A DNA stretch of 47,724 bases, from the NCBI GenBank assembly GCA_016183175.1, contig JACPFC010000092.1, positions 1 to 47,724 on the forward strand, given 5' to 3'. A program made the translations under genes and the position numbers. Shown piece by piece: positions 1 to 47,724 of this stretch (positions within the stretch are counted from its first letter, which is position 1; every line of letters begins with the position of its first letter). This stretch comes from Deltaproteobacteria bacterium (GTDB taxonomy: Bacteria > UBA10199 > SBBF01). A model generated the notes under the pieces. It searched no databases. It had not been told where the DNA came from and worked only from the letters and a program-made list of their open reading frames with translations.

Positions 1-46
1 CGAGCAGGAGCCAGAGAAAGGTGCAGGTATCGAGGAGAAAATTCAT
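1..46 (-). CDS. VapC-like PIN-domain toxin, N-terminal fragment at window edge
   Basis: The minus strand from position 46 reads MNFLLDTCTFLWLL and then leaves the window. The hydrophobic strand followed by LLDTCTFLWLL is the typical start of a PIN-domain ribonuclease toxin, with the first catalytic aspartate in LLDT. Its ATG overlaps the TGA stop of the upstream antitoxin as ATGA (43-46), the usual translational coupling of antitoxin-toxin pairs. Only about 15 codons are visible, so the family call rests on this short motif and the context. Whether the full toxin is intact cannot be judged here. Confidence 0.7.
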   Translation of the reverse strand, partial: MNFLLDTCTFLWLLL

Positions 47-291
47 GTCGAATATTTGCCTTCGAACTCCTCAAGAATTTCCTCGGGAAGAGGATCATTA
101 AAATTATCCGAAACCACAAATTCCCCCTTGCACAGCCCAATGGGGCGGGGTTCCTTCGACGATTTTTGAATGGGACGAATCTCGGCGATCGGCTTGTTAT
201 AATTGGAAACAATGATTGTTTCCCCTTTTTGAACCCGCTTCATAACTGCCGAAAAATGCTTCTTAATTTCGTTTATATTAAGTTGATCCAT
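43..291 (-). CDS. Phd/YefM-family antitoxin
   Basis: An 82-residue protein beginning MDQLNINEIKKHFSAVMKRV, followed by GETIIVSNYNKPIAEIRPI. This is the Phd/YefM fold: an N-terminal DNA-binding beta-alpha unit and then an acidic tail (PLPEEILEEFEGKYST) that would wrap the toxin. The ATG at 291 is preferred over an upstream in-frame ATG at 372 because the family begins here, the longer version would run into the neighbouring DUF4911 gene, and a strong promoter sits immediately before 291. It overlaps the PIN toxin start by four bases. By family knowledge it neutralises the toxin and represses its own promoter. Confidence 0.85.
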   Translation of the reverse strand: MDQLNINEIKKHFSAVMKRVQKGETIIVSNYNKPIAEIRPIQKSSKEPRPIGLCKGEFVVSDNFNDPLPEEILEEFEGKYST

Positions 292-297
292 AACTAG

Positions 298-326
298 ACT
301 ATATAATAGATCATAAACTAAGTCAA
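298..326 (-). promoter_or_regulatory. sigma70-type promoter of the antitoxin-toxin pair
   Basis: On the minus strand there is TTGACT (321-326), a 17-base spacer and TATAGT (298-303), each one mismatch from consensus. Only six bases separate the -10 box from the ATG at 291, so the predicted transcript starts at or beside the A of the start codon and would be leaderless. The near-palindromic CTATTATATAG lies over the -10 box and is a plausible site for autorepression. Confidence 0.65.
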
Positions 327-334
327 TATTACCT

Positions 335-567
335 TCAATACTTCCCCTGCGACAGATCTGGCGGATCAGCAACAGGGATCATCAGAAATTCCTTCCCCAA
401 ATCCTCCAGAATTTCCCGGCAATCGTCCAAAAAATCGGGGGCGATGGCGACCTGTATCTTCCCTTCCGCCTCGTTGACGGTGGAGACGAGCATCATGTTC
501 TCATAAGTCTCGAGAAGCGCCTTGATCAGACAAATATCCTCCCGGCGGACTTTGTAGAAGAGGTAGG

Positions 568-571
<4 letters not shown>
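335..571 (-). CDS. DUF4911 domain protein
   Basis: A 78-residue protein (MTYLFYKVRREDICLIKALLE...) that resembles the DUF4911 family, small proteins of unknown function found mostly in deltaproteobacterial lineages. The pattern of a beta strand, a helix with ICLIKALLETYENM, then VAIAPDFLDDCREILEDL suggests a compact ferredoxin-like alpha/beta fold. Its start overlaps the stop of the SDR gene as ATGA (568-571), so it is the last gene of the thiamine operon. No catalytic residues are evident. The family call is from recall of its sequence pattern and I assign no function. Confidence 0.65.
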
Positions 572-3698
<3,127 letters not shown>

Positions 3699-3699
<1 letters not shown>

Positions 3700-4817
3700 T
3701 AATTTTGAAACCTCCGGGTGCCGAAGACATCGAAAAATTTCGACTCTTTTTCCTGTACCATCAGTTCAGCCATCAATTTCCCCACAATCGGCGTCAAAAG
3801 AATTCCATGTCGGTACATCCCCATGGCCACAAAGAGACCTTCGATACCGGTTCGCCCCAGAATGGGACAGTGGTCCTCGGCGGTGGGGCGAAAACCGACC
3901 CAGGTTTTACGTACCTCCATTTCGGCGGTTGCCGGCAGAATTTTCCAGGCGCCATAGAGCAGGTCAAGCAGGGCGCCGCCGGTTACCCGATGATCCAGCC
4001 CCATCTCTTCATTGGTTGCCCCGACGACAATCCGTCCATCCGAGCGGGGGACCAGATAAACAGGGTAGCGGTGGATGGTGCGAATCGCGCGCGTCAAAGG
4101 AATCGTCTGGTTATTCACCAGTTCCAGCGCCTGCCCCTTCACCGGCCGGACGGGGAGCGAAAGATAATCGCCAAGGCCCTCGATGTCCTGGTGAATTCCG
4201 GTTGCGAGGCAGACAGTGGAAACGGGGAAGCGTTCCCCCTTTGCCTTGATGGCCCGGACTTTTCCCTGTTCAATTTCCAGTCTCTCGATCCTGGTGCCTT
4301 CGTGCAGTTGCCCCCCGGAGGCCAAGAAAGCCTTTTTTAGCGACTCAATCAGCCGAAGGTTGTCGAGAAAGTATTCGCTATCGGCGCGAATGGCCGCCGT
4401 GCATTGGCCGGAAAGGAGAGGCTCCAGAGCGGTCACCTCTGCGGGGGAAATCATTTCCACCGAAAGGCCGAGTTCCTTTTGATACTCGTGGAGGCGGTTC
4501 AGTTCGGCCTCATCGTCGTGGTCGAGGGCCACCATGAGCGAGCCATCCGTTCTAAAGTCGGTTGACAGGCCGCTCTGTTTTTCCAGTTCTTCAATAAAAA
4601 CCGGATAGCTGTTTAGGCTTTCAAGAAATAATTTGAGCAGATCTTCCTCGCCAAACCGGACTTCAGAGGCGGGGGTAATCATCCCGGCGGCGGCCGAACT
4701 GGCCTCACTACCGGCTGTCCCTTTTTCAAAAAGGGCAACCACGGCTCCCAGGCGGGTCAATTGCCACCCGATGGACAAGCCGATGACTCCGCCGCCGATA
4801 ATGGCTATGGGATTCAT
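3699..4817 (-). CDS. thiO: glycine oxidase ThiO
   Basis: A 372-residue FAD-dependent amine oxidase of the DAO family that oxidises glycine to the imine used by ThiG. The dinucleotide-binding motif GGGVIG is at residues 8-13, followed by the acidic strand end [19 protein letters not shown] and the C-terminal [16 protein letters not shown] match ThiO-type oxidases. Position between thiS and thiG supports thiamine rather than amino-acid catabolism. ThiO consumes oxygen, in contrast to the radical enzyme ThiH used by many anaerobes, so the host is probably exposed to oxygen. Confidence 0.93.
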
Positions 4818-5020
4818 TATCCTCCTACAACCGGGCGAATGATTTCGATCTTGTCGCCGTCTTTCACGGTGACTTTTTGAAATTCCTGTCGGGGGACGAC
4901 ATCGTAGTTGAGGGCAACGGCGATGTGCGGGCTTTTGAGCTGGAGAAGCTGGACAAGACGCTCGATGGTGAGCGCATCGTCGAGCGCTTTTGGCTGGCCG
5001 TTGAGCTGGATGCGAATCAC
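4817..5020 (-). CDS. thiS: sulfur carrier protein ThiS
   Basis: A 67-residue ubiquitin-like protein ending in the required Gly-Gly (VVGG), which is adenylated and thiocarboxylated to deliver sulfur to ThiG. The body (MIRIQLNGQPKAL...VALNYDVVPR...VKDGDKIEIIRPV) is the ThiS pattern. It starts with GTG at 5018-5020, preceded by a GGGAGG ribosome site about nine bases upstream. It is the first gene after the TPP riboswitch and its stop overlaps the thiO start. Confidence 0.95.
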   Translation of the reverse strand: MIRIQLNGQPKALDDALTIERLVQLLQLKSPHIAVALNYDVVPRQEFQKVTVKDGDKIEIIRPVVGG

Positions 5021-5062
5021 AGGAATTTTCCCTCCCGCCTTTTTTGGCGAGTCCGCCGAGTT

Positions 5063-5150
5063 TTAGTGGCGGACGCCGGCATTACCCGGATCAGGTTCTT
5101 GGGGTCTGTTCTCAGTCCGCCACGACTACATAGCGGACACCCCCGGTTCC
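5063..5150 (-). promoter_or_regulatory. TPP (THI-box) riboswitch
   Basis: The minus strand carries the conserved THI-box parts in order: GGGGGTGTCC, a P3 stem GTCCGC/GCGGAC, CTGAGA, ACAGACCCC, AAGAACCTGATCCGGG and TAATGCCGGCG. It lies directly upstream of thiS. Downstream are an inverted repeat GTCCGCC/GGCGGAC (5068-5074 and 5051-5057) and an A-rich spacer rather than a U-tract. Control is therefore more likely at translation of thiS than by an intrinsic terminator. TPP binding would lower expression of the operon. Confidence 0.95.
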
Positions 5151-5204
5151 TTATACAGTTGACAAATGGCTAACAGATAACGAATGGCCGTGTCAACCTT
5201 GCTG

Positions 5205-7313
5205 TTATTTCAGGCGGTCTGGGCGGGGGATGGCAGGGGAATCGGATTTCAGCGATTCGAGGTGCCGTTTGAATTCCTCGGCGCGGGTGAGGAGTTTTTG
5301 GTGGGGTTCCGTCCCTTGTAATCCAAGGACCTCCTGGTAGAATTCGTCGAACCTGCGTGGGATATCGGCATGAAGACGGTTCAGTTGTAAAATAATGTGG
5401 TGGATCCCTTTATCCAGGTCCTCCATATGGCCGACCATTTCTTTGACCTCGTCGTCCGAAATACGCCCTTTTGTCATTGCCGACTTTAAATGGTCCAGAT
5501 GACCCTTCAGGTGCTCTTCAAGTTCGTGAAGAGAAAAAAGTTCCAGCGAGGTTTTCCGCATCCGGTCTTCCAGCCTCGATTCCTCCCGCGGCGCCTTCAC
5601 CCATTCCTGCCACAAGAGCCCTGCAACAAAGATGCCGGCCAAAATCCCCTGAACCCCCGCCGATTCCAGCGAGGGAAAAATTCCCAGAGCGGGAAGGGTG
5701 AAAAATGGAATGGGGGTGCTTGGGATGAAATTTCCCTCCTGCAAGGAGTGAATTCCCTCCCCCGCAAAGACCACGGCGAGAAACAAAAGCATAATGCCGC
5801 TTGCACCAAAGAAAAGATTCAGCGGGATTTTTTTGCCGATTTTGAAAATCAGCCAGGAAGAAATTGCCAGAGCGGCAAAACCGATGATGACGCCAAACCC
5901 CAGAGAGAAGGATTGCCCCGCCGCCTGAAGGCGAAGGGCCTCAAAGAAGAGAATCGTCTCGAACGCCTCACGATAGACCGCCAGAAAGGCGGCAATGCCG
6001 ACGCTCAAAAAACCAAGGTTTTTTGCCCGCCGTATTTTGCCGATGAGGAAATTTTTCCAGACCCGCACATCCCGTTTGGCGAAAATCCAGAAGCTCACAT
6101 AAATCAGCACCATGGCGGCAACGAGGCTCACCCACCCCTCCATTCCCTCACGGGCCGCGCCGGAGATAACGCCACGGGCGATAAGCCAGGTGAGAAAGCC
6201 GACAATCAATGCGGCTGTCCAGCTCCCATGAACCCACCGGTTGAGGCGTCGGTCCTTCATGGCGCTGACGACAGACAAGATGATGGCAATGAGAAGAATT
6301 GCCTCCAGCCCTTCGCGGAAGATGATGGTAAATGAGGCCGCAAAGGCAACACCGGGCGAAAAAGAACCGCCCGCCGACAGCGCTTCCCGGCTCTTCTCCA
6401 GCGAATCCAGGAGATTTTTTCCCGTCGATTCGACATCTCCCTTGCCCCGGAGGGCGTTTCGAAAGGCCATGAAATTATTTTCCACTTCCGTCACCAGTTT
6501 TCCTTCCCCCATGGCGGATAAGACAGCTTCTGACTGCTCAAAGCCGTCGAGGTATGCGGAAACAGCGATATCGAGCGATCTTGACTCCATGCTTTCGCGG
6601 ACGAGTGAAATGGCCCTGTCGATTGAACCTGCCGCTTTTTTATTGTTGCCGCCTTCGTCCACCTCTCCGCCAGGCTGGAACAAGAAGCTTGTCACCGCCC
6701 AGCGGTCCTCCTCCGACAGGTTGGCAAAGGAGGGCATGGCGGTGCCATCAATGCCGAAGGTGATTGTGTTGAAGACCTTAAACGGCGTCAGCGCGCCGAT
6801 CACATCAGGGTCGGCAAACGCCGGGGGAGGGGGATCCATTATTTTTGCCGTTTCGGTATCAGCTTTTCCTGTCAGCCCGTGGCATTGGGCGCAACGCTCT
6901 CGGTAAATCTCCTTTCCCCGCGCCGGATCAGGAGGCGACTTTGGAGCGGTGACGATGGAAAATTCAGCGATTAATTTTGTTTTGAGACCGAGCGCCAGTT
7001 CCCGAACGTCTGCCGGCGGTTTTTTTTCCGCGATGGCCTCCTTAAGGTTTTTCTCGCCGGCACGAAGTGCGCTGTCAGGAACAACACCGGCGCTGTCAAG
7101 ATAGTGACCAACAAGGTCAATGAAATCGACCATCTCCCGGTACTCCATGTCGCTTAAGATTTTTTCCCCTTCGGGGGCCACCGCCATTTGATAGTCACCG
7201 GCAATATAGTCAAGAATGGCCACGGCCCGTTGGGGCGCGATCTTGTCTGCGGCGGCGCCGGCGGCAAGAGGAACAAGAAACAGCAGAAGAAAAAATTTAA
7301 TTGATTTGCCCAT
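5205..7313 (-). CDS. cytochrome c - FTR1 family iron permease fusion
   Basis: A 702-residue protein starting MGKSIKFFLLLFLVPLAAGA, a signal peptide. The ATG at 7313 overlaps the apbE stop; a longer frame upstream is only apbE shadow. Domains: a helical periplasmic region (25-125), a c-type cytochrome with CAQCH at 141-145 and probable axial Met193 in TAMPSF, a helical linker, and a seven-helix FTR1/EfeU permease with REGLE at 333-337 and REAFE at 448-452. These glutamate motifs are the iron-passing sites of the family. A soluble C-terminal helical tail follows. The cytochrome suggests that electron transfer is coupled to iron transport. Last gene of the iron/flavin operon. Confidence 0.92.
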   Translation of the reverse strand: MGKSIKFFLLLFLVPLAAGAAADKIAPQRAVAILDYIAGDYQMAVAPEGEKILSDMEYREMVDFIDLVGHYLDSAGVVPDSALRAGEKNLKEAIAEKKPPADVRELALGLKTKLIAEFSIVTAPKSPPDPARGKEIYRERCAQCHGLTGKADTETAKIMDPPPPAFADPDVIGALTPFKVFNTITFGIDGTAMPSFANLSEEDRWAVTSFLFQPGGEVDEGGNNKKAAGSIDRAISLVRESMESRSLDIAVSAYLDGFEQSEAVLSAMGEGKLVTEVENNFMAFRNALRGKGDVESTGKNLLDSLEKSREALSAGGSFSPGVAFAASFTIIFREGLEAILLIAIILSVVSAMKDRRLNRWVHGSWTAALIVGFLTWLIARGVISGAAREGMEGWVSLVAAMVLIYVSFWIFAKRDVRVWKNFLIGKIRRAKNLGFLSVGIAAFLAVYREAFETILFFEALRLQAAGQSFSLGFGVIIGFAALAISSWLIFKIGKKIPLNLFFGASGIMLLFLAVVFAGEGIHSLQEGNFIPSTPIPFFTLPALGIFPSLESAGVQGILAGIFVAGLLWQEWVKAPREESRLEDRMRKTSLELFSLHELEEHLKGHLDHLKSAMTKGRISDDEVKEMVGHMEDLDKGIHHIILQLNRLHADIPRRFDEFYQEVLGLQGTEPHQKLLTRAEEFKRHLESLKSDSPAIPRPDRLK

Positions 7314-8190
7314 TTTCGATAAAAATAAATTCAATGTCCGGAATTTTGTTCCGGATCGCCTCGATTTTTTCCTTTCCCATGATAAAGGCGGCCGTGTCCC
7401 ACGCATCGGCCAGAGAGGAATTTTTGGCAATGACGGTAACACTGCCGCTCCGCTCAACCGGCTTTTTTGTGTTGGCGTCGAATATGTGATGTCCCCGCTC
7501 ATACAGGCCGGAGGTGGAGACGGCCCGGTTTTTGATCTTCAGATTTAGGACCGGTTCTCCATCGGGATTTTCCGGATCCCGAATAGAAACCTTCCAGCGC
7601 CCCCGAGCCAGAATTTCACCGCCTGCATTAATCAAAAATTTTTTGAATCCCGCCTTTTTCAGCGAGTCGGCCATTTGATCGACGATGTAGCCTTTCGCAA
7701 TTCCGGAAACCGAGATATTTGTCCCTCTTTTCGAAAGTCGGGCGTAGAAATCCCCCCCACCCCCCCTTTGAGAAAGGGGGGTGACGCTCTTGTTCCCCCC
7801 TTTGAAAAAGGGGGGGTGGGGGGATTTGTCACCGCGAAGCTCGATGTCACGAAAAGTTACTGCTTTATCCGGTGACGCAAAAGTGACGTCGAACGCTCCA
7901 TTGGTCAAATCTGAAATCCTGAAGGATAGTTCAAGAATTCGTGTCAGGTGTTCCCCGATGGGCATCCATTCTCCTCCCGCATTTCGATTCAGGCGGGAGG
8001 TTTGGCTGTTGGGCCTGAATTCGCTCACCTCCCCCTCAATCTCGCGGGCCCGGTCAAATGCCTCTTCCATCGCGGTAAAAGCGGCTATTTTTTTCGATTC
8101 CGGCGCTTTAATCGTCAGGCTGACCGGGACATCCCCCATAAGCACCTGCGTGCGGGCAAAGAGGACTGCGGCAAAGAGAATTCTCTTCAT
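7297..8190 (-). CDS. apbE: FAD:protein FMN transferase, ApbE family
   Basis: A 297-residue protein with an N-terminal hydrophobic export signal. It transfers FMN from FAD onto a threonine of target proteins outside the cytoplasm. Motifs: SGIAKGYIVDQ (162-172), NAGGEI (188-193), AVSTSG (223-228), HIFDANT (235-241) and the metal-binding SLADAWDTAAFIMG (259-272). Residues about 121-148 (KSPHPPFFKGG...SQRGGGGDF) are not part of the family; they are encoded by a palindromic repeat inserted in frame. The start overlaps the preceding stop as ATGA. The likely substrate is the FMN-binding protein two genes upstream. Confidence 0.92.
   Translation of the reverse strand: MKRILFAAVLFARTQVLMGDVPVSLTIKAPESKKIAAFTAMEEAFDRAREIEGEVSEFRPNSQTSRLNRNAGGEWMPIGEHLTRILELSFRISDLTNGAFDVTFASPDKAVTFRDIELRGDKSPHPPFFKGGNKSVTPLSQRGGGGDFYARLSKRGTNISVSGIAKGYIVDQMADSLKKAGFKKFLINAGGEILARGRWKVSIRDPENPDGEPVLNLKIKNRAVSTSGLYERGHHIFDANTKKPVERSGSVTVIAKNSSLADAWDTAAFIMGKEKIEAIRNKIPDIEFIFIENGQIN
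7748..7827. repeat. repeat family R1, two arms, inside apbE
   Basis: A C-run/G-run inverted repeat (CCCCCCTTTGA...AAAGGGGGG) present twice head to tail with a 13-base spacer. It is read in frame by apbE as the PPFFKGG-type peptide. Related copies lie at 13788-13830 (rarA) and 47094-47174 (glycosyltransferase). Confidence 0.8.
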
Positions 8191-8702
8191 ATTTTTTTAA
8201 ACCACAATTCCCGAAGCGAGACGGCGGCCATAACGGCAATTGAAATCAGGATGGCGAACTGGGACAAGGGGAAAAGCCAGACCATTTTTGCCGAAACGTA
8301 GCGCAGGCACCATGGCGTGGCGTTGCTGACGAGGCTGGCGGCAAATGACAGAACGATAAAAAAAATCTTGGTCCGCCGTCCGGCGGACGAAAAGGCAAAA
8401 ATCAGCCCCAGAAAGGCAAACAGAAAAGGCTGGCTGAAGGTATGCACATGCGCGACGGAAAGCATCGTCCGGTAGTCCTGCGGGAGCATGATCGCTTCGT
8501 CTCCGGCCGATTCGTCTCCGCGGTAATAGGCAACGGTCTTCATCATGTCGAAATGGCTCCGGTCGAAGACCTGAAGGAGAGATACGCCGTATCCGGTCAG
8601 CAGGGTAAGTATCAGACAGGTGGCAAGCCACCTAAACGGCCCCGGCCAACGGCAGAGGGGAAAAGGATTGGCCGGTGGCCCTGCCGCCTTAATTTTTTCC
8701 AT
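8187..8702 (-). CDS. four-helix membrane protein of the iron/flavin operon
   Basis: A 171-residue integral membrane protein of no family I can name with certainty. Hydrophobic segments lie near residues 24-46, 88-106, 112-132 and 141-166. A soluble loop of about 40 residues follows the first helix and contains H50. H85 and H87 (AHVHTFSQPF) sit at the mouth of the second helix and could be heme or metal ligands. It overlaps the FMN-binding gene by 14 bases and the apbE start by four, so it is certainly part of this operon. By context it may pass electrons between membrane carriers and the flavoprotein; this is inference only. Confidence 0.75.
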   Translation of the reverse strand: MEKIKAAGPPANPFPLCRWPGPFRWLATCLILTLLTGYGVSLLQVFDRSHFDMMKTVAYYRGDESAGDEAIMLPQDYRTMLSVAHVHTFSQPFLFAFLGLIFAFSSAGRRTKIFFIVLSFAASLVSNATPWCLRYVSAKMVWLFPLSQFAILISIAVMAAVSLRELWFKKI

Positions 8703-9225
8703 AAAATACCTTCCAGAGAAACAATGCCCGTTTGACCCCCCGCGCCACCCCTTTTACCGAAAGGGTTGCGCCGGTGATGTTTGTAATATCCTGCCCCGCC
8801 TTAAACGGCTGATCGGCGTTTTTCCCTTTGAATTGATCGACAAACCGCCTTTCGTGTACTGCGCTCCCGTGCGATTCGCGGTAGACGAGTACTTCCACCG
8901 CTTTCACCTCCCCCTTTGGCGTGATCGCCGTCAAGAAGGTGATCGGCTCGGTTTTCCCGATTTCGTTGTCCACCAAGGCATAACCGTCAATCCGGCCCCC
9001 GGTTTTGGCCACGGCAAACTCCCACTCGGTTTTTCGCAATTTCGATTTGAGCTCTTTTTCGACAGCGGTTTTTTGTTCCTCCATCAGAGTTTTCCGTTCG
9101 TTGACAAAGGTGGAGGAGGGGAAGATGAATTTGAGCGCCTCTTCTTTTGTCAGGTAAACCGTGGTCTGCCCCCAAGCGCCTTGCGGCAGAAGGATGAGGA
9201 GCAGAAGAAAGAACATGCGCATCAT
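8689..9225 (-). CDS. secreted FMN-binding domain protein (NqrC/RnfG type)
   Basis: A 178-residue protein with a clear signal peptide (MMRMFFLLLLILLPQGAWG). The C-terminal half carries the flavinylation motif DITNITGATLS (146-156). In this family ApbE links FMN to the threonine of the GAT triplet, here T154. GKTEPITFLTAITPKGEVKAVEVLVYRESHG is the typical FMN-binding domain core. The gene lies 37 bases after the barrel gene and overlaps the next gene. With ApbE in the same operon the flavin would be attached in the periplasm, giving a one- or two-electron carrier. Confidence 0.9.
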   Translation of the reverse strand: MMRMFFLLLLILLPQGAWGQTTVYLTKEEALKFIFPSSTFVNERKTLMEEQKTAVEKELKSKLRKTEWEFAVAKTGGRIDGYALVDNEIGKTEPITFLTAITPKGEVKAVEVLVYRESHGSAVHERRFVDQFKGKNADQPFKAGQDITNITGATLSVKGVARGVKRALFLWKVFYGKN

Positions 9226-9262
9226 GCCGTTTCAATATCTCCAAGTGCGATGCCCTTGTAAA

Positions 9263-10039
9263 TTAAAAAAGAACGCCGGCAATCACTCTCGCCTCGATGG
9301 CCTCGTGTTCATCCAGGTTTCGGCCGCCGTTTTTCAAATCGAGAATTTGCGGCAAGAGGGTGAATGTCACCCACGCCTTTGTCCCCTCGTAATGGATATT
9401 CGGACCGACAAACAGGACAGAATGTTCGTATTCATTATAATGCGCCCATTCGCTATGGACGCGGGCCTCGAGGCCCAAAGACCAGTGGGGGCTTAGTTTG
9501 TAGGCCAGACCGAGGGTTTGTTCCAATTCAAGCTCGGTGAGCACTTCATCGTCCTCGAATTCCCAGACATGTTCCGCTATCAGATTCATGGCCAGGATCC
9601 ATTTTTCCCCAAAGATGTGCTCCAGAATGATTTTTTCCTCCCACTCCACTTCTTCACCTTCATACTTCGCCTCTCCGTAAAGGAGGAGCCCAAGCCATTT
9701 TGTATGGGGGCTCAAGACCATGTACTTCCACTCGGACGAAACTCCCTTGAATTCAAAGGCGTCGGCGCCGTCATCGTGGACATCCCGGAAGTTGAGATAG
9801 AGAGCGGTGGTCAGCCGGTCAGTCAGGCCGGTTTCGATTTCCTCGCGGAAGTCGAAACGGTAAAAATTTTGGGTATTTTTCACCGTTCGGAGGGTCAGCC
9901 ACTGTTCGAATTCCCATTTCCCCTTTGGAAGCACGGAATCGGCTTCATAGCTGTAGGTAAAATGGCGGGCATCGGCCCAGGCGGATAATGCCGCCGCCAT
10001 GGTCCCAATCATGACAATCAAACTTAGAGCATGTTTCAT
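9263..10039 (-). CDS. predicted outer-membrane beta-barrel protein (DUF6662-like)
   Basis: A 258-residue protein with signal peptide MKHALSLIVMIGTMAAALSAWA. The rest alternates aromatic and charged residues as in a barrel of about 10-12 strands (for example WEFEQWLTLRTVKN, KIILEHIFGEKWILAMNL) and ends in phenylalanine, the usual assembly signal. The ATG at 10039 was chosen over the longer open frame because a GGAG ribosome site and the signal peptide start there. The sequence recalls the DUF6662 group. As first gene of the iron/flavin operon it may be a pore or sensor for the substrate, but no ligand can be read from it. Confidence 0.75.
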   Translation of the reverse strand: MKHALSLIVMIGTMAAALSAWADARHFTYSYEADSVLPKGKWEFEQWLTLRTVKNTQNFYRFDFREEIETGLTDRLTTALYLNFRDVHDDGADAFEFKGVSSEWKYMVLSPHTKWLGLLLYGEAKYEGEEVEWEEKIILEHIFGEKWILAMNLIAEHVWEFEDDEVLTELELEQTLGLAYKLSPHWSLGLEARVHSEWAHYNEYEHSVLFVGPNIHYEGTKAWVTFTLLPQILDLKNGGRNLDEHEAIEARVIAGVLF

Positions 10040-10077
10040 GCGGTTCTCCTTTTTGGCTGGTTGTGGTTGATGGGCAA

Positions 10078-10113
10078 ATTTTATGAAATTGCAAATCACT
10101 TTCAATTTCATAA
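10078..10113 (-). promoter_or_regulatory. operon promoter with overlapping 11-bp palindromic operator
   Basis: On the minus strand TTGAAA (10100-10105), 16 bases and TAAAAT (10078-10083) form a promoter for the barrel-FMN-ApbE-FTR1 operon. A perfect inverted repeat TTATGAAATTG / CAATTTCATAA (10081-10091 and 10103-10113, 11-base centre) covers the spacer and both boxes. A repressor bound here would block RNA polymerase. Given the iron genes, an iron-sensing regulator is a guess; the sequence is not a canonical Fur box. Confidence 0.6.
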
Positions 10114-10284
10114 TTGACAGGTTTAGTACCCTTCCGGGCGGGGCGGAGTCAAGAGAAAAGTGCAAAGGAGCAAAAAATTCGGCGAACCGTTGAAATCTCC
10201 CCGTTCAATATTTCCATGTAAAAAATAACCCTAAAAAAACTTATTTTTTAATTAACTATTTGATTTTATATATTAAATTTTAAG

Positions 10285-10313
10285 TTGACTTTGATAATTA
10301 TTAGGGGCAAAAT
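10285..10313 (+). promoter_or_regulatory. possible promoter of the lipoprotein gene
   Basis: TTGACT (10285-10290), 17 bases, then CAAAAT (10308-10313), in an AT-rich stretch 60-90 bases before the ATG at 10374. The -10 box is weak. The remaining part of the gap 10040-10373 is AT-rich and shows no gene. Confidence 0.4.
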
Positions 10314-10373
10314 ATCATTACTTTGGCTTTGATCCAATCCAATCGGGGTCCTGTCTAAAAAAGGGGGAATCTT

Positions 10374-11738
10374 ATGAACTTTCGAGTTCCATTTTTGGTG
10401 AGTGTCTTTTTTTCGCTATGTCTGGCTGTCACTGCCTGTGGCGGTGGGGGCGGGGGCGGCGGCGGCGGGAGCGACAGCGGGGGAGGCAGTGGCGGCGGAT
10501 CGACCGAGATCGATATCACCGATCCCGCGGCCCTTTCTTACGATATTTCACAGCTCGATGTCTCGGCGCAGAGTGGAAGCGAAGGCAATATTTCCGCCCT
10601 CATGAAGCGGGCCATCGGCGGTGAAGTCGGAGATGACTCAATCGCCGGATGTCAGGTCGACCAGATGGGGGGCGAGGCGGTGCGTATCGCCAAGCAGGTG
10701 GACCTCATCAACTGTTACGTCAGCCATATGCTTGACGCGGCCGGCGAGGAAATTCCGACGGACGAATTCGCCTATTTCAGCGTTGCCGTTCCCGAAGGGT
10801 TTGAAGGGGAGGATTTTTCCATCAAAGTGCGCGTGGGGAAGTTCGGCGAGGAGTTTAGAATGGATGCCTGTGAAGGCGGCGCATTGAGTATGGAACTCCG
10901 GACAACGCTTACCGATACCACCCTGGACGCCTCGGTCGTCAATCATTTTGCCCAGGGGGAATTTGACGAAAAGATGAGCGTCGATTTCAATGTGGAATTG
11001 GAGGAGGGGGCCACAGAGATGACGGTTGATACCGTAAGCTCCGCGGATATTACCGCCGAATTCGACGGAAATTTCGGCTTGGGGAGGATGGATTTTACCT
11101 ACGATGGAACCACGGCGACAAACACCGTCAGCGGCGTCCATCAGGGGAATTTCGGAGCGGGAGATTCCTTCACCGGGCAGATTGGGGGCGAGTGGGATGC
11201 AACCGCCGGCGCCGCCAAATATTCGGCGACGGGGAGCTTTCCCGGCATTCCTGCCGAATTCTTGCCGCCGGAGGTTTCCGGTTCCGTTGGAGCGGGCCAG
11301 GTTGCCTGCCCCGACTTTGAGGACTGTGATCCCGGAGAGAATTTCGAAAACGATCCGGGTTGCCAGTTCAGCCCCGATATCAGCTGTTTTTGCTTCGAAG
11401 TGGTCGCTGAATCCGAAGGATGCACCTTCAGTGAAAGCGGGACGGAGGCCTTCAGCATCGCCTATGATACGGGAACGGAAGAAAAAACCTTCACCCTTGT
11501 CGAAACCAACGCCTTTGTCGATCCGGTGACGGCCTTGACCCTCCCCGGTGTGGAGGACATTTCCATTGCCTTTGCCGACAACTGGGATTGCTCCGGCACT
11601 TTCACCCCGGTCACCTTCACGTCGCCTCCAACCACCTGCATGGCCATGGAGGAAGAGGTCGCCGGCGGGAATGAAGACCACGACTCCTGTTTTCAGGAAA
11701 AGGGAGAAGACATAGGGGAAGAAGGGGGCGAATTATAG
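10374..11738 (+). CDS. large secreted lipoprotein, unknown function
   Basis: A 454-residue protein. A signal peptide ends in the lipobox VTAC with the lipidated cysteine at residue 22. A glycine/serine linker of about 20 residues follows (ten glycines in a row). The rest is acidic and beta-rich, with repeated patterns such as SADITAEFDGNFGLG. There is a cysteine-rich segment near 300-350 (CPDFEDCDPGENF, CQFSPDISCFCFE), which suggests disulfides. A GGGGG ribosome site precedes the ATG. A 347-codon open frame on the other strand is rejected because it lacks these features. Aspartate after the cysteine is absent, so outer-membrane sorting is likely. No known family is recognised. Confidence 0.75.
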   Translation: MNFRVPFLVSVFFSLCLAVTACGGGGGGGGGGSDSGGGSGGGSTEIDITDPAALSYDISQLDVSAQSGSEGNISALMKRAIGGEVGDDSIAGCQVDQMGGEAVRIAKQVDLINCYVSHMLDAAGEEIPTDEFAYFSVAVPEGFEGEDFSIKVRVGKFGEEFRMDACEGGALSMELRTTLTDTTLDASVVNHFAQGEFDEKMSVDFNVELEEGATEMTVDTVSSADITAEFDGNFGLGRMDFTYDGTTATNTVSGVHQGNFGAGDSFTGQIGGEWDATAGAAKYSATGSFPGIPAEFLPPEVSGSVGAGQVACPDFEDCDPGENFENDPGCQFSPDISCFCFEVVAESEGCTFSESGTEAFSIAYDTGTEEKTFTLVETNAFVDPVTALTLPGVEDISIAFADNWDCSGTFTPVTFTSPPTTCMAMEEEVAGGNEDHDSCFQEKGEDIGEEGGEL

Positions 11739-11741
11739 GCG

Positions 11742-12476
11742 TCACTGAATCAACCGTCCCCCATCGACGGCAAGTACGGTTCCGGTGGCAAAGTCGGTTT
11801 TCTCGACCAAAAAAAGGGTCGCCTCGGCAATATCCCGGGGCGACCCGATTTTTTTTAAGGGGAGATTCCTGATCAGTTTCTTTTGATCCGCGTTGGTGGT
11901 CCCCGTAAGCGGCAGGACCGGGCCGGGGGAGACGGCATTGACACAAACCTCGGGGGCCAGTTCCTTGGCCAGCGCCTTGGTGAGGCCGATGATTCCTGAT
12001 TTTGACACGCAGTAGGGGAGATAATTTCTATACGGTCTTTCCCCGGCCCAATCGGCGATATTGACGATCTTGCCAAAACCTTTCTTTTTCATCTCCAATC
12101 CCGCCTGCCAGGCGAAAAGAAAACTTCCCTTCAGGTTGACGGTCATGAAGTGATCCCAATCTTTTTCGGTGATTTTTTCGAGGGGTGTCCGGTAAAAGTC
12201 AGCGGCGTTGTTGATGAGCACATCGATGCCCCCCCATCGCTTTTTCAGATCCTTGAGAATTTTCGCCACGTCGTTTAATTTTCCCATTTCCGCCGGATAG
12301 GCAACTGCCGGGACCTCGTTTTTGTATAAGTGCTTGACCATGAGATCGGCGTCTTTTTTTGATGTTTTGTAGGTAAAGGCGATTCGCGCCCCCCGCCGGG
12401 CGAAATTTTCCACCAGACAACGCCCCACCCGACGAGCCCCGCCGGTGATCAAAACAACCTTGTTTTGAAGATTCAT
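11742..12476 (-). CDS. SDR oxidoreductase, pteridine-reductase-like
   Basis: A 244-residue classical SDR. TGGARRVG (11-18) binds NADP(H); the arginines in this loop are typical of pteridine reductases. NNAAD is at 89-93. The catalytic region has D142, Y155 and K159, with aspartate where most SDRs have serine. The same Asp-Tyr-Lys spacing (13 and 4) occurs in pteridine reductase PTR1. The start at 12476 is where the family begins; an upstream in-frame ATG would enter the neighbouring gene. It is divergent from the QueC-like gene with only 20 bases between them. Reduction of a pterin or folate precursor is likely but not proved; FabG-like activity is the alternative. Confidence 0.8.
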   Translation of the reverse strand: MNLQNKVVLITGGARRVGRCLVENFARRGARIAFTYKTSKKDADLMVKHLYKNEVPAVAYPAEMGKLNDVAKILKDLKKRWGGIDVLINNAADFYRTPLEKITEKDWDHFMTVNLKGSFLFAWQAGLEMKKKGFGKIVNIADWAGERPYRNYLPYCVSKSGIIGLTKALAKELAPEVCVNAVSPGPVLPLTGTTNADQKKLIRNLPLKKIGSPRDIAEATLFLVEKTDFATGTVLAVDGGRLIQ

Positions 12477-12496
12477 AACGGATAGAGGATAACCCA

Positions 12497-13174
12497 ATGA
12501 AAGCCGGAGTTCCATCAAACAATTCAATTACCATTCTGGCAAGCGGCGGGGCCGACAGCGCGGTTCTTCTGGATTGGGCGATCAAAAAATATCGGCGGGT
12601 TCACCCGGTCTACGTGAAACAGGGGTATTGCTGGGAGAAGGCGGAGATTTATTGGCTGAAGAAATTTTTAAGACAGATTAGTCGGGGGGGAAGGGGGGAG
12701 GGTGGTCTTGGTAAATTAAAGATTCTTGAGGCGCCGATGGGGGATGTCCTTAAGAATCATTGGAGCCTGAACAGCCGAAAAGTGCCCGGTGTCCGTTCGT
12801 CCGACAAGGCCGTCTACTTGCCCGGCCGGAATCTGTTTCTTTTTTCCAAGGCGGCGGCCTTTTGCGCAGAAAAAGGGATCGGTTCTTTTGCCGTCGGTTC
12901 ACTGAAAGGAAATCCCTTCTCTGATGCGCGTCCGTTGTATTTCAGGGGATTGGAAAAGATCTTTCACCAGTCGCTGGGATTTGCCGTTAAAATCAAAAGC
13001 CCCTTTGTTGGGTGGAAAAAGAAGGATGTCCTCCACTATGGCCGGGGGTTGCCCTTTCATCTGACTTTTTCATGCCTCAATCCGAGAGGGATTAAGTCCT
13101 GCGGGCGATGCAATAAATGCGCGGAGCGGATCAAGGTGTTTTCTTCTTTTCCACCTTCTCCAGCCATTCCCTGA
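12497..13174 (+). CDS. QueC-like 7-cyano-7-deazaguanine synthase family protein
   Basis: A 225-residue PP-loop ATPase. SGGADS at 16-21 is the ATP pyrophosphatase loop. YLPGRNLFLFSKAAAFC matches the QueC substrate region, and four cysteines (C193, C202, C205, C208, in SCLNPRG...CGRCNKC) form the zinc site. QueC converts carboxy-deazaguanine to preQ0 in queuosine synthesis. The middle is divergent and includes a glycine/arginine stretch SRGGRGEGGLG encoded by a G-rich run resembling repeat R1. No other queuosine gene is nearby, so the exact substrate is less certain than the fold. Its 3' end overlaps the rarA 3' end by 44 bases, tail to tail. Confidence 0.8.
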   Translation: MKAGVPSNNSITILASGGADSAVLLDWAIKKYRRVHPVYVKQGYCWEKAEIYWLKKFLRQISRGGRGEGGLGKLKILEAPMGDVLKNHWSLNSRKVPGVRSSDKAVYLPGRNLFLFSKAAAFCAEKGIGSFAVGSLKGNPFSDARPLYFRGLEKIFHQSLGFAVKIKSPFVGWKKKDVLHYGRGLPFHLTFSCLNPRGIKSCGRCNKCAERIKVFSSFPPSPAIP

Positions 13175-14502
13175 TGTTTCTTTCATATCCGATGTCTGTC
13201 GGGTGATAATATTTTTTCCCCTTCAGTTTTTCCGGCAGATGCTCCTGGTCCACAATATGGTCTTTTTCGTCGTGGGCGTATTTGTACCCTTTGCCGTAGC
13301 CCAGATTTTTCATCAGTTTGGTCGGGGCATTGCGCAGATGCATGGGGGTCGGTAGTGGGCCGAATTGTTCGACATCGGACTTGGCGGACAGATAAGACAT
13401 ATAGGACGCATTGCTCTTCGGGGCGCCTGCCAGATAAGTGGCGCACTGTGCGAGTGGAATCCAACCTTCCGGCATGCCGACAAAGTCAAAGCTCTGCATG
13501 CAACTAATCGCCACCTGGACCGCCTGCGGGTCGGCATTGCCGACATCCTCGCTGGCAAAAATAACCATTCTTCTGGCCAGAAACAACGGTTCCTCCCCCG
13601 CCTCCAGCATCCGCGCCAGATAATATACGGCCGCGTCCGGGTCCGAACCACGCATGCTCTTGATAAAGGCGGAGATCAGATTGTAATGCTCCTCGCCCGA
13701 TTTGTCGTAGAGGAGCGCTTTCTTTTGCAGGGCCGATTCGATGTGGGGGAGGGTGAGGGTGGATGGTGGATCGTCGATCGATGAAATCCCCCCCGGCCCC
13801 CCTTTTTCAAAGGGGGGGGGAGGGGGGATTTTTCAACAATGATACCGCTGTCTCCAGCGTATTCAACATCCTTCGCGCATCTCCATCGCTTGATTCGCAG
13901 AGATATTCTTCCGCCTCGGCGGCCGTTTTGATTTTTAATTTTCCCAATCCCCTTTTTTCATCCATCAGCGCGAAACGAAGAATTTTTTTCAAATCGTCCG
14001 TCGTCAGTGTTTTAAGAACCAGCACCTTGCATCGGGACAAAAGGGGGGAGACGACCTCAAATGAAGGATTCTCCGTCGTGGCGCCGATGAAAATAATCGT
14101 CCCTTTTTCGATGTACGGCAAAAAGGCGTCCTGCTGGGCCTTGTTGAAGCGGTGGATTTCGTCCACAAAAAGGATGGTTCGTTTTCCGTAGAGCTTCAGT
14201 TGACTGTCCGCCTCCGCAATCATCTCTTTGACCTCTTTAATGCCGGAGGTCACGGCAGACAGCGGGACGAATCGGCAATCCTTTTTTTTCGCCAACAGGA
14301 AGGCGAGAGTGGTTTTTCCCGAGCCGGGCGGACCCCAGAAAATCAGGGAGGGGAGGATGGGGGATTCAAAGACCTGCGTCAAAAATTTTCCGGGACCGAC
14401 GATGTGGCTTTGTCCCGCAAATTCCTCAAACGTCTGTGGCCTCATCCGGTCGGCCAAAGGGGCGAGTGATTGCACATTTTGGGAAAAGAGATCGTTGGAC
14501 AT
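13131..14502 (-). pseudogene. rarA: rarA (MgsA) AAA ATPase, frameshifted in a poly-C tract
   Basis: Two frames together encode a replication-associated recombination protein. The first (14502 to a TGA at 13807) has PLADRMRPQTFEEFAGQ, Walker A GPPGSGKTT, Walker B FVDEIHRF and the sensor region GATTENPSFE. The second (about 13811-13131) has ALLYDKSGEEHYNLISAFIKSMRGSDPDAA and the C-terminal tetramerisation domain ending near KKYYHPTDIGYERNIREWL. The break lies in a run of nine C (13812-13820) inside an R1 repeat; one C fewer would restore the frame. The repeat would then encode a linker like NPPSPPFEKGG. It may be real, phase-variable or a sequencing error. A leader repeat of family R2 ends four bases before the start. 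Confidence 0.88.
13788..13830. repeat. repeat family R1 copy inside rarA
   Basis: A G-run/C-run inverted repeat (CCCCCCTTTTT / AAAGGGGGG, plus strand) of the same kind as in apbE and the glycosyltransferase. It contains the nine-base homopolymer at which rarA loses frame. Confidence 0.75.
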
Positions 14503-14506
14503 TTTA

Positions 14507-14640
14507 CTTGGGGCCCTTTCGGCTCGGCTGATGCTACTCGCGTCTATTTATTTTCGGGCCTCAAACCCGCCTGCCAATCCGGCGGGCAGGTGGCCCCAAA
14601 CCCCGCGCTCGCAACTGACAAAGCCAGATTGCTCGCTTAA
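14507..14640 (-). repeat. leader-type repeat R2, copy upstream of rarA
   Basis: In the sense of rarA it reads GAGC...GGGGTTTGGGGCCA, then TTTGAGGCCCGAAA, then GCCGAAAGGGCCCCAAG and the start codon. A nested hairpin CCTGCCCGCC / GGCAGGCGGG is inserted in this copy only. The same element precedes tamA and the glycosyltransferase in the same orientation. Confidence 0.8.
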
Positions 14641-14703
14641 CTATAACCTATCCGAAGAGGACGACTCTTGCAATCGCTCCCGCTAGTCGCTAAATTGTGC
14701 TTC

Positions 14704-16676
<1,973 letters not shown>

Positions 16677-16680
<4 letters not shown>

Positions 16681-18368
16681 GCATCGAGGAAAAAATCGCC
16701 GAATTTCCGACCTCTCCCGGCGTCTATCTCATGAAAGGGGAAGGGGGAAAGATCATCTACGTGGGGAAGGCGGTGAATCTCCGCTCCCGCGTTCGAAGTT
16801 ATTTTTCCAAAGAGGCCGACAGCCGGTATCAGGTTAAATTCCTGATGAACCGGGTGAGGGATATCGATACCCTCGTCACCGACAACGAAAAAGAGGCGCT
16901 TCTTCTCGAGAACAGCCTCATCAAAAAGCACAAGCCGCGCTACAACATTTTTCTCAAAGACGACAAAACCTACGTCAGCCTCAAGCTGACCGCCAATCAT
17001 CCTTTCCCCAGTCTGATGGTCACCCGCAAGATCAAGAAGGATAAGGCCCTCTACTTTGGCCCCTATTCCTCAGCTCAGGCTTGCCGCGAGACGGTCGATT
17101 TTATTTATCGCCATTTTCGCCTCCGGACCTGTTCGGATCACGAAATCAACAACCGGTCGCGTCCCTGTCTGGAATATCAAATTCATCGCTGTAGCGCCCC
17201 CTGTGTCGGCTATGTCAGCCGGGAGGATTACGTCAGGCAGGTTGATCAGGTTCGGCTTTTTCTGGAAGGGAAGAACGAAACACTCATCGCACAGGCGAAA
17301 GAAAGCATGACTCGTGCGTCGGACAAGGAACGTTTTGAGGAGGCGGCCAAGTGGCGCGATTTACTGGCGAACTTGGAAGCGACGCTAGAAAAACAGAAGG
17401 TAGTCAAGCATGGCGGTCTGCACCAGGATCTGGTTTCGCTCTATCGAGAGGGAGACCGCGGTGTGATTGCGCTTTTTGTCATCCGCAAGGGAACACTGGT
17501 CGATTCCCGCTATTATCCGGTCGGATGTCTTGAGGAAGACGCCCAGGTGGTCGATCACTTTCTAAATCAGTATTATCTCGGATCTGTTTTTATTCCCGAT
17601 GAGATTCTTGTTTCCCATCTTCCGGAAAACCCGGAGGTCCTCACACGGCTTTTGACGGAGAGAAAGGAAAAAAAGGTTGTCATCCGGGCGCCGCAAAAGG
17701 GGGAGAAAAAGGATTTAATCGAACTGGCCTTCAAAAATGCGCAGGCCCAATTTTCCCGTCTGGTGAATAAGGAGTATCAGACACAGGAGGCGCTCAAACT
17801 CCTTCAGGAAGCCTTAAGTCTTTCCAAATTTCCGCACCGGATGGAGTGTTACGATATCTCGAACATCTCCGGAAAAAAGGCCACCGGTTCCCGTGTTGTT
17901 TTTATTGATGGAGAGCCGGATAAGAATGAGTACCGGCATTATAAAATCCGGATGAAAGAGGAGCCGAATGATTATGCGATGATGAAGGAGGTGTTGGGGA
18001 GGAGGTTTGCCGTAGGGGCGTCATTTATGGCGCCCGGGCGCGATGAATCGCGCCCCTACAATCTTCCTGACCTCCTCGTCATCGACGGCGGCAAGGGACA
18101 GCTCAACGCGGCCTTGCAGGTCCTGGAAGAATCGGGTTTTGGTCAAATTGCCGCAATCGGTGTGGCCAAGGGGAAAGGGCCCGGCGCCCGGGCTAAAGGA
18201 ATTTGGGAAGGAAAAAAGGAAGAAGAAATCTACCTTCCGCACCGCAAAAATCCGCTTGTCTTAAAAAAAGGAAGCCCCGAACTCCTGCTCCTCCAGCGCC
18301 TCCGCGACGAGGCCCACCGGTTTGCGATTAAGTATCACCGCAAATTGAGGGATGAGAAAAGAAATTAA
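16677..18368 (+). CDS. uvrC: excinuclease subunit UvrC, lacking the C-terminal HhH domain
   Basis: A 563-residue nucleotide-excision endonuclease. The GIY-YIG domain lies near residues 14-43 (SPGVYLMKG...[14 protein letters not shown]). Four cysteines follow near 145-170 (CSDHE...[13 protein letters not shown]), then a UVR motif near 222-242 ([13 protein letters not shown]) and an RNase H-like nuclease domain with ECYDIS and [11 protein letters not shown]. It stops just after [14 protein letters not shown], so the usual tandem helix-hairpin-helix domain of about 50-60 residues is missing. Residues [15 protein letters not shown] come from a palindromic repeat (R3) inserted in frame before DLLVIDGG. 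The GTG start overlaps the uvrB stop as GTGA. Reduced DNA binding is expected without the HhH domain. Confidence 0.93.
18011..18060. repeat. palindromic repeat R3 inside uvrC
   Basis: GTAGGGGCG ... CGCCCCTAC arms (18012-18020 and about 18051-18059) around an inner hairpin CGCCCGGGCG. It is translated in frame as an extra peptide in uvrC. This GTAGGGGC type of dispersed repeat is common in environmental genomes. Confidence 0.75.
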
Positions 18369-18934
18369 GGTTTTGCCCAGGTGTAATAAACAATCATCTC
18401 CGGCGAGACACCCTGTTTTTTCGAACTGACATTCTGGATCCAGGCGCCGATGTTTAATGAATCGGAGGGACTCATCAGAAAGGGTTTGGGAAACCAGACC
18501 TGCTCGTCGATTTTGCCCGCCTCGTTATTTGTCGCAAAACTGACATGCATGAGCATCTCATGATCCCCCTTGGTCTGATAGGCCGGTTTCTGGTTTAGCC
18601 CCGCGGCGAATTCCACCAGCCGGGTCGACTTCCAGCAGTCCACGCTCATCAAGATACCGTGAATTTCGGCCGGACCGGAAAATTTCACCGAAATTTCATC
18701 GGGGCTTCGTCCCGAGGTAGAACCCTCCTGGTTGAAATACTTTTGGAATATCCGGCCGTGAATCCGGCCGTCGTCGCCGGGTGGTTTTGTCAGAGTCTCG
18801 GTCTGGACATCGAACATCGGAGGCGTCGGCACGGTCTTAACACGGCTGTTCTTCAAGCGGAGTTCCAGTTCAGAAAAATTGATGCTGATGAAAAACAAAA
18901 CAGCCAGAAGGAAGATTGTAGGCCATCGTGTCAT
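18365..18934 (-). CDS. membrane-anchored or secreted protein, unknown
   Basis: A 189-residue protein with an N-terminal hydrophobic helix (WPTIFLLAVLFFISI) that could be an uncleaved anchor or a signal. The remainder is beta-rich and soluble (SVKFSGPAEIHGILMSVDCW...PFLMSPSDSLNIGAWIQNVS). No cysteine lipobox and no known family. Its start overlaps the thioesterase stop as TAATG, so the two are co-translated. Its stop overlaps the uvrC stop by four bases on the opposite strand. Confidence 0.7.
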   Translation of the reverse strand: MTRWPTIFLLAVLFFISINFSELELRLKNSRVKTVPTPPMFDVQTETLTKPPGDDGRIHGRIFQKYFNQEGSTSGRSPDEISVKFSGPAEIHGILMSVDCWKSTRLVEFAAGLNQKPAYQTKGDHEMLMHVSFATNNEAGKIDEQVWFPKPFLMSPSDSLNIGAWIQNVSSKKQGVSPEMIVYYTWAKP

Positions 18935-19338
18935 TAAGATGTCAGTTTTTTCCGGTATTCCTCCGGAATCGGCGTCGATTTTCCGGTTTTGTAATCGTAC
19001 CAGACGAGGGCCGAACTTCCTGTCGCCACTTGTTCACCGTTCAGTTTGTCCATCATGTCATATTCAATGATGAAGCTTGAATTTTTCACCTGCGTCACGC
19101 GGGCCTCCACGACAAGCCGCTCATCCACATGAACCGGCTTGAGGAATTTGCAGGAGATTTCGGCAATGATGAAGGGAAAATGGGAGGCCCGGATCGGTTT
19201 TCCCTCTTCAATCCTGAAAAATTTTCTGAAAAGGGCCACGCGGGCCTGCTCGAAATAGGTGAAATAGACGGCATTGTTGGCGTGTCCCATCGGGTCGCAG
19301 TCGTTCCAACGGACGGTGATTTCGGCGGTCGTTTTCAT
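18934..19338 (-). CDS. acyl-CoA thioesterase, 4-HBT/YbgC hotdog family
   Basis: A 134-residue single hotdog-fold thioesterase. The signature RWNDCDPMGHANNAVYFTYF (10-29) contains the catalytic aspartate (D15) and the HxNN loop of the 4-hydroxybenzoyl-CoA/YbgC group. By family it hydrolyses short- or medium-chain acyl-CoA in the cytoplasm. It follows tamA directly (the two genes abut at 19338/19339), so it probably shares the tam transcript. YbgC proteins in Proteobacteria are linked to the Tol-Pal envelope system, which fits an envelope-gene neighbourhood, but the substrate cannot be read here. Confidence 0.88.
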   Translation of the reverse strand: MKTTAEITVRWNDCDPMGHANNAVYFTYFEQARVALFRKFFRIEEGKPIRASHFPFIIAEISCKFLKPVHVDERLVVEARVTQVKNSSFIIEYDMMDKLNGEQVATGSSALVWYDYKTGKSTPIPEEYRKKLTS

Positions 19339-21897
19339 CTAGAAAAAATAGCCGAAGGAAAAATGAAACCTCTGTCCTTTTTCCCCCTCTTTTTTGTCCA
19401 AAACAAACCCGTAGTCAAGGCGAATCGGCCCCACGGGGGTGAAATAGCGGAGACCGACACCGGCCGACTCCCGGATGGAGTCGCGCGAGATGCCGGTGAT
19501 CGTCTCGGTCAGGCTTCCGGCGTCGAAAAATCCGGCCAGCTTGAAGTTGTTGAAGAGGCGGTAGTGAAGCTCCGCGTTGTAAATGACCGACGTGGTTCCG
19601 CCTCCGGAATCGACGGCATCCTCGTCAAAGCCTCTCACGGTGTCGTTTCCCCCCATGAAGAAAAGTTTTGTCACCGGAACGCGGGCGGAGGGATTGATGC
19701 GGAACAACTTGCCGGCCCTGAATGCGTTGACAAGCGTGAACCGGTTCAAGAAATGAAGATAGTGCGCGAGGTTGACCTTGGCTATGTTGAAAACATTGGA
19801 GGCGTCGGCCAGATCGGTGTCGAACTCGGTTGAGACAAGGGCGTAAAAGCCTCTGCCGGGATCGGCAAAATTGTCCCGCGTGTCGTAGGTGACGGAAAAA
19901 ATATTTTCCAGAAAGGTGCTGTCAAAGAGGTTCTCCGCCAGCGCGTCGGTGTTGCTCTCGCCTTCAAAAATATTCATCCGGTTTGCCTGCATTTTCATCA
20001 GGACGGTCCAATCGGGGCCGAAATGTTTCAAGACCCCCACCGATCCGCCGAAAGAGGCGGCGTTGAACTGTTCGTCGTCTTCGTACTGGACAAAGTACTG
20101 GTTGACGAGGTTCCAGCTCGCCCCGTACACCCGCGGGGAATAGAAAGTCGCCTCGCCGCGGTCGAACTCGAAGCCGCCGACCAGGCGAAACTGAACCTGC
20201 TTGGCCAGGCCGAAAATATTTTGTTTGGTGAGAAGAAACTGGCCGGAGGCGAGCTTGTCGCTGTCAAAACCGGCATCCGCGTCGAAGGTCCAGCTTTTCC
20301 TTTCGGTGACCTGCACCTCCAGATCGACCACGGCGTTCTCCTTATCGACATCCGGGGTCAGGATCCGCACATGGTCGAAGATACCGAGCCTTTTCAGATT
20401 CAACTGGGCGTCGAGTATTTTTTTGTAGGTGTACGGATCGCCGCTTTTGATTTTTAAATTTTCCCGGATGACCTTCTCTTTGGTCGCGTATTGTCCGTTG
20501 ATGACGATTCGGCCGATCTGCGCCTTAAGGCCCTCATCAATCGCGAATGTAAGCGACACCGCACCCGCCTGCGTGGCCGAAGCCACTTCGGCGTGGCGAA
20601 GGCCCGCCTCGCGATCAGGCTCCGTTGTCGCGTTGATTTTGACATAGGCGTAGCCTTTTTCCTGATAGAGGGCGATGATCTTATCCTGCGCCCGCGAGAC
20701 CTTGTCGGCCTCCAGAGGTTTCTTGAGCTTTAATCCGGACTTTCGAAAAAGAGTGGAGGCCTCAAATTCCCGGTTGCCCTTGAAAAGAACATTGTCGAGA
20801 AGATAGGGGGTCCCTTCGTCAATGCCGACAACCATTGTCATCTGGTCGCGGAAACGGTTGGCCACGATCTCCCACTCGGTGACCTTCGCGTCGAACCAGC
20901 CGTGTTCATGATAATATTTGGCGATGCGGTCCACATCCTCCTCCACGATGTCTTCGCGAAAAAAGCCCTGACGGGCCAGGGTGTGCGGTTGGTTGCCCAT
21001 CACCGAGACCAGCGCCTTTTCTCCAAAGGCTGTGGCCCCGTCGAAAACAACCTTTTTAAGCCGGGCCCGGTTTCCCTCGCTGATGGTGAAAGTGACATGA
21101 ATTTCATTTTCCGATGGTTCAGTCACCTCCGCTTCGAGGCCGGCGTCGATAAATCCGTTGTGGCGGTAAAAATCAATCAGCCCCTGTTCGCTCCGCTCCA
21201 CTTCAAACCGGTCATAGCCGCGATCCGTAAAAAAGGTGACATGATCGTCCAACCTCTGGGGCGAAAACCAGCGGTTGCCGTCGAAATTAATTTTGAGCCT
21301 TTTTCGTTCGATCATTTCGACGACAACGTTCACCCGTCTTTTTATTTCGTCTGTTTCCACTGAAATCAACTTGACCCGGGCGCGGACAAAACCGTTGTTA
21401 CCATATTTCTGCTCGATTTTCTTGAGTTTCCTTTTGATCCGGCTCAACCGAAAGTGCCCGAACCCTTCGAGCTGGTTATGGAGCCAGGCATTCGAAAAAA
21501 AGGTGTTTCCAATGAATTCCGTTTTTCCCAGACGATAAGTCTTCCCTTTGTGAATGGCGATGCGGATGTTGACAAACGGCTTTTTAACGTCGGGTTTTGC
21601 GCTGATCGCGACGGTGGTGCCGGTGTAGCCCTCATTTTCAAAAAAATCGGCGATCCGTTTTTCGTTTTCGGCGATTGATTCGGGGTGAAAAGGCTCCCCC
21701 GACTGCAGGGAGCTCAATCGGAGAATTTTTTTTCCGAGATAGGGATAATTGCCGGTAACGCCGAGTTTTCGGATGATAAGCATCGGACGAGGCGCCTCGT
21801 CCGGTTTGTTTTTCCGCTGGAGGGAGAGCGCCGGCCAAACCGGAAAACTGCATAACAGGCAAAGTACAACAGTGAGCCGGATTCCGCGCTGGATCAT
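19339..21897 (-). CDS. Omp85-family outer-membrane assembly protein (TamA/BamA-like)
   Basis: An 852-residue protein with a signal peptide (MIQRGIRLTVVLCLLCSFPVWPALS). At least five POTRA repeats can be followed from residue 40 to about 500 (for example FIGNTFFSNAWL, FDGNRWFSPQRL, VFKGNREFEASTL, VINGQYATKEKV). A 16-strand barrel then follows, with the VRGF lock motif (GGNDTVRGFDEDAV) and a terminal phenylalanine. More POTRA domains than classical TamA (three) bring it closer to BamA in shape, but the TamB-like gene upstream argues for a TAM role. The start lies seven bases downstream of an R2 leader repeat. Confidence 0.9.
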   Translation of the reverse strand: MIQRGIRLTVVLCLLCSFPVWPALSLQRKNKPDEAPRPMLIIRKLGVTGNYPYLGKKILRLSSLQSGEPFHPESIAENEKRIADFFENEGYTGTTVAISAKPDVKKPFVNIRIAIHKGKTYRLGKTEFIGNTFFSNAWLHNQLEGFGHFRLSRIKRKLKKIEQKYGNNGFVRARVKLISVETDEIKRRVNVVVEMIERKRLKINFDGNRWFSPQRLDDHVTFFTDRGYDRFEVERSEQGLIDFYRHNGFIDAGLEAEVTEPSENEIHVTFTISEGNRARLKKVVFDGATAFGEKALVSVMGNQPHTLARQGFFREDIVEEDVDRIAKYYHEHGWFDAKVTEWEIVANRFRDQMTMVVGIDEGTPYLLDNVLFKGNREFEASTLFRKSGLKLKKPLEADKVSRAQDKIIALYQEKGYAYVKINATTEPDREAGLRHAEVASATQAGAVSLTFAIDEGLKAQIGRIVINGQYATKEKVIRENLKIKSGDPYTYKKILDAQLNLKRLGIFDHVRILTPDVDKENAVVDLEVQVTERKSWTFDADAGFDSDKLASGQFLLTKQNIFGLAKQVQFRLVGGFEFDRGEATFYSPRVYGASWNLVNQYFVQYEDDEQFNAASFGGSVGVLKHFGPDWTVLMKMQANRMNIFEGESNTDALAENLFDSTFLENIFSVTYDTRDNFADPGRGFYALVSTEFDTDLADASNVFNIAKVNLAHYLHFLNRFTLVNAFRAGKLFRINPSARVPVTKLFFMGGNDTVRGFDEDAVDSGGGTTSVIYNAELHYRLFNNFKLAGFFDAGSLTETITGISRDSIRESAGVGLRYFTPVGPIRLDYGFVLDKKEGEKGQRFHFSFGYFF

Positions 21898-21901
21898 TTA
21901 G

Positions 21902-22012
21902 ACTTGGGGCCCTTTCGGCCCGTTTGTTGCTATTCGCGTCATGGATTTCGGGCCTCAAATGGCCCCAAACCCCACGTTCGCCACGGGGCAAGCCCGATGG
22001 CTCACTTAGAGT
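21902..22012 (-). repeat. leader-type repeat R2, copy between tamB and tamA
   Basis: In tamA sense: a hairpin around GGGCTTGCCCC, then GTGGGGTTTGGGGCC, ATTTGAGGCCCGAAATCC, GACGCGAATAGCAACA and GGGCCGAAAGGGCCCCAAG. The ATG follows after TCTAA. TTGGGGCC and GGCCCCAA can pair over eight bases and enclose the middle part. AAAGG just before the end can act as ribosome site. Confidence 0.85.
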
Positions 22013-25000
22013 TCAATAGGCCTGTAGCCGTAATGTTAAATCAAAGCGGTAGCGAGAGCCAGTGTCTTTTATTCCTTTAAGAAGGATGTTGTCGAAAATT
22101 TCGTATTCCACCTGAATGCCCTTGAGCGCCTCGTCCAGCGTAAGGTCGGTGGTGAAGGCGACGGAAAAGCGGGGGGAAAGCCTTTTTCCCACCGAGATGC
22201 GGGAAAGGATCGGCTCGGCCTTTCCGTATTCCGCCTCGAGACGGACGATATCAAGATGCGTCGCCTTCGAGAGAGGCCTTTGCAGAAGTCCCACGATCTG
22301 CGAGGCGATGGCGGTGCGGGAAAAAAAATTCTGATCCCCCGCCGAGAGCTGATCGGGTGTTCTGCCGTAGGCGATGAGCGAAATGATTTCGTTCTGCCCC
22401 AGGGCCGGGGTGGATTCCAGAGACAACTGCAGATTGTCCATCGGTCCTTCGAGTTTGGCGCGAATTTCGTAGTCCTGAATTTCGTGCGAGGCCGAAAATT
22501 CGATGAACGGGTTCAAACCCCTTCCCCGCCCGAAGGCGGCGAATCCGGTTGCGTTTTCAAAATCGATCCCGAAGGCATGAATCTCCCCCTCGACGATATC
22601 GATGTGTCCCGACGCCTGCGGGTTGGAGGCCATGCCTTCGAGGTCGATGTCGCTCTTCAGCGCGAGGTCGGCCAGATTGTTGCGGATTTCGAATTCACCG
22701 GCGCTTTTGACCTTCAGGTCGAGATTCACGTCGCGGAATGCCTCCGGGATCAGTTCCTCCTTCATCTCCACCACCCCCACCGGCTTCAGGACGAACTGAG
22801 AGAGGCTGTAATCCTTGTAATAAGAGCCTTCCACAACGTTCAAGGTTCCCGACAATGTGAGACCGCCCCCCGTCCCTCGGAGCGAGACATCGGCGTCGGC
22901 AAAAAGCCTCCAGGCATCCGGACGCGAGAGGGGGATTTCATCTCCCTTAAGGCGGAGATCAGCGGAGGCGATCCGCGGCGGGGTCCATTCGATCCATCCG
23001 GCAAGCGCCACCGGCGCGTCATCGTAGCGGAGGGCCAGCCGGTCGAATTCGTAGCGGTTCCCTTTCAGTTTGAGGGAGCCGTCGATTTCGGTCAGATCCC
23101 GTTTCAGGTCGCGCAGGAAAAGCGAGGAATTTTTAAAGCCGATTCGGCCGTCGAAGGAGGGCTTGAAAACCGAATTCTCCCAGACAAGATCGATATCGGC
23201 CATTCCCTCCCCCTCCACCAGAAAAGGGAGGATGCCGGTCAACTGGGCCAGATCGAGCGAACCTTTTGCCCGCAGGGCGGAACCCTCGGCAATCCCCAAT
23301 GGGCCGTCGAGGGTGACGCGCCCCGACCCGATTGCAAAAGGGCTGTTGTGGAAAACAATTTTCCGGTTTTCGAAATCGACGCGTGCTTTTCCAGTGAGGC
23401 GGATGTTTTTTTCCTCGCCGGTGAACTCGAAGGCGGAAAGATCGGCGGTGACCGTGGAATCGATGGGGGAGGGGAGGTTGTAGGCGACGTCAAAATCCCC
23501 GCTTGCCGAAAACTGGTCGATGCGAATGGGAACCAGCGGTTTGAGGAAACCGAGCGGCGTCTTCGCCGCCTTCAATTTGAAAAAAAGGTGTTCCGGATCG
23601 TCCGTTTTGCGGTAGCCATCAACCGTGACGGTCGGCAGGACCGATCCGTCAAACCGGTATCCGTCGGGGTCAAAGCGGAAGACAAGGGGTTTTGAGGGGG
23701 CAAGAACCGGTTGCGACGCGTCGAAGATAATCCGGATGCCGGAGACAGCGAGACTCTTGTCTTTAAGCCCGAGCTGACCGGTCATTCGCTGGATGGGAAC
23801 CTTGTACCAGAGGATGTCGGAGACCTCCAGATTTCCCCTGCCGTCGTAGGTTTGTTTTTCTTTCGTCATGTTGAAAAAACCGCTTAAGGTCCCGCTGACG
23901 ACGGCCGATTCAAGAAGGGGGCCGAGGGGAAGATTTTTGAAATCGGTTTTCAACTCGACCTTTTGTTTCGAAGAGCGAAACACCTCGGTGATATCGAGAT
24001 CAATCCGCCCCGATCCGCTTCCCGCAAGCAGAGTCGTCCCCGTCAGTTTGAGATTTTTATCGCGGATGACCAGCCGGCCGTTAAAGGAGCCGAAGGTAAG
24101 GTTCTCGTAGCCGGCCTCGGGTGAAGTGAGTGTCAGGTCAAAGGTCGGATTGGCGAGGCTTCCGGCGATGCCGCCCGAAAGATCGGCCCGCCCCGGAATA
24201 TCGATGGTGGAAAAGAAACGGACCACCGTGCGGGCGTCGAAATTTTTTCCGGTGAAGCGGCTCGTGGCGGTTTTTTTCAGCAGGTCGATTGCACCCGAAC
24301 CGGTGATGGTTCCATCGGCGAGGGTGATTTTTATATTTTTTGCGTTCAGTATGCCGTCCCGAAAACCGGTTTCGGCAGAGAGGGACAAATTTTCTTTGGA
24401 AGGATCGATCCTGTTCTTGAACAGCCTGATCTTGAGCATGCCCGGAATATCTCCGCTCGCAAGGCTTTGGAGTCGGCCGGCACCGGAGATTTCCACCCCC
24501 GCCTTCTCGAATGATTGGCGGAATTTGGCCTTGCCCAGGGGGAGAAGGACGAGGCGAAAGGGGATGGAATTTTCGATATGGTAGACAGCCCTCTCTTCTT
24601 TTTTGTCCCATTCGGCGTCGATTTCCAGTTTCCCGCCGAAGGCCTTGACGGTTCCATGATCAACGCCGACTCGTCGAGGGTCAAAATAAAACGGGAGATC
24701 GGCAGAGTCGATATAAACAAAGGCGCGGTTGTCCGGAATCCGCTCTCCGTACTTTTCCGCCAGAAGCGGATTCAACGACTCATCCCAGGCGGGCGCCGGG
24801 TTCCAGGGGATGGGGGTTTTGGGCGCCGACAGCAGAAACGAATTGAGGCGGAGGCGGCCGTCGAGCCCGGGTCTGTTTTTCCCGGCGGAAGGGTCGTATT
24901 CAACGGTGAACGATCCGGAGGCCTCCAGTTCCCCGGCAAAAAAATCGAGTCTTGTGGATCGATAGACAATATCCGAGACGGTGATATCAAGCCCCCGCGA

Positions 25001-25525
25001 ATAGAAAAGCCAGGGAATGCGCCCCTTCACGCCGATTTTTCCGATTCTTAACGTCTGCAGTTCCGGAAAGGTGACGGCGATATTTTTTATTTGCGCCCGG
25101 TCGACGGAAAAATTGTTCAGCAATTTTGAAAGATCGCGGCCGGCCCGTTCCGGTCCTTTTGCATCACTCTGCGGGAGGGCCTCAATGTTGATGGTTATCG
25201 CCTCCGCCTGCAGATCCGCCAGATGAACCTTTCCGAAGACCAGGTAAAAGGGGGAGATGGCCACGCGAAAGCGGTCAAGCGAGAGGGAGAGATGAGCGCG
25301 TGGGATCTTCAGGTCAAGTTTTTTGCCCGAAAAATGGCCGGTTGCCCCGTTAAAATGGAGTTCATCCGCCGAAAGGGCGACGTCGAGGTGCTGGTTGGCG
25401 GCGGCGATGAGGAACTTTTGGGTTTTCTGCCTGTTGAGAACGATGTGGAGGGAAAAAAGAAAAAAAACCAGGCCCGCAAGGGAAACAAAAACGACGGTTC
25501 TCCACTTTTTCTTTTTCGAAGGCAT
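22013..25525 (-). CDS. TamB-like translocation and assembly protein (DUF490)
   Basis: A 1170-residue protein with one N-terminal membrane helix (VVFVSLAGLVFFLFSLHIVL) and then a very long, regular beta-rich periplasmic region, as in the AsmA/TamB group whose proteins form lipid-carrying grooves between the two membranes. The C-terminal DUF490 domain is clear (LGQNEIISLIAYGRTPDQLSA, SRISVGKRLSPRFSV, LLKGIKDTGSRYRF). It is encoded upstream of an Omp85 partner, the usual tamB-tamA neighbourhood. The stop is separated from the tamA start by 115 bases that are almost wholly an R2 repeat. Confidence 0.9.
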   Translation of the reverse strand: MPSKKKKWRTVVFVSLAGLVFFLFSLHIVLNRQKTQKFLIAAANQHLDVALSADELHFNGATGHFSGKKLDLKIPRAHLSLSLDRFRVAISPFYLVFGKVHLADLQAEAITINIEALPQSDAKGPERAGRDLSKLLNNFSVDRAQIKNIAVTFPELQTLRIGKIGVKGRIPWLFYSRGLDITVSDIVYRSTRLDFFAGELEASGSFTVEYDPSAGKNRPGLDGRLRLNSFLLSAPKTPIPWNPAPAWDESLNPLLAEKYGERIPDNRAFVYIDSADLPFYFDPRRVGVDHGTVKAFGGKLEIDAEWDKKEERAVYHIENSIPFRLVLLPLGKAKFRQSFEKAGVEISGAGRLQSLASGDIPGMLKIRLFKNRIDPSKENLSLSAETGFRDGILNAKNIKITLADGTITGSGAIDLLKKTATSRFTGKNFDARTVVRFFSTIDIPGRADLSGGIAGSLANPTFDLTLTSPEAGYENLTFGSFNGRLVIRDKNLKLTGTTLLAGSGSGRIDLDITEVFRSSKQKVELKTDFKNLPLGPLLESAVVSGTLSGFFNMTKEKQTYDGRGNLEVSDILWYKVPIQRMTGQLGLKDKSLAVSGIRIIFDASQPVLAPSKPLVFRFDPDGYRFDGSVLPTVTVDGYRKTDDPEHLFFKLKAAKTPLGFLKPLVPIRIDQFSASGDFDVAYNLPSPIDSTVTADLSAFEFTGEEKNIRLTGKARVDFENRKIVFHNSPFAIGSGRVTLDGPLGIAEGSALRAKGSLDLAQLTGILPFLVEGEGMADIDLVWENSVFKPSFDGRIGFKNSSLFLRDLKRDLTEIDGSLKLKGNRYEFDRLALRYDDAPVALAGWIEWTPPRIASADLRLKGDEIPLSRPDAWRLFADADVSLRGTGGGLTLSGTLNVVEGSYYKDYSLSQFVLKPVGVVEMKEELIPEAFRDVNLDLKVKSAGEFEIRNNLADLALKSDIDLEGMASNPQASGHIDIVEGEIHAFGIDFENATGFAAFGRGRGLNPFIEFSASHEIQDYEIRAKLEGPMDNLQLSLESTPALGQNEIISLIAYGRTPDQLSAGDQNFFSRTAIASQIVGLLQRPLSKATHLDIVRLEAEYGKAEPILSRISVGKRLSPRFSVAFTTDLTLDEALKGIQVEYEIFDNILLKGIKDTGSRYRFDLTLRLQAY

Positions 25526-26934
25526 TATTTGAGCGATTCTAGCACCTTTTTGTGAATTCCTCCAAATCCCCCGTTGCTCATGATCAGAATGACGGCGGGT
25601 GGCGTCACCTCTTTTTTTAATGTGTCCACAATGGTCTCGACGCCGGAGATATGTCGAGCCAAGATGCCGGATTTTTCGATGTCGGAGGCCAAACGATCAA
25701 CGTCGAGAATCTTTCCGTTGGTTCCTTTTTCCGGCATGAAGACGTCGGCCAGAATAACAAAATCGGAGCCGCCAAATGAGCGGGCAAATTCCTTCCGAAA
25801 AATGTCTCTTTTGCTCGTGTTGGAGCGCGGCTCGAAGACCGACCAGATTTTGTAGCCGGAATATTTTCTTTTTACGGCATCAACGGTTTCCCGGATAGCA
25901 GTGGGATGGTGGGCAAAATCATCCATGACCACGATGTCGTTGACAACCCCCAGCACCTCCTGTCTTCGCTTGATTCCCTTGAATGTTCTCAAAGCCTCCT
26001 GAATTGGGTCTGCCTTAAAGCCCAGTTTTTGGAGCAGTGCATACGCGGCGAGGACGTTTAAGATGTTGTGCCGCCCGGCGAGAGGGGACTCCATCCGGAC
26101 TTCCCTTCGACTGCGATAAAGAATATCAAATGATGTTTTGCCCCCTTCAAAGGAAAATTTGCCGGCGTTCCATGTCGAACCGTCGCTGAATCCGTAAGTT
26201 TCAACCGGCGAGGCGCTTTTTGTCAGAATTTCCATCAACCGGGGATAATGGGTGCAGGCCAGAACGAATCCTTTGGGATCGTTGGTTTCAAGCAGGCGGA
26301 CAAACGATTCGGTCAAATGATCGAGATCGCGGTAGATATCGGCATGGTCGAATTCAAGGGAGGTGACAATGGTGTAGCAGGGTTTGTAATGGAGAAACTT
26401 CGGGCCTTTGTCGAAAAAGGCGGTATCGTATTCGTCCCCTTCGATGACAAAATAAGGGCCGCGGCCGATCCGGTAATTTTTTTGGGAGTCCTGCAAAACC
26501 CCGCCGACCAAAAAGGAAGGGTCGTTCCCCATCTTGAGCAAAAGATGGGCGATAACCGCTGAAGTAGTTGTCTTGCCGTGCGTGCCGGCCACGACGATGG
26601 AGCGGTTGTTTTGCATGAAAAAATGGGCGAGGGCATCGGGCATGGAGCAGTAGGGGATATTTTTCCGGATCATTTCCAAAACTTCAGGGTTGGTTTTGGA
26701 GACGACATTGCCGACGACGACGAGATCCGCTTTTTTTTTGAGATTTTCGGGTGAATATCCGGACATGAGCCGGATTCCCAGTTTTTCCAGTTCAAGGCTC
26801 ATGGGGGGATAGATGTTCTGATCCGAACCGGTGACGACAAACCCTTTCGATTGGAGAAGCCCCGCAAGAGACCCCATTCCCGTGCCGCAGACGGCGATCA
26901 GATGAATGTGGCGGATGCGATCCGGAAAAGACAT
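25525..26934 (-). CDS. mpl: UDP-N-acetylmuramate:tripeptide ligase Mpl
   Basis: A 469-residue Mur-ligase-family enzyme that attaches the recycled L-Ala-D-Glu-mDAP tripeptide to UDP-MurNAc. Mpl-specific features: HLIAVCGTGMGSLAG at the N-terminus, the P-loop GTHGKTTT (117-124), VIEGDEYDTAFFDKGPKFLHY, and MDDFAHHPTAIRETVDAV with the EPRSNTSKR motif. The ATG at 26934 is preferred because a TTG nine... codons upstream (26952) lies in a repeat of family R4; the true start could still be either. The stop overlaps the tamB start by one base, so mpl, tamB and tamA form an envelope operon. Confidence 0.93.
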   Translation of the reverse strand: MSFPDRIRHIHLIAVCGTGMGSLAGLLQSKGFVVTGSDQNIYPPMSLELEKLGIRLMSGYSPENLKKKADLVVVGNVVSKTNPEVLEMIRKNIPYCSMPDALAHFFMQNNRSIVVAGTHGKTTTSAVIAHLLLKMGNDPSFLVGGVLQDSQKNYRIGRGPYFVIEGDEYDTAFFDKGPKFLHYKPCYTIVTSLEFDHADIYRDLDHLTESFVRLLETNDPKGFVLACTHYPRLMEILTKSASPVETYGFSDGSTWNAGKFSFEGGKTSFDILYRSRREVRMESPLAGRHNILNVLAAYALLQKLGFKADPIQEALRTFKGIKRRQEVLGVVNDIVVMDDFAHHPTAIRETVDAVKRKYSGYKIWSVFEPRSNTSKRDIFRKEFARSFGGSDFVILADVFMPEKGTNGKILDVDRLASDIEKSGILARHISGVETIVDTLKKEVTPPAVILIMSNGGFGGIHKKVLESLK

Positions 26935-26944
26935 TGTCTCATTA

Positions 26945-27008
26945 GTGCCCAAGTACCCGCGTGCCCGTGTCCTTACTCAGGCACCCAGGCACTCGGGCAC
27001 GCAGACAC
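26945..27008. repeat. repeat R4, copy before mpl
   Basis: A 64-base stretch of GTGCCC/GGGCAC/GGCACC units (GTGCCCAAGTACCCGCGTGC ... GGCACTCGGGCAC) that can fold on itself. A related copy in the opposite orientation lies at 32164-32225. It fills most of the gap between mpl and the gene at 27061. Confidence 0.7.
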
Positions 27009-27060
27009 ATGAATGTTTTAGCTGGACTCAAACGTTTAATCAATGGTTTAATCGAATGCA

Positions 27061-27426
27061 ATGGCCATTAAGGAGATTCTCAAAGCCCGTTACGACAAGC
27101 TCACCCGTGATGAAAAAGAAATTGTGGGAACGGCGCTGGTGAAGGTAAACCTTGGCGTGGCCATGCCGGCCGATCACCGGACGGTAGCCGGCTTCATCAA
27201 GGGGACGGGGCTGGTGGCCAAGTCGGGCCAGCTGGACGATATCATCGATGCCATTCATCAGGATGCCGAGGCAAAAAAGCTTAGCGAGGCCAAAAAAATT
27301 TCCGGCACCGTCACCTTGGCGCGTGACGCGGTGAATTTGAGTCCTTCGGAGGTGAAAAGGTTCAAGTTGTTTGACGAGGATTCGGAAGTGACGGTGAAGG
27401 ATCATGCCGGCGAAAAAAAGAAGTGA
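27061..27426 (+). CDS. small conserved-looking protein, unknown
   Basis: A 121-residue soluble protein (MAIKEILKARYDKLTRDEKEIVGTALVKV...). It is predicted mostly helical, with a lysine-rich end (HAGEKKK). No membrane segment, signal or catalytic motif is visible, and I do not recognise the family. No strong ribosome site precedes the ATG; the frame is closed shortly upstream, so this is the longest sensible start. It stands alone between mpl (divergent) and the M16 peptidase (convergent). Confidence 0.6.
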   Translation: MAIKEILKARYDKLTRDEKEIVGTALVKVNLGVAMPADHRTVAGFIKGTGLVAKSGQLDDIIDAIHQDAEAKKLSEAKKISGTVTLARDAVNLSPSEVKRFKLFDEDSEVTVKDHAGEKKK

Positions 27427-27450
27427 AGGCCCCGCGGCAAATCAGAAAAA

Positions 27451-29977
27451 TCACGGCTGAACCACCGACAAAACATACCGGTCGAGCGTCAAATATTTCC
27501 GCGCGACTTCCAGAACCTCGTCGGAGGTCACCTTCATGATGTTTTTTGGATAATTTTCAAACTCGGCAAGGCCCAAACCGTAGAGTTCGTTTTTTGGATA
27601 ATTTTCAAACTCGGCAAGGCCCAAACCGTAGAGTTCGTTAAAGGCCAGCGTGGACGAGACGGCGGAGTTCCTCTGCAGGTCGATGTCGTAGTTTCCCACG
27701 ATGTAATTTTTGGCCCGATTGAGCTCCGTCTCGGGGACTTTTTCGCTCCTTATTTTTTCAAGCTCCTTTAAAATTCCGTCCAGCGCCGTCGATAATTTTC
27801 GCGGCTCGGTGCCCATATAGACCGAAAAAAATCCCGGCTCGATCCCTTCCACCAGGGCGGAGCTTACCGCATAGGCCAGCGATTGTTTGTCGCGCAGTTC
27901 CAGAAAAAGGCGCCCCCCCTGGCCCGACAGGATGTTGTTTGCCACCTCGAAGGCGTAGCGGTCGGGGCTCGCCAGGGTTGTCCCCAAAAAACCCAAAACG
28001 AGATGCGCCTGCATCTTTTCCTTTTTTACCTCCACTTTCCGGATGGATGTGGGAGAGGCCTCGGCTTTGAGCCGGGGATGAAGAAGGCGTTTTGGCTTTA
28101 TTTTCAACAGGCGGGGGGACAACATCTCCAAAAAAGATTCGCCCTCGAAGTCCCCCACGGCGCAGAAGACCATGTTGCGCGGGTCCATCAGTCCGGTATA
28201 AAAACGCCGCACCCGGTTAAGGGAAATTGATTTCACGGAATGATTGGTTCCGATCAACGAGAGACCGTACGGATGTTTTTTAAAGAGAGTCGCCTGGAAT
28301 TTTTCAAACGCCACGTGCGAGAGCGAGTCTTCCTGGTTTTTAATCGCCTCCAGCATCAGACGCCGTTCCTTGGCAAATTCCTTCGCGTCGAAGGCGGGGT
28401 TTGTCAGCACATCGCAAAAGAGATCCACCCCGGCTTCGGCCTTGTCCGACAAAAAACCGGACGAAACCCCCCACGAATTGCGTCCCGAATAACCTTCCAC
28501 ATGACCCGCGATCGACTCGGTGATTTCGGCGATTTTGAGGGCCGGTTTAGGCCGCCGGGAGCGGCCATTTTGAGCGAAATCAGCGGGACGCGGCGGTTTT
28601 TGCGGAGAAGAACCACAGCGCCGTTAACGAGGCGGTACTTATGAATGTCCCCCATCGTTTCGACCAGGCTGTATGGTTTTTTCCCAACCGGCCGTTTTTT
28701 TTGTTTGACGATTTGCGGGAAAGTGAGCGCGACTTTTTGCCTTTCCGGATGCAAAAGAACCGTGGAGGCGCGGGAGCCGACAAGATACCGGTTGGCCGCC
28801 CGGCGAATATCGTATTCGGTCGCCCGGTCGATGGCATTCATGTATTCTTCCTCGAAACGATAGTTTCCGGCGGTGGTCTCGTAGAGCATCCATTTGCGGG
28901 CGGTCCCCTCGCAGGTTTCTTTTTCGTAGAAGACCGAGCTCTTGAGATTTAATTTGGCCCGCGCCAGATTTTCCGCGGGCGCCGGATTGTTTTTGAAAAA
29001 ATCGATCTCCTCGAAAACGGCGGGAAGAATCTTGTGCGCCTTGCCTGCCGGCAACTGAACGTCGATGACGAACAATCCGGAAAAGCGGGGGGTGAAGGCG
29101 TAGGAATGGACGTTGTTCACCAGCCCCTTCTTTTCCTTGACGATCTGCTCCAGCCGCGAGGTTTCGCCGTCGCCCAAAAGGTGCGAGAGGAGGTCGAGTG
29201 CGGCAATATCCGGGTGCGTGAACGAGGGGATGGGGAAGGCAAGATTGAGATAGGTTCCCTCCACCGGATTGGAAAGACGCAGAAGGCGCGGTTTGGAAGG
29301 GGGGGGTTCTTCGGGGAGAAGCGGAAATGTGACGGGACAGTCTGGTACTGTGCCGAATTGGGCATCGATCTCCCTCCTCATGACCCCTTCGTCAAAATCG
29401 CCGCAGACGCCGAGCACCATGTTTGAAGGGACATACCATCGTTGATAGAATTCATTGACTGTCTCCCGCGAAAAATTCCGCACCGTCGCCTCAAAACCGA
29501 TGACCGGCCGGCCGTAGGGGTGTGTCCGATAGGCCAGCCCGAAGAGCGCCTCGCCGACCAACTTGTGGGGGTTGTCCTTGCCCCGGCGGATTTCTTCGAG
29601 GACCACCTCTTTTTCGCGCGCCAGTTCCGAGGCGGAGTTTGCGCCGTCAAAGACCATCTCCTTGATGAGTTTCAGGCCCAGGTCGGAATAGCGGGAGCTC
29701 AAGTTGATGAAATAAACCGTCTGATCGAGCGAGGTGTAGGCGTTGATCTCGCCGCCCGAGCCCTCGACCAGCGTTGCAATTTCACCGGGACCGAAGCTTT
29801 TTGTCCCTTTGAAGACCATGTGCTCCAACAGATGGCTCAATCCCGCTTCTTTTTCGGTTTCCCACACGCTCCCCACCTTGACCCCCACATTGATCGAAAC
29901 CACCGGCATTCGAGCAGGACATCAAGGCCGTTTGCGAGGCGGTATTTTTTGACGTTTTGGAGGGAAACAAGTGTCAT
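27451..29977 (-). pseudogene. M16 zinc peptidase (pitrilysin family), frameshifted twice
   Basis: Reading from MTLVSLQNVKKYRLANGLDVLLE (29977) a frameshift near 29908 leads into MPVVSINVGVKVGSVWETEK with the inverted zinc motif HLLEH and the downstream LEEIRRGKDNP helix. After the second domain, near 28541-28550, ISLKMAAPGGLNRP breaks; the frame changes to ALKIAEITESIAGHVEGYSGRNSWG, the third domain. Compared with the family about 20 residues (normally GLSNLLARML and neighbours) are missing at that point, and a few at the first. In domain four a perfect 48-bp tandem duplication (27541-27588 and 27589-27636) repeats 16 residues in frame. An intact gene would encode about 840 residues, the length of two-lobed M16 proteases. 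Confidence 0.85.
27541..27636. repeat. perfect 48-bp tandem duplication in the M16 peptidase
   Basis: Two identical adjacent 48-base units, translated twice as the peptide NELYGLGLAEFENYPK. In frame. Confidence 0.97.
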
Positions 29978-30068
29978 AAAGCGGCAAAGATACGGGAACG
30001 GGGGAAAGTTGCAATGAATTAATGGGCGATTGACAAATGGATAAAGATCGCTAAGTTCCTATTCCTTC

Positions 30069-31149
30069 ATGATCAAAAAAGACTACTACGAAGTCCTCGG
30101 TGTCGAACGTTCCGCCGATGACGCGGAGATCAAAAAGGCCTACCGGCAGATGGCGGTGAAGTTCCATCCCGATAAAAATCCCGGAGACAAGTCCGCCGAG
30201 GAAAAGTTCAAGGAGGCCTCCGAGGCCTACGAGGTCCTTTCGCATCCCGACAAAAGGCAGATCTACGACCAGTTCGGCCATCAGGGGCTGGAAGGGGTCG
30301 GCTTTACCGGATTTGCCGGGATGGAGGATATTTTCGAACGGCGGCCGGAGAGGCCGGGCGCGGGCGCGGGGCGGCGCTGACCTCCGCTATGACCTGGAAA
30401 TCGACTTCATGGAGGCCTGCTTCGGCGCCGAAAAGCAGATCAACGTCGCCCGCCACGCCGTCTGCGAATCATGTACAGGTTCCGGCGCCGAAAAAGGGAC
30501 GAGCCCGCAAACCTGCCCCAAATGCCGCGGCGCGGGGCAGATTGCCCACAGCCAGGGTTTTTTCACCATCAGCACCACCTGCCCCTACTGCCAGGGAACT
30601 GGGCGGCATATCGCCCATCCTTGTTCCGATTGCCGCGGAACGGGCCAGGTGCGCCAGTCCAAAAAATTGAGCGTCAAAATCCCTCCGGGGGTCGATTCGG
30701 GCATCCGCCTTCTGCTCAATGGCGAGGGGGAGGCGGGGGAGAGGGGAGGCCCGCCGGGCGATCTGTACGTTTATTTGAGAGTTAGGCCGCATGATTTGTT
30801 TGCGCGCGACGGCGAAAACATCCTCTGTGAAATTCCGGTAAGCATGGCTCAGGCCGCGCTGGGGGCTTCCATCAAGGTTCCAACGATTGACGGCGAGGAG
30901 GAGGTGGAAATTCCCAAAGGGGCGCAGTCGGGGGACAGGGTTGTTTTGCGCGGCAAGGGGGCGGCCCATCTCCGAACCAGACATCGGGGAGACCAAATTG
31001 TCACCTTTATCGTTCAAACACCAAGGAACCTGACGAAGGAACAGGAAGAGCTGTTGAGGCGCTTTTCCGCCATTTCGGAAAAGTCGGAAAAGGGGGAGGC
31101 GCCGGTCGAGGCGGGAAAAAAGAAAAAGAGGCGTGGATTTTTCGGGTAG
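30069..31149 (+). pseudogene. dnaJ: dnaJ chaperone, internal deletion with frameshift
   Basis: Frame one (from 30069) has the J-domain [20 protein letters not shown] with HPDKNPGD and runs into GFAGMEDIF before closing at 30380. Frame two supplies [20 protein letters not shown], four CxxCxGxG zinc repeats (CTGSG, CRGAG, CQGTG, CRGTG), the substrate domains and a lysine-rich end KKKKRRGFFG. The switch is near 30333-30345. The glycine/phenylalanine-rich linker is shortened compared with DnaJ (no second GDIF-FFG block), so a deletion of several tens of bases is likely. A full protein would be about 370 residues. As written, the J-domain and the client-binding part are not joined. Confidence 0.88.
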
Positions 31150-31171
31150 ATGGGATATGGAGGGAGTTTAA

Positions 31172-32158
31172 ATGCAATCACAAATTCAAGGGCTGAACAA
31201 CGAGGTCGAGAGCATTCAACCCAAAATTCGTGAAGTCCTCACGGAGGTCGAAAAAATCATCGTCGGCCAGCGATATTTGACCGAGCGACTTTTGATGGGA
31301 CTGCTCATCGACGGCCACATCCTCGTGGAAGGGGTTCCGGGGCTGGCCAAGACCACCGCGGTCAAGACCTTGGCGCGGATTATCGAGGCCCGTTTTCAGC
31401 GGATTCAGTTCACCCCCGATCTCCTCCCGGCCGACATCATCGGAACGCAAATTTATAACCCGAAGACGCAGGAATTTTTTGTCAAAAAGGGACCGCTGTT
31501 TGCCCACGTCATCCTGGCAGACGAAATCAACCGGGCCCCCGCCAAGGTGCAAAGCGCCCTTCTGGAGGCGATGCAGGAAAAGCAGATTACCATTGGCGAG
31601 GAGACCTTTTCGCTTGCCGAGCCCTTTATCGTCATGGCCACGCAAAATCCCATCGAGCAGGAGGGAACCTATCCCCTCCCGGAGGCGCAGGTGGACCGTT
31701 TTATGCTGAAGCTCAAGGTCAATTACCCCTCCCGGCAGGAGGAACTGGCCATCATGGACCGCGTGGCCAACAAGGGGCCTGTTTCCACCCGGCCGGTTTT
31801 GACCCCCGAGGCGATCCTTCAATATCGCGGGCTTATTCGCAGAATCCACATCGACCCCAAAATCAACGACTACATCGTCAACATCGTTTTCGCCACACGC
31901 GAGGCGAAAAATTTGAATATCGGCGTGGAACGTTACATCGCCTACGGCGCCTCTCCGCGCGCCTCCATTTACCTGAACCTGATCGCCAAGGCCCACGCCT
32001 TCATGCAGGGTCGGGGGTTTGTGGTGCCGCAGGATGTGAAGACGATGGCCCCCGATGTCCTCCGGCACCGGCTCATTCTCGCCTTCGAGGCGGAGGCGGA
32101 GGGGCTTTCAACGGATGATGTGCTGAAGAAAATTCTCGATCATGTGGAGGTACCTTAA
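31172..32158 (+). CDS. MoxR family AAA ATPase
   Basis: A 328-residue AAA+ ATPase. Walker A GVPGLAKT (54-61), Walker B VILADEIN (113-120) and sensor MATQNPIEQEGTYPLPEAQ are the MoxR pattern. MoxR proteins work as chaperone-like partners of von Willebrand factor A proteins, which are encoded just downstream (DUF58 and Bat genes). It starts 22 bases after dnaJ, with GGAGGG as ribosome site, and is the first gene of the Bat operon. Confidence 0.93.
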   Translation: MQSQIQGLNNEVESIQPKIREVLTEVEKIIVGQRYLTERLLMGLLIDGHILVEGVPGLAKTTAVKTLARIIEARFQRIQFTPDLLPADIIGTQIYNPKTQEFFVKKGPLFAHVILADEINRAPAKVQSALLEAMQEKQITIGEETFSLAEPFIVMATQNPIEQEGTYPLPEAQVDRFMLKLKVNYPSRQEELAIMDRVANKGPVSTRPVLTPEAILQYRGLIRRIHIDPKINDYIVNIVFATREAKNLNIGVERYIAYGASPRASIYLNLIAKAHAFMQGRGFVVPQDVKTMAPDVLRHRLILAFEAEAEGLSTDDVLKKILDHVEVP

Positions 32159-32163
32159 CAGCG

Positions 32164-32225
32164 GTGCCTGCGTGCCCGGGTGCCTGCGTAAACACGGGCA
32201 CTCAGGCACGCGAGTACTCGGGCAC
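32164..32225. repeat. repeat R4, copy between moxR and the DUF58 gene
   Basis: GTGCCTGCGTGCCCGGGTGC ... GGCACGCGAGTACTCGGGCAC, self-complementary. Its reverse complement aligns with the copy at 26945-27008 with a few differences and a small gap. It ends just before the start codon at 32231. Confidence 0.7.
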
Positions 32226-32230
32226 TTGCC

Positions 32231-33106
32231 ATGCTTTCCCCCGACCTTCTCAAAAAAATCCAGCGCATCTACATCAAGAGCAATTATCTGGCCAACGACG
32301 TCTTCGCCGGCGAATATGAAACCGCCTTTCGCGGGCGGGGGATGGAATTCGAGGAGGTCCGCGAATACGCGCCGGGCGATGACATCCGCGCCATCGACTG
32401 GAACGTCACCGCCCGGATGGACCGCCCCTATGTGAAGGTCTTCCGCGAAGAGCGCGAGCAGACTGTCATGCTTTTGATCGACGGGTCGGCAAGTCAGGGC
32501 TTCGGCTCGAAAGGGCGCCTCAAGCGGGAGGTGGTTGCCGAACTTGCCGCCGTTTTGGCCTATGCCGCCATCAAGTCCAACGACAAGGTCGGACTGATTA
32601 TTTTTACCGACCAGGTGGAGCGTTTTATCCCCCCCAAAAAAGGGAGGGGGCATGTCTGGCATGTGATCTCAGAGATTCTCTCGTTTAAGCCCCGCGGTTT
32701 AAAAACCGACATGGCGGAGGCGCTGAACTATTTGAGTCGCGTGGTGCACCGGAGGTCGATCCTCTTTGTCGTCTCCGATTTTTTAACGGAGGGGTATGAC
32801 ATTTCCCTCCGGACAGCCCGCTTCAAGAACGACACGATCGCTCTTTCTGTTTTTGACCCTCTGGAGGCGGAGTTTTGCGCCGGGGGGATCATGTCGTTTC
32901 AGGATCTGGAGACCGGCGAGGTTATCTCGATCGACATGGGGAGCGCCGGGACACGTCGGTCTTTCGGCCTTTTGCGCCGTGAGGAGGAAGAAGGGATCGT
33001 CCGGCGGTTCCGGTCGATGAAGATCGACCATTTGCGTCTTAAAACCGACCGCGATTTTATCGAACCCCTGCTTAAATTCTTTCGCATGAGGGAGAAAAGG
33101 ATATGA
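32231..33106 (+). CDS. DUF58 domain protein of the Bat operon
   Basis: A 291-residue protein of the DUF58 family, a vWA-like domain. The hallmark PGDDIRAIDWNVTARMDRPYV is present near residues 48-68 together with LLIDGSASQGFGS, which resembles a MIDAS metal loop. No membrane segments. By family it cooperates with the MoxR ATPase encoded upstream and precedes the Bat vWA proteins. The start follows an R4 repeat. Confidence 0.9.
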   Translation: MLSPDLLKKIQRIYIKSNYLANDVFAGEYETAFRGRGMEFEEVREYAPGDDIRAIDWNVTARMDRPYVKVFREEREQTVMLLIDGSASQGFGSKGRLKREVVAELAAVLAYAAIKSNDKVGLIIFTDQVERFIPPKKGRGHVWHVISEILSFKPRGLKTDMAEALNYLSRVVHRRSILFVVSDFLTEGYDISLRTARFKNDTIALSVFDPLEAEFCAGGIMSFQDLETGEVISIDMGSAGTRRSFGLLRREEEEGIVRRFRSMKIDHLRLKTDRDFIEPLLKFFRMREKRI

Positions 33107-33155
33107 ACTGCCGGCCGTCACAGAATTCCCGATCCGGAAATTGTGGAACATAGTT

Positions 33156-33695
33156 ATGACTGTCGATCAAATGAAAGACATCCTGGATATTGAGGGAATT
33201 TTCCAATTCCCGTGGGCCAAGTGGCTTGCTGTTCTGGCCGTTCTTGGAGTAGCGCTGGTTTTGCTCGCCCTGTTGATTTTTGCGCTCAAGCGATGGGCGC
33301 GTGCGGCGCGAAGATCCGCCGACCAAAACCTTCCGCCGCACGAAAAGGTTTTTCTGGAATTGAACCGTCTGGACAAACAGGGGTTTTTGGAAAAAGGGGA
33401 TTTCCGCAAATATTACTTTTTCATCTCCGAAATTTTCCGGCGGTATCTCGAAGAGCGTTTCGGCTATCCCGCCCTCGAAAAAACAACCAATGAACTGACC
33501 CCCGACCTGAAACGCACGATCGGGCTGACCGAAAGCTTGAGCGATCTGGCGGGCGGCCTTTTGAGGGAGGCCGACCTGGTAAAATTCGCGCGGCACCAAC
33601 CGCCCCTTGACGGGGCGCGCGGGGCAAAACAAAAAATCATCGAGTTTGTCAAATCAACGATGATGGCCGAAGAGGAGAAAAAAGAAGCGGCATGA
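33156..33695 (+). CDS. DUF4381-like membrane protein of the Bat operon
   Basis: A 179-residue protein with one membrane helix near residues 22-45 (WLAVLAVLGVALVLLALLIFAL), then a cytoplasmic or periplasmic helical domain (PPHEKVFLELNRLDKQGFLEKGDFRKYYFFISEIFRRYLE). That pattern is found in proteins sitting between DUF58 and BatA in many Bat operons. The ATG at 33156 is chosen over a TTG at 33141. The stop overlaps the batA start as ATGA. Confidence 0.75.
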   Translation: MTVDQMKDILDIEGIFQFPWAKWLAVLAVLGVALVLLALLIFALKRWARAARRSADQNLPPHEKVFLELNRLDKQGFLEKGDFRKYYFFISEIFRRYLEERFGYPALEKTTNELTPDLKRTIGLTESLSDLAGGLLREADLVKFARHQPPLDGARGAKQKIIEFVKSTMMAEEEKKEAA

Positions 33696-34549
33696 GCGCC
33701 CATTTTTTTCAGTTTGAAGACCCCTGGTTTTTTGCCTTGCTCCTTCTTTTGCCTTTTATTTATCTCTTTTCCCGCACGGCCTCACACAGCGTCAAAATCA
33801 ACTTTTCCTCCCTCAAACTTTTTAACGGTATCAGCCGTTCTTTCAAGGAGCGGTTTCAGTTTGTTGTTCCCTTCCTTGGGACGGCGGCGCTGGCCCTCTT
33901 TATTGCGGGGCTGGCCCGGCCCCAGCTGGGGAACAGGACGACCGAAAGTTTAAGCGAAGGGATCGACATCCTTCTGACCATCGACACCTCGGGGAGCATG
34001 AAGGCCCTCGATTTTCATAGGACTTTTTTAAAATGGGTGCGCATCGGCATTGTGGGCGACGGCACCGCCATCGGCAATGCGCTGGCGACGAGCGTCAAGA
34101 GGTTGAAGGACCAGCCGGCCAAGTCGAAAATCATTATTTTGTTGACCGATGGGCGGAGCAATGCCGGCGAAATCGCCCCGCTGACGGCGGCGGCAATCGC
34201 CAAAGAATTCGGCATCAAGGTTTACACCATCGGCGTGGGGGGGAAGGGGCCGGTCCCCTACCCCGAGGAGACCCCCTTCGGCGTGCGTCGGATCTATGCC
34301 GAGCTCGACCAGGACGAAGAGACGTTGAAAGAGATCGCCCTCATCACGGGGGGGAAATATTTTTCCGCCGTCAACACCGAGGAGCTTGAGGAGATCTATG
34401 CCACGATCGACAAACTCGAAAAAACGGAGGTAAAGGTCAAGGAGTACAGCGAATACTTTGAACTCTATCCCTGGTTTTTGCTGGCGGGCCTTGTTCTTTT
34501 GGCTTTGCAGGCGGTCTTGTCGCAGACGGTATTTGTGAGGATTCCATGA
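33692..34549 (+). CDS. BatA-like vWA protein with shortened vWA domain
   Basis: A 285-residue membrane protein with helices at about 10-27, 57-76 and 262-280. The vWA MIDAS loop DTSGS is at 98-102, followed by MKALDF. The family then normally has about 45-50 residues (an NRLEAAK helix, DRIGLVVFAG and the CPLTLDY region) before reaching the LKWVRIGIVGDGTAIG region; here they are missing without loss of frame. T125 of GDGTAIG would be the MIDAS threonine. Usual BatA length is about 320-335. The junction is near 34011-34026. The fold of the vWA core would be damaged if the deletion is real. It overlaps the batB start by four bases. Confidence 0.85.
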   Translation: MSAHFFQFEDPWFFALLLLLPFIYLFSRTASHSVKINFSSLKLFNGISRSFKERFQFVVPFLGTAALALFIAGLARPQLGNRTTESLSEGIDILLTIDTSGSMKALDFHRTFLKWVRIGIVGDGTAIGNALATSVKRLKDQPAKSKIIILLTDGRSNAGEIAPLTAAAIAKEFGIKVYTIGVGGKGPVPYPEETPFGVRRIYAELDQDEETLKEIALITGGKYFSAVNTEELEEIYATIDKLEKTEVKVKEYSEYFELYPWFLLAGLVLLALQAVLSQTVFVRIP

Positions 34550-35595
34550 AATTCATCGCTCTCCAATACATCTGGCTCTTCTGGTTCGTGCCGCTCGCGG
34601 TGTTTTTTTATCTTTGGGCCGGAATCCGGCGGCGGAAAAGAACGGAGGCCCTTATCTCCCGCGACCTGTGGGCCTCCATCATGCCGGGGTTTCGCCCGGC
34701 GCGCCGCATCTTCAAGGCGGTTCTCGTTGTCCTTGGGATTTTTTTTGTCTGTACTGCGCTCCTCCGGCCGCAGTGGGGCTATACCCTGCGCGAGGTGAAA
34801 CGGAAGGGGATCGACCTTTATGTTCTGGTTGACACCTCCGATTCGATGATGGCCGAGGATATCTCGCCCAACCGGATGGAAAGGGCCAAGCGGGAGCTTG
34901 TCGATCTGATGAAGTATCTGCATGGCGACCGGATCGGGCTGATCGCTTTTGCCGGGAGGCCTTTTGTCGCTTGCCCGCTTACCACCGACTATGAGGCCTT
35001 CGGACTTTTTTTGGACACGCTCGACACCGACCTGATTCCCGTCCAGGGAACCGACATTTCGGGGGCGGTGGAGACGGCGCTTAATTCCTTTCCGCCGGAT
35101 GCACAGCGCTCAAAGGCAATAATCCTCATCACCGACGGCGAGGACACCCGGGGAGGGATGGCGCAAGCGGCCCAAAAAGCAAAAGAGGGGGAAGTGCGGA
35201 TTTTTGTGATCGGCATGGGGAGTGAAAAGGGGGCCCCCATTCCTCTTCGTGAGGGGAGCGGATTCAAGAAGGATAAAAATGGAGGCGTCGTCATATCAAG
35301 GCTGGATGAGTCGTCCCTGCAACAACTGGCTCTGGCAACCGGCGGGAGCTACGTCCGTTCGGTCACCGGAGACCTCGACCTGGAGCAGATTTATTTGAAG
35401 GGGATCAAGGAGGTTCTGGAGGCGCGGGAGTTGAAATCGGAAAGCAAAATTGTGGGGGAGGAGCGGTTTCAGCTTCCACTTCTGTTGGCCCTTCTGCTTC
35501 TGCTTTTGGAACCCTTCGTGGGGGAGACAAAGGCGCCGATAAAATGGGGGAAAATTTTGTTGCCCTTGTTGGGAAGGACAAGAAATTCCAGGTGA
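34546..35595 (+). CDS. BatB-like vWA membrane protein
   Basis: A 349-residue protein with two N-terminal helices (residues 7-25 and 57-74), an intact vWA domain with MIDAS loop DTSDS (96-100), DRIGLIAFAGRPFVACPLT, GTDISGAV and ITDGED, and a C-terminal helix (QLPLLLALLLLLLEP). Unlike its BatA neighbour it keeps the whole domain, which makes it a good internal standard. Bat proteins (Bacteroides aerotolerance type) form a membrane complex of uncertain role in stress or envelope maintenance. Confidence 0.9.
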   Translation: MKFIALQYIWLFWFVPLAVFFYLWAGIRRRKRTEALISRDLWASIMPGFRPARRIFKAVLVVLGIFFVCTALLRPQWGYTLREVKRKGIDLYVLVDTSDSMMAEDISPNRMERAKRELVDLMKYLHGDRIGLIAFAGRPFVACPLTTDYEAFGLFLDTLDTDLIPVQGTDISGAVETALNSFPPDAQRSKAIILITDGEDTRGGMAQAAQKAKEGEVRIFVIGMGSEKGAPIPLREGSGFKKDKNGGVVISRLDESSLQQLALATGGSYVRSVTGDLDLEQIYLKGIKEVLEARELKSESKIVGEERFQLPLLLALLLLLLEPFVGETKAPIKWGKILLPLLGRTRNSR

Positions 35596-35597
35596 CA

Positions 35598-35754
35598 AAT
35601 GTCAAATTCCAAATTCCAAATTCCAAACAAATTTCAAAAATCGAATTTCCAAAGTTCAAAAAAAATCGGTTTTAGAAATTTGAGTTTGTCTTTTGGTCTT
35701 TTTTTTGGAATTTGGATTTTGGAATTTGGAGTTTCCACGCCAACAGCGTGGGCG
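35598..35754. repeat. palindromic repeat R6, copy forming the batC signal peptide
   Basis: TGTCAAATTCCAAATTCCAA at the left is matched by TTTGGAATTTGG and TTTTGGAATTTG at the right, followed by a small second palindrome CACGC/GCGTG (about 35738-35752). The whole element is translated as the first 50 residues of BatC. Confidence 0.8.
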
Positions 35755-36531
35755 GCCCCCTTTGCCTTCGACCGCGCCAACGGACATTATGAAAAGGAAA
35801 ATTACCGGGAGGCCTTGCGTCTTTACGAGGAATCCCTGAAAAAAAATCCGGAAAACAGCAAGGCCCATTACAATCTGGGGGACGCCTATTACCGGGTGGG
35901 GGACTACCAAAAGGCCGAGGCGCATTATCTCAAGGCGTTGAACGCGAAAGACCCTTCCATCCGGGAGTTTTCGCTCTACAATCTCGGCAACGCCAAGTAC
36001 CGGCAGAATAAGCTTGAGGAATCGGTCGCCTATTACGACAAGGCGCTTGAGATGAACCCCAAAAACGAGAAGGCGGAGCTGAACCGCGAGTTCGTGAAGA
36101 AGCTGATGGAACAGAAAGAACAACAACAAAAACAGGAGCAACAACAAAAGCAGGAGGGGCAGAAGGAAGAGGCGCAAAATCAGAAACAACCAGGAGAGGA
36201 ACAACAAAAAGATCAACAACAGCAGCAGGGGCAACAGCAGGAACAACAACAGGAACAAAATCAGCAACAACAGGATCAACAGCAACAGCAGGGTGAACAG
36301 AAAGAATCCGAGGAGGCGCAGACAGACCAATCCGGCGATTCACCATCGAATCCGTTGGACAAGACCGGGGGTGAGGGGCAGAATCAGGCGAAAAAGCCCG
36401 TCCAACCCCTTTCAAAGGAAGAGGCCGAATTCTGGCTGGGGGCGGTGGAGGACGACCCCAAAAAGGCGGCACGGGATATCATCCGCCGCGAGGCGGGAAA
36501 AGGGAAGAGGACGGTGGAGGAAGACTGGTAG
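35599..36531 (+). CDS. BatC-like TPR protein with glutamine-rich tail
   Basis: A 310-residue protein. An N-terminal export signal is formed by a basic stretch (SKFQIPNKFQKSN...KK) and a hydrophobic core (LSFGLFFGIWILEFGV) ending in TAWA before APFAFD. Three TPR units follow (residues about 57-160: AHYNLGDAYYRVGDYQKAE, SLYNLGNAKYRQNKLEESV). A roughly 70-residue stretch rich in glutamine and glutamate comes next (EQQQKQEQQQKQEG...), encoded by CAA/CAG-rich DNA. A conserved end has SKEEAEFWLGAVEDDPK. The signal peptide lies wholly in a palindromic repeat of family R6. It is likely a periplasmic adaptor of the Bat complex. Confidence 0.85.
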   Translation: MSNSKFQIPNKFQKSNFQSSKKIGFRNLSLSFGLFFGIWILEFGVSTPTAWAAPFAFDRANGHYEKENYREALRLYEESLKKNPENSKAHYNLGDAYYRVGDYQKAEAHYLKALNAKDPSIREFSLYNLGNAKYRQNKLEESVAYYDKALEMNPKNEKAELNREFVKKLMEQKEQQQKQEQQQKQEGQKEEAQNQKQPGEEQQKDQQQQQGQQQEQQQEQNQQQQDQQQQQGEQKESEEAQTDQSGDSPSNPLDKTGGEGQNQAKKPVQPLSKEEAEFWLGAVEDDPKKAARDIIRREAGKGKRTVEEDW

Positions 36532-36540
36532 GAAGGGAAA

Positions 36541-36645
36541 ATGTCAAATTTCAAATTTCAAATTTCAAAGAGGAGTTTGTTTTTTGTTTTTTTGTTTGTC
36601 CTTTGGATTTTGACATTTGGCATTCCCACGCCGCAGGCGTGGGCG
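36541..36645. repeat. palindromic repeat R6, copy forming the batD signal peptide
   Basis: ATGTCAAA (36541-36548) pairs with TTTGACAT (36609-36616). A second perfect palindrome CCCACGCC/GGCGTGGG lies at 36625-36643 and encodes the PTPQAWA cleavage region. Confidence 0.8.
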
Positions 36646-38469
36646 GAGGTAAGCGTCTCCGCCTCCCTCGACAAAAATCAGGCCACGCTGGAGGACGAAA
36701 TCTATCTCACCGTTACGGTTTCCGGCACCATGGCCTCGGCGGAACCGGTTTTGCCCCCCATGCCCGCCTTCAAGGCGATTCAGTCGGGAACCTCCTCCAG
36801 CATCCAGATCATCAACGGCGACGTCCAGACGAAAAAGGAATTTTCCTACATTCTCATTCCAAGGGACGAGGGCTCTTTTACCATCGACCCCATCACCGTC
36901 TTTTCCGGGGGGCATGAATACAAGAGTCAGCCTCTCTCCATCCGGATCGGCTCTGCTTCGACGGCTAGCCCGGTCCGGCCTGTGCCATCGCCTGGCGCCG
37001 GCCCTGCCGGTGGCGGCGCCACTGGCGGCCAGCCGACGTTTCCCGGCGGGTTCCCGCAACCGTTTGAAGGGGAACCGGGCGGCGATGAAGAGACGGCCCG
37101 GACAACCGAACAAAGGGAATACTGGATCACCGCCGAGGTCTCCAACCGCCAACCCTATGTGAACGAGCAGATTCTCTACACCTTCCGCTTTTACACGCGG
37201 GTGAATGTCGGCTCGGCCACGCTCACGGTGCCCGAGTTTCAGGATTTCTGGTCGGAGGAGGTGGTGCCGGAAAAAAAATACTACCAGACCATCGGCGGAC
37301 AAAAATATGTTGTCTCCGAAAAGGTTGTCGCCCTTTATCCGCTCAAGGCGGGGGAGCTGACGATCCCGGAAACGAGCCTGCGGGTCGAGGTGCCGGAAGA
37401 GGCGCGGAGCCGTTTTTTTAACGATTCCTTTTTCAGTTTTCCCTCCTTGAGAATGAAGCCGAAGTATCTTCGGGCAAAGCCGATCGCCCTTCAGGTCAAG
37501 CCTCTGCCACCCGACAAACCGGAAAATTTCACCAATCTCGTCGGCCAGTTCGGCCTTTCGGTGAACCTTTCCCAGCCGGAGATCAAGATGGGGGATTCCG
37601 CCATGCTCGATGTGGAAATTTCGGGACGGGGCAACGTGAAGGACGGCCTGCTTCCTTTCAACGCCGAATTGCCGGCCTTTAAGGTTTACGACGACCGTCC
37701 CGCCGTTGACACCGTTAAAAGCGAGGCGGGCATTCAGGGAAAAAAGAGCTTTAAAAAGGCGCTGGTGCCGACCCAGTCGGGCGAATATTCCATCCCCTCT
37801 TTTTCGGTTTCCTACTTCGACCCGCAAAAAGGGGCCTACGAGACGCTCGAGAGCCCCTCGTTGAGTTTGAGGGTTTTGCCCGCAGAGGCCGAACGCTTAA
37901 ATCCGGTGGCCGCCCAAACGCCTTCACAAACGGGAACGCAGTCAGCAATCATTCCGGAGGATATTGCGACCATTCACACCGATCCGGGGGCGCTCGAGAC
38001 ACACCGCTGGGGGATCGGCTTAAAAAGGTGTCTGGCGGCCGGCCTGTTTTTGCCCCCTCTGCTTTTCTTCGGAACGCTTGTTTTCAAGTGGCGGGAGGAA
38101 AAAATGGAGCGGAATGCCACTGCCACCAAAAGCCGGCTGGCCCTTCGGAATTTTTTAGGCCGGGCCGGAAGAGTTTCGGGGAGAAAAAAATCGGAAGACG
38201 AGGCGCTGGCCGCCCTCACCGACTCTCTCCGCGACTATGTGGGGGACCGTTGCGGGATCTATGGGCGGGGCCTGACCGTGGCCGACATCACGGCCGTCCT
38301 TACAGCCCGCGGTGTAACGCACGATTTGACCGCCGAACTTGGCCGGCTCATGCAGAGGCTGGAATCGGCCCGGTATGGGGGGGAGATCAAAGAGAGGCCC
38401 CTGGCGCAGTGGGTTCAGGAGGCGAAAGGCCTTGTCCGCACGATCGATCGGAAGGTGGGGAAAAGATAG
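36541..38469 (+). CDS. BatD-like oxygen-tolerance protein
   Basis: A 642-residue periplasmic membrane protein. The signal peptide (MSNFKFQISKRSLFFVFLFV...) ends in QAWA before EVSVSASLDKNQATLEDEI. Several immunoglobulin-like beta domains follow (DEIYLTVTVSG..., YVNEQILYTFRFYTR, VNLSQPEIKMGDSAMLDVEISG), as in BatD. A membrane helix lies near 501-519 and a cytoplasmic helical domain (DYVGDRCGIYGRGLTVADI) ends the protein. A good ribosome site (AGGAAGGGAAA) precedes the ATG, which confirms that translation begins inside the R6 repeat. A proline/glycine-rich linker (PGAGPAGGGATGGQP) is also present. Confidence 0.88.
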   Translation: MSNFKFQISKRSLFFVFLFVLWILTFGIPTPQAWAEVSVSASLDKNQATLEDEIYLTVTVSGTMASAEPVLPPMPAFKAIQSGTSSSIQIINGDVQTKKEFSYILIPRDEGSFTIDPITVFSGGHEYKSQPLSIRIGSASTASPVRPVPSPGAGPAGGGATGGQPTFPGGFPQPFEGEPGGDEETARTTEQREYWITAEVSNRQPYVNEQILYTFRFYTRVNVGSATLTVPEFQDFWSEEVVPEKKYYQTIGGQKYVVSEKVVALYPLKAGELTIPETSLRVEVPEEARSRFFNDSFFSFPSLRMKPKYLRAKPIALQVKPLPPDKPENFTNLVGQFGLSVNLSQPEIKMGDSAMLDVEISGRGNVKDGLLPFNAELPAFKVYDDRPAVDTVKSEAGIQGKKSFKKALVPTQSGEYSIPSFSVSYFDPQKGAYETLESPSLSLRVLPAEAERLNPVAAQTPSQTGTQSAIIPEDIATIHTDPGALETHRWGIGLKRCLAAGLFLPPLLFFGTLVFKWREEKMERNATATKSRLALRNFLGRAGRVSGRKKSEDEALAALTDSLRDYVGDRCGIYGRGLTVADITAVLTARGVTHDLTAELGRLMQRLESARYGGEIKERPLAQWVQEAKGLVRTIDRKVGKR

Positions 38470-38509
38470 TTGATAGTAGATGGTTGATGGTGGATGGTTG
38501 ATGGTGGGG
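38466..38509. repeat. GATGGTTGATGGT-type tandem units before batE
   Basis: Repeated imperfect units (TTGATAGTAGATGGTTGATGG, then TGGATGGTTGATGGTGG) fill the gap between batD and batE. The last unit provides the GGTGGGGA ribosome site for the start at 38519. A shorter similar run occurs in rarA near 13757-13775. Confidence 0.6.
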
Positions 38510-38518
38510 ATAAAACTA

Positions 38519-39228
38519 ATGTCTGGAATAAAGCCGTGGATTCTCATGATGCTCGTTTGTTTGATCCCGGCGGGCGTTTTTGCCGAGACGCCGCAGGGGC
38601 TTTTTGACCAGGCCAATCAGGCCTATTACAAAAATCAGCTCAAGACGGCGGAGGAGATTTACCGGAAATTGATTGGCGAGGGGATTGTCAACGGCGACCT
38701 TTACTATAATCTGGGCAACATCAAATACCGTCAGGGGGAGTACGGTTCCGCGATTTTGAATTTTGAAAAGGCGTTGAGACTTCAACCACGGGACGCCGAC
38801 GCGCGGGCCAACCTCAAATTCACGGAGAAAAAGCGGATCGACAATCTGGGCGAGACTTTTTTCATGTCCTTTCTTAAAATTTTCTTTTTCTGGCATTCAT
38901 GGTTCACCCTTGGGGAAATGATCGTCATTTTTGCCGTTTTTTCGGGGTGCTTGTGGCTTTTGACCGGACTCAACCTCCTTTTCCCCCGCGATTTTTTCCG
39001 ATGGGGAACGGCGGTTTTTTTGGTGATTGGGGGGTGGTACTCAAGCCGGAAATAGAGGTTCGCCCCACCTACCTCGAGTCGGAAAAGGCGCTTTTTAAAC
39101 TGCACGAAGGGTCGAAGGTCCGCGTCATCGACGAGCAAAAATTTGGCAAAAAAGAGGCGTGGGTCGAGGTCGCCCTGCCGCAGGGGCAGAAGGGGTGGGT
39201 AAGGGCGGAGGAATTGGGGATAATTTAA
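38519..39228 (+). pseudogene. BatE-like TPR/SH3 protein, frameshifted
   Basis: Frame one: signal peptide MSGIKPWILMMLVCLIPAGVFA, two TPR units (LFDQANQAYYKNQLKTAEEI, LYYNLGNIKYRQGEYGSAI) and two membrane helices, ending FLVIGGWYSSRK with a stop at 39055. Frame two continues with VVLKPEIEVRPTYLESEKALFKLHEGSKVRVIDE and a bacterial SH3 domain ending GWVRAEELGII. The switch is near 39025-39037. In BatE relatives a longer linker separates the last helix from VVLKPE, so some tens of bases seem lost. The ATG at 38519 is chosen for its ribosome site; a longer frame to 38480 would translate the repeat. Confidence 0.82.
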
Positions 39229-39232
39229 TGGT

Positions 39233-39300
39233 GAGCGAGCGTCGGATTTATTCCGCGCGAGCGAACAGGGGGGTACGGGGGCGCCAGCGGCAAAGCCCCC
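39233..39300 (+). repeat. GC-rich leader-like repeat before the hydrolase
   Basis: GAGCGAGCGTCGGATTTATT, then GCGCGAGCGAACAGGGGGGT, then GGGGGCGCCAGCGGCAAAGC and CCCCCG. It ends just before the ATG at 39307, like the R2 leaders, but the sequence differs apart from the GAGCGAGCG start. It can fold GGGGGC with GCCCCC. Confidence 0.5.
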
Positions 39301-39306
39301 GATTTA

Positions 39307-40146
39307 ATGATGAAACCTTTCGAATCCTATTTCAAGTCCCACGATCATCACCGTCTTTTCTATCAGGAATGGAAGGGAGAGATGGGCAAGGCCAAAGGGG
39401 TGCTGATCTTTGTCCACGGCTTGAATGAACACTCCGGCCGTTATTCCAATCCCGTCCGCTATTTTTCCAAACGGGGCTACACGCTCTATCTCTTCGACCA
39501 GCGGGGGCACGGAAGATCGGACGGACTTCGGAGCCATGTGGACAGTTTCGGGCATTATCTGAAAGACTTGGACGAGTTCACCCGTTTTGTCGCCGGGCGC
39601 GAGAAAGGAAAAAAAATTTTCATGGTGGGGCACAGCATGGGGGGTCAGATTGTGCTCAATTATGTCGCCCGCGGTGGAACGCCGCTTGCCGGCTTTGTCA
39701 CCTCGTCGGCCAACATTCAGGTGGCGCTCAACATCCCCTGGCTTAAAAGAAAGCTGGCGCTCGGTCTTTCCCGTTTTGTCCCGCGCCTTAATCTGGCCGG
39801 CGAGATCGACCCCAAATGGATCTCTCGCGATCCCGAGGTGGTGCGCGCCTACAAGCGCGATCCGCTGGTCTCCAAAAAAATATCCCTCAAGCTCATCGCC
39901 GAACTTCTGGCCAACCAGGAAAAGCTCCCTGCCCTTGCCCCGAAAGTCAGGATTCCCGGCCTTCTTTTGCATGCGGGCGACGACCATATCTGCGCCCGCG
40001 AGGGCTCCGAGGCCTTTTACAAAAAAATGGGGTCAAAGGACAAGCAGGTGAAAATCTACGACGGCTTTTATCACGAACTCTTTAATGAGTTTGGAAAAGA
40101 AGAGGTATTTGGGGATATGGAAAAATGGCTGGCCCGGCATCTTTGA
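39307..40146 (+). CDS. alpha/beta hydrolase, monoacylglycerol lipase / S33-like
   Basis: A 279-residue serine hydrolase. Oxyanion region VHGLNEHSGRY (36-46), nucleophile elbow GHSMGG with S110, DQRGHGRSDG (64-73), catalytic aspartate in LLLHAGDDHIC and histidine in YDGFYHELFNE. HGLNEHSGRY is typical of the monoacylglycerol lipase/lysophospholipase group. No signal peptide, so it acts in the cytoplasm or at the inner membrane face. Two adjacent ATG codons are possible starts. It follows the Bat operon with an 80-base gap and may be read through from it. Confidence 0.88.
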   Translation: MMKPFESYFKSHDHHRLFYQEWKGEMGKAKGVLIFVHGLNEHSGRYSNPVRYFSKRGYTLYLFDQRGHGRSDGLRSHVDSFGHYLKDLDEFTRFVAGREKGKKIFMVGHSMGGQIVLNYVARGGTPLAGFVTSSANIQVALNIPWLKRKLALGLSRFVPRLNLAGEIDPKWISRDPEVVRAYKRDPLVSKKISLKLIAELLANQEKLPALAPKVRIPGLLLHAGDDHICAREGSEAFYKKMGSKDKQVKIYDGFYHELFNEFGKEEVFGDMEKWLARHL

Positions 40147-40264
40147 CTCCGGGAAAACTCGATGCAACACCGGTGGCCGTCAAGGCTTGCCGCAAATGGT
40201 CATGGGACTGGCATCCCGCGAAAGGGCTGGTATTCAGGGGCGTGGGCCAAAAGAAGAAATCATA

Positions 40265-40369
40265 ATGTCCACCGCTTCGGTCTTGATCGACACCCATATT
40301 CTCCTCTGGATCCTCACAAAATCCCGAAAGCTTAAAGGCGTAAAGTGGCTACCCCCTTTAGCCGTGTGA
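40265..40369 (+). pseudogene. PIN-domain toxin remnant
   Basis: Thirty-four codons beginning MSTASVLIDTHILLWILTKS. The strand-helix VLIDTHILLWIL is the start of a VapC-type PIN domain, including the first catalytic aspartate. After KSRKLKG the similarity ends and the frame closes (VKWLPPLAV). No later PIN motifs appear in the next 50 bases before the next gene. No antitoxin is recognisable upstream. This is likely a decayed toxin. Confidence 0.6.
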
Positions 40370-40417
40370 TTATATGCGACGGTCCTCATCATGGCGGGGC
40401 TGTGGAAAAAGGGGGGG

Positions 40418-40873
40418 CTATTTTCGGCGGGCTTTTTGCAAAATTTCCAGATCGGTCAAATCCTGTTTTCGCCCTGATGCTTTTTTGTTTTTAATCAGTT
40501 CGCGCAAACCGATAAAATAGGCCGTTTCATTTCCAAAAGCGCCCCTTTTTCTGTTCTTCCAGATGCAATCAAATTTGACGCCATCAATGGAGGTGATCAC
40601 GTCCACCCTCACCGGTTCGTATCCGAGCTGGATGAAATGCCCTTCCCTGGCAAAATCCTCCGGCGACAGTTTCAGCGAGCCAAAACCGAATTCCTTCAGC
40701 GCCTCGATGACTCTCTTGCCGTTTTCAATATCGGGTTTTACCAGGAGATCCAAATCCTTGGTGTAACGGGGAATGGCGTGAAAAGCGACCGCAAAGGCTC
40801 CGACAATGCAGTAACTGACTTTATGCTTATTGAACAACCGTAATAACTCTTCGAAGTCCTTTTCGATGGGCAC
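40418..40873 (-). CDS. nucleotidyltransferase-fold protein of a two-gene module
   Basis: A 151-residue protein. YCIVGAFAVAFH followed by RYTKDLDLLV gives the nucleotidyltransferase signature: a G-x-A-V-x-x-H helix and the metal-binding DxD at D40/D42. RVDVITSIDGVKFDCIW would provide the third acidic residue. The family includes MNT-like and AbiEii/DUF6036-like proteins, often in toxin-antitoxin modules. It overlaps the small gene upstream by 47 bases. Which partner would be toxic is unknown. Confidence 0.75.
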   Translation of the reverse strand: MPIEKDFEELLRLFNKHKVSYCIVGAFAVAFHAIPRYTKDLDLLVKPDIENGKRVIEALKEFGFGSLKLSPEDFAREGHFIQLGYEPVRVDVITSIDGVKFDCIWKNRKRGAFGNETAYFIGLRELIKNKKASGRKQDLTDLEILQKARRK

Positions 40874-41024
40874 GCGGCCTCCCTTTCCTTATTTTCCAGT
40901 AGAGGTCCCGAAGATAATGCATGGTGGCCAGACGTTGTGCAGGCCTTTGCGAGAGATAGTATTTTAACTCGAAGTCACGGGCTTCCTTGTTGGAGGTTGA
41001 TTTATGCACCCAGACTTTTTGCAT
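40827..41024 (-). CDS. small partner of the nucleotidyltransferase
   Basis: A 65-residue basic protein (MQKVWVHKSTSNKEARDFELKYYLSQ...). I recall small proteins of this pattern (K-V-x-V-x-K-S near the N-terminus, then Y-Y-x-S-x-x-P-x-x-R-L, then L-R-x-x-Y-x-x, ending RRVIxVV) encoded directly before nucleotidyltransferase-fold proteins in many genomes. The overlapping arrangement and orientation agree with a coupled pair. No further function can be inferred. Confidence 0.65.
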   Translation of the reverse strand: MQKVWVHKSTSNKEARDFELKYYLSQRPAQRLATMHYLRDLYWKIRKGRPRAHRKGLRRVITVVQ

Positions 41025-41056
41025 ATGGACCCCCAGACTATCACAGCAAACGTCTT

Positions 41057-42310
41057 TTATAAAGAAGAGAGTGAGGCCTCCCTGTCGGCCGCCAGGCCTG
41101 CTATGCGGGCCAGAAGGCGGGAGAGGCCGACCACGCTTTCCTTCTGCCGGCAGTCCAGAAAAAATTCCTCGTGCGGCTCATCCAGCTTGTGCAGGCAGAG
41201 GCAGGAAAAGGCCATGCCGGGGCTGTTCAGGCTTTCATACTCGTTTTTGGATTCGTGAAAACGAAAGAAGCCCCCCACGTCCGTCTTTCCAACCATATAA
41301 ATAACCGGCTCGATGGGATAGCCGCTGTAGGTGTCGATCGTCGGAATCCCCTCCTGAATCAGAAACGAATCGGTCGGCGTGGTTCCCTTGGACGAAAGAA
41401 GCTTGTTTTTTTGACGGCGGTTGAGAGAGAGAATTTCTTCCCCCGAGTAGATGAGGAGAATTCCGAGGCCGTAAGTCCCCCGGTTGTTTTTGACATAGAC
41501 ATAAGGGGTTTCCCGGATTCCGTATTCCTCATGCTTCTTCCGCGTTTTTTCGAGGATCGCATCGATTTTTCGGGCCATACAGCGGAGAGAATCGACATTG
41601 TCCAACGCCACCTCGGTGGCCACATCGGTTTCCGGAAACATCTGCCAGAGATCAAGCCCGAAATGGCCGCAGAAATCGGCCAGAAGTTCTTTGAGAATTC
41701 TGAAGTGGACAATCTTTTGCCGGCTCTGCCAGCCCATGGCGGGGCCGGGAATGATCGGCTGATCGATGTTTAAAAGGGCCGAAGGGACCCCCGAGGCAAA
41801 ATCGTTGTTCGAAACGATGAGATCGGGGCCGAAGCCATCCACGACAACGCGGTTCCCATTCCGCTGGATTTTGTACAGATCGAACGATTGGGATGTCTTT
41901 CCTTCCTCATCCAGGTCAATCCGCGTTTTCGCCTCGTGCAAAGATTCTCCCGCCGTTCCGATTCGCGTTTCAAGGCCGGCCGACTCCATTAGACGCTGAA
42001 GGTGATGAAGGTTTTTTAAATAAAACTTGTTCCGGGTGTGCTCCTCGCCGTAGAGCAAAACCTTGCGCACTCCCGGCTGATAGTCCCCGAAATATCCCTT
42101 GAACGTTTCCGCCGTAAATCGTGAAAAAGAATTGCACAGGTTGTTGAAGCCGGCGGGAAAGAGATTGGTGTCAACCACGGCGATTTTGTTTCCCGAGTGG
42201 CGAATATCGCAGGAGAGGTACAGAAGGGGAGTGAGGCCTTTCCATTTTTCCTCAAACCATTTCTCTACCTCGGGCTGTTTATTTTTTAGTTGCTTGTATA
42301 TCTCTTCCAT
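41057..42310 (-). CDS. gshA: glutamate-cysteine ligase, Acidithiobacillus-type GshA
   Basis: A 417-residue ATP-grasp-like ligase for the first step of glutathione synthesis. It matches the GshA group first described in Acidithiobacillus, distinct from the Escherichia coli type: LYLSCDIRHSGNKIAVVDTNLFPAGFNNLC near residues 31-60, DQPIIPGPAMGWQSRQKIVHF, YVYVKNNRGTYGLGI and the C-terminal LCLHKLDEPHEEFFLDCR. It overlaps the glnE stop by 32 bases, so the two are co-translated or coupled. No gshB is seen in the window. Confidence 0.88.
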   Translation of the reverse strand: MEEIYKQLKNKQPEVEKWFEEKWKGLTPLLYLSCDIRHSGNKIAVVDTNLFPAGFNNLCNSFSRFTAETFKGYFGDYQPGVRKVLLYGEEHTRNKFYLKNLHHLQRLMESAGLETRIGTAGESLHEAKTRIDLDEEGKTSQSFDLYKIQRNGNRVVVDGFGPDLIVSNNDFASGVPSALLNIDQPIIPGPAMGWQSRQKIVHFRILKELLADFCGHFGLDLWQMFPETDVATEVALDNVDSLRCMARKIDAILEKTRKKHEEYGIRETPYVYVKNNRGTYGLGILLIYSGEEILSLNRRQKNKLLSSKGTTPTDSFLIQEGIPTIDTYSGYPIEPVIYMVGKTDVGGFFRFHESKNEYESLNSPGMAFSCLCLHKLDEPHEEFFLDCRQKESVVGLSRLLARIAGLAADREASLSSL

Positions 42311-44951
42311 CGTAACTCTCGATAAAAGTTTCCGTGTATATCTTCCTCACTTTTTCGCGTAAAGCCAGGTATTTCTCCAAAAATTCGGCGGAATTTTTCA
42401 GTTTCAAATCGCGGGCGATCTCATCCAAAAAGGGGTCCTTTACGTTCCACCGGCGCTGGCTTCTCTGTTTGCGCAGATAGATCCTCGATTCGACATCCCT
42501 GTAAAAAGTGTAGGCCTCCACGAGAGGGGCAACCGTTGCCTCCGGCACAATCTTCAATTTAGCCAGAGTTTCAAGGCCGTCAAAGGTGTTGGCGGTGTGG
42601 AGTTTTGGAAAATCACGGCCGTGGATCAGTTGATGGTACTGGAGAAAAAATTCGATATCCATCACCCCTCCCTTTCCCCCCTTCATGTCGATAAATGACT
42701 CAGACTCGCGCGCAATCTCGCATTCCACGCGGGTCCGGAGGCGGTGCATCTCTTTGACAATGTTCGAGGAAAAGGGGCGTGAGTACAAAAGGGCGTCGAT
42801 ATGGTTCCTGACCAGGCGGGCGAAGTGCGGGGGGCCGGCAATGGGGCGGGCGCGCAGAAGCGACTGCCTCTCCCAGATCTGCGAGGCGGTTTTCTGGTAG
42901 TCGATGAATCCCTCGAGGCTTGTGACCAAAGGCCCCTGATGGCCGGAGGGGCGGAGTTCGGTGTCGATGGCATAAGCCCGGCCGGCGCGCGTGGTTAGGG
43001 AGAGGATGGAGATGAATTTCTGGACCAGCCGGGCAAAGTACTCTGAATTGCTTATTTTGCCCGCGCCCGTTGTCTCCCCCATCTGCGAAAAGATGAAAAT
43101 GAGATCAAGATCGGAGCCATAATTAATCTCGCGCCCCCCAAGTTTTCCCATCCCGACGGTCATGATATCGGCGTCGATGGGTCTTCCGTATTTCGGCTCC
43201 AGCTCGCGCAGGACGATCAAAAGCGTTTCCTGACAGATCGCCTCGGCCAAAAGAGAGAGACGGCAGAGGATGTCGCGGCGCGAAAAAGCGGGTTTCCACC
43301 CCAAAGAATCTGTCGATTCTTTGGGGACCCCGGGGTTATGCTCAAGCTCGACGATTTTTTTTATCTCGTCTTTTTTAAAATAGCGGATTTCGTCGAACCA
43401 GTCCTCCAATTTGGGCCACTGGGCCAAGCGGTCCTGAAGGGCCTGCCGATACTCGGTCAGCAGGGCCTCGTCTTTTTGCTCCGCGGAAGGGATTGTCGCA
43501 TTTTCGCTAGGGGTTCCACCCCAGAGAATCTGTCGATTCTCTGGGGACCCCGGGGTTCCACCCCAGAGAATCTGTCGATTCTCTGGGGACCCCGGGGTGG
43601 TCTCGGCAAAAAGGCTCTCGAATATCCGGTGAACGTTGTCGACGGCCGTTTCCAGTTGATCCTGAAACCGCTTGAGCGCCTCCTCCGGGTCCTTCTCGAA
43701 GTAACCCATCCGCCGGGCGGTTTTGAGTTGCTCCGCGGGATCGGGGGAGAGAAGGTGCGTCTGCCGCTCATCCTCCAACTGGAGGCGATGTTCCAGACGC
43801 CTCAAGAAGAGATAACTCTCTTTGAGGGAGGCCGCGTCCTTAAGGCTCACGAGGCCGGCTGTCTCCAGCCGGGCCAGCGTCTCGATGGTTCCGGTGTGGC
43901 GGATCTCCGGTTTTTTCCCTCCGTAAATCAGAAGGAACGCCTGCACAAAAAACTCAATCTCCCGAATGCCGCCGATTCCCAGTTTCACGTGAAATCCCTT
44001 CGGCGGTTTTTTATCAAGCTCGGCGCGGATCTTTTGCTTCATTGCCTGAATATGATGCAGGGCCGTCAGATCGAGCGACTTCCGATAGATAAAGGGTTCC
44101 ATCCTCTTCAGGAACTCCTCTCCCAGCGCGGGATCGCCGGCCAGAGGCCGCCCCTTGGTCCAGGCCTGCCTCTCCCAGTCGGCGCCGAAGTTTTCGTAAT
44201 ACGAAACCATCGCCGAAACCGAATTGACCAGCGTCCCCGCCGATCCTTCCGGCCGAAGGTCCCAGTCGACCCGGTAGAGGAATCCGTTCTCGGTCTCGTC
44301 TGCAAGCGCCTTTGTCACCCCCTGAACATGACGCACAAAAAACTGATGCCCCTCGTCACCTTCGGTGACGGCAACGAGATCGATATCCGAACTCAAATTC
44401 AATTCGCGCCCCCCCAGTTTTCCAAGGGCAAAAATGTGGTAGCGCCGTTTTTTCGGCGGGGGGAGAGGCGTTTTTTTCGCGGCAATCGACAAGGCGAAAA
44501 TCCGGCGGTCGACAGCCGTCACAATCGCCTCCGCCAGATCGCTTAATTCGGTCAGCACCACCTCGTCGGACGCACCGAAGGCCCGGCTGGCACCTGCGAG
44601 GTCTTTGGCCATGATCCGGAACAGTTCGCGGTATTTGTATCGGCGGATTTTTTTGAGCCACGGCTCCAATTCAGGAGAATCAATCCGGCCGAGCTCATGG
44701 CTGAAATGGGAGAGGGCCTTTGTTTTCTTTAGATACGGGGACTGAACCGCTTCGATGGCGGAGGCCGGGTGTCTCACGGCAAAACGGGCCAGAAACCGGC
44801 TGTTGCCGAATATTTTTGAGAGGGCCTCAAAGCCCAAGCCCTCTTTTGGGATTTTGATTTTCTGCGCCTTGGCCGCGGCGCAAAAACGCTCCCACTCGGC
44901 CTCGGCCTCATCGGGCATGGCGGAGAGGGCGAACGGTTTATTCAAGAGCAT
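42279..44951 (-). CDS. glnE: bifunctional glutamine synthetase adenylyltransferase GlnE
   Basis: An 890-residue two-headed enzyme that removes (N-half) and adds (C-half) AMP on glutamine synthetase in response to PII. Both nucleotidyltransferase sites are present: ALGKLGGRELNLSSDIDLV and GMGKLGGREINYGSDLDLIF. The regulatory linkers carry three copies of repeat R5: two tandem 14-residue units (TPGSPENRQILWGG twice) between the N-half and the linker, and a third (NPGVPKESTDSLGW) before the C-half. All stay in frame, and removing them gives a normal GlnE. No other nitrogen gene is adjacent. Confidence 0.93.
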   Translation of the reverse strand: MLLNKPFALSAMPDEAEAEWERFCAAAKAQKIKIPKEGLGFEALSKIFGNSRFLARFAVRHPASAIEAVQSPYLKKTKALSHFSHELGRIDSPELEPWLKKIRRYKYRELFRIMAKDLAGASRAFGASDEVVLTELSDLAEAIVTAVDRRIFALSIAAKKTPLPPPKKRRYHIFALGKLGGRELNLSSDIDLVAVTEGDEGHQFFVRHVQGVTKALADETENGFLYRVDWDLRPEGSAGTLVNSVSAMVSYYENFGADWERQAWTKGRPLAGDPALGEEFLKRMEPFIYRKSLDLTALHHIQAMKQKIRAELDKKPPKGFHVKLGIGGIREIEFFVQAFLLIYGGKKPEIRHTGTIETLARLETAGLVSLKDAASLKESYLFLRRLEHRLQLEDERQTHLLSPDPAEQLKTARRMGYFEKDPEEALKRFQDQLETAVDNVHRIFESLFAETTPGSPENRQILWGGTPGSPENRQILWGGTPSENATIPSAEQKDEALLTEYRQALQDRLAQWPKLEDWFDEIRYFKKDEIKKIVELEHNPGVPKESTDSLGWKPAFSRRDILCRLSLLAEAICQETLLIVLRELEPKYGRPIDADIMTVGMGKLGGREINYGSDLDLIFIFSQMGETTGAGKISNSEYFARLVQKFISILSLTTRAGRAYAIDTELRPSGHQGPLVTSLEGFIDYQKTASQIWERQSLLRARPIAGPPHFARLVRNHIDALLYSRPFSSNIVKEMHRLRTRVECEIARESESFIDMKGGKGGVMDIEFFLQYHQLIHGRDFPKLHTANTFDGLETLAKLKIVPEATVAPLVEAYTFYRDVESRIYLRKQRSQRRWNVKDPFLDEIARDLKLKNSAEFLEKYLALREKVRKIYTETFIESYDGRDIQATKK
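43296..43335. repeat. palindromic repeat R5, third copy in glnE
   Basis: CCCCAAAGAAT / ATTCTTTGGGG around CTGTCG, followed by ACCCCGGGG. It differs from the tandem copies at 43514-43597 by a compensated base pair (AAAGAAT/ATTCTTT against AGAGAAT/ATTCTCT). Confidence 0.9.
43514..43597. repeat. palindromic repeat R5, two tandem 42-bp copies in glnE
   Basis: Two identical 42-base units, each with CCCCAGAGAAT / ATTCTCTGGGG arms around CTGTCG and an ACCCCGGGG tail. 42 bases equal 14 codons, so the GlnE frame is kept. Confidence 0.95.
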
Positions 44952-44992
44952 GATGGGCGTTTAGTGTATGGGAAAGAGAAATGGATGACAAT

Positions 44993-45036
44993 AAAACTCC
45001 TCCATTTCCCTAAAAAAGGGTTTTGGGAGGAGTTTT
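44993..45036. terminator. bidirectional intrinsic terminator between doxX and glnE
   Basis: AAAACTCCTCC (44993-45003) pairs with GGAGGAGTTTT (45026-45036); an inner CCCT...AGGG stem lies between. T-runs follow on both strands. It would end doxX transcription on the minus strand. No transcript is expected from the plus side. Confidence 0.85.
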
Positions 45037-45074
45037 TATCGATGAAGGATCAACCTTAAGCCCCCGTGGGCTCA

Positions 45075-45455
45075 TTACGACTTGATCCCCAGCCTTCCTT
45101 CCAGCGACCAGCGTCCGCTTCCGGCCAGCATCAATGTGATTGATGCCGCCAGGAGGACCAGGTGGTATTCGTAGCCGTTGTCTCCCACGAAGAAACCATG
45201 GCCGAAGTGCACCGTGAAGAGAGTGAACGCGGTCACCACTGCCATCACCAGTGCGGCGTATCGGGTAAAAAACCCGAGGAAGAGACACAATCCGCCGAAG
45301 AGGTACAGGAATGGGGCCACGGTCGATGCACCAATCGACATGGTATATCCATGGGACAGGGTTGCGTATCCATGCATGATGAATACGACCCCGCAAGCGA
45401 GCCGTAAGGGGAGGATCATATACTCCCGATAGGCAGATACGAATTTGCCGATCAT
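45075..45455 (-). CDS. DoxX family membrane protein
   Basis: A 126-residue protein with four membrane helices (about residues 14-36, 45-62, 68-88 and 99-112). The sequence LPLRLACGVVFIMHGYATL and FLYLFGGLCLFLGFFTRYAAL matches the DoxX family, membrane proteins linked to quinone redox chemistry and stress. A perfect AGGAGG ribosome site precedes the ATG, which is unusual for this window and suggests high expression. Single gene, closed by the terminator at 44993-45036. Confidence 0.9.
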   Translation of the reverse strand: MIGKFVSAYREYMILPLRLACGVVFIMHGYATLSHGYTMSIGASTVAPFLYLFGGLCLFLGFFTRYAALVMAVVTAFTLFTVHFGHGFFVGDNGYEYHLVLLAASITLMLAGSGRWSLEGRLGIKS

Positions 45456-45597
45456 ATTCCCTCCTGTCTAAGTTATGGCTAACTCTATAGGTAGTTTATC
45501 AGAATAATTAAGAGAAGTCATTGTTATCAAAAGATTTTTTGATGCAGTGCGTGATGGATTTTGGGGCGGTTTAAAGGCCCCAATTTAGGGGGGGCTG

Positions 45598-45649
45598 GAG
45601 CTCGCCTTGGGCCTTTTTGATGTCGATTCGGTGGAAGAGCTGAAAAGGA
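45598..45649 (+). other. possible coding remnant between rlpA and doxX
   Basis: The gap 45456-45649 holds AT-rich DNA near doxX. In one plus-strand frame LELALGLFDVDSVEELKRII can be read; it looks like real protein but has no start codon and runs into the end of rlpA. It may be the tail of a lost gene. No family could be named. Confidence 0.25.
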
Positions 45650-46093
45650 TTATTTCCGCGCCACGAACTTCCGTTCGGGCTTGTAAACTTCAATCTTGAC
45701 GGACCCAACCCCCTGACCCACCATGTCCAGTTCAACGGCGGCCGCAAACGAAAGGTCGAGGATTCTTCCCGGAATATAAGGCCCGCGATCGTTGAGACGA
45801 ACGGTGACGACCCGGTTGTTTTTCAGGTTGGTCACGCGAAGGGTGGAACCGAAGGGGAGCGATTTGTGGGCGGCGGTCAGATCATACATGTTGTATTTTT
45901 CGCCGTTGGCGGTTGTTCTCCCGTGAAAAGGAACGCCGTACCACGACGCCCTGCCGAGAAGGACGGCATCCGGCCGCTCCTTCTTTTGGAACATCTCGTT
46001 AAGCTTAAGGCTCGAATGGGTCCCCGACCGCGAGCAGGCTGATCCCAGGAGGGCAAAGACCAGCGTTATCATGATGAATGAATGCCTCTTCAT
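45650..46093 (-). CDS. rlpA: RlpA-like septal lytic transglycosylase lipoprotein
   Basis: A 147-residue lipoprotein. The lipobox LGSAC puts the lipidated cysteine at residue 20. The double-psi beta-barrel has the RlpA core: GRASWYGVPFHGRTTANGEKYNMYDLTAAHKSLPFG and VTVRLNDRGPYIPGRILDLS, with the catalytic-type aspartate in LNDRGP. RlpA cleaves denuded glycan strands at the division septum. There is no C-terminal SPOR domain, so septal targeting would have to come by another route. AAGGAA seven bases before the ATG is the ribosome site. Confidence 0.9.
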   Translation of the reverse strand: MKRHSFIMITLVFALLGSACSRSGTHSSLKLNEMFQKKERPDAVLLGRASWYGVPFHGRTTANGEKYNMYDLTAAHKSLPFGSTLRVTNLKNNRVVTVRLNDRGPYIPGRILDLSFAAAVELDMVGQGVGSVKIEVYKPERKFVARK

Positions 46094-46291
46094 TTGATTC
46101 CTTTCTTGACCCCCTGCAAAAAAAGCGAAACGATATTTAAGCCTAAACGTGAGAGTGAAGAGACGTGCTACGCGAGGTTGCGATTGAGTGCCTTAACCTT
46201 AAAGTGTTTTGGGAATGTCTGCTCCCTAACACCCTTGACGCGACGAGTCAAACAAAATATCACTCTGATTATCGGCAGACGTGTAAAAAAG

Positions 46292-46320
46292 TTGCCTGGA
46301 ATCTTAAAAGATAATATATT
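46292..46320 (+). promoter_or_regulatory. candidate promoter of the glycosyltransferase gene
   Basis: TTGCCT (46292-46297), 17 bases, TATATT (46315-46320). A start about seven bases further would give a leader of some 165 bases containing the whole R2 element. The rest of the gap 46094-46388 shows no gene; a small inverted repeat TTGAC/GTCAA lies near 46240. Confidence 0.45.
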
Positions 46321-46388
46321 TCAATTACTTATTGTCTATTTTTTAGTTGAAATCTCCGGTAGAGTGCGTTACCTAAGGGAAAAAACAA

Positions 46389-46492
46389 AGCGCACAATCG
46401 GGCTTTGCCCGTTGTGCGAGCGGGGTTTGGGGCCATTTGAGGCCCGAAATCCAATGATGCGAGTAGCAACAGCCGGGCCGAAAGGGCCCCAA
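46389..46492 (+). repeat. leader-type repeat R2, copy before the glycosyltransferase
   Basis: A hairpin around CGGGCTTTGCCCG, then GCGAGCGGGGTTTGGGGCC, ATTTGAGGCCCGAAATCC, GATGCGAGTAGCAACAGC and CGGGCCGAAAGGGCCCCAA, directly joined to the ATG at 46493. Same orientation relative to the gene as at rarA and tamA. Confidence 0.85.
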
Positions 46493-47724
46493 ATGAAAAT
46501 GAAGCTTCTCTTTATCAACTATGAGTTCCCTCCGTTAGGGGGAGGAGGGGGAAATGCCAATGAACAGATTGCCCGTCACTTGGCGGCATTGGGGCATGAG
46601 GTGGTGGTGCTGACCTCCCGTTTTAAGGGCCTCCCCAGGGAAGAAACCCGTGACGGCTATCGGATCGTCCGCATTCCCACCCTTCGGCGTTATCAGGAAA
46701 AATGCTGGGTCTTTGAAATGGCGGTCTTCATGTTTTCGTCGATTTTTTATGCCCCCAAATGGGCCCGCCGGTGGCGCCCCGACCGGTGCATTGCCTTTTT
46801 TACCCTTCCCAGTGCCCCGGCGGCGTGGGTGATCAAGAAAATTTTTGGGGTTCCCTATATCGTCTCTCTCCGCGGCGGCGATGTCCCCGGTTTCCTGCCC
46901 GAGCAGTTGCGTTTTTATCACCGGATAACGGCCTGGCTGATCCGGTTTTTGTGGAAAGGGGCCGAAAGCATTGTGGCCAACAGCGAAGGGTTAAAGAGGC
47001 TGGCCCTTGGGACAGGGAGGGGGTTGGATATAGCCATTATCCCCAACGGTGTGGACGCCGGTTTTTTCCGGAATAGTGTTTTGTCGAATGATAAAATCCC
47101 CCCTTTGGCACCGGTTGAACCGGCTCAGCCGGCCCTGCCGGTCCCCCCTTTGACAAAGGGGGGGAGGGGGGATTTCGAGACACGCAATGTTTTCCGTATC
47201 CTCACCGCCGGCCGCTTAACCGCCCAAAAGGGGATCGACACCCTCCTTCAATCCTTTTGCCGCCTCAAGCCGTCCTTGAAAAAACCGGTCCAGCTCTGGA
47301 TTGTGGGAGACGGCCCCCTCCGGTCTTCTCTGGAAGATCTGACGGCCGATCTGGGAATCCGGAACGATGTCTTCTTTCTGGGTTGGCGTGATCGTGAAAC
47401 GTTGAAGACTTTTTACTCCTCTGCTGATCTTTTTATCCTCCCCTCGCTCGATGAAGGGATGCCCAACGTGGTGCTGGAGGCGATGGCGATGGGGCTCCCG
47501 ATTGTGGCCACCAATGTCGCCGGGACGCGCGAACTGGTGCGGGAGGGGAAAAACGGCTATCTGGTCCCCCCAAAAAATCCGGAGGCGCTTGCCGACATCC
47601 TCTCCCAGTTGATTTCCCGGGACGATCTTCTGCAGGAAATGTCCCGCCAGTCCCGCCTCCTTGCCCGGCAGTACGACTGGAAGGCCGTGGCGCTGGAATA
47701 CTTAAGACTCTGCGAGACAGCCGC
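46493..47724 (+). CDS. GT4 family glycosyltransferase, 3' end outside the window
   Basis: About 410 codons run to the edge without a stop. MKMKLLFINYEFPPLGGGGGN is the GT-B N-terminal start with the glycine loop. Further signatures are SLRGGDVPGF, NSEGLKRLA, PNGVDAGFF, LTAGRLTAQKGIDTLL and the nucleotide-sugar EX7E motif EGMPNVVLE followed by AMGLPIVATNVAGTREL. It is a retaining GT4 enzyme, probably for lipopolysaccharide or another cell-surface glycan; the donor is unknown. Residues between the two Rossmann halves (KIPPLAPVEP...PPLTKGGRGDF) are encoded by an R1 repeat in frame. Two possible ATG starts (46493 and 46499). Confidence 0.88.
   Translation, partial: MKMKLLFINYEFPPLGGGGGNANEQIARHLAALGHEVVVLTSRFKGLPREETRDGYRIVRIPTLRRYQEKCWVFEMAVFMFSSIFYAPKWARRWRPDRCIAFFTLPSAPAAWVIKKIFGVPYIVSLRGGDVPGFLPEQLRFYHRITAWLIRFLWKGAESIVANSEGLKRLALGTGRGLDIAIIPNGVDAGFFRNSVLSNDKIPPLAPVEPAQPALPVPPLTKGGRGDFETRNVFRILTAGRLTAQKGIDTLLQSFCRLKPSLKKPVQLWIVGDGPLRSSLEDLTADLGIRNDVFFLGWRDRETLKTFYSSADLFILPSLDEGMPNVVLEAMAMGLPIVATNVAGTRELVREGKNGYLVPPKNPEALADILSQLISRDDLLQEMSRQSRLLARQYDWKAVALEYLRLCETA
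47094..47174. repeat. repeat family R1 copy inside the glycosyltransferase
   Basis: AAATCCCCCCTTTGG at the left and CCCCCCTTTGACAAAGGGGG then GAGGGGGGATTT at the right, with an inner CCGGTTGAACCGG hairpin. It is translated without breaking the frame, at the linker between the two GT-B domains. Confidence 0.8.

Follow-up and report, generated by a model that had tools for sequence, protein, structure and literature searches.

A probable flavin-based iron-reducing module joined by a cytochrome c–FTR1 permease in a deltaproteobacterial operon

We analyzed a 47,724-nt stretch of contig JACPFC010000092.1 from the genome of an uncultured deltaproteobacterium (G000; GCA_016183175.1), hereafter the window. 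Five of its genes, all on the minus strand, encode in transcription order an outer-membrane barrel, an FMN_bind protein, a four-helix membrane protein (4TM), the flavin transferase ApbE and a cytochrome c–FTR1 fusion. From the barrel onward, a 37-bp gap is followed by overlaps of 14, 4 and 17 bp. Coordinates, strand, overlaps and Pfam matches thus bear out the single tight operon of these parts proposed in the initial annotation. No Rfam model matched the window at its gathering threshold; a TPP riboswitch appeared at a relaxed threshold only.

The first gene (9263..10039, minus strand) starts with an ATG preceded by an AGGAG ribosome site and encodes a 258-aa outer-membrane beta-barrel channel of the DUF6662/Phenol_MetA_deg type, with both Pfam families scoring above cut-off. 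Its AlphaFold model consists mostly of strands (pLDDT 73), with FapF (5o65) and the COG4313 outer-membrane channel (4rl8) as best Foldseek matches. Homologues lie close to the module at L033/L053, L034, L042/L060 and L079–L081. Some relatives carry a larger barrel type, c2, which had a single PDB match (E 0.077); its profile found no match in the source genome in a search run without a positive control.

The second gene (8689..9225, minus strand) encodes a 178-aa, RnfG-like FMN_bind protein (Pfam 42.2 bits) with a hydrophobic N-terminal leader recognized by eye. It carries the sequence DITNITGATLS, matching the flavinylation consensus (D/N)xx(S/T)GA(T/S), with TGAT at residues 151–154, and is likely flavinylated on T154. 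Gly152, T154 and S156 are invariant across 19 aligned FMN_bind sequences, and an ApbE is encoded in the same cluster. Domain, leader and invariant motif residues together confirm the exported, motif-bearing FMN_bind protein described earlier. With 41 bits against TIGR01947 (cut-off 102), it does not score as an RnfG/NqrC equivalog of the Rnf/Nqr complex, and no other FMN_bind protein was found in the source genome. The apbE gene (7297..8190, minus strand; 297 aa, Pfam 183 bits) encodes an FAD:protein FMN transferase with relatives in the PDB (4xdt and others). It contains an in-frame, repeat-derived insert, absent in 12 other ApbE sequences, which may impair the enzyme of this operon; the source genome holds a second ApbE.

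Between these two lies the gene for 4TM (8187..8702, minus strand; 171 aa). Neither the window protein nor 19 members searched belong to a Pfam family, and among the latter no match of the DUF4405, PepSY or MsrQ type was obtained. The AlphaFold model shows four long helices (pLDDT 91.5). Across 21 sequences, H85 and H87 are the only invariant histidines; the model places this HxH pair roughly ten residues from the start of the second long helix, and it would lie on the periplasmic side if the basic loops are cytoplasmic. The four helices anticipated for this protein were therefore recovered, and its supposedly exposed histidines turned out to be inside a helix rather than in an exposed loop. 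With one HxH pair, 4TM lacks the conserved central haem-ligand histidines, four in DUF4405. To our knowledge, HxH on a single helix is not a recognized cofactor site. A profile search of the PDB gave no match, Foldseek returned none with E < 0.001 for the model and a second structural comparison yielded generic helical bundles only (Z ≤ 8.3). On this basis, we neither claim nor exclude a fold or relative. A 4TM paralogue in genome G011 has a c-type haem motif in a loop.

The last gene (5205..7313, minus strand) encodes a 702-aa protein, a longer open reading frame having been rejected because it starts too early. It comprises a leader, a mono-haem cytochrome c domain (CAQCH at residue 141), FTR1 and a C-terminal helical tail; FTR1 and Cytochrome_CBB3/Cytochrom_C all exceed their Pfam cut-offs. 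The RExxE motifs REGLE (333) and REAFE (448), together with 66 bits for PF03239, identify an FTR1 permease, a part shared with P19/FTR1 iron-uptake operons. An EfeUOB assignment is not supported, with 88 bits against NF041756 (cut-off 255) and EfeO and EfeB absent from the five genes. P19 (PF10634), FtrD (PF10080) and ABC permease genes are likewise absent among the five; an operon of the P19/FtrD/ABC-permease type is present in G006.

Comparison across genomes revealed which of these genes belong together. A close FMN_bind homologue occurs in 18/46 genomes of the class, and 4TM was detected in 20 of 99 sampled genomes, comprising the same 18 plus G074 and G093. All 20 also carry FMN_bind. The conserved unit is thus FMN_bind plus 4TM, often with ApbE and the barrel. 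In G006, 4TM does not adjoin FMN_bind and is paired with ApbE elsewhere. G001 (L033) and G004 (L034) both carry the four-gene core with this gene order. Conservation of the full five-gene set did not hold up: a close FMN_bind homologue is present in 17 further genomes of the class, and in each of them its contig lacks FTR1. FTR1, found in 4/46 class genomes, was rejected as a member of the conserved set.

The permease might accordingly be a passenger that arrived behind apbE by chance and serves a separate function. This fits its presence on the module's contig in only one of the 18 class genomes that have the module, but we consider it unlikely for three reasons: the first 17 bp of its gene lie within apbE, its apparent origin is a fur neighbourhood and an FTR1 of different architecture also joins the module at L051. 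Regarding the origin, the window fusion is 50% identical to a cytochrome c–FTR1 protein in G001, whose gene overlaps fur, and 45% identical to one in G005, whose gene follows fur. The corresponding locus of the source genome retains fur and the flanking genes and lacks FTR1. In this lineage, the fusion gene thus seems to have left its position next to fur and joined the module operon. A scan of genome contigs with the window's FTR1 fusion as query returned no relative.

The genes surrounding the module in relatives point to iron. A FUR-family gene lies within 8 kb in 12/21 genomes, compared to 0.19 expected. Across 40 loci, we recorded FUR at 18, full-length FeoB at seven, FeoA at six and ExbB and ExbD at five each. 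The FeoB count was reduced from ten after dropping the 300-aa Nitrospina profile matches at L063, L067 and L072, which are too short for FeoB; L072 was then left without an iron marker. At L095 and L050, an FMN_bind–ApbE fusion, 4TM, FeoA and FeoB follow each other on one strand, and L094 reads, from the contig end, ApbE end, 4TM, FeoA and FeoB. In the phylum of G074, the module is followed by FeoA–FeoB, and at L054 a DtxR-type iron repressor gene sits between feoB and the module. In one other phylum, L051 has an FTR1–FtrD fusion, FtsX and ABC genes preceding ApbE, a c2 barrel, FMN_bind and 4TM. Nineteen of the 40 loci, many on short contigs, have neither FTR1 nor any of the iron markers sought, and the source genome's own fur and feoB are on contigs other than that of the window.

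Operon starts were also inspected for regulatory sites. Palindromes resembling Fur boxes occur at 14/40 starts (shuffles: mean 0.8, maximum 3), a count that stood at 12 before manual correction or removal of the starts of L038, L060, L069 and L070. Upstream of the window operon, an inverted repeat (ATGAAATTG-11-CAATTTCAT, 10083..10111) encloses the Fur-box-like TGAAAGTGATTTGCA (10090–10104, minus strand) with 10/12 fixed positions. Because 66/1000 shuffles of the same region reach 10, this site is weak on its own. The source genome contains nine sites with at most one mismatch to the Fur-box pattern (two for the reversed control), none of them inside the window.

Shared regulation could also arise if the module replaced haem by flavin under iron shortage, performing ordinary periplasmic or respiratory redox with Fur control as its only tie to the iron genes. 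Consistent with such a role are the L061 module directly behind the cytochrome oxidase genes COX1/COX3/COX4, the haem motif of the G011 paralogue and the discussion of flavin/cytochrome interchange and iron-poor settings in parts of PMC8238504. The linkage, however, extends beyond Fur to the importers FTR1 and, in operon order, FeoAB, which makes this explanation improbable in our assessment.

Since the module of relatives adjoins other iron-import and iron-sensing genes, it probably reduces extracytoplasmic iron for uptake; as FeoB imports Fe(II), the substrate is most likely periplasmic Fe(III). We regard the core as probably a Fur-regulated periplasmic iron-reducing module, whose operon the cytochrome c–FTR1 gene, formerly next to fur, seems to have joined in this lineage. 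ApbE would attach FMN to the exported FMN_bind protein, as its motif suggests. The inner-membrane 4TM would hand electrons to this FMN, most likely from quinol near the periplasm-facing HxH pair, and the flavoprotein would reduce Fe(III) arriving via the outer-membrane channel. The resulting Fe(II) would be taken up by an inner-membrane importer: gene linkage suggests FeoAB for several relatives, and gene order the cytochrome c–FTR1 permease for the window. The source genome yielded no protein of the Ferric_reduct family. The initial annotation's suggestion of iron uptake with electrons carried by an ApbE-made flavoprotein gains good comparative support, though not by the route it proposed: the link in relatives is to Fur, FeoA/FeoB, ExbB/ExbD and one FTR1–FtrD.

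That annotation had also considered electrons taken from Fe(II), a direction less favoured than Fe(III) reduction given the FeoB neighbours. Here, Fe(II) would be oxidized at the FTR1 mouth and the electron would travel through the cytochrome c domain and an FMN/4TM chain to the quinone pool. Iron oxidation is the classical coupling of FTR1 proteins, and cytochrome c is fused to FTR1 in the window, G001 and G005. Yet the module's most frequent neighbour is FeoB, which needs Fe(II), and the G005 fusion occurs without FMN_bind or 4TM; we judge this variant very unlikely.

Related arrangements are known. Flavinylation-associated membrane systems described in parts of PMC8238504 and PMC11334425 include NapH, MsrQ, PepSY, DsbD, Nqr/Rnf-like and DUF4405 types, of which the PepSY and MsrQ types have been connected with iron reduction and with VIT1. 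They share ApbE, a flavoprotein and a membrane partner with our module, whereas 4TM matches none of the types named there by Pfam and has one HxH pair instead of four central histidines. HiuB and FoxB, PepSY ferri-siderophore reductases supplying FeoAB (PMC12424826), likewise place periplasmic reduction ahead of ferrous import under Fur regulation, which is putative for our module; they differ in that their membrane protein belongs to the PepSY family and has putative haem histidines, and FMN and ApbE go unmentioned in the relevant passages of that paper. The P19/FTR1/FtrD/ABC iron-uptake operon (Campylobacter jejuni 1649–1656 and homologues), as covered in sections of PMC6083913 and PMC8238504, similarly pairs its FTR1 permease with a redox protein located outside the cytoplasm. 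This redox protein is FMN-binding and a proposed ferric-iron reducer in Actinobacteria, Firmicutes, Spirochaetes and Synergistetes. The same sections give 260 P19 clusters that contain FMN-binding genes. Flavin-plus-FTR1 iron uptake is thus already published. Unlike these operons, that of the window has 4TM, a barrel and FTR1 as a cytochrome c fusion, and it lacks P19, FtrD and ABC genes; L051 combines parts of both architectures. Yeast reductive iron uptake by Fre1–Fet3–Ftr1 comprises a flavin reductase, an electron-accepting domain and the Ftr1 permease. The window operon resembles it by analogy only, as its putative reductase is unrelated and cytochrome c replaces the multicopper oxidase.

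More tentatively, FMN_bind plus 4TM(HxH) might represent a class of membrane reductase, not described so far, that passes electrons from quinol to flavin, is dedicated to iron import, is common to several phyla and can plug into FeoAB, P19-type FTR1 or cytochrome c–FTR1; in the window, this reductase and the cytochrome c–FTR1 permease would then make up a bacterial counterpart of the yeast pathway, with iron first reduced and afterwards re-oxidized at the permease. The literature searched yielded no description of the HxH partner or the Feo linkage. The way in which many bacteria produce the periplasmic Fe(II) needed by FeoB is unsettled. A small flavin module with a new membrane partner, which forms operon-ordered sets with FeoAB and, at other loci, occurs together with two kinds of FTR1, offers a testable candidate. 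An unnamed membrane protein family with an invariant HxH thereby gains a functional hypothesis, and 4TM would extend the list of membrane proteins feeding ApbE-made flavoproteins.

Five consecutive minus-strand genes make up the operon that the initial annotation had presented as a candidate flavin-linked iron uptake system (window 5205–10113), and Pfam backs all of its names except that of the four-helix membrane protein (4TM). The outer-membrane barrel gene (9263–10039) is followed by genes for an exported FMN_bind protein (8689–9225), 4TM (8187–8702), ApbE (7297–8190) and a cytochrome c–FTR1 fusion (5205–7313); 37 bp separate the first two genes, and the remaining junctions are overlaps of 14, 4 and 17 bp. 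No Pfam family matched 4TM, scanned alone or with 19 homologues. The flavinylation motif of FMN_bind is intact, with its G, T and S invariant across 19 sequences, and the ApbE relatives with solved structures are FAD:protein FMN transferases. The fusion carries both RExxE motifs in its FTR1 domain and CxxCH in its c domain. Beyond the FTR1 domain extends a histidine- and glutamate-rich C-terminal tail of more than 100 residues (5205–5600), conserved in genomes G001 and G005. FTR1 is followed downstream by a minus-strand TPP riboswitch candidate (5070–5144; 38.2 bits versus an Rfam gathering score of 54.3, E 6.4e-6), which precedes what by eye appear to be thiamine synthesis genes.

The 21-base palindrome CCCCCCTTTGAAAAAGGGGGG occurs in four copies in the window (7761–7815, 13797–13817 and 47143–47163) where 0.03 would be expected. 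Inside apbE, two of them make up an in-frame insert of ~25 residues that is missing from 12 other ApbE sequences. The window's genome, G000, encodes a second, higher-scoring ApbE (contig C90:2659–3495), although the search for FMN_bind proteins in this genome turned up just a single one.

Close FMN_bind homologues were detected in 18 of 46 class genomes, with weak matches in four more. Conservation of the proposed gene set held for the order barrel, FMN_bind, 4TM and ApbE, which recurs without FTR1 in G001 and G004 (loci L033 and L034); it did not extend to the five-gene set, as FTR1 occurs in four of the 46 class genomes and shares a contig with the module solely in the window's genome. A named-genome scan returned 30 places, some on contigs already in the set, in Deltaproteobacteria-labelled MAGs, Myxococcales including Archangium, Nitrospina, a Terriglobia MAG and others. 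Within the examined stretches of the resulting 40 loci, duplicates removed, 4TM is present in 32 and ApbE in 19; a larger barrel type (cluster c2) occurs in 23, mostly adjoining FMN_bind, with a weak Porin_O_P signal in L044. The 4TM profile matched 20 of 99 genomes, namely G074, G093 and the same 18 from the class, each of them FMN_bind-positive; 4TM without FMN_bind was therefore never seen in this sample. The module is split in G006, with FMN_bind and a barrel at one place and 4TM and ApbE at another. FMN_bind without a nearby 4TM was found in G050, L068 and Nitrospina-type L063, L064, L067, L069, L070 and L072. In the Nitrospina MAG loci L063, L064, L067, L070 and L072, a cluster c13 gene follows FMN_bind, its L063 member encoding a Ysc84-domain protein. 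At L061:3–3789, FMN_bind–4TM–ApbE stands immediately behind cytochrome oxidase subunits I, III and IV.

Neighbouring protein clusters included FUR-family regulators, FeoB, FeoA, ExbB and ExbD. In 12 of 21 genomes (two have no FUR match), a FUR gene, counted at the level of a family that covers Fur, Zur and PerR alike, lies no more than 8 kb from FMN_bind, versus 0.19 expected from copy numbers and genome sizes, an expectation that ignores shared ancestry. Across the 40 loci, the same distance includes FUR in 18, full-length FeoB in seven, FeoA in six, and ExbB and ExbD in five each; one or more of these genes is present at 20 loci, and L051 contributes an FTR1. FUR neighbours also occur beyond class contigs (L062, L063, L067, L068, L074 and L075). 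In all three genomes examined from the phylum of G074, 4TM is followed by FeoA and FeoB on the same strand, preceded by an FMN_bind–ApbE fusion in two and by an ApbE end at the contig edge in the third. In L054, a DtxR-type repressor gene sits between FeoB and the module. L051, from G093, encodes an FTR1–FtrD fusion, FtsX and ABC genes, then ApbE, a c2 barrel, FMN_bind and 4TM, a layout resembling the Campylobacter P19-type operon described in PMC6083913. L044:4371–5459 encodes a ZIP transporter–cupredoxin domain fusion adjoining FUR and ExbB/ExbD genes.

Ahead of the module's first gene, 12 of 40 loci contain 15-mers agreeing with TGANAATNATTNTCA at ≥10 of 12 fixed positions, versus 18 of 346 other upstream regions (Fisher p 6.8e-6), and three of the strongest seven background sites precede fur genes themselves. 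After operon-start correction, 14 of 40 loci had sites; across 100 shuffled sets the average was 0.8, and no set exceeded 3. The window site lies 50 bp before the barrel start within an inverted repeat, and 66 of 1,000 shuffles of the region reach the same agreement. Given the family-wide enrichment and these window shuffles, Fur regulation is likely for the module family and only suggested for the window's operon.

The window's cytochrome c–FTR1 is 50% identical to the G001 fusion, which overlaps the end of fur, and 45% identical to that of G005, which lies after fur and before a gene adjoining an apparent fabH (by eye). At the equivalent locus, the window's genome retains fur and flanking genes at 52–78% identity, without FTR1. 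FTR1 may have been gained independently at the flavin operon; the simplest reading of these gene arrangements is that it relocated there from the fur locus. Searches of G005 gave no FMN_bind or 4TM match, so cytochrome c–FTR1 can exist apart from the module.

H85 and H87 are the only invariant 4TM residues among 21 sequences. In the confidently predicted model (pLDDT 91.5), they lie early in the second long helix, at an end that should face the periplasm, judging from basic residues in the next loop. In presenting DUF4405 and FezC as flavinylation-associated cytochromes, PMC11334425 builds on four central histidines, which 4TM lacks. A G011 paralogue (L089:6700–7407) keeps the HxH, and the loop that leads into its HxH helix has gained a c-type haem motif, CxxCH; this fits an electron-transfer role with exchangeable partners.

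Gene order, motifs, co-occurrence and the linked genes for Fur, Feo and FTR1 are the observations behind a mechanism in which the FMN_bind protein would be flavinylated, quinol electrons would pass via 4TM to FMN, and Fe(III) would be reduced and the iron then handed to an importer. Electron flow is read as reductive because FeoB is the commonest importer neighbour. In the window, the c domain would stand between the reductase and the FTR1 permease. There it may oxidise the iron again at the channel, as happens in the yeast Fre1–Fet3–Ftr1 system, or it may act as an electron relay.

The presence of FMN-binding proteins alongside P19/FTR1 operons, and their possible role in iron reduction, are described in PMC6083913 and PMC8238504, and PMC12424826 describes a PepSY protein that carries out reduction ahead of FeoAB; in the main text of PMC8238504, 'Feo' appears in the reference list only. 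The open-access literature searched yielded no description of an FMN_bind/4TM module with ApbE, FeoB, Fur-box or iron context. We therefore regard the module as a variant of a known theme: an iron-linked flavin system already known in kind, with 4TM possibly a new membrane component.

Follow-up and report, generated by a model that had tools for sequence, protein, structure and literature searches.

A dispersed palindromic element as the probable source of signal peptides in an uncultured bacterium

In the MAG of an uncultured bacterium, a dispersed palindromic element built of 7-nt units has very probably become the signal peptide of genes for exported proteins, among them the adjacent genes batC and batD. 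With less assurance, we lean towards a broader reading in which the palindrome is a reusable signal cassette, blind to frame and strand, whose stop-free subfamily repeatedly displaced native signals within one lineage and split batBC into separately exported or anchored proteins. Signal peptides tolerate varied sequence, and it has earlier been proposed that repeats can furnish material for new peptides; the published precedent that we found is a single predicted locus, and this genome offers about ten. Relatives keep the ancestral signals, so that the recruitment steps can be compared directly, and the element's suitability has a simple explanation in the 7-nt unit, namely a polar-then-hydrophobic peptide in any frame and on either strand.

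Results and discussion

batC and batD start inside inverted repeats

The window, i.e., the whole stretch of 47,724 nt that was analysed, carries a batB-batC-batD locus (Table 1). A previous sequence-only reading had proposed that batC and batD both start inside AT-rich inverted repeats, the left arm coding a basic n-region and the right arm a hydrophobic core, and sequences, coordinates, and translations all agree with this: the left arms read MSNSKFQIPNKFQ (batC) and MSNFKFQISKR (batD), and the right arms FGLFFGIWILEFGV (batC) and FVFLFVLWILTFGI (batD), followed by TPTAWA and TPQAWA, respectively. The ribosome site to which it had pointed ahead of batD is likewise present, and the first element may also include another unit, AAATTCC, at 35583-35589.

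Table 1 Features of the bat locus (window positions) and other genes led by the element (locus handles); slashes mark predicted cleavage, placed by hand
Feature	Position or locus	Strand	Remarks
batB	34546..35595	+	same frame as batC; ends with TGA 35593-35595 at the element's left edge
AGGTGA, probable batC ribosome site	35590..35595	+	overlaps batB stop TGA
Repeat element 1	35596..35735	+	TCC-type palindrome, 140 bp
batC (TPR protein), 310 aa	35599..36531	+	ATG within CAAATGTCAAATTCC
Repeat-coded BatC signal peptide (predicted)	35599..35754	+	MSNSKFQIPNKFQ...FGIWILEFGVSTPTAWA
Imperfect small palindrome CCACGC-CAACA-GCGTGG	35735..35752	.	codes c-region TPTAWA
AGGAAGGGA, batD ribosome site	36530..36538	+	directly after batC stop TAG
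Repeat element 2, 89 bp	36538..36626	+	
batD, 642 aa	36541..38469	+	ATG within AAAATGTCAAATTTC; PF13584 domain from residue 41
Repeat-coded BatD signal peptide (predicted)	36541..36645	+	MSNFKFQISKRSLFFVFLFVLWILTFGIPTPQAWA
Small perfect GC hairpin CCCACGCC-GCA-GGCGTGGG	36625..36643	.	codes TPQAWA; unique in genome
Gamma-glutamyltransferase (GGT)	L040		full leader; ...GIFPAYA/YQPAVV
ATP synthase b subunit (AtpF)	L064		full leader; ...LALA/VEEAVHHG
PpiC-type rotamase lipoprotein	L064		full leader; LTSC lipobox
PEBP protein	L128		full leader; ...TAMA/LEIKSS
Further lipoprotein	L049		full leader; LLGC
Two tandem paralogues	L046		mainly n-region from element; third neighbouring paralogue has an ordinary signal
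Lipoprotein	L057		mainly n-region from element; ITAC

If the start codons were misassigned, translation would begin downstream and the repeat would be a 5' leader, as is the case for several other elements that stand in frame but are followed by a good ATG (KamA-like L048, ParB-like L041, GspF-like L060, and SppA-like L055, all named by eye). For the genes at issue we consider this highly improbable, because no ATG or GTG separates the element from the predicted cleavage site in batC, batD, GGT, and AtpF, the only in-frame candidates before the mature parts of BatC and BatD being TTGs in the hydrophobic core, and because without the repeat all four would have no signal, unlike the orthologues to which they were compared.

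The same reading had assigned the AxA-like ends to a second small palindrome, CACGCC/GGCGTG. This sequence does code the TPxAWA ends, but it is perfect only at batD and imperfect at batC; as a candidate second repeat family it was rejected, the strict pattern retrieving only the batD copy genome-wide and the looser form being common to batC and batD alone. The further proposal that the repeat was recruited twice, side by side, is supported, although the shared TPxAWA end means that the two recruitments may not be fully separate. Local duplication or gene conversion could have placed a copy of one signal region on the other gene, which we regard as possible yet rather unlikely: the right arms of batC and batD are 77% identical, the TPxAWA end is common to these two alone among the scanned stretches, and the atpF and ppiC elements, on one contig, are also alike (similarity rank 65 of 1540 pairs), whereas the batC and batD elements taken whole rank only 976 of 1540, their left arms are of different unit types, and another element matches the batC right arm better (85%).

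A MITE-like element in two subtypes

Within the window, the unit pair CAAATTYCAAATTYCAAA has 13 matches at ≤3 mismatches, against 0.56 expected from shuffles, and across the genome (2.35 Mb in 137 contigs, ~96% complete) the unit-pair pattern has 281 matches at ≤2 mismatches, against 2 for a reversed-pattern control. Together with the RNA folding z-scores (batC −5.3 and batD −4.8, small GC hairpin included), these counts mark the repeat at batC/batD as non-random; it is real at the bat locus but not specific to it, since the element occurs genome-wide. From stretches around the matches, 69 copies were collected by pattern as a sample, 56 of them two-armed (full) elements with a median length of 116 bp, and most of the 69 are intergenic. 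The element is an imperfect palindrome of ~116 bp made of 7-nt units. Inverted, 100-200 bp long, present in many copies, and mainly intergenic, it classes as a dispersed MITE-like palindrome on account of its size, copy number, and location.

Two subtypes are intermixed in the genome, a GTC type (units such as CAAATGT and CAAAGTT) and a TCC type (mainly CAAATTC). Since 7 cannot be divided by 3, a tandem CAAATTC array yields one heptapeptide in all three frames, NSKFQIP from the array and FGIWNLE from its complement, stop-free in every frame on both strands, and because the element is a palindrome, either strand gives the polar-then-hydrophobic order. In GTC-type units, the complement (right arm) has TGA in every frame. 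In-frame copies are all of the TCC type (11 of 25 TCC versus 0 of 44 GTC; Fisher p = 2e-6, a test that is partly mechanical since stop-bearing copies are unable to code), and this restriction is largely forced by stop codons, i.e., an explanation and not independent proof. When all 4^7 heptamers were ranked, the hydrophobicity of the CAAATTC complement fell at the 73rd percentile of the stop-free ones, a non-extreme position, so that the unit is suited as a signal source but not unique.

Repeat-coded leaders of exported-looking proteins

That other genes would start in the repeat was borne out by the genome scan, in which 11 in-frame copies stand before exported-looking proteins: seven supply a full leader, i.e., both n- and h-regions (BatC, BatD, GGT, AtpF, the PpiC-type lipoprotein, PEBP, and a further lipoprotein), three supply mainly the n-region, and one has no clear start. 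Two more repeat-coded leaders, of secretin-like and TPR-like proteins (by eye), were found in a genome of another family in the same class (G016), indicating that recruitment is not confined to this genome. As an open frame and codon bias were the grounds on which coding copies were chosen among the 69 elements, the enrichment of exported genes is descriptive only. One arm (L063) lies before a pseudouridine synthase, a non-exported protein.

All seven full and three partial leaders precede an AxA-like site or lipobox. Judged by n/h/c anatomy and orthology, they have the basic n-region, hydrophobic h-region, and AxA or lipobox of Sec and lipoprotein signals, the h-regions of BatC (a glutamate near its end) and AtpF (an arginine) being weak, and Sec export and cleavage are predicted for them on this ground. 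In the core, other residues commonly stand in place of the polar N and E that the repeat peptide has (WILEF in batC, WILTF in batD, WCLGF in GGT, and WPLVI in PEBP). Compared like for like with the open frames of non-coding TCC copies, the right arms of the seven full coding copies were slightly more hydrophobic in their best 15-residue window (p = 0.03); when native residues farther downstream were counted in, the p value was smaller, but that value is unreliable.

The copy at L043 (C24) was rejected as a clear lipoprotein start, since it lies in a long frame that continues from the upstream gene. There (~2410-2511, minus strand), the element is located at the C-terminal end of a large FG-GAP-like protein (GFGCSL...LFVGLFGGFLLLKK), and the frame stays open into the downstream lipoprotein-like sequence, two genes apparently being joined in frame. 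At L061:2195-3070, one repeat arm lies in frame inside nadC (IQRVKFQIPNSKSQTGKLIEVEARN), the QRPTase domains being intact.

Relatives carry ordinary signals, and in two of them batBC is one open frame

Genomes of the same family are at background for the pattern (5 matches in G001; 8 in G002 versus 15 in its control), and the signals of BatD, BatC, and GGT in them are ordinary and unrelated to the repeat-coded ones, yet end at about the same residue. BatD starts with MRYPISSTFFCLLMAIGLSAPAQ/ISVSA in G001 and MRKTLFLIVCSFFLAGIQTAQA/DVSVSAS in G002, versus ...LWILTFGIPTPQAWA/EVSVSAS here (tail IPTPQAWA/EVSVSAS). GGT reads MKKLFITILLLIIALPARA/YQPAVVSAHPEAS in G002, and its 80% identity to GGT here begins at the mature end (AYQPAVV). 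Similarly, AtpF of same-order relatives has unrelated leaders ending at about the same residue, and a PEBP orthologue was not found in seven relatives. The BatD and GGT comparisons thus answer the question, posed in the sequence-only reading, of what relatives have in the place of the repeat: different, non-repeat peptides ending at the same position. Ordinary signals in the relatives and the absence of the element from them give the direction of change, and the comparisons accordingly show ordinary, unrelated signals replaced by the element in BatC, BatD, GGT, and AtpF.

The BatB and BatC domains form one open frame in G002 and in the same-order G003, and batBC of G002 has an internal hydrophobic segment ending in SAWA. 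In the MAG sequence studied here, the two genes share a frame but are parted by a single TGA and a new ATG (Table 1). The simplest account seems to be that the internal segment gave way to the element and that batBC was split in this way: it would have entered the fused gene between the two domains, and the TGA and new ATG at its edge would have divided the gene.

Proposed route and the hairpin alternative

The route that we propose starts from a probably non-autonomous palindrome of 7-nt units, of the CAAATTC type, that would land at the 5' ends of genes for exported proteins. In some copies, the outer unit variant CAAATG would give the start codon; the left arm would then code the n-region, which is polar and contains lysine (NSKFQIP), the hydrophobic h-region (FGIW-L-FG) would come from the right arm, and the c-region (AxA or lipobox) would be supplied by, or have evolved in, adjoining host sequence. 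Both the mobility of the element and the order of events are inferred. Element pairs on different contigs score up to 0.90 in similarity. No intact Y1 (RAYT) transposase was found in the ~96% complete genome, and RAYT was rejected as the source of the element, the only trace being a 54-position partial match to PF01797 in a 70-aa open frame away from the element.

Elements have RNA folding z-scores of −2.6 to −10.7 and thus fold well, which makes a hairpin role possible. In the strongest form of this idea, the element would be an RNA or DNA hairpin selected as a regulatory or terminator-like structure, its peptide reading would be incidental, and any hydrophobic peptide would suffice. Besides the good folding and intergenic location of most copies, the thpR-recA spacer (L118:2376-2491; L210-L212) speaks for it, where a GTC-type copy stands in this genome, different and unrelated palindromes stand in G002 and G005, and none in G001, so that the hairpin may be what is kept. 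We nevertheless judge it improbable as a substitute for signal-peptide use, since a hairpin role is compatible with peptide use and not exclusive of it, four of the genes compared have lost their native signals, and the coding copies are stop-free over 30-50 codons and end in an AxA or lipobox at the predicted orthologous cleavage site. To judge from the spacer, there may be positions at which a hairpin stays while lineages exchange its sequence; the spacer was rejected as a clean empty site on account of the unrelated palindrome in G002.

Relation to known repeats

Protein segments derived from repeats are known from Yersinia, among them one predicted signal peptide, that of YPO1552, formed by a YPAL/RU-2 repeat; the signals of the homologues are unrelated (Delihas 2007, PMC2759123; reviewed in PMC2229807). 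That system comprises one main locus, of unknown function, whereas here at least ten leaders occur in one genome, in conserved gene families, and the present case adds the comparison to close relatives and a 7-nt unit blind to frame and strand. Rickettsia palindromic elements are both intergenic and fused in frame in conserved proteins (Ogata 2000, as summarised in the review PMC2229807). The element here is likewise in frame in batC, batD, ggt, atpF, ppiC, and pebp, and the arm in nadC is of the Rickettsia style; the Rickettsia elements are described in that summary as insertions into genes, whereas the element here mostly replaces the signal peptide.

The neisserial Correia elements of 107 bp and 155 bp include, according to the relevant sections of PMC2229807, a stop-free subtype fused to ORFs and a stop-bearing one that is almost only intergenic. 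The TCC and GTC types parallel this division but differ from the elements so described in sequence and architecture, and those sections report no signal-peptide role for Correia elements. Dispersed, mostly intergenic tandem 7-nt units are also known from the class-3 sites of Geobacter metallireducens (five tandem heptamers folding back; PMC2700814) and from the TAACTGA heptanucleotide repeats of Beggiatoaceae (PMC4679880), the Geobacter sites, like ours, being drawn as fold-back structures. Regulatory roles have been proposed for both, and the forward TAACTGA repeat, with a stop in each reading frame, is unable to code, unlike the TCC unit. As far as the searched literature shows, the new features here are how many cases there are, the clear displacement of native signals from conserved genes, and a unit that is blind to frame.

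Other occurrences and neighbouring repeats

Beyond the genomes above, a scan of GTDB contigs for ATGTCAAATTYCAAATTYCAAA gave 34 loci, of which the majority were short frames from genomes that are AT-rich or unrelated; long frames were few, and none clearly had a repeat-coded signal; viral contigs gave one match to the TCC unit and none to the GTC type. By eye, a Sunxiuqinia ORF (L143) opens with the same motif, MSNSKFQIPKRQ, before a SUMT-like protein, and a Roizmanbacteria ORF (L156) with MSNFKFQIQKLKN before a Mur-ligase-like protein; these ORF starts, from unrelated phyla, are not export signals.

The genome also holds heptamer-like arrays of other sequence at L131 (~325-415, an AGAAAGC/AGAGAGC palindrome, and 2690-2725, CATCCAC), which indicates several heptamer families. 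Another 7-nt array (GATGGTT/GATGGTG, 5.9 copies) lies between batD and batE at window positions 38465-38507; a longer batE frame begins inside it, but batE probably starts at the later ATG, that of MSGIKPWILMM. Elsewhere in the window, perfect tandem duplications of 48 bp (27541-27639) and 42 bp (43510-43598) lie within long ORFs that look by eye M16-peptidase-like and glnE-like, respectively, and their identity suggests that they are recent.
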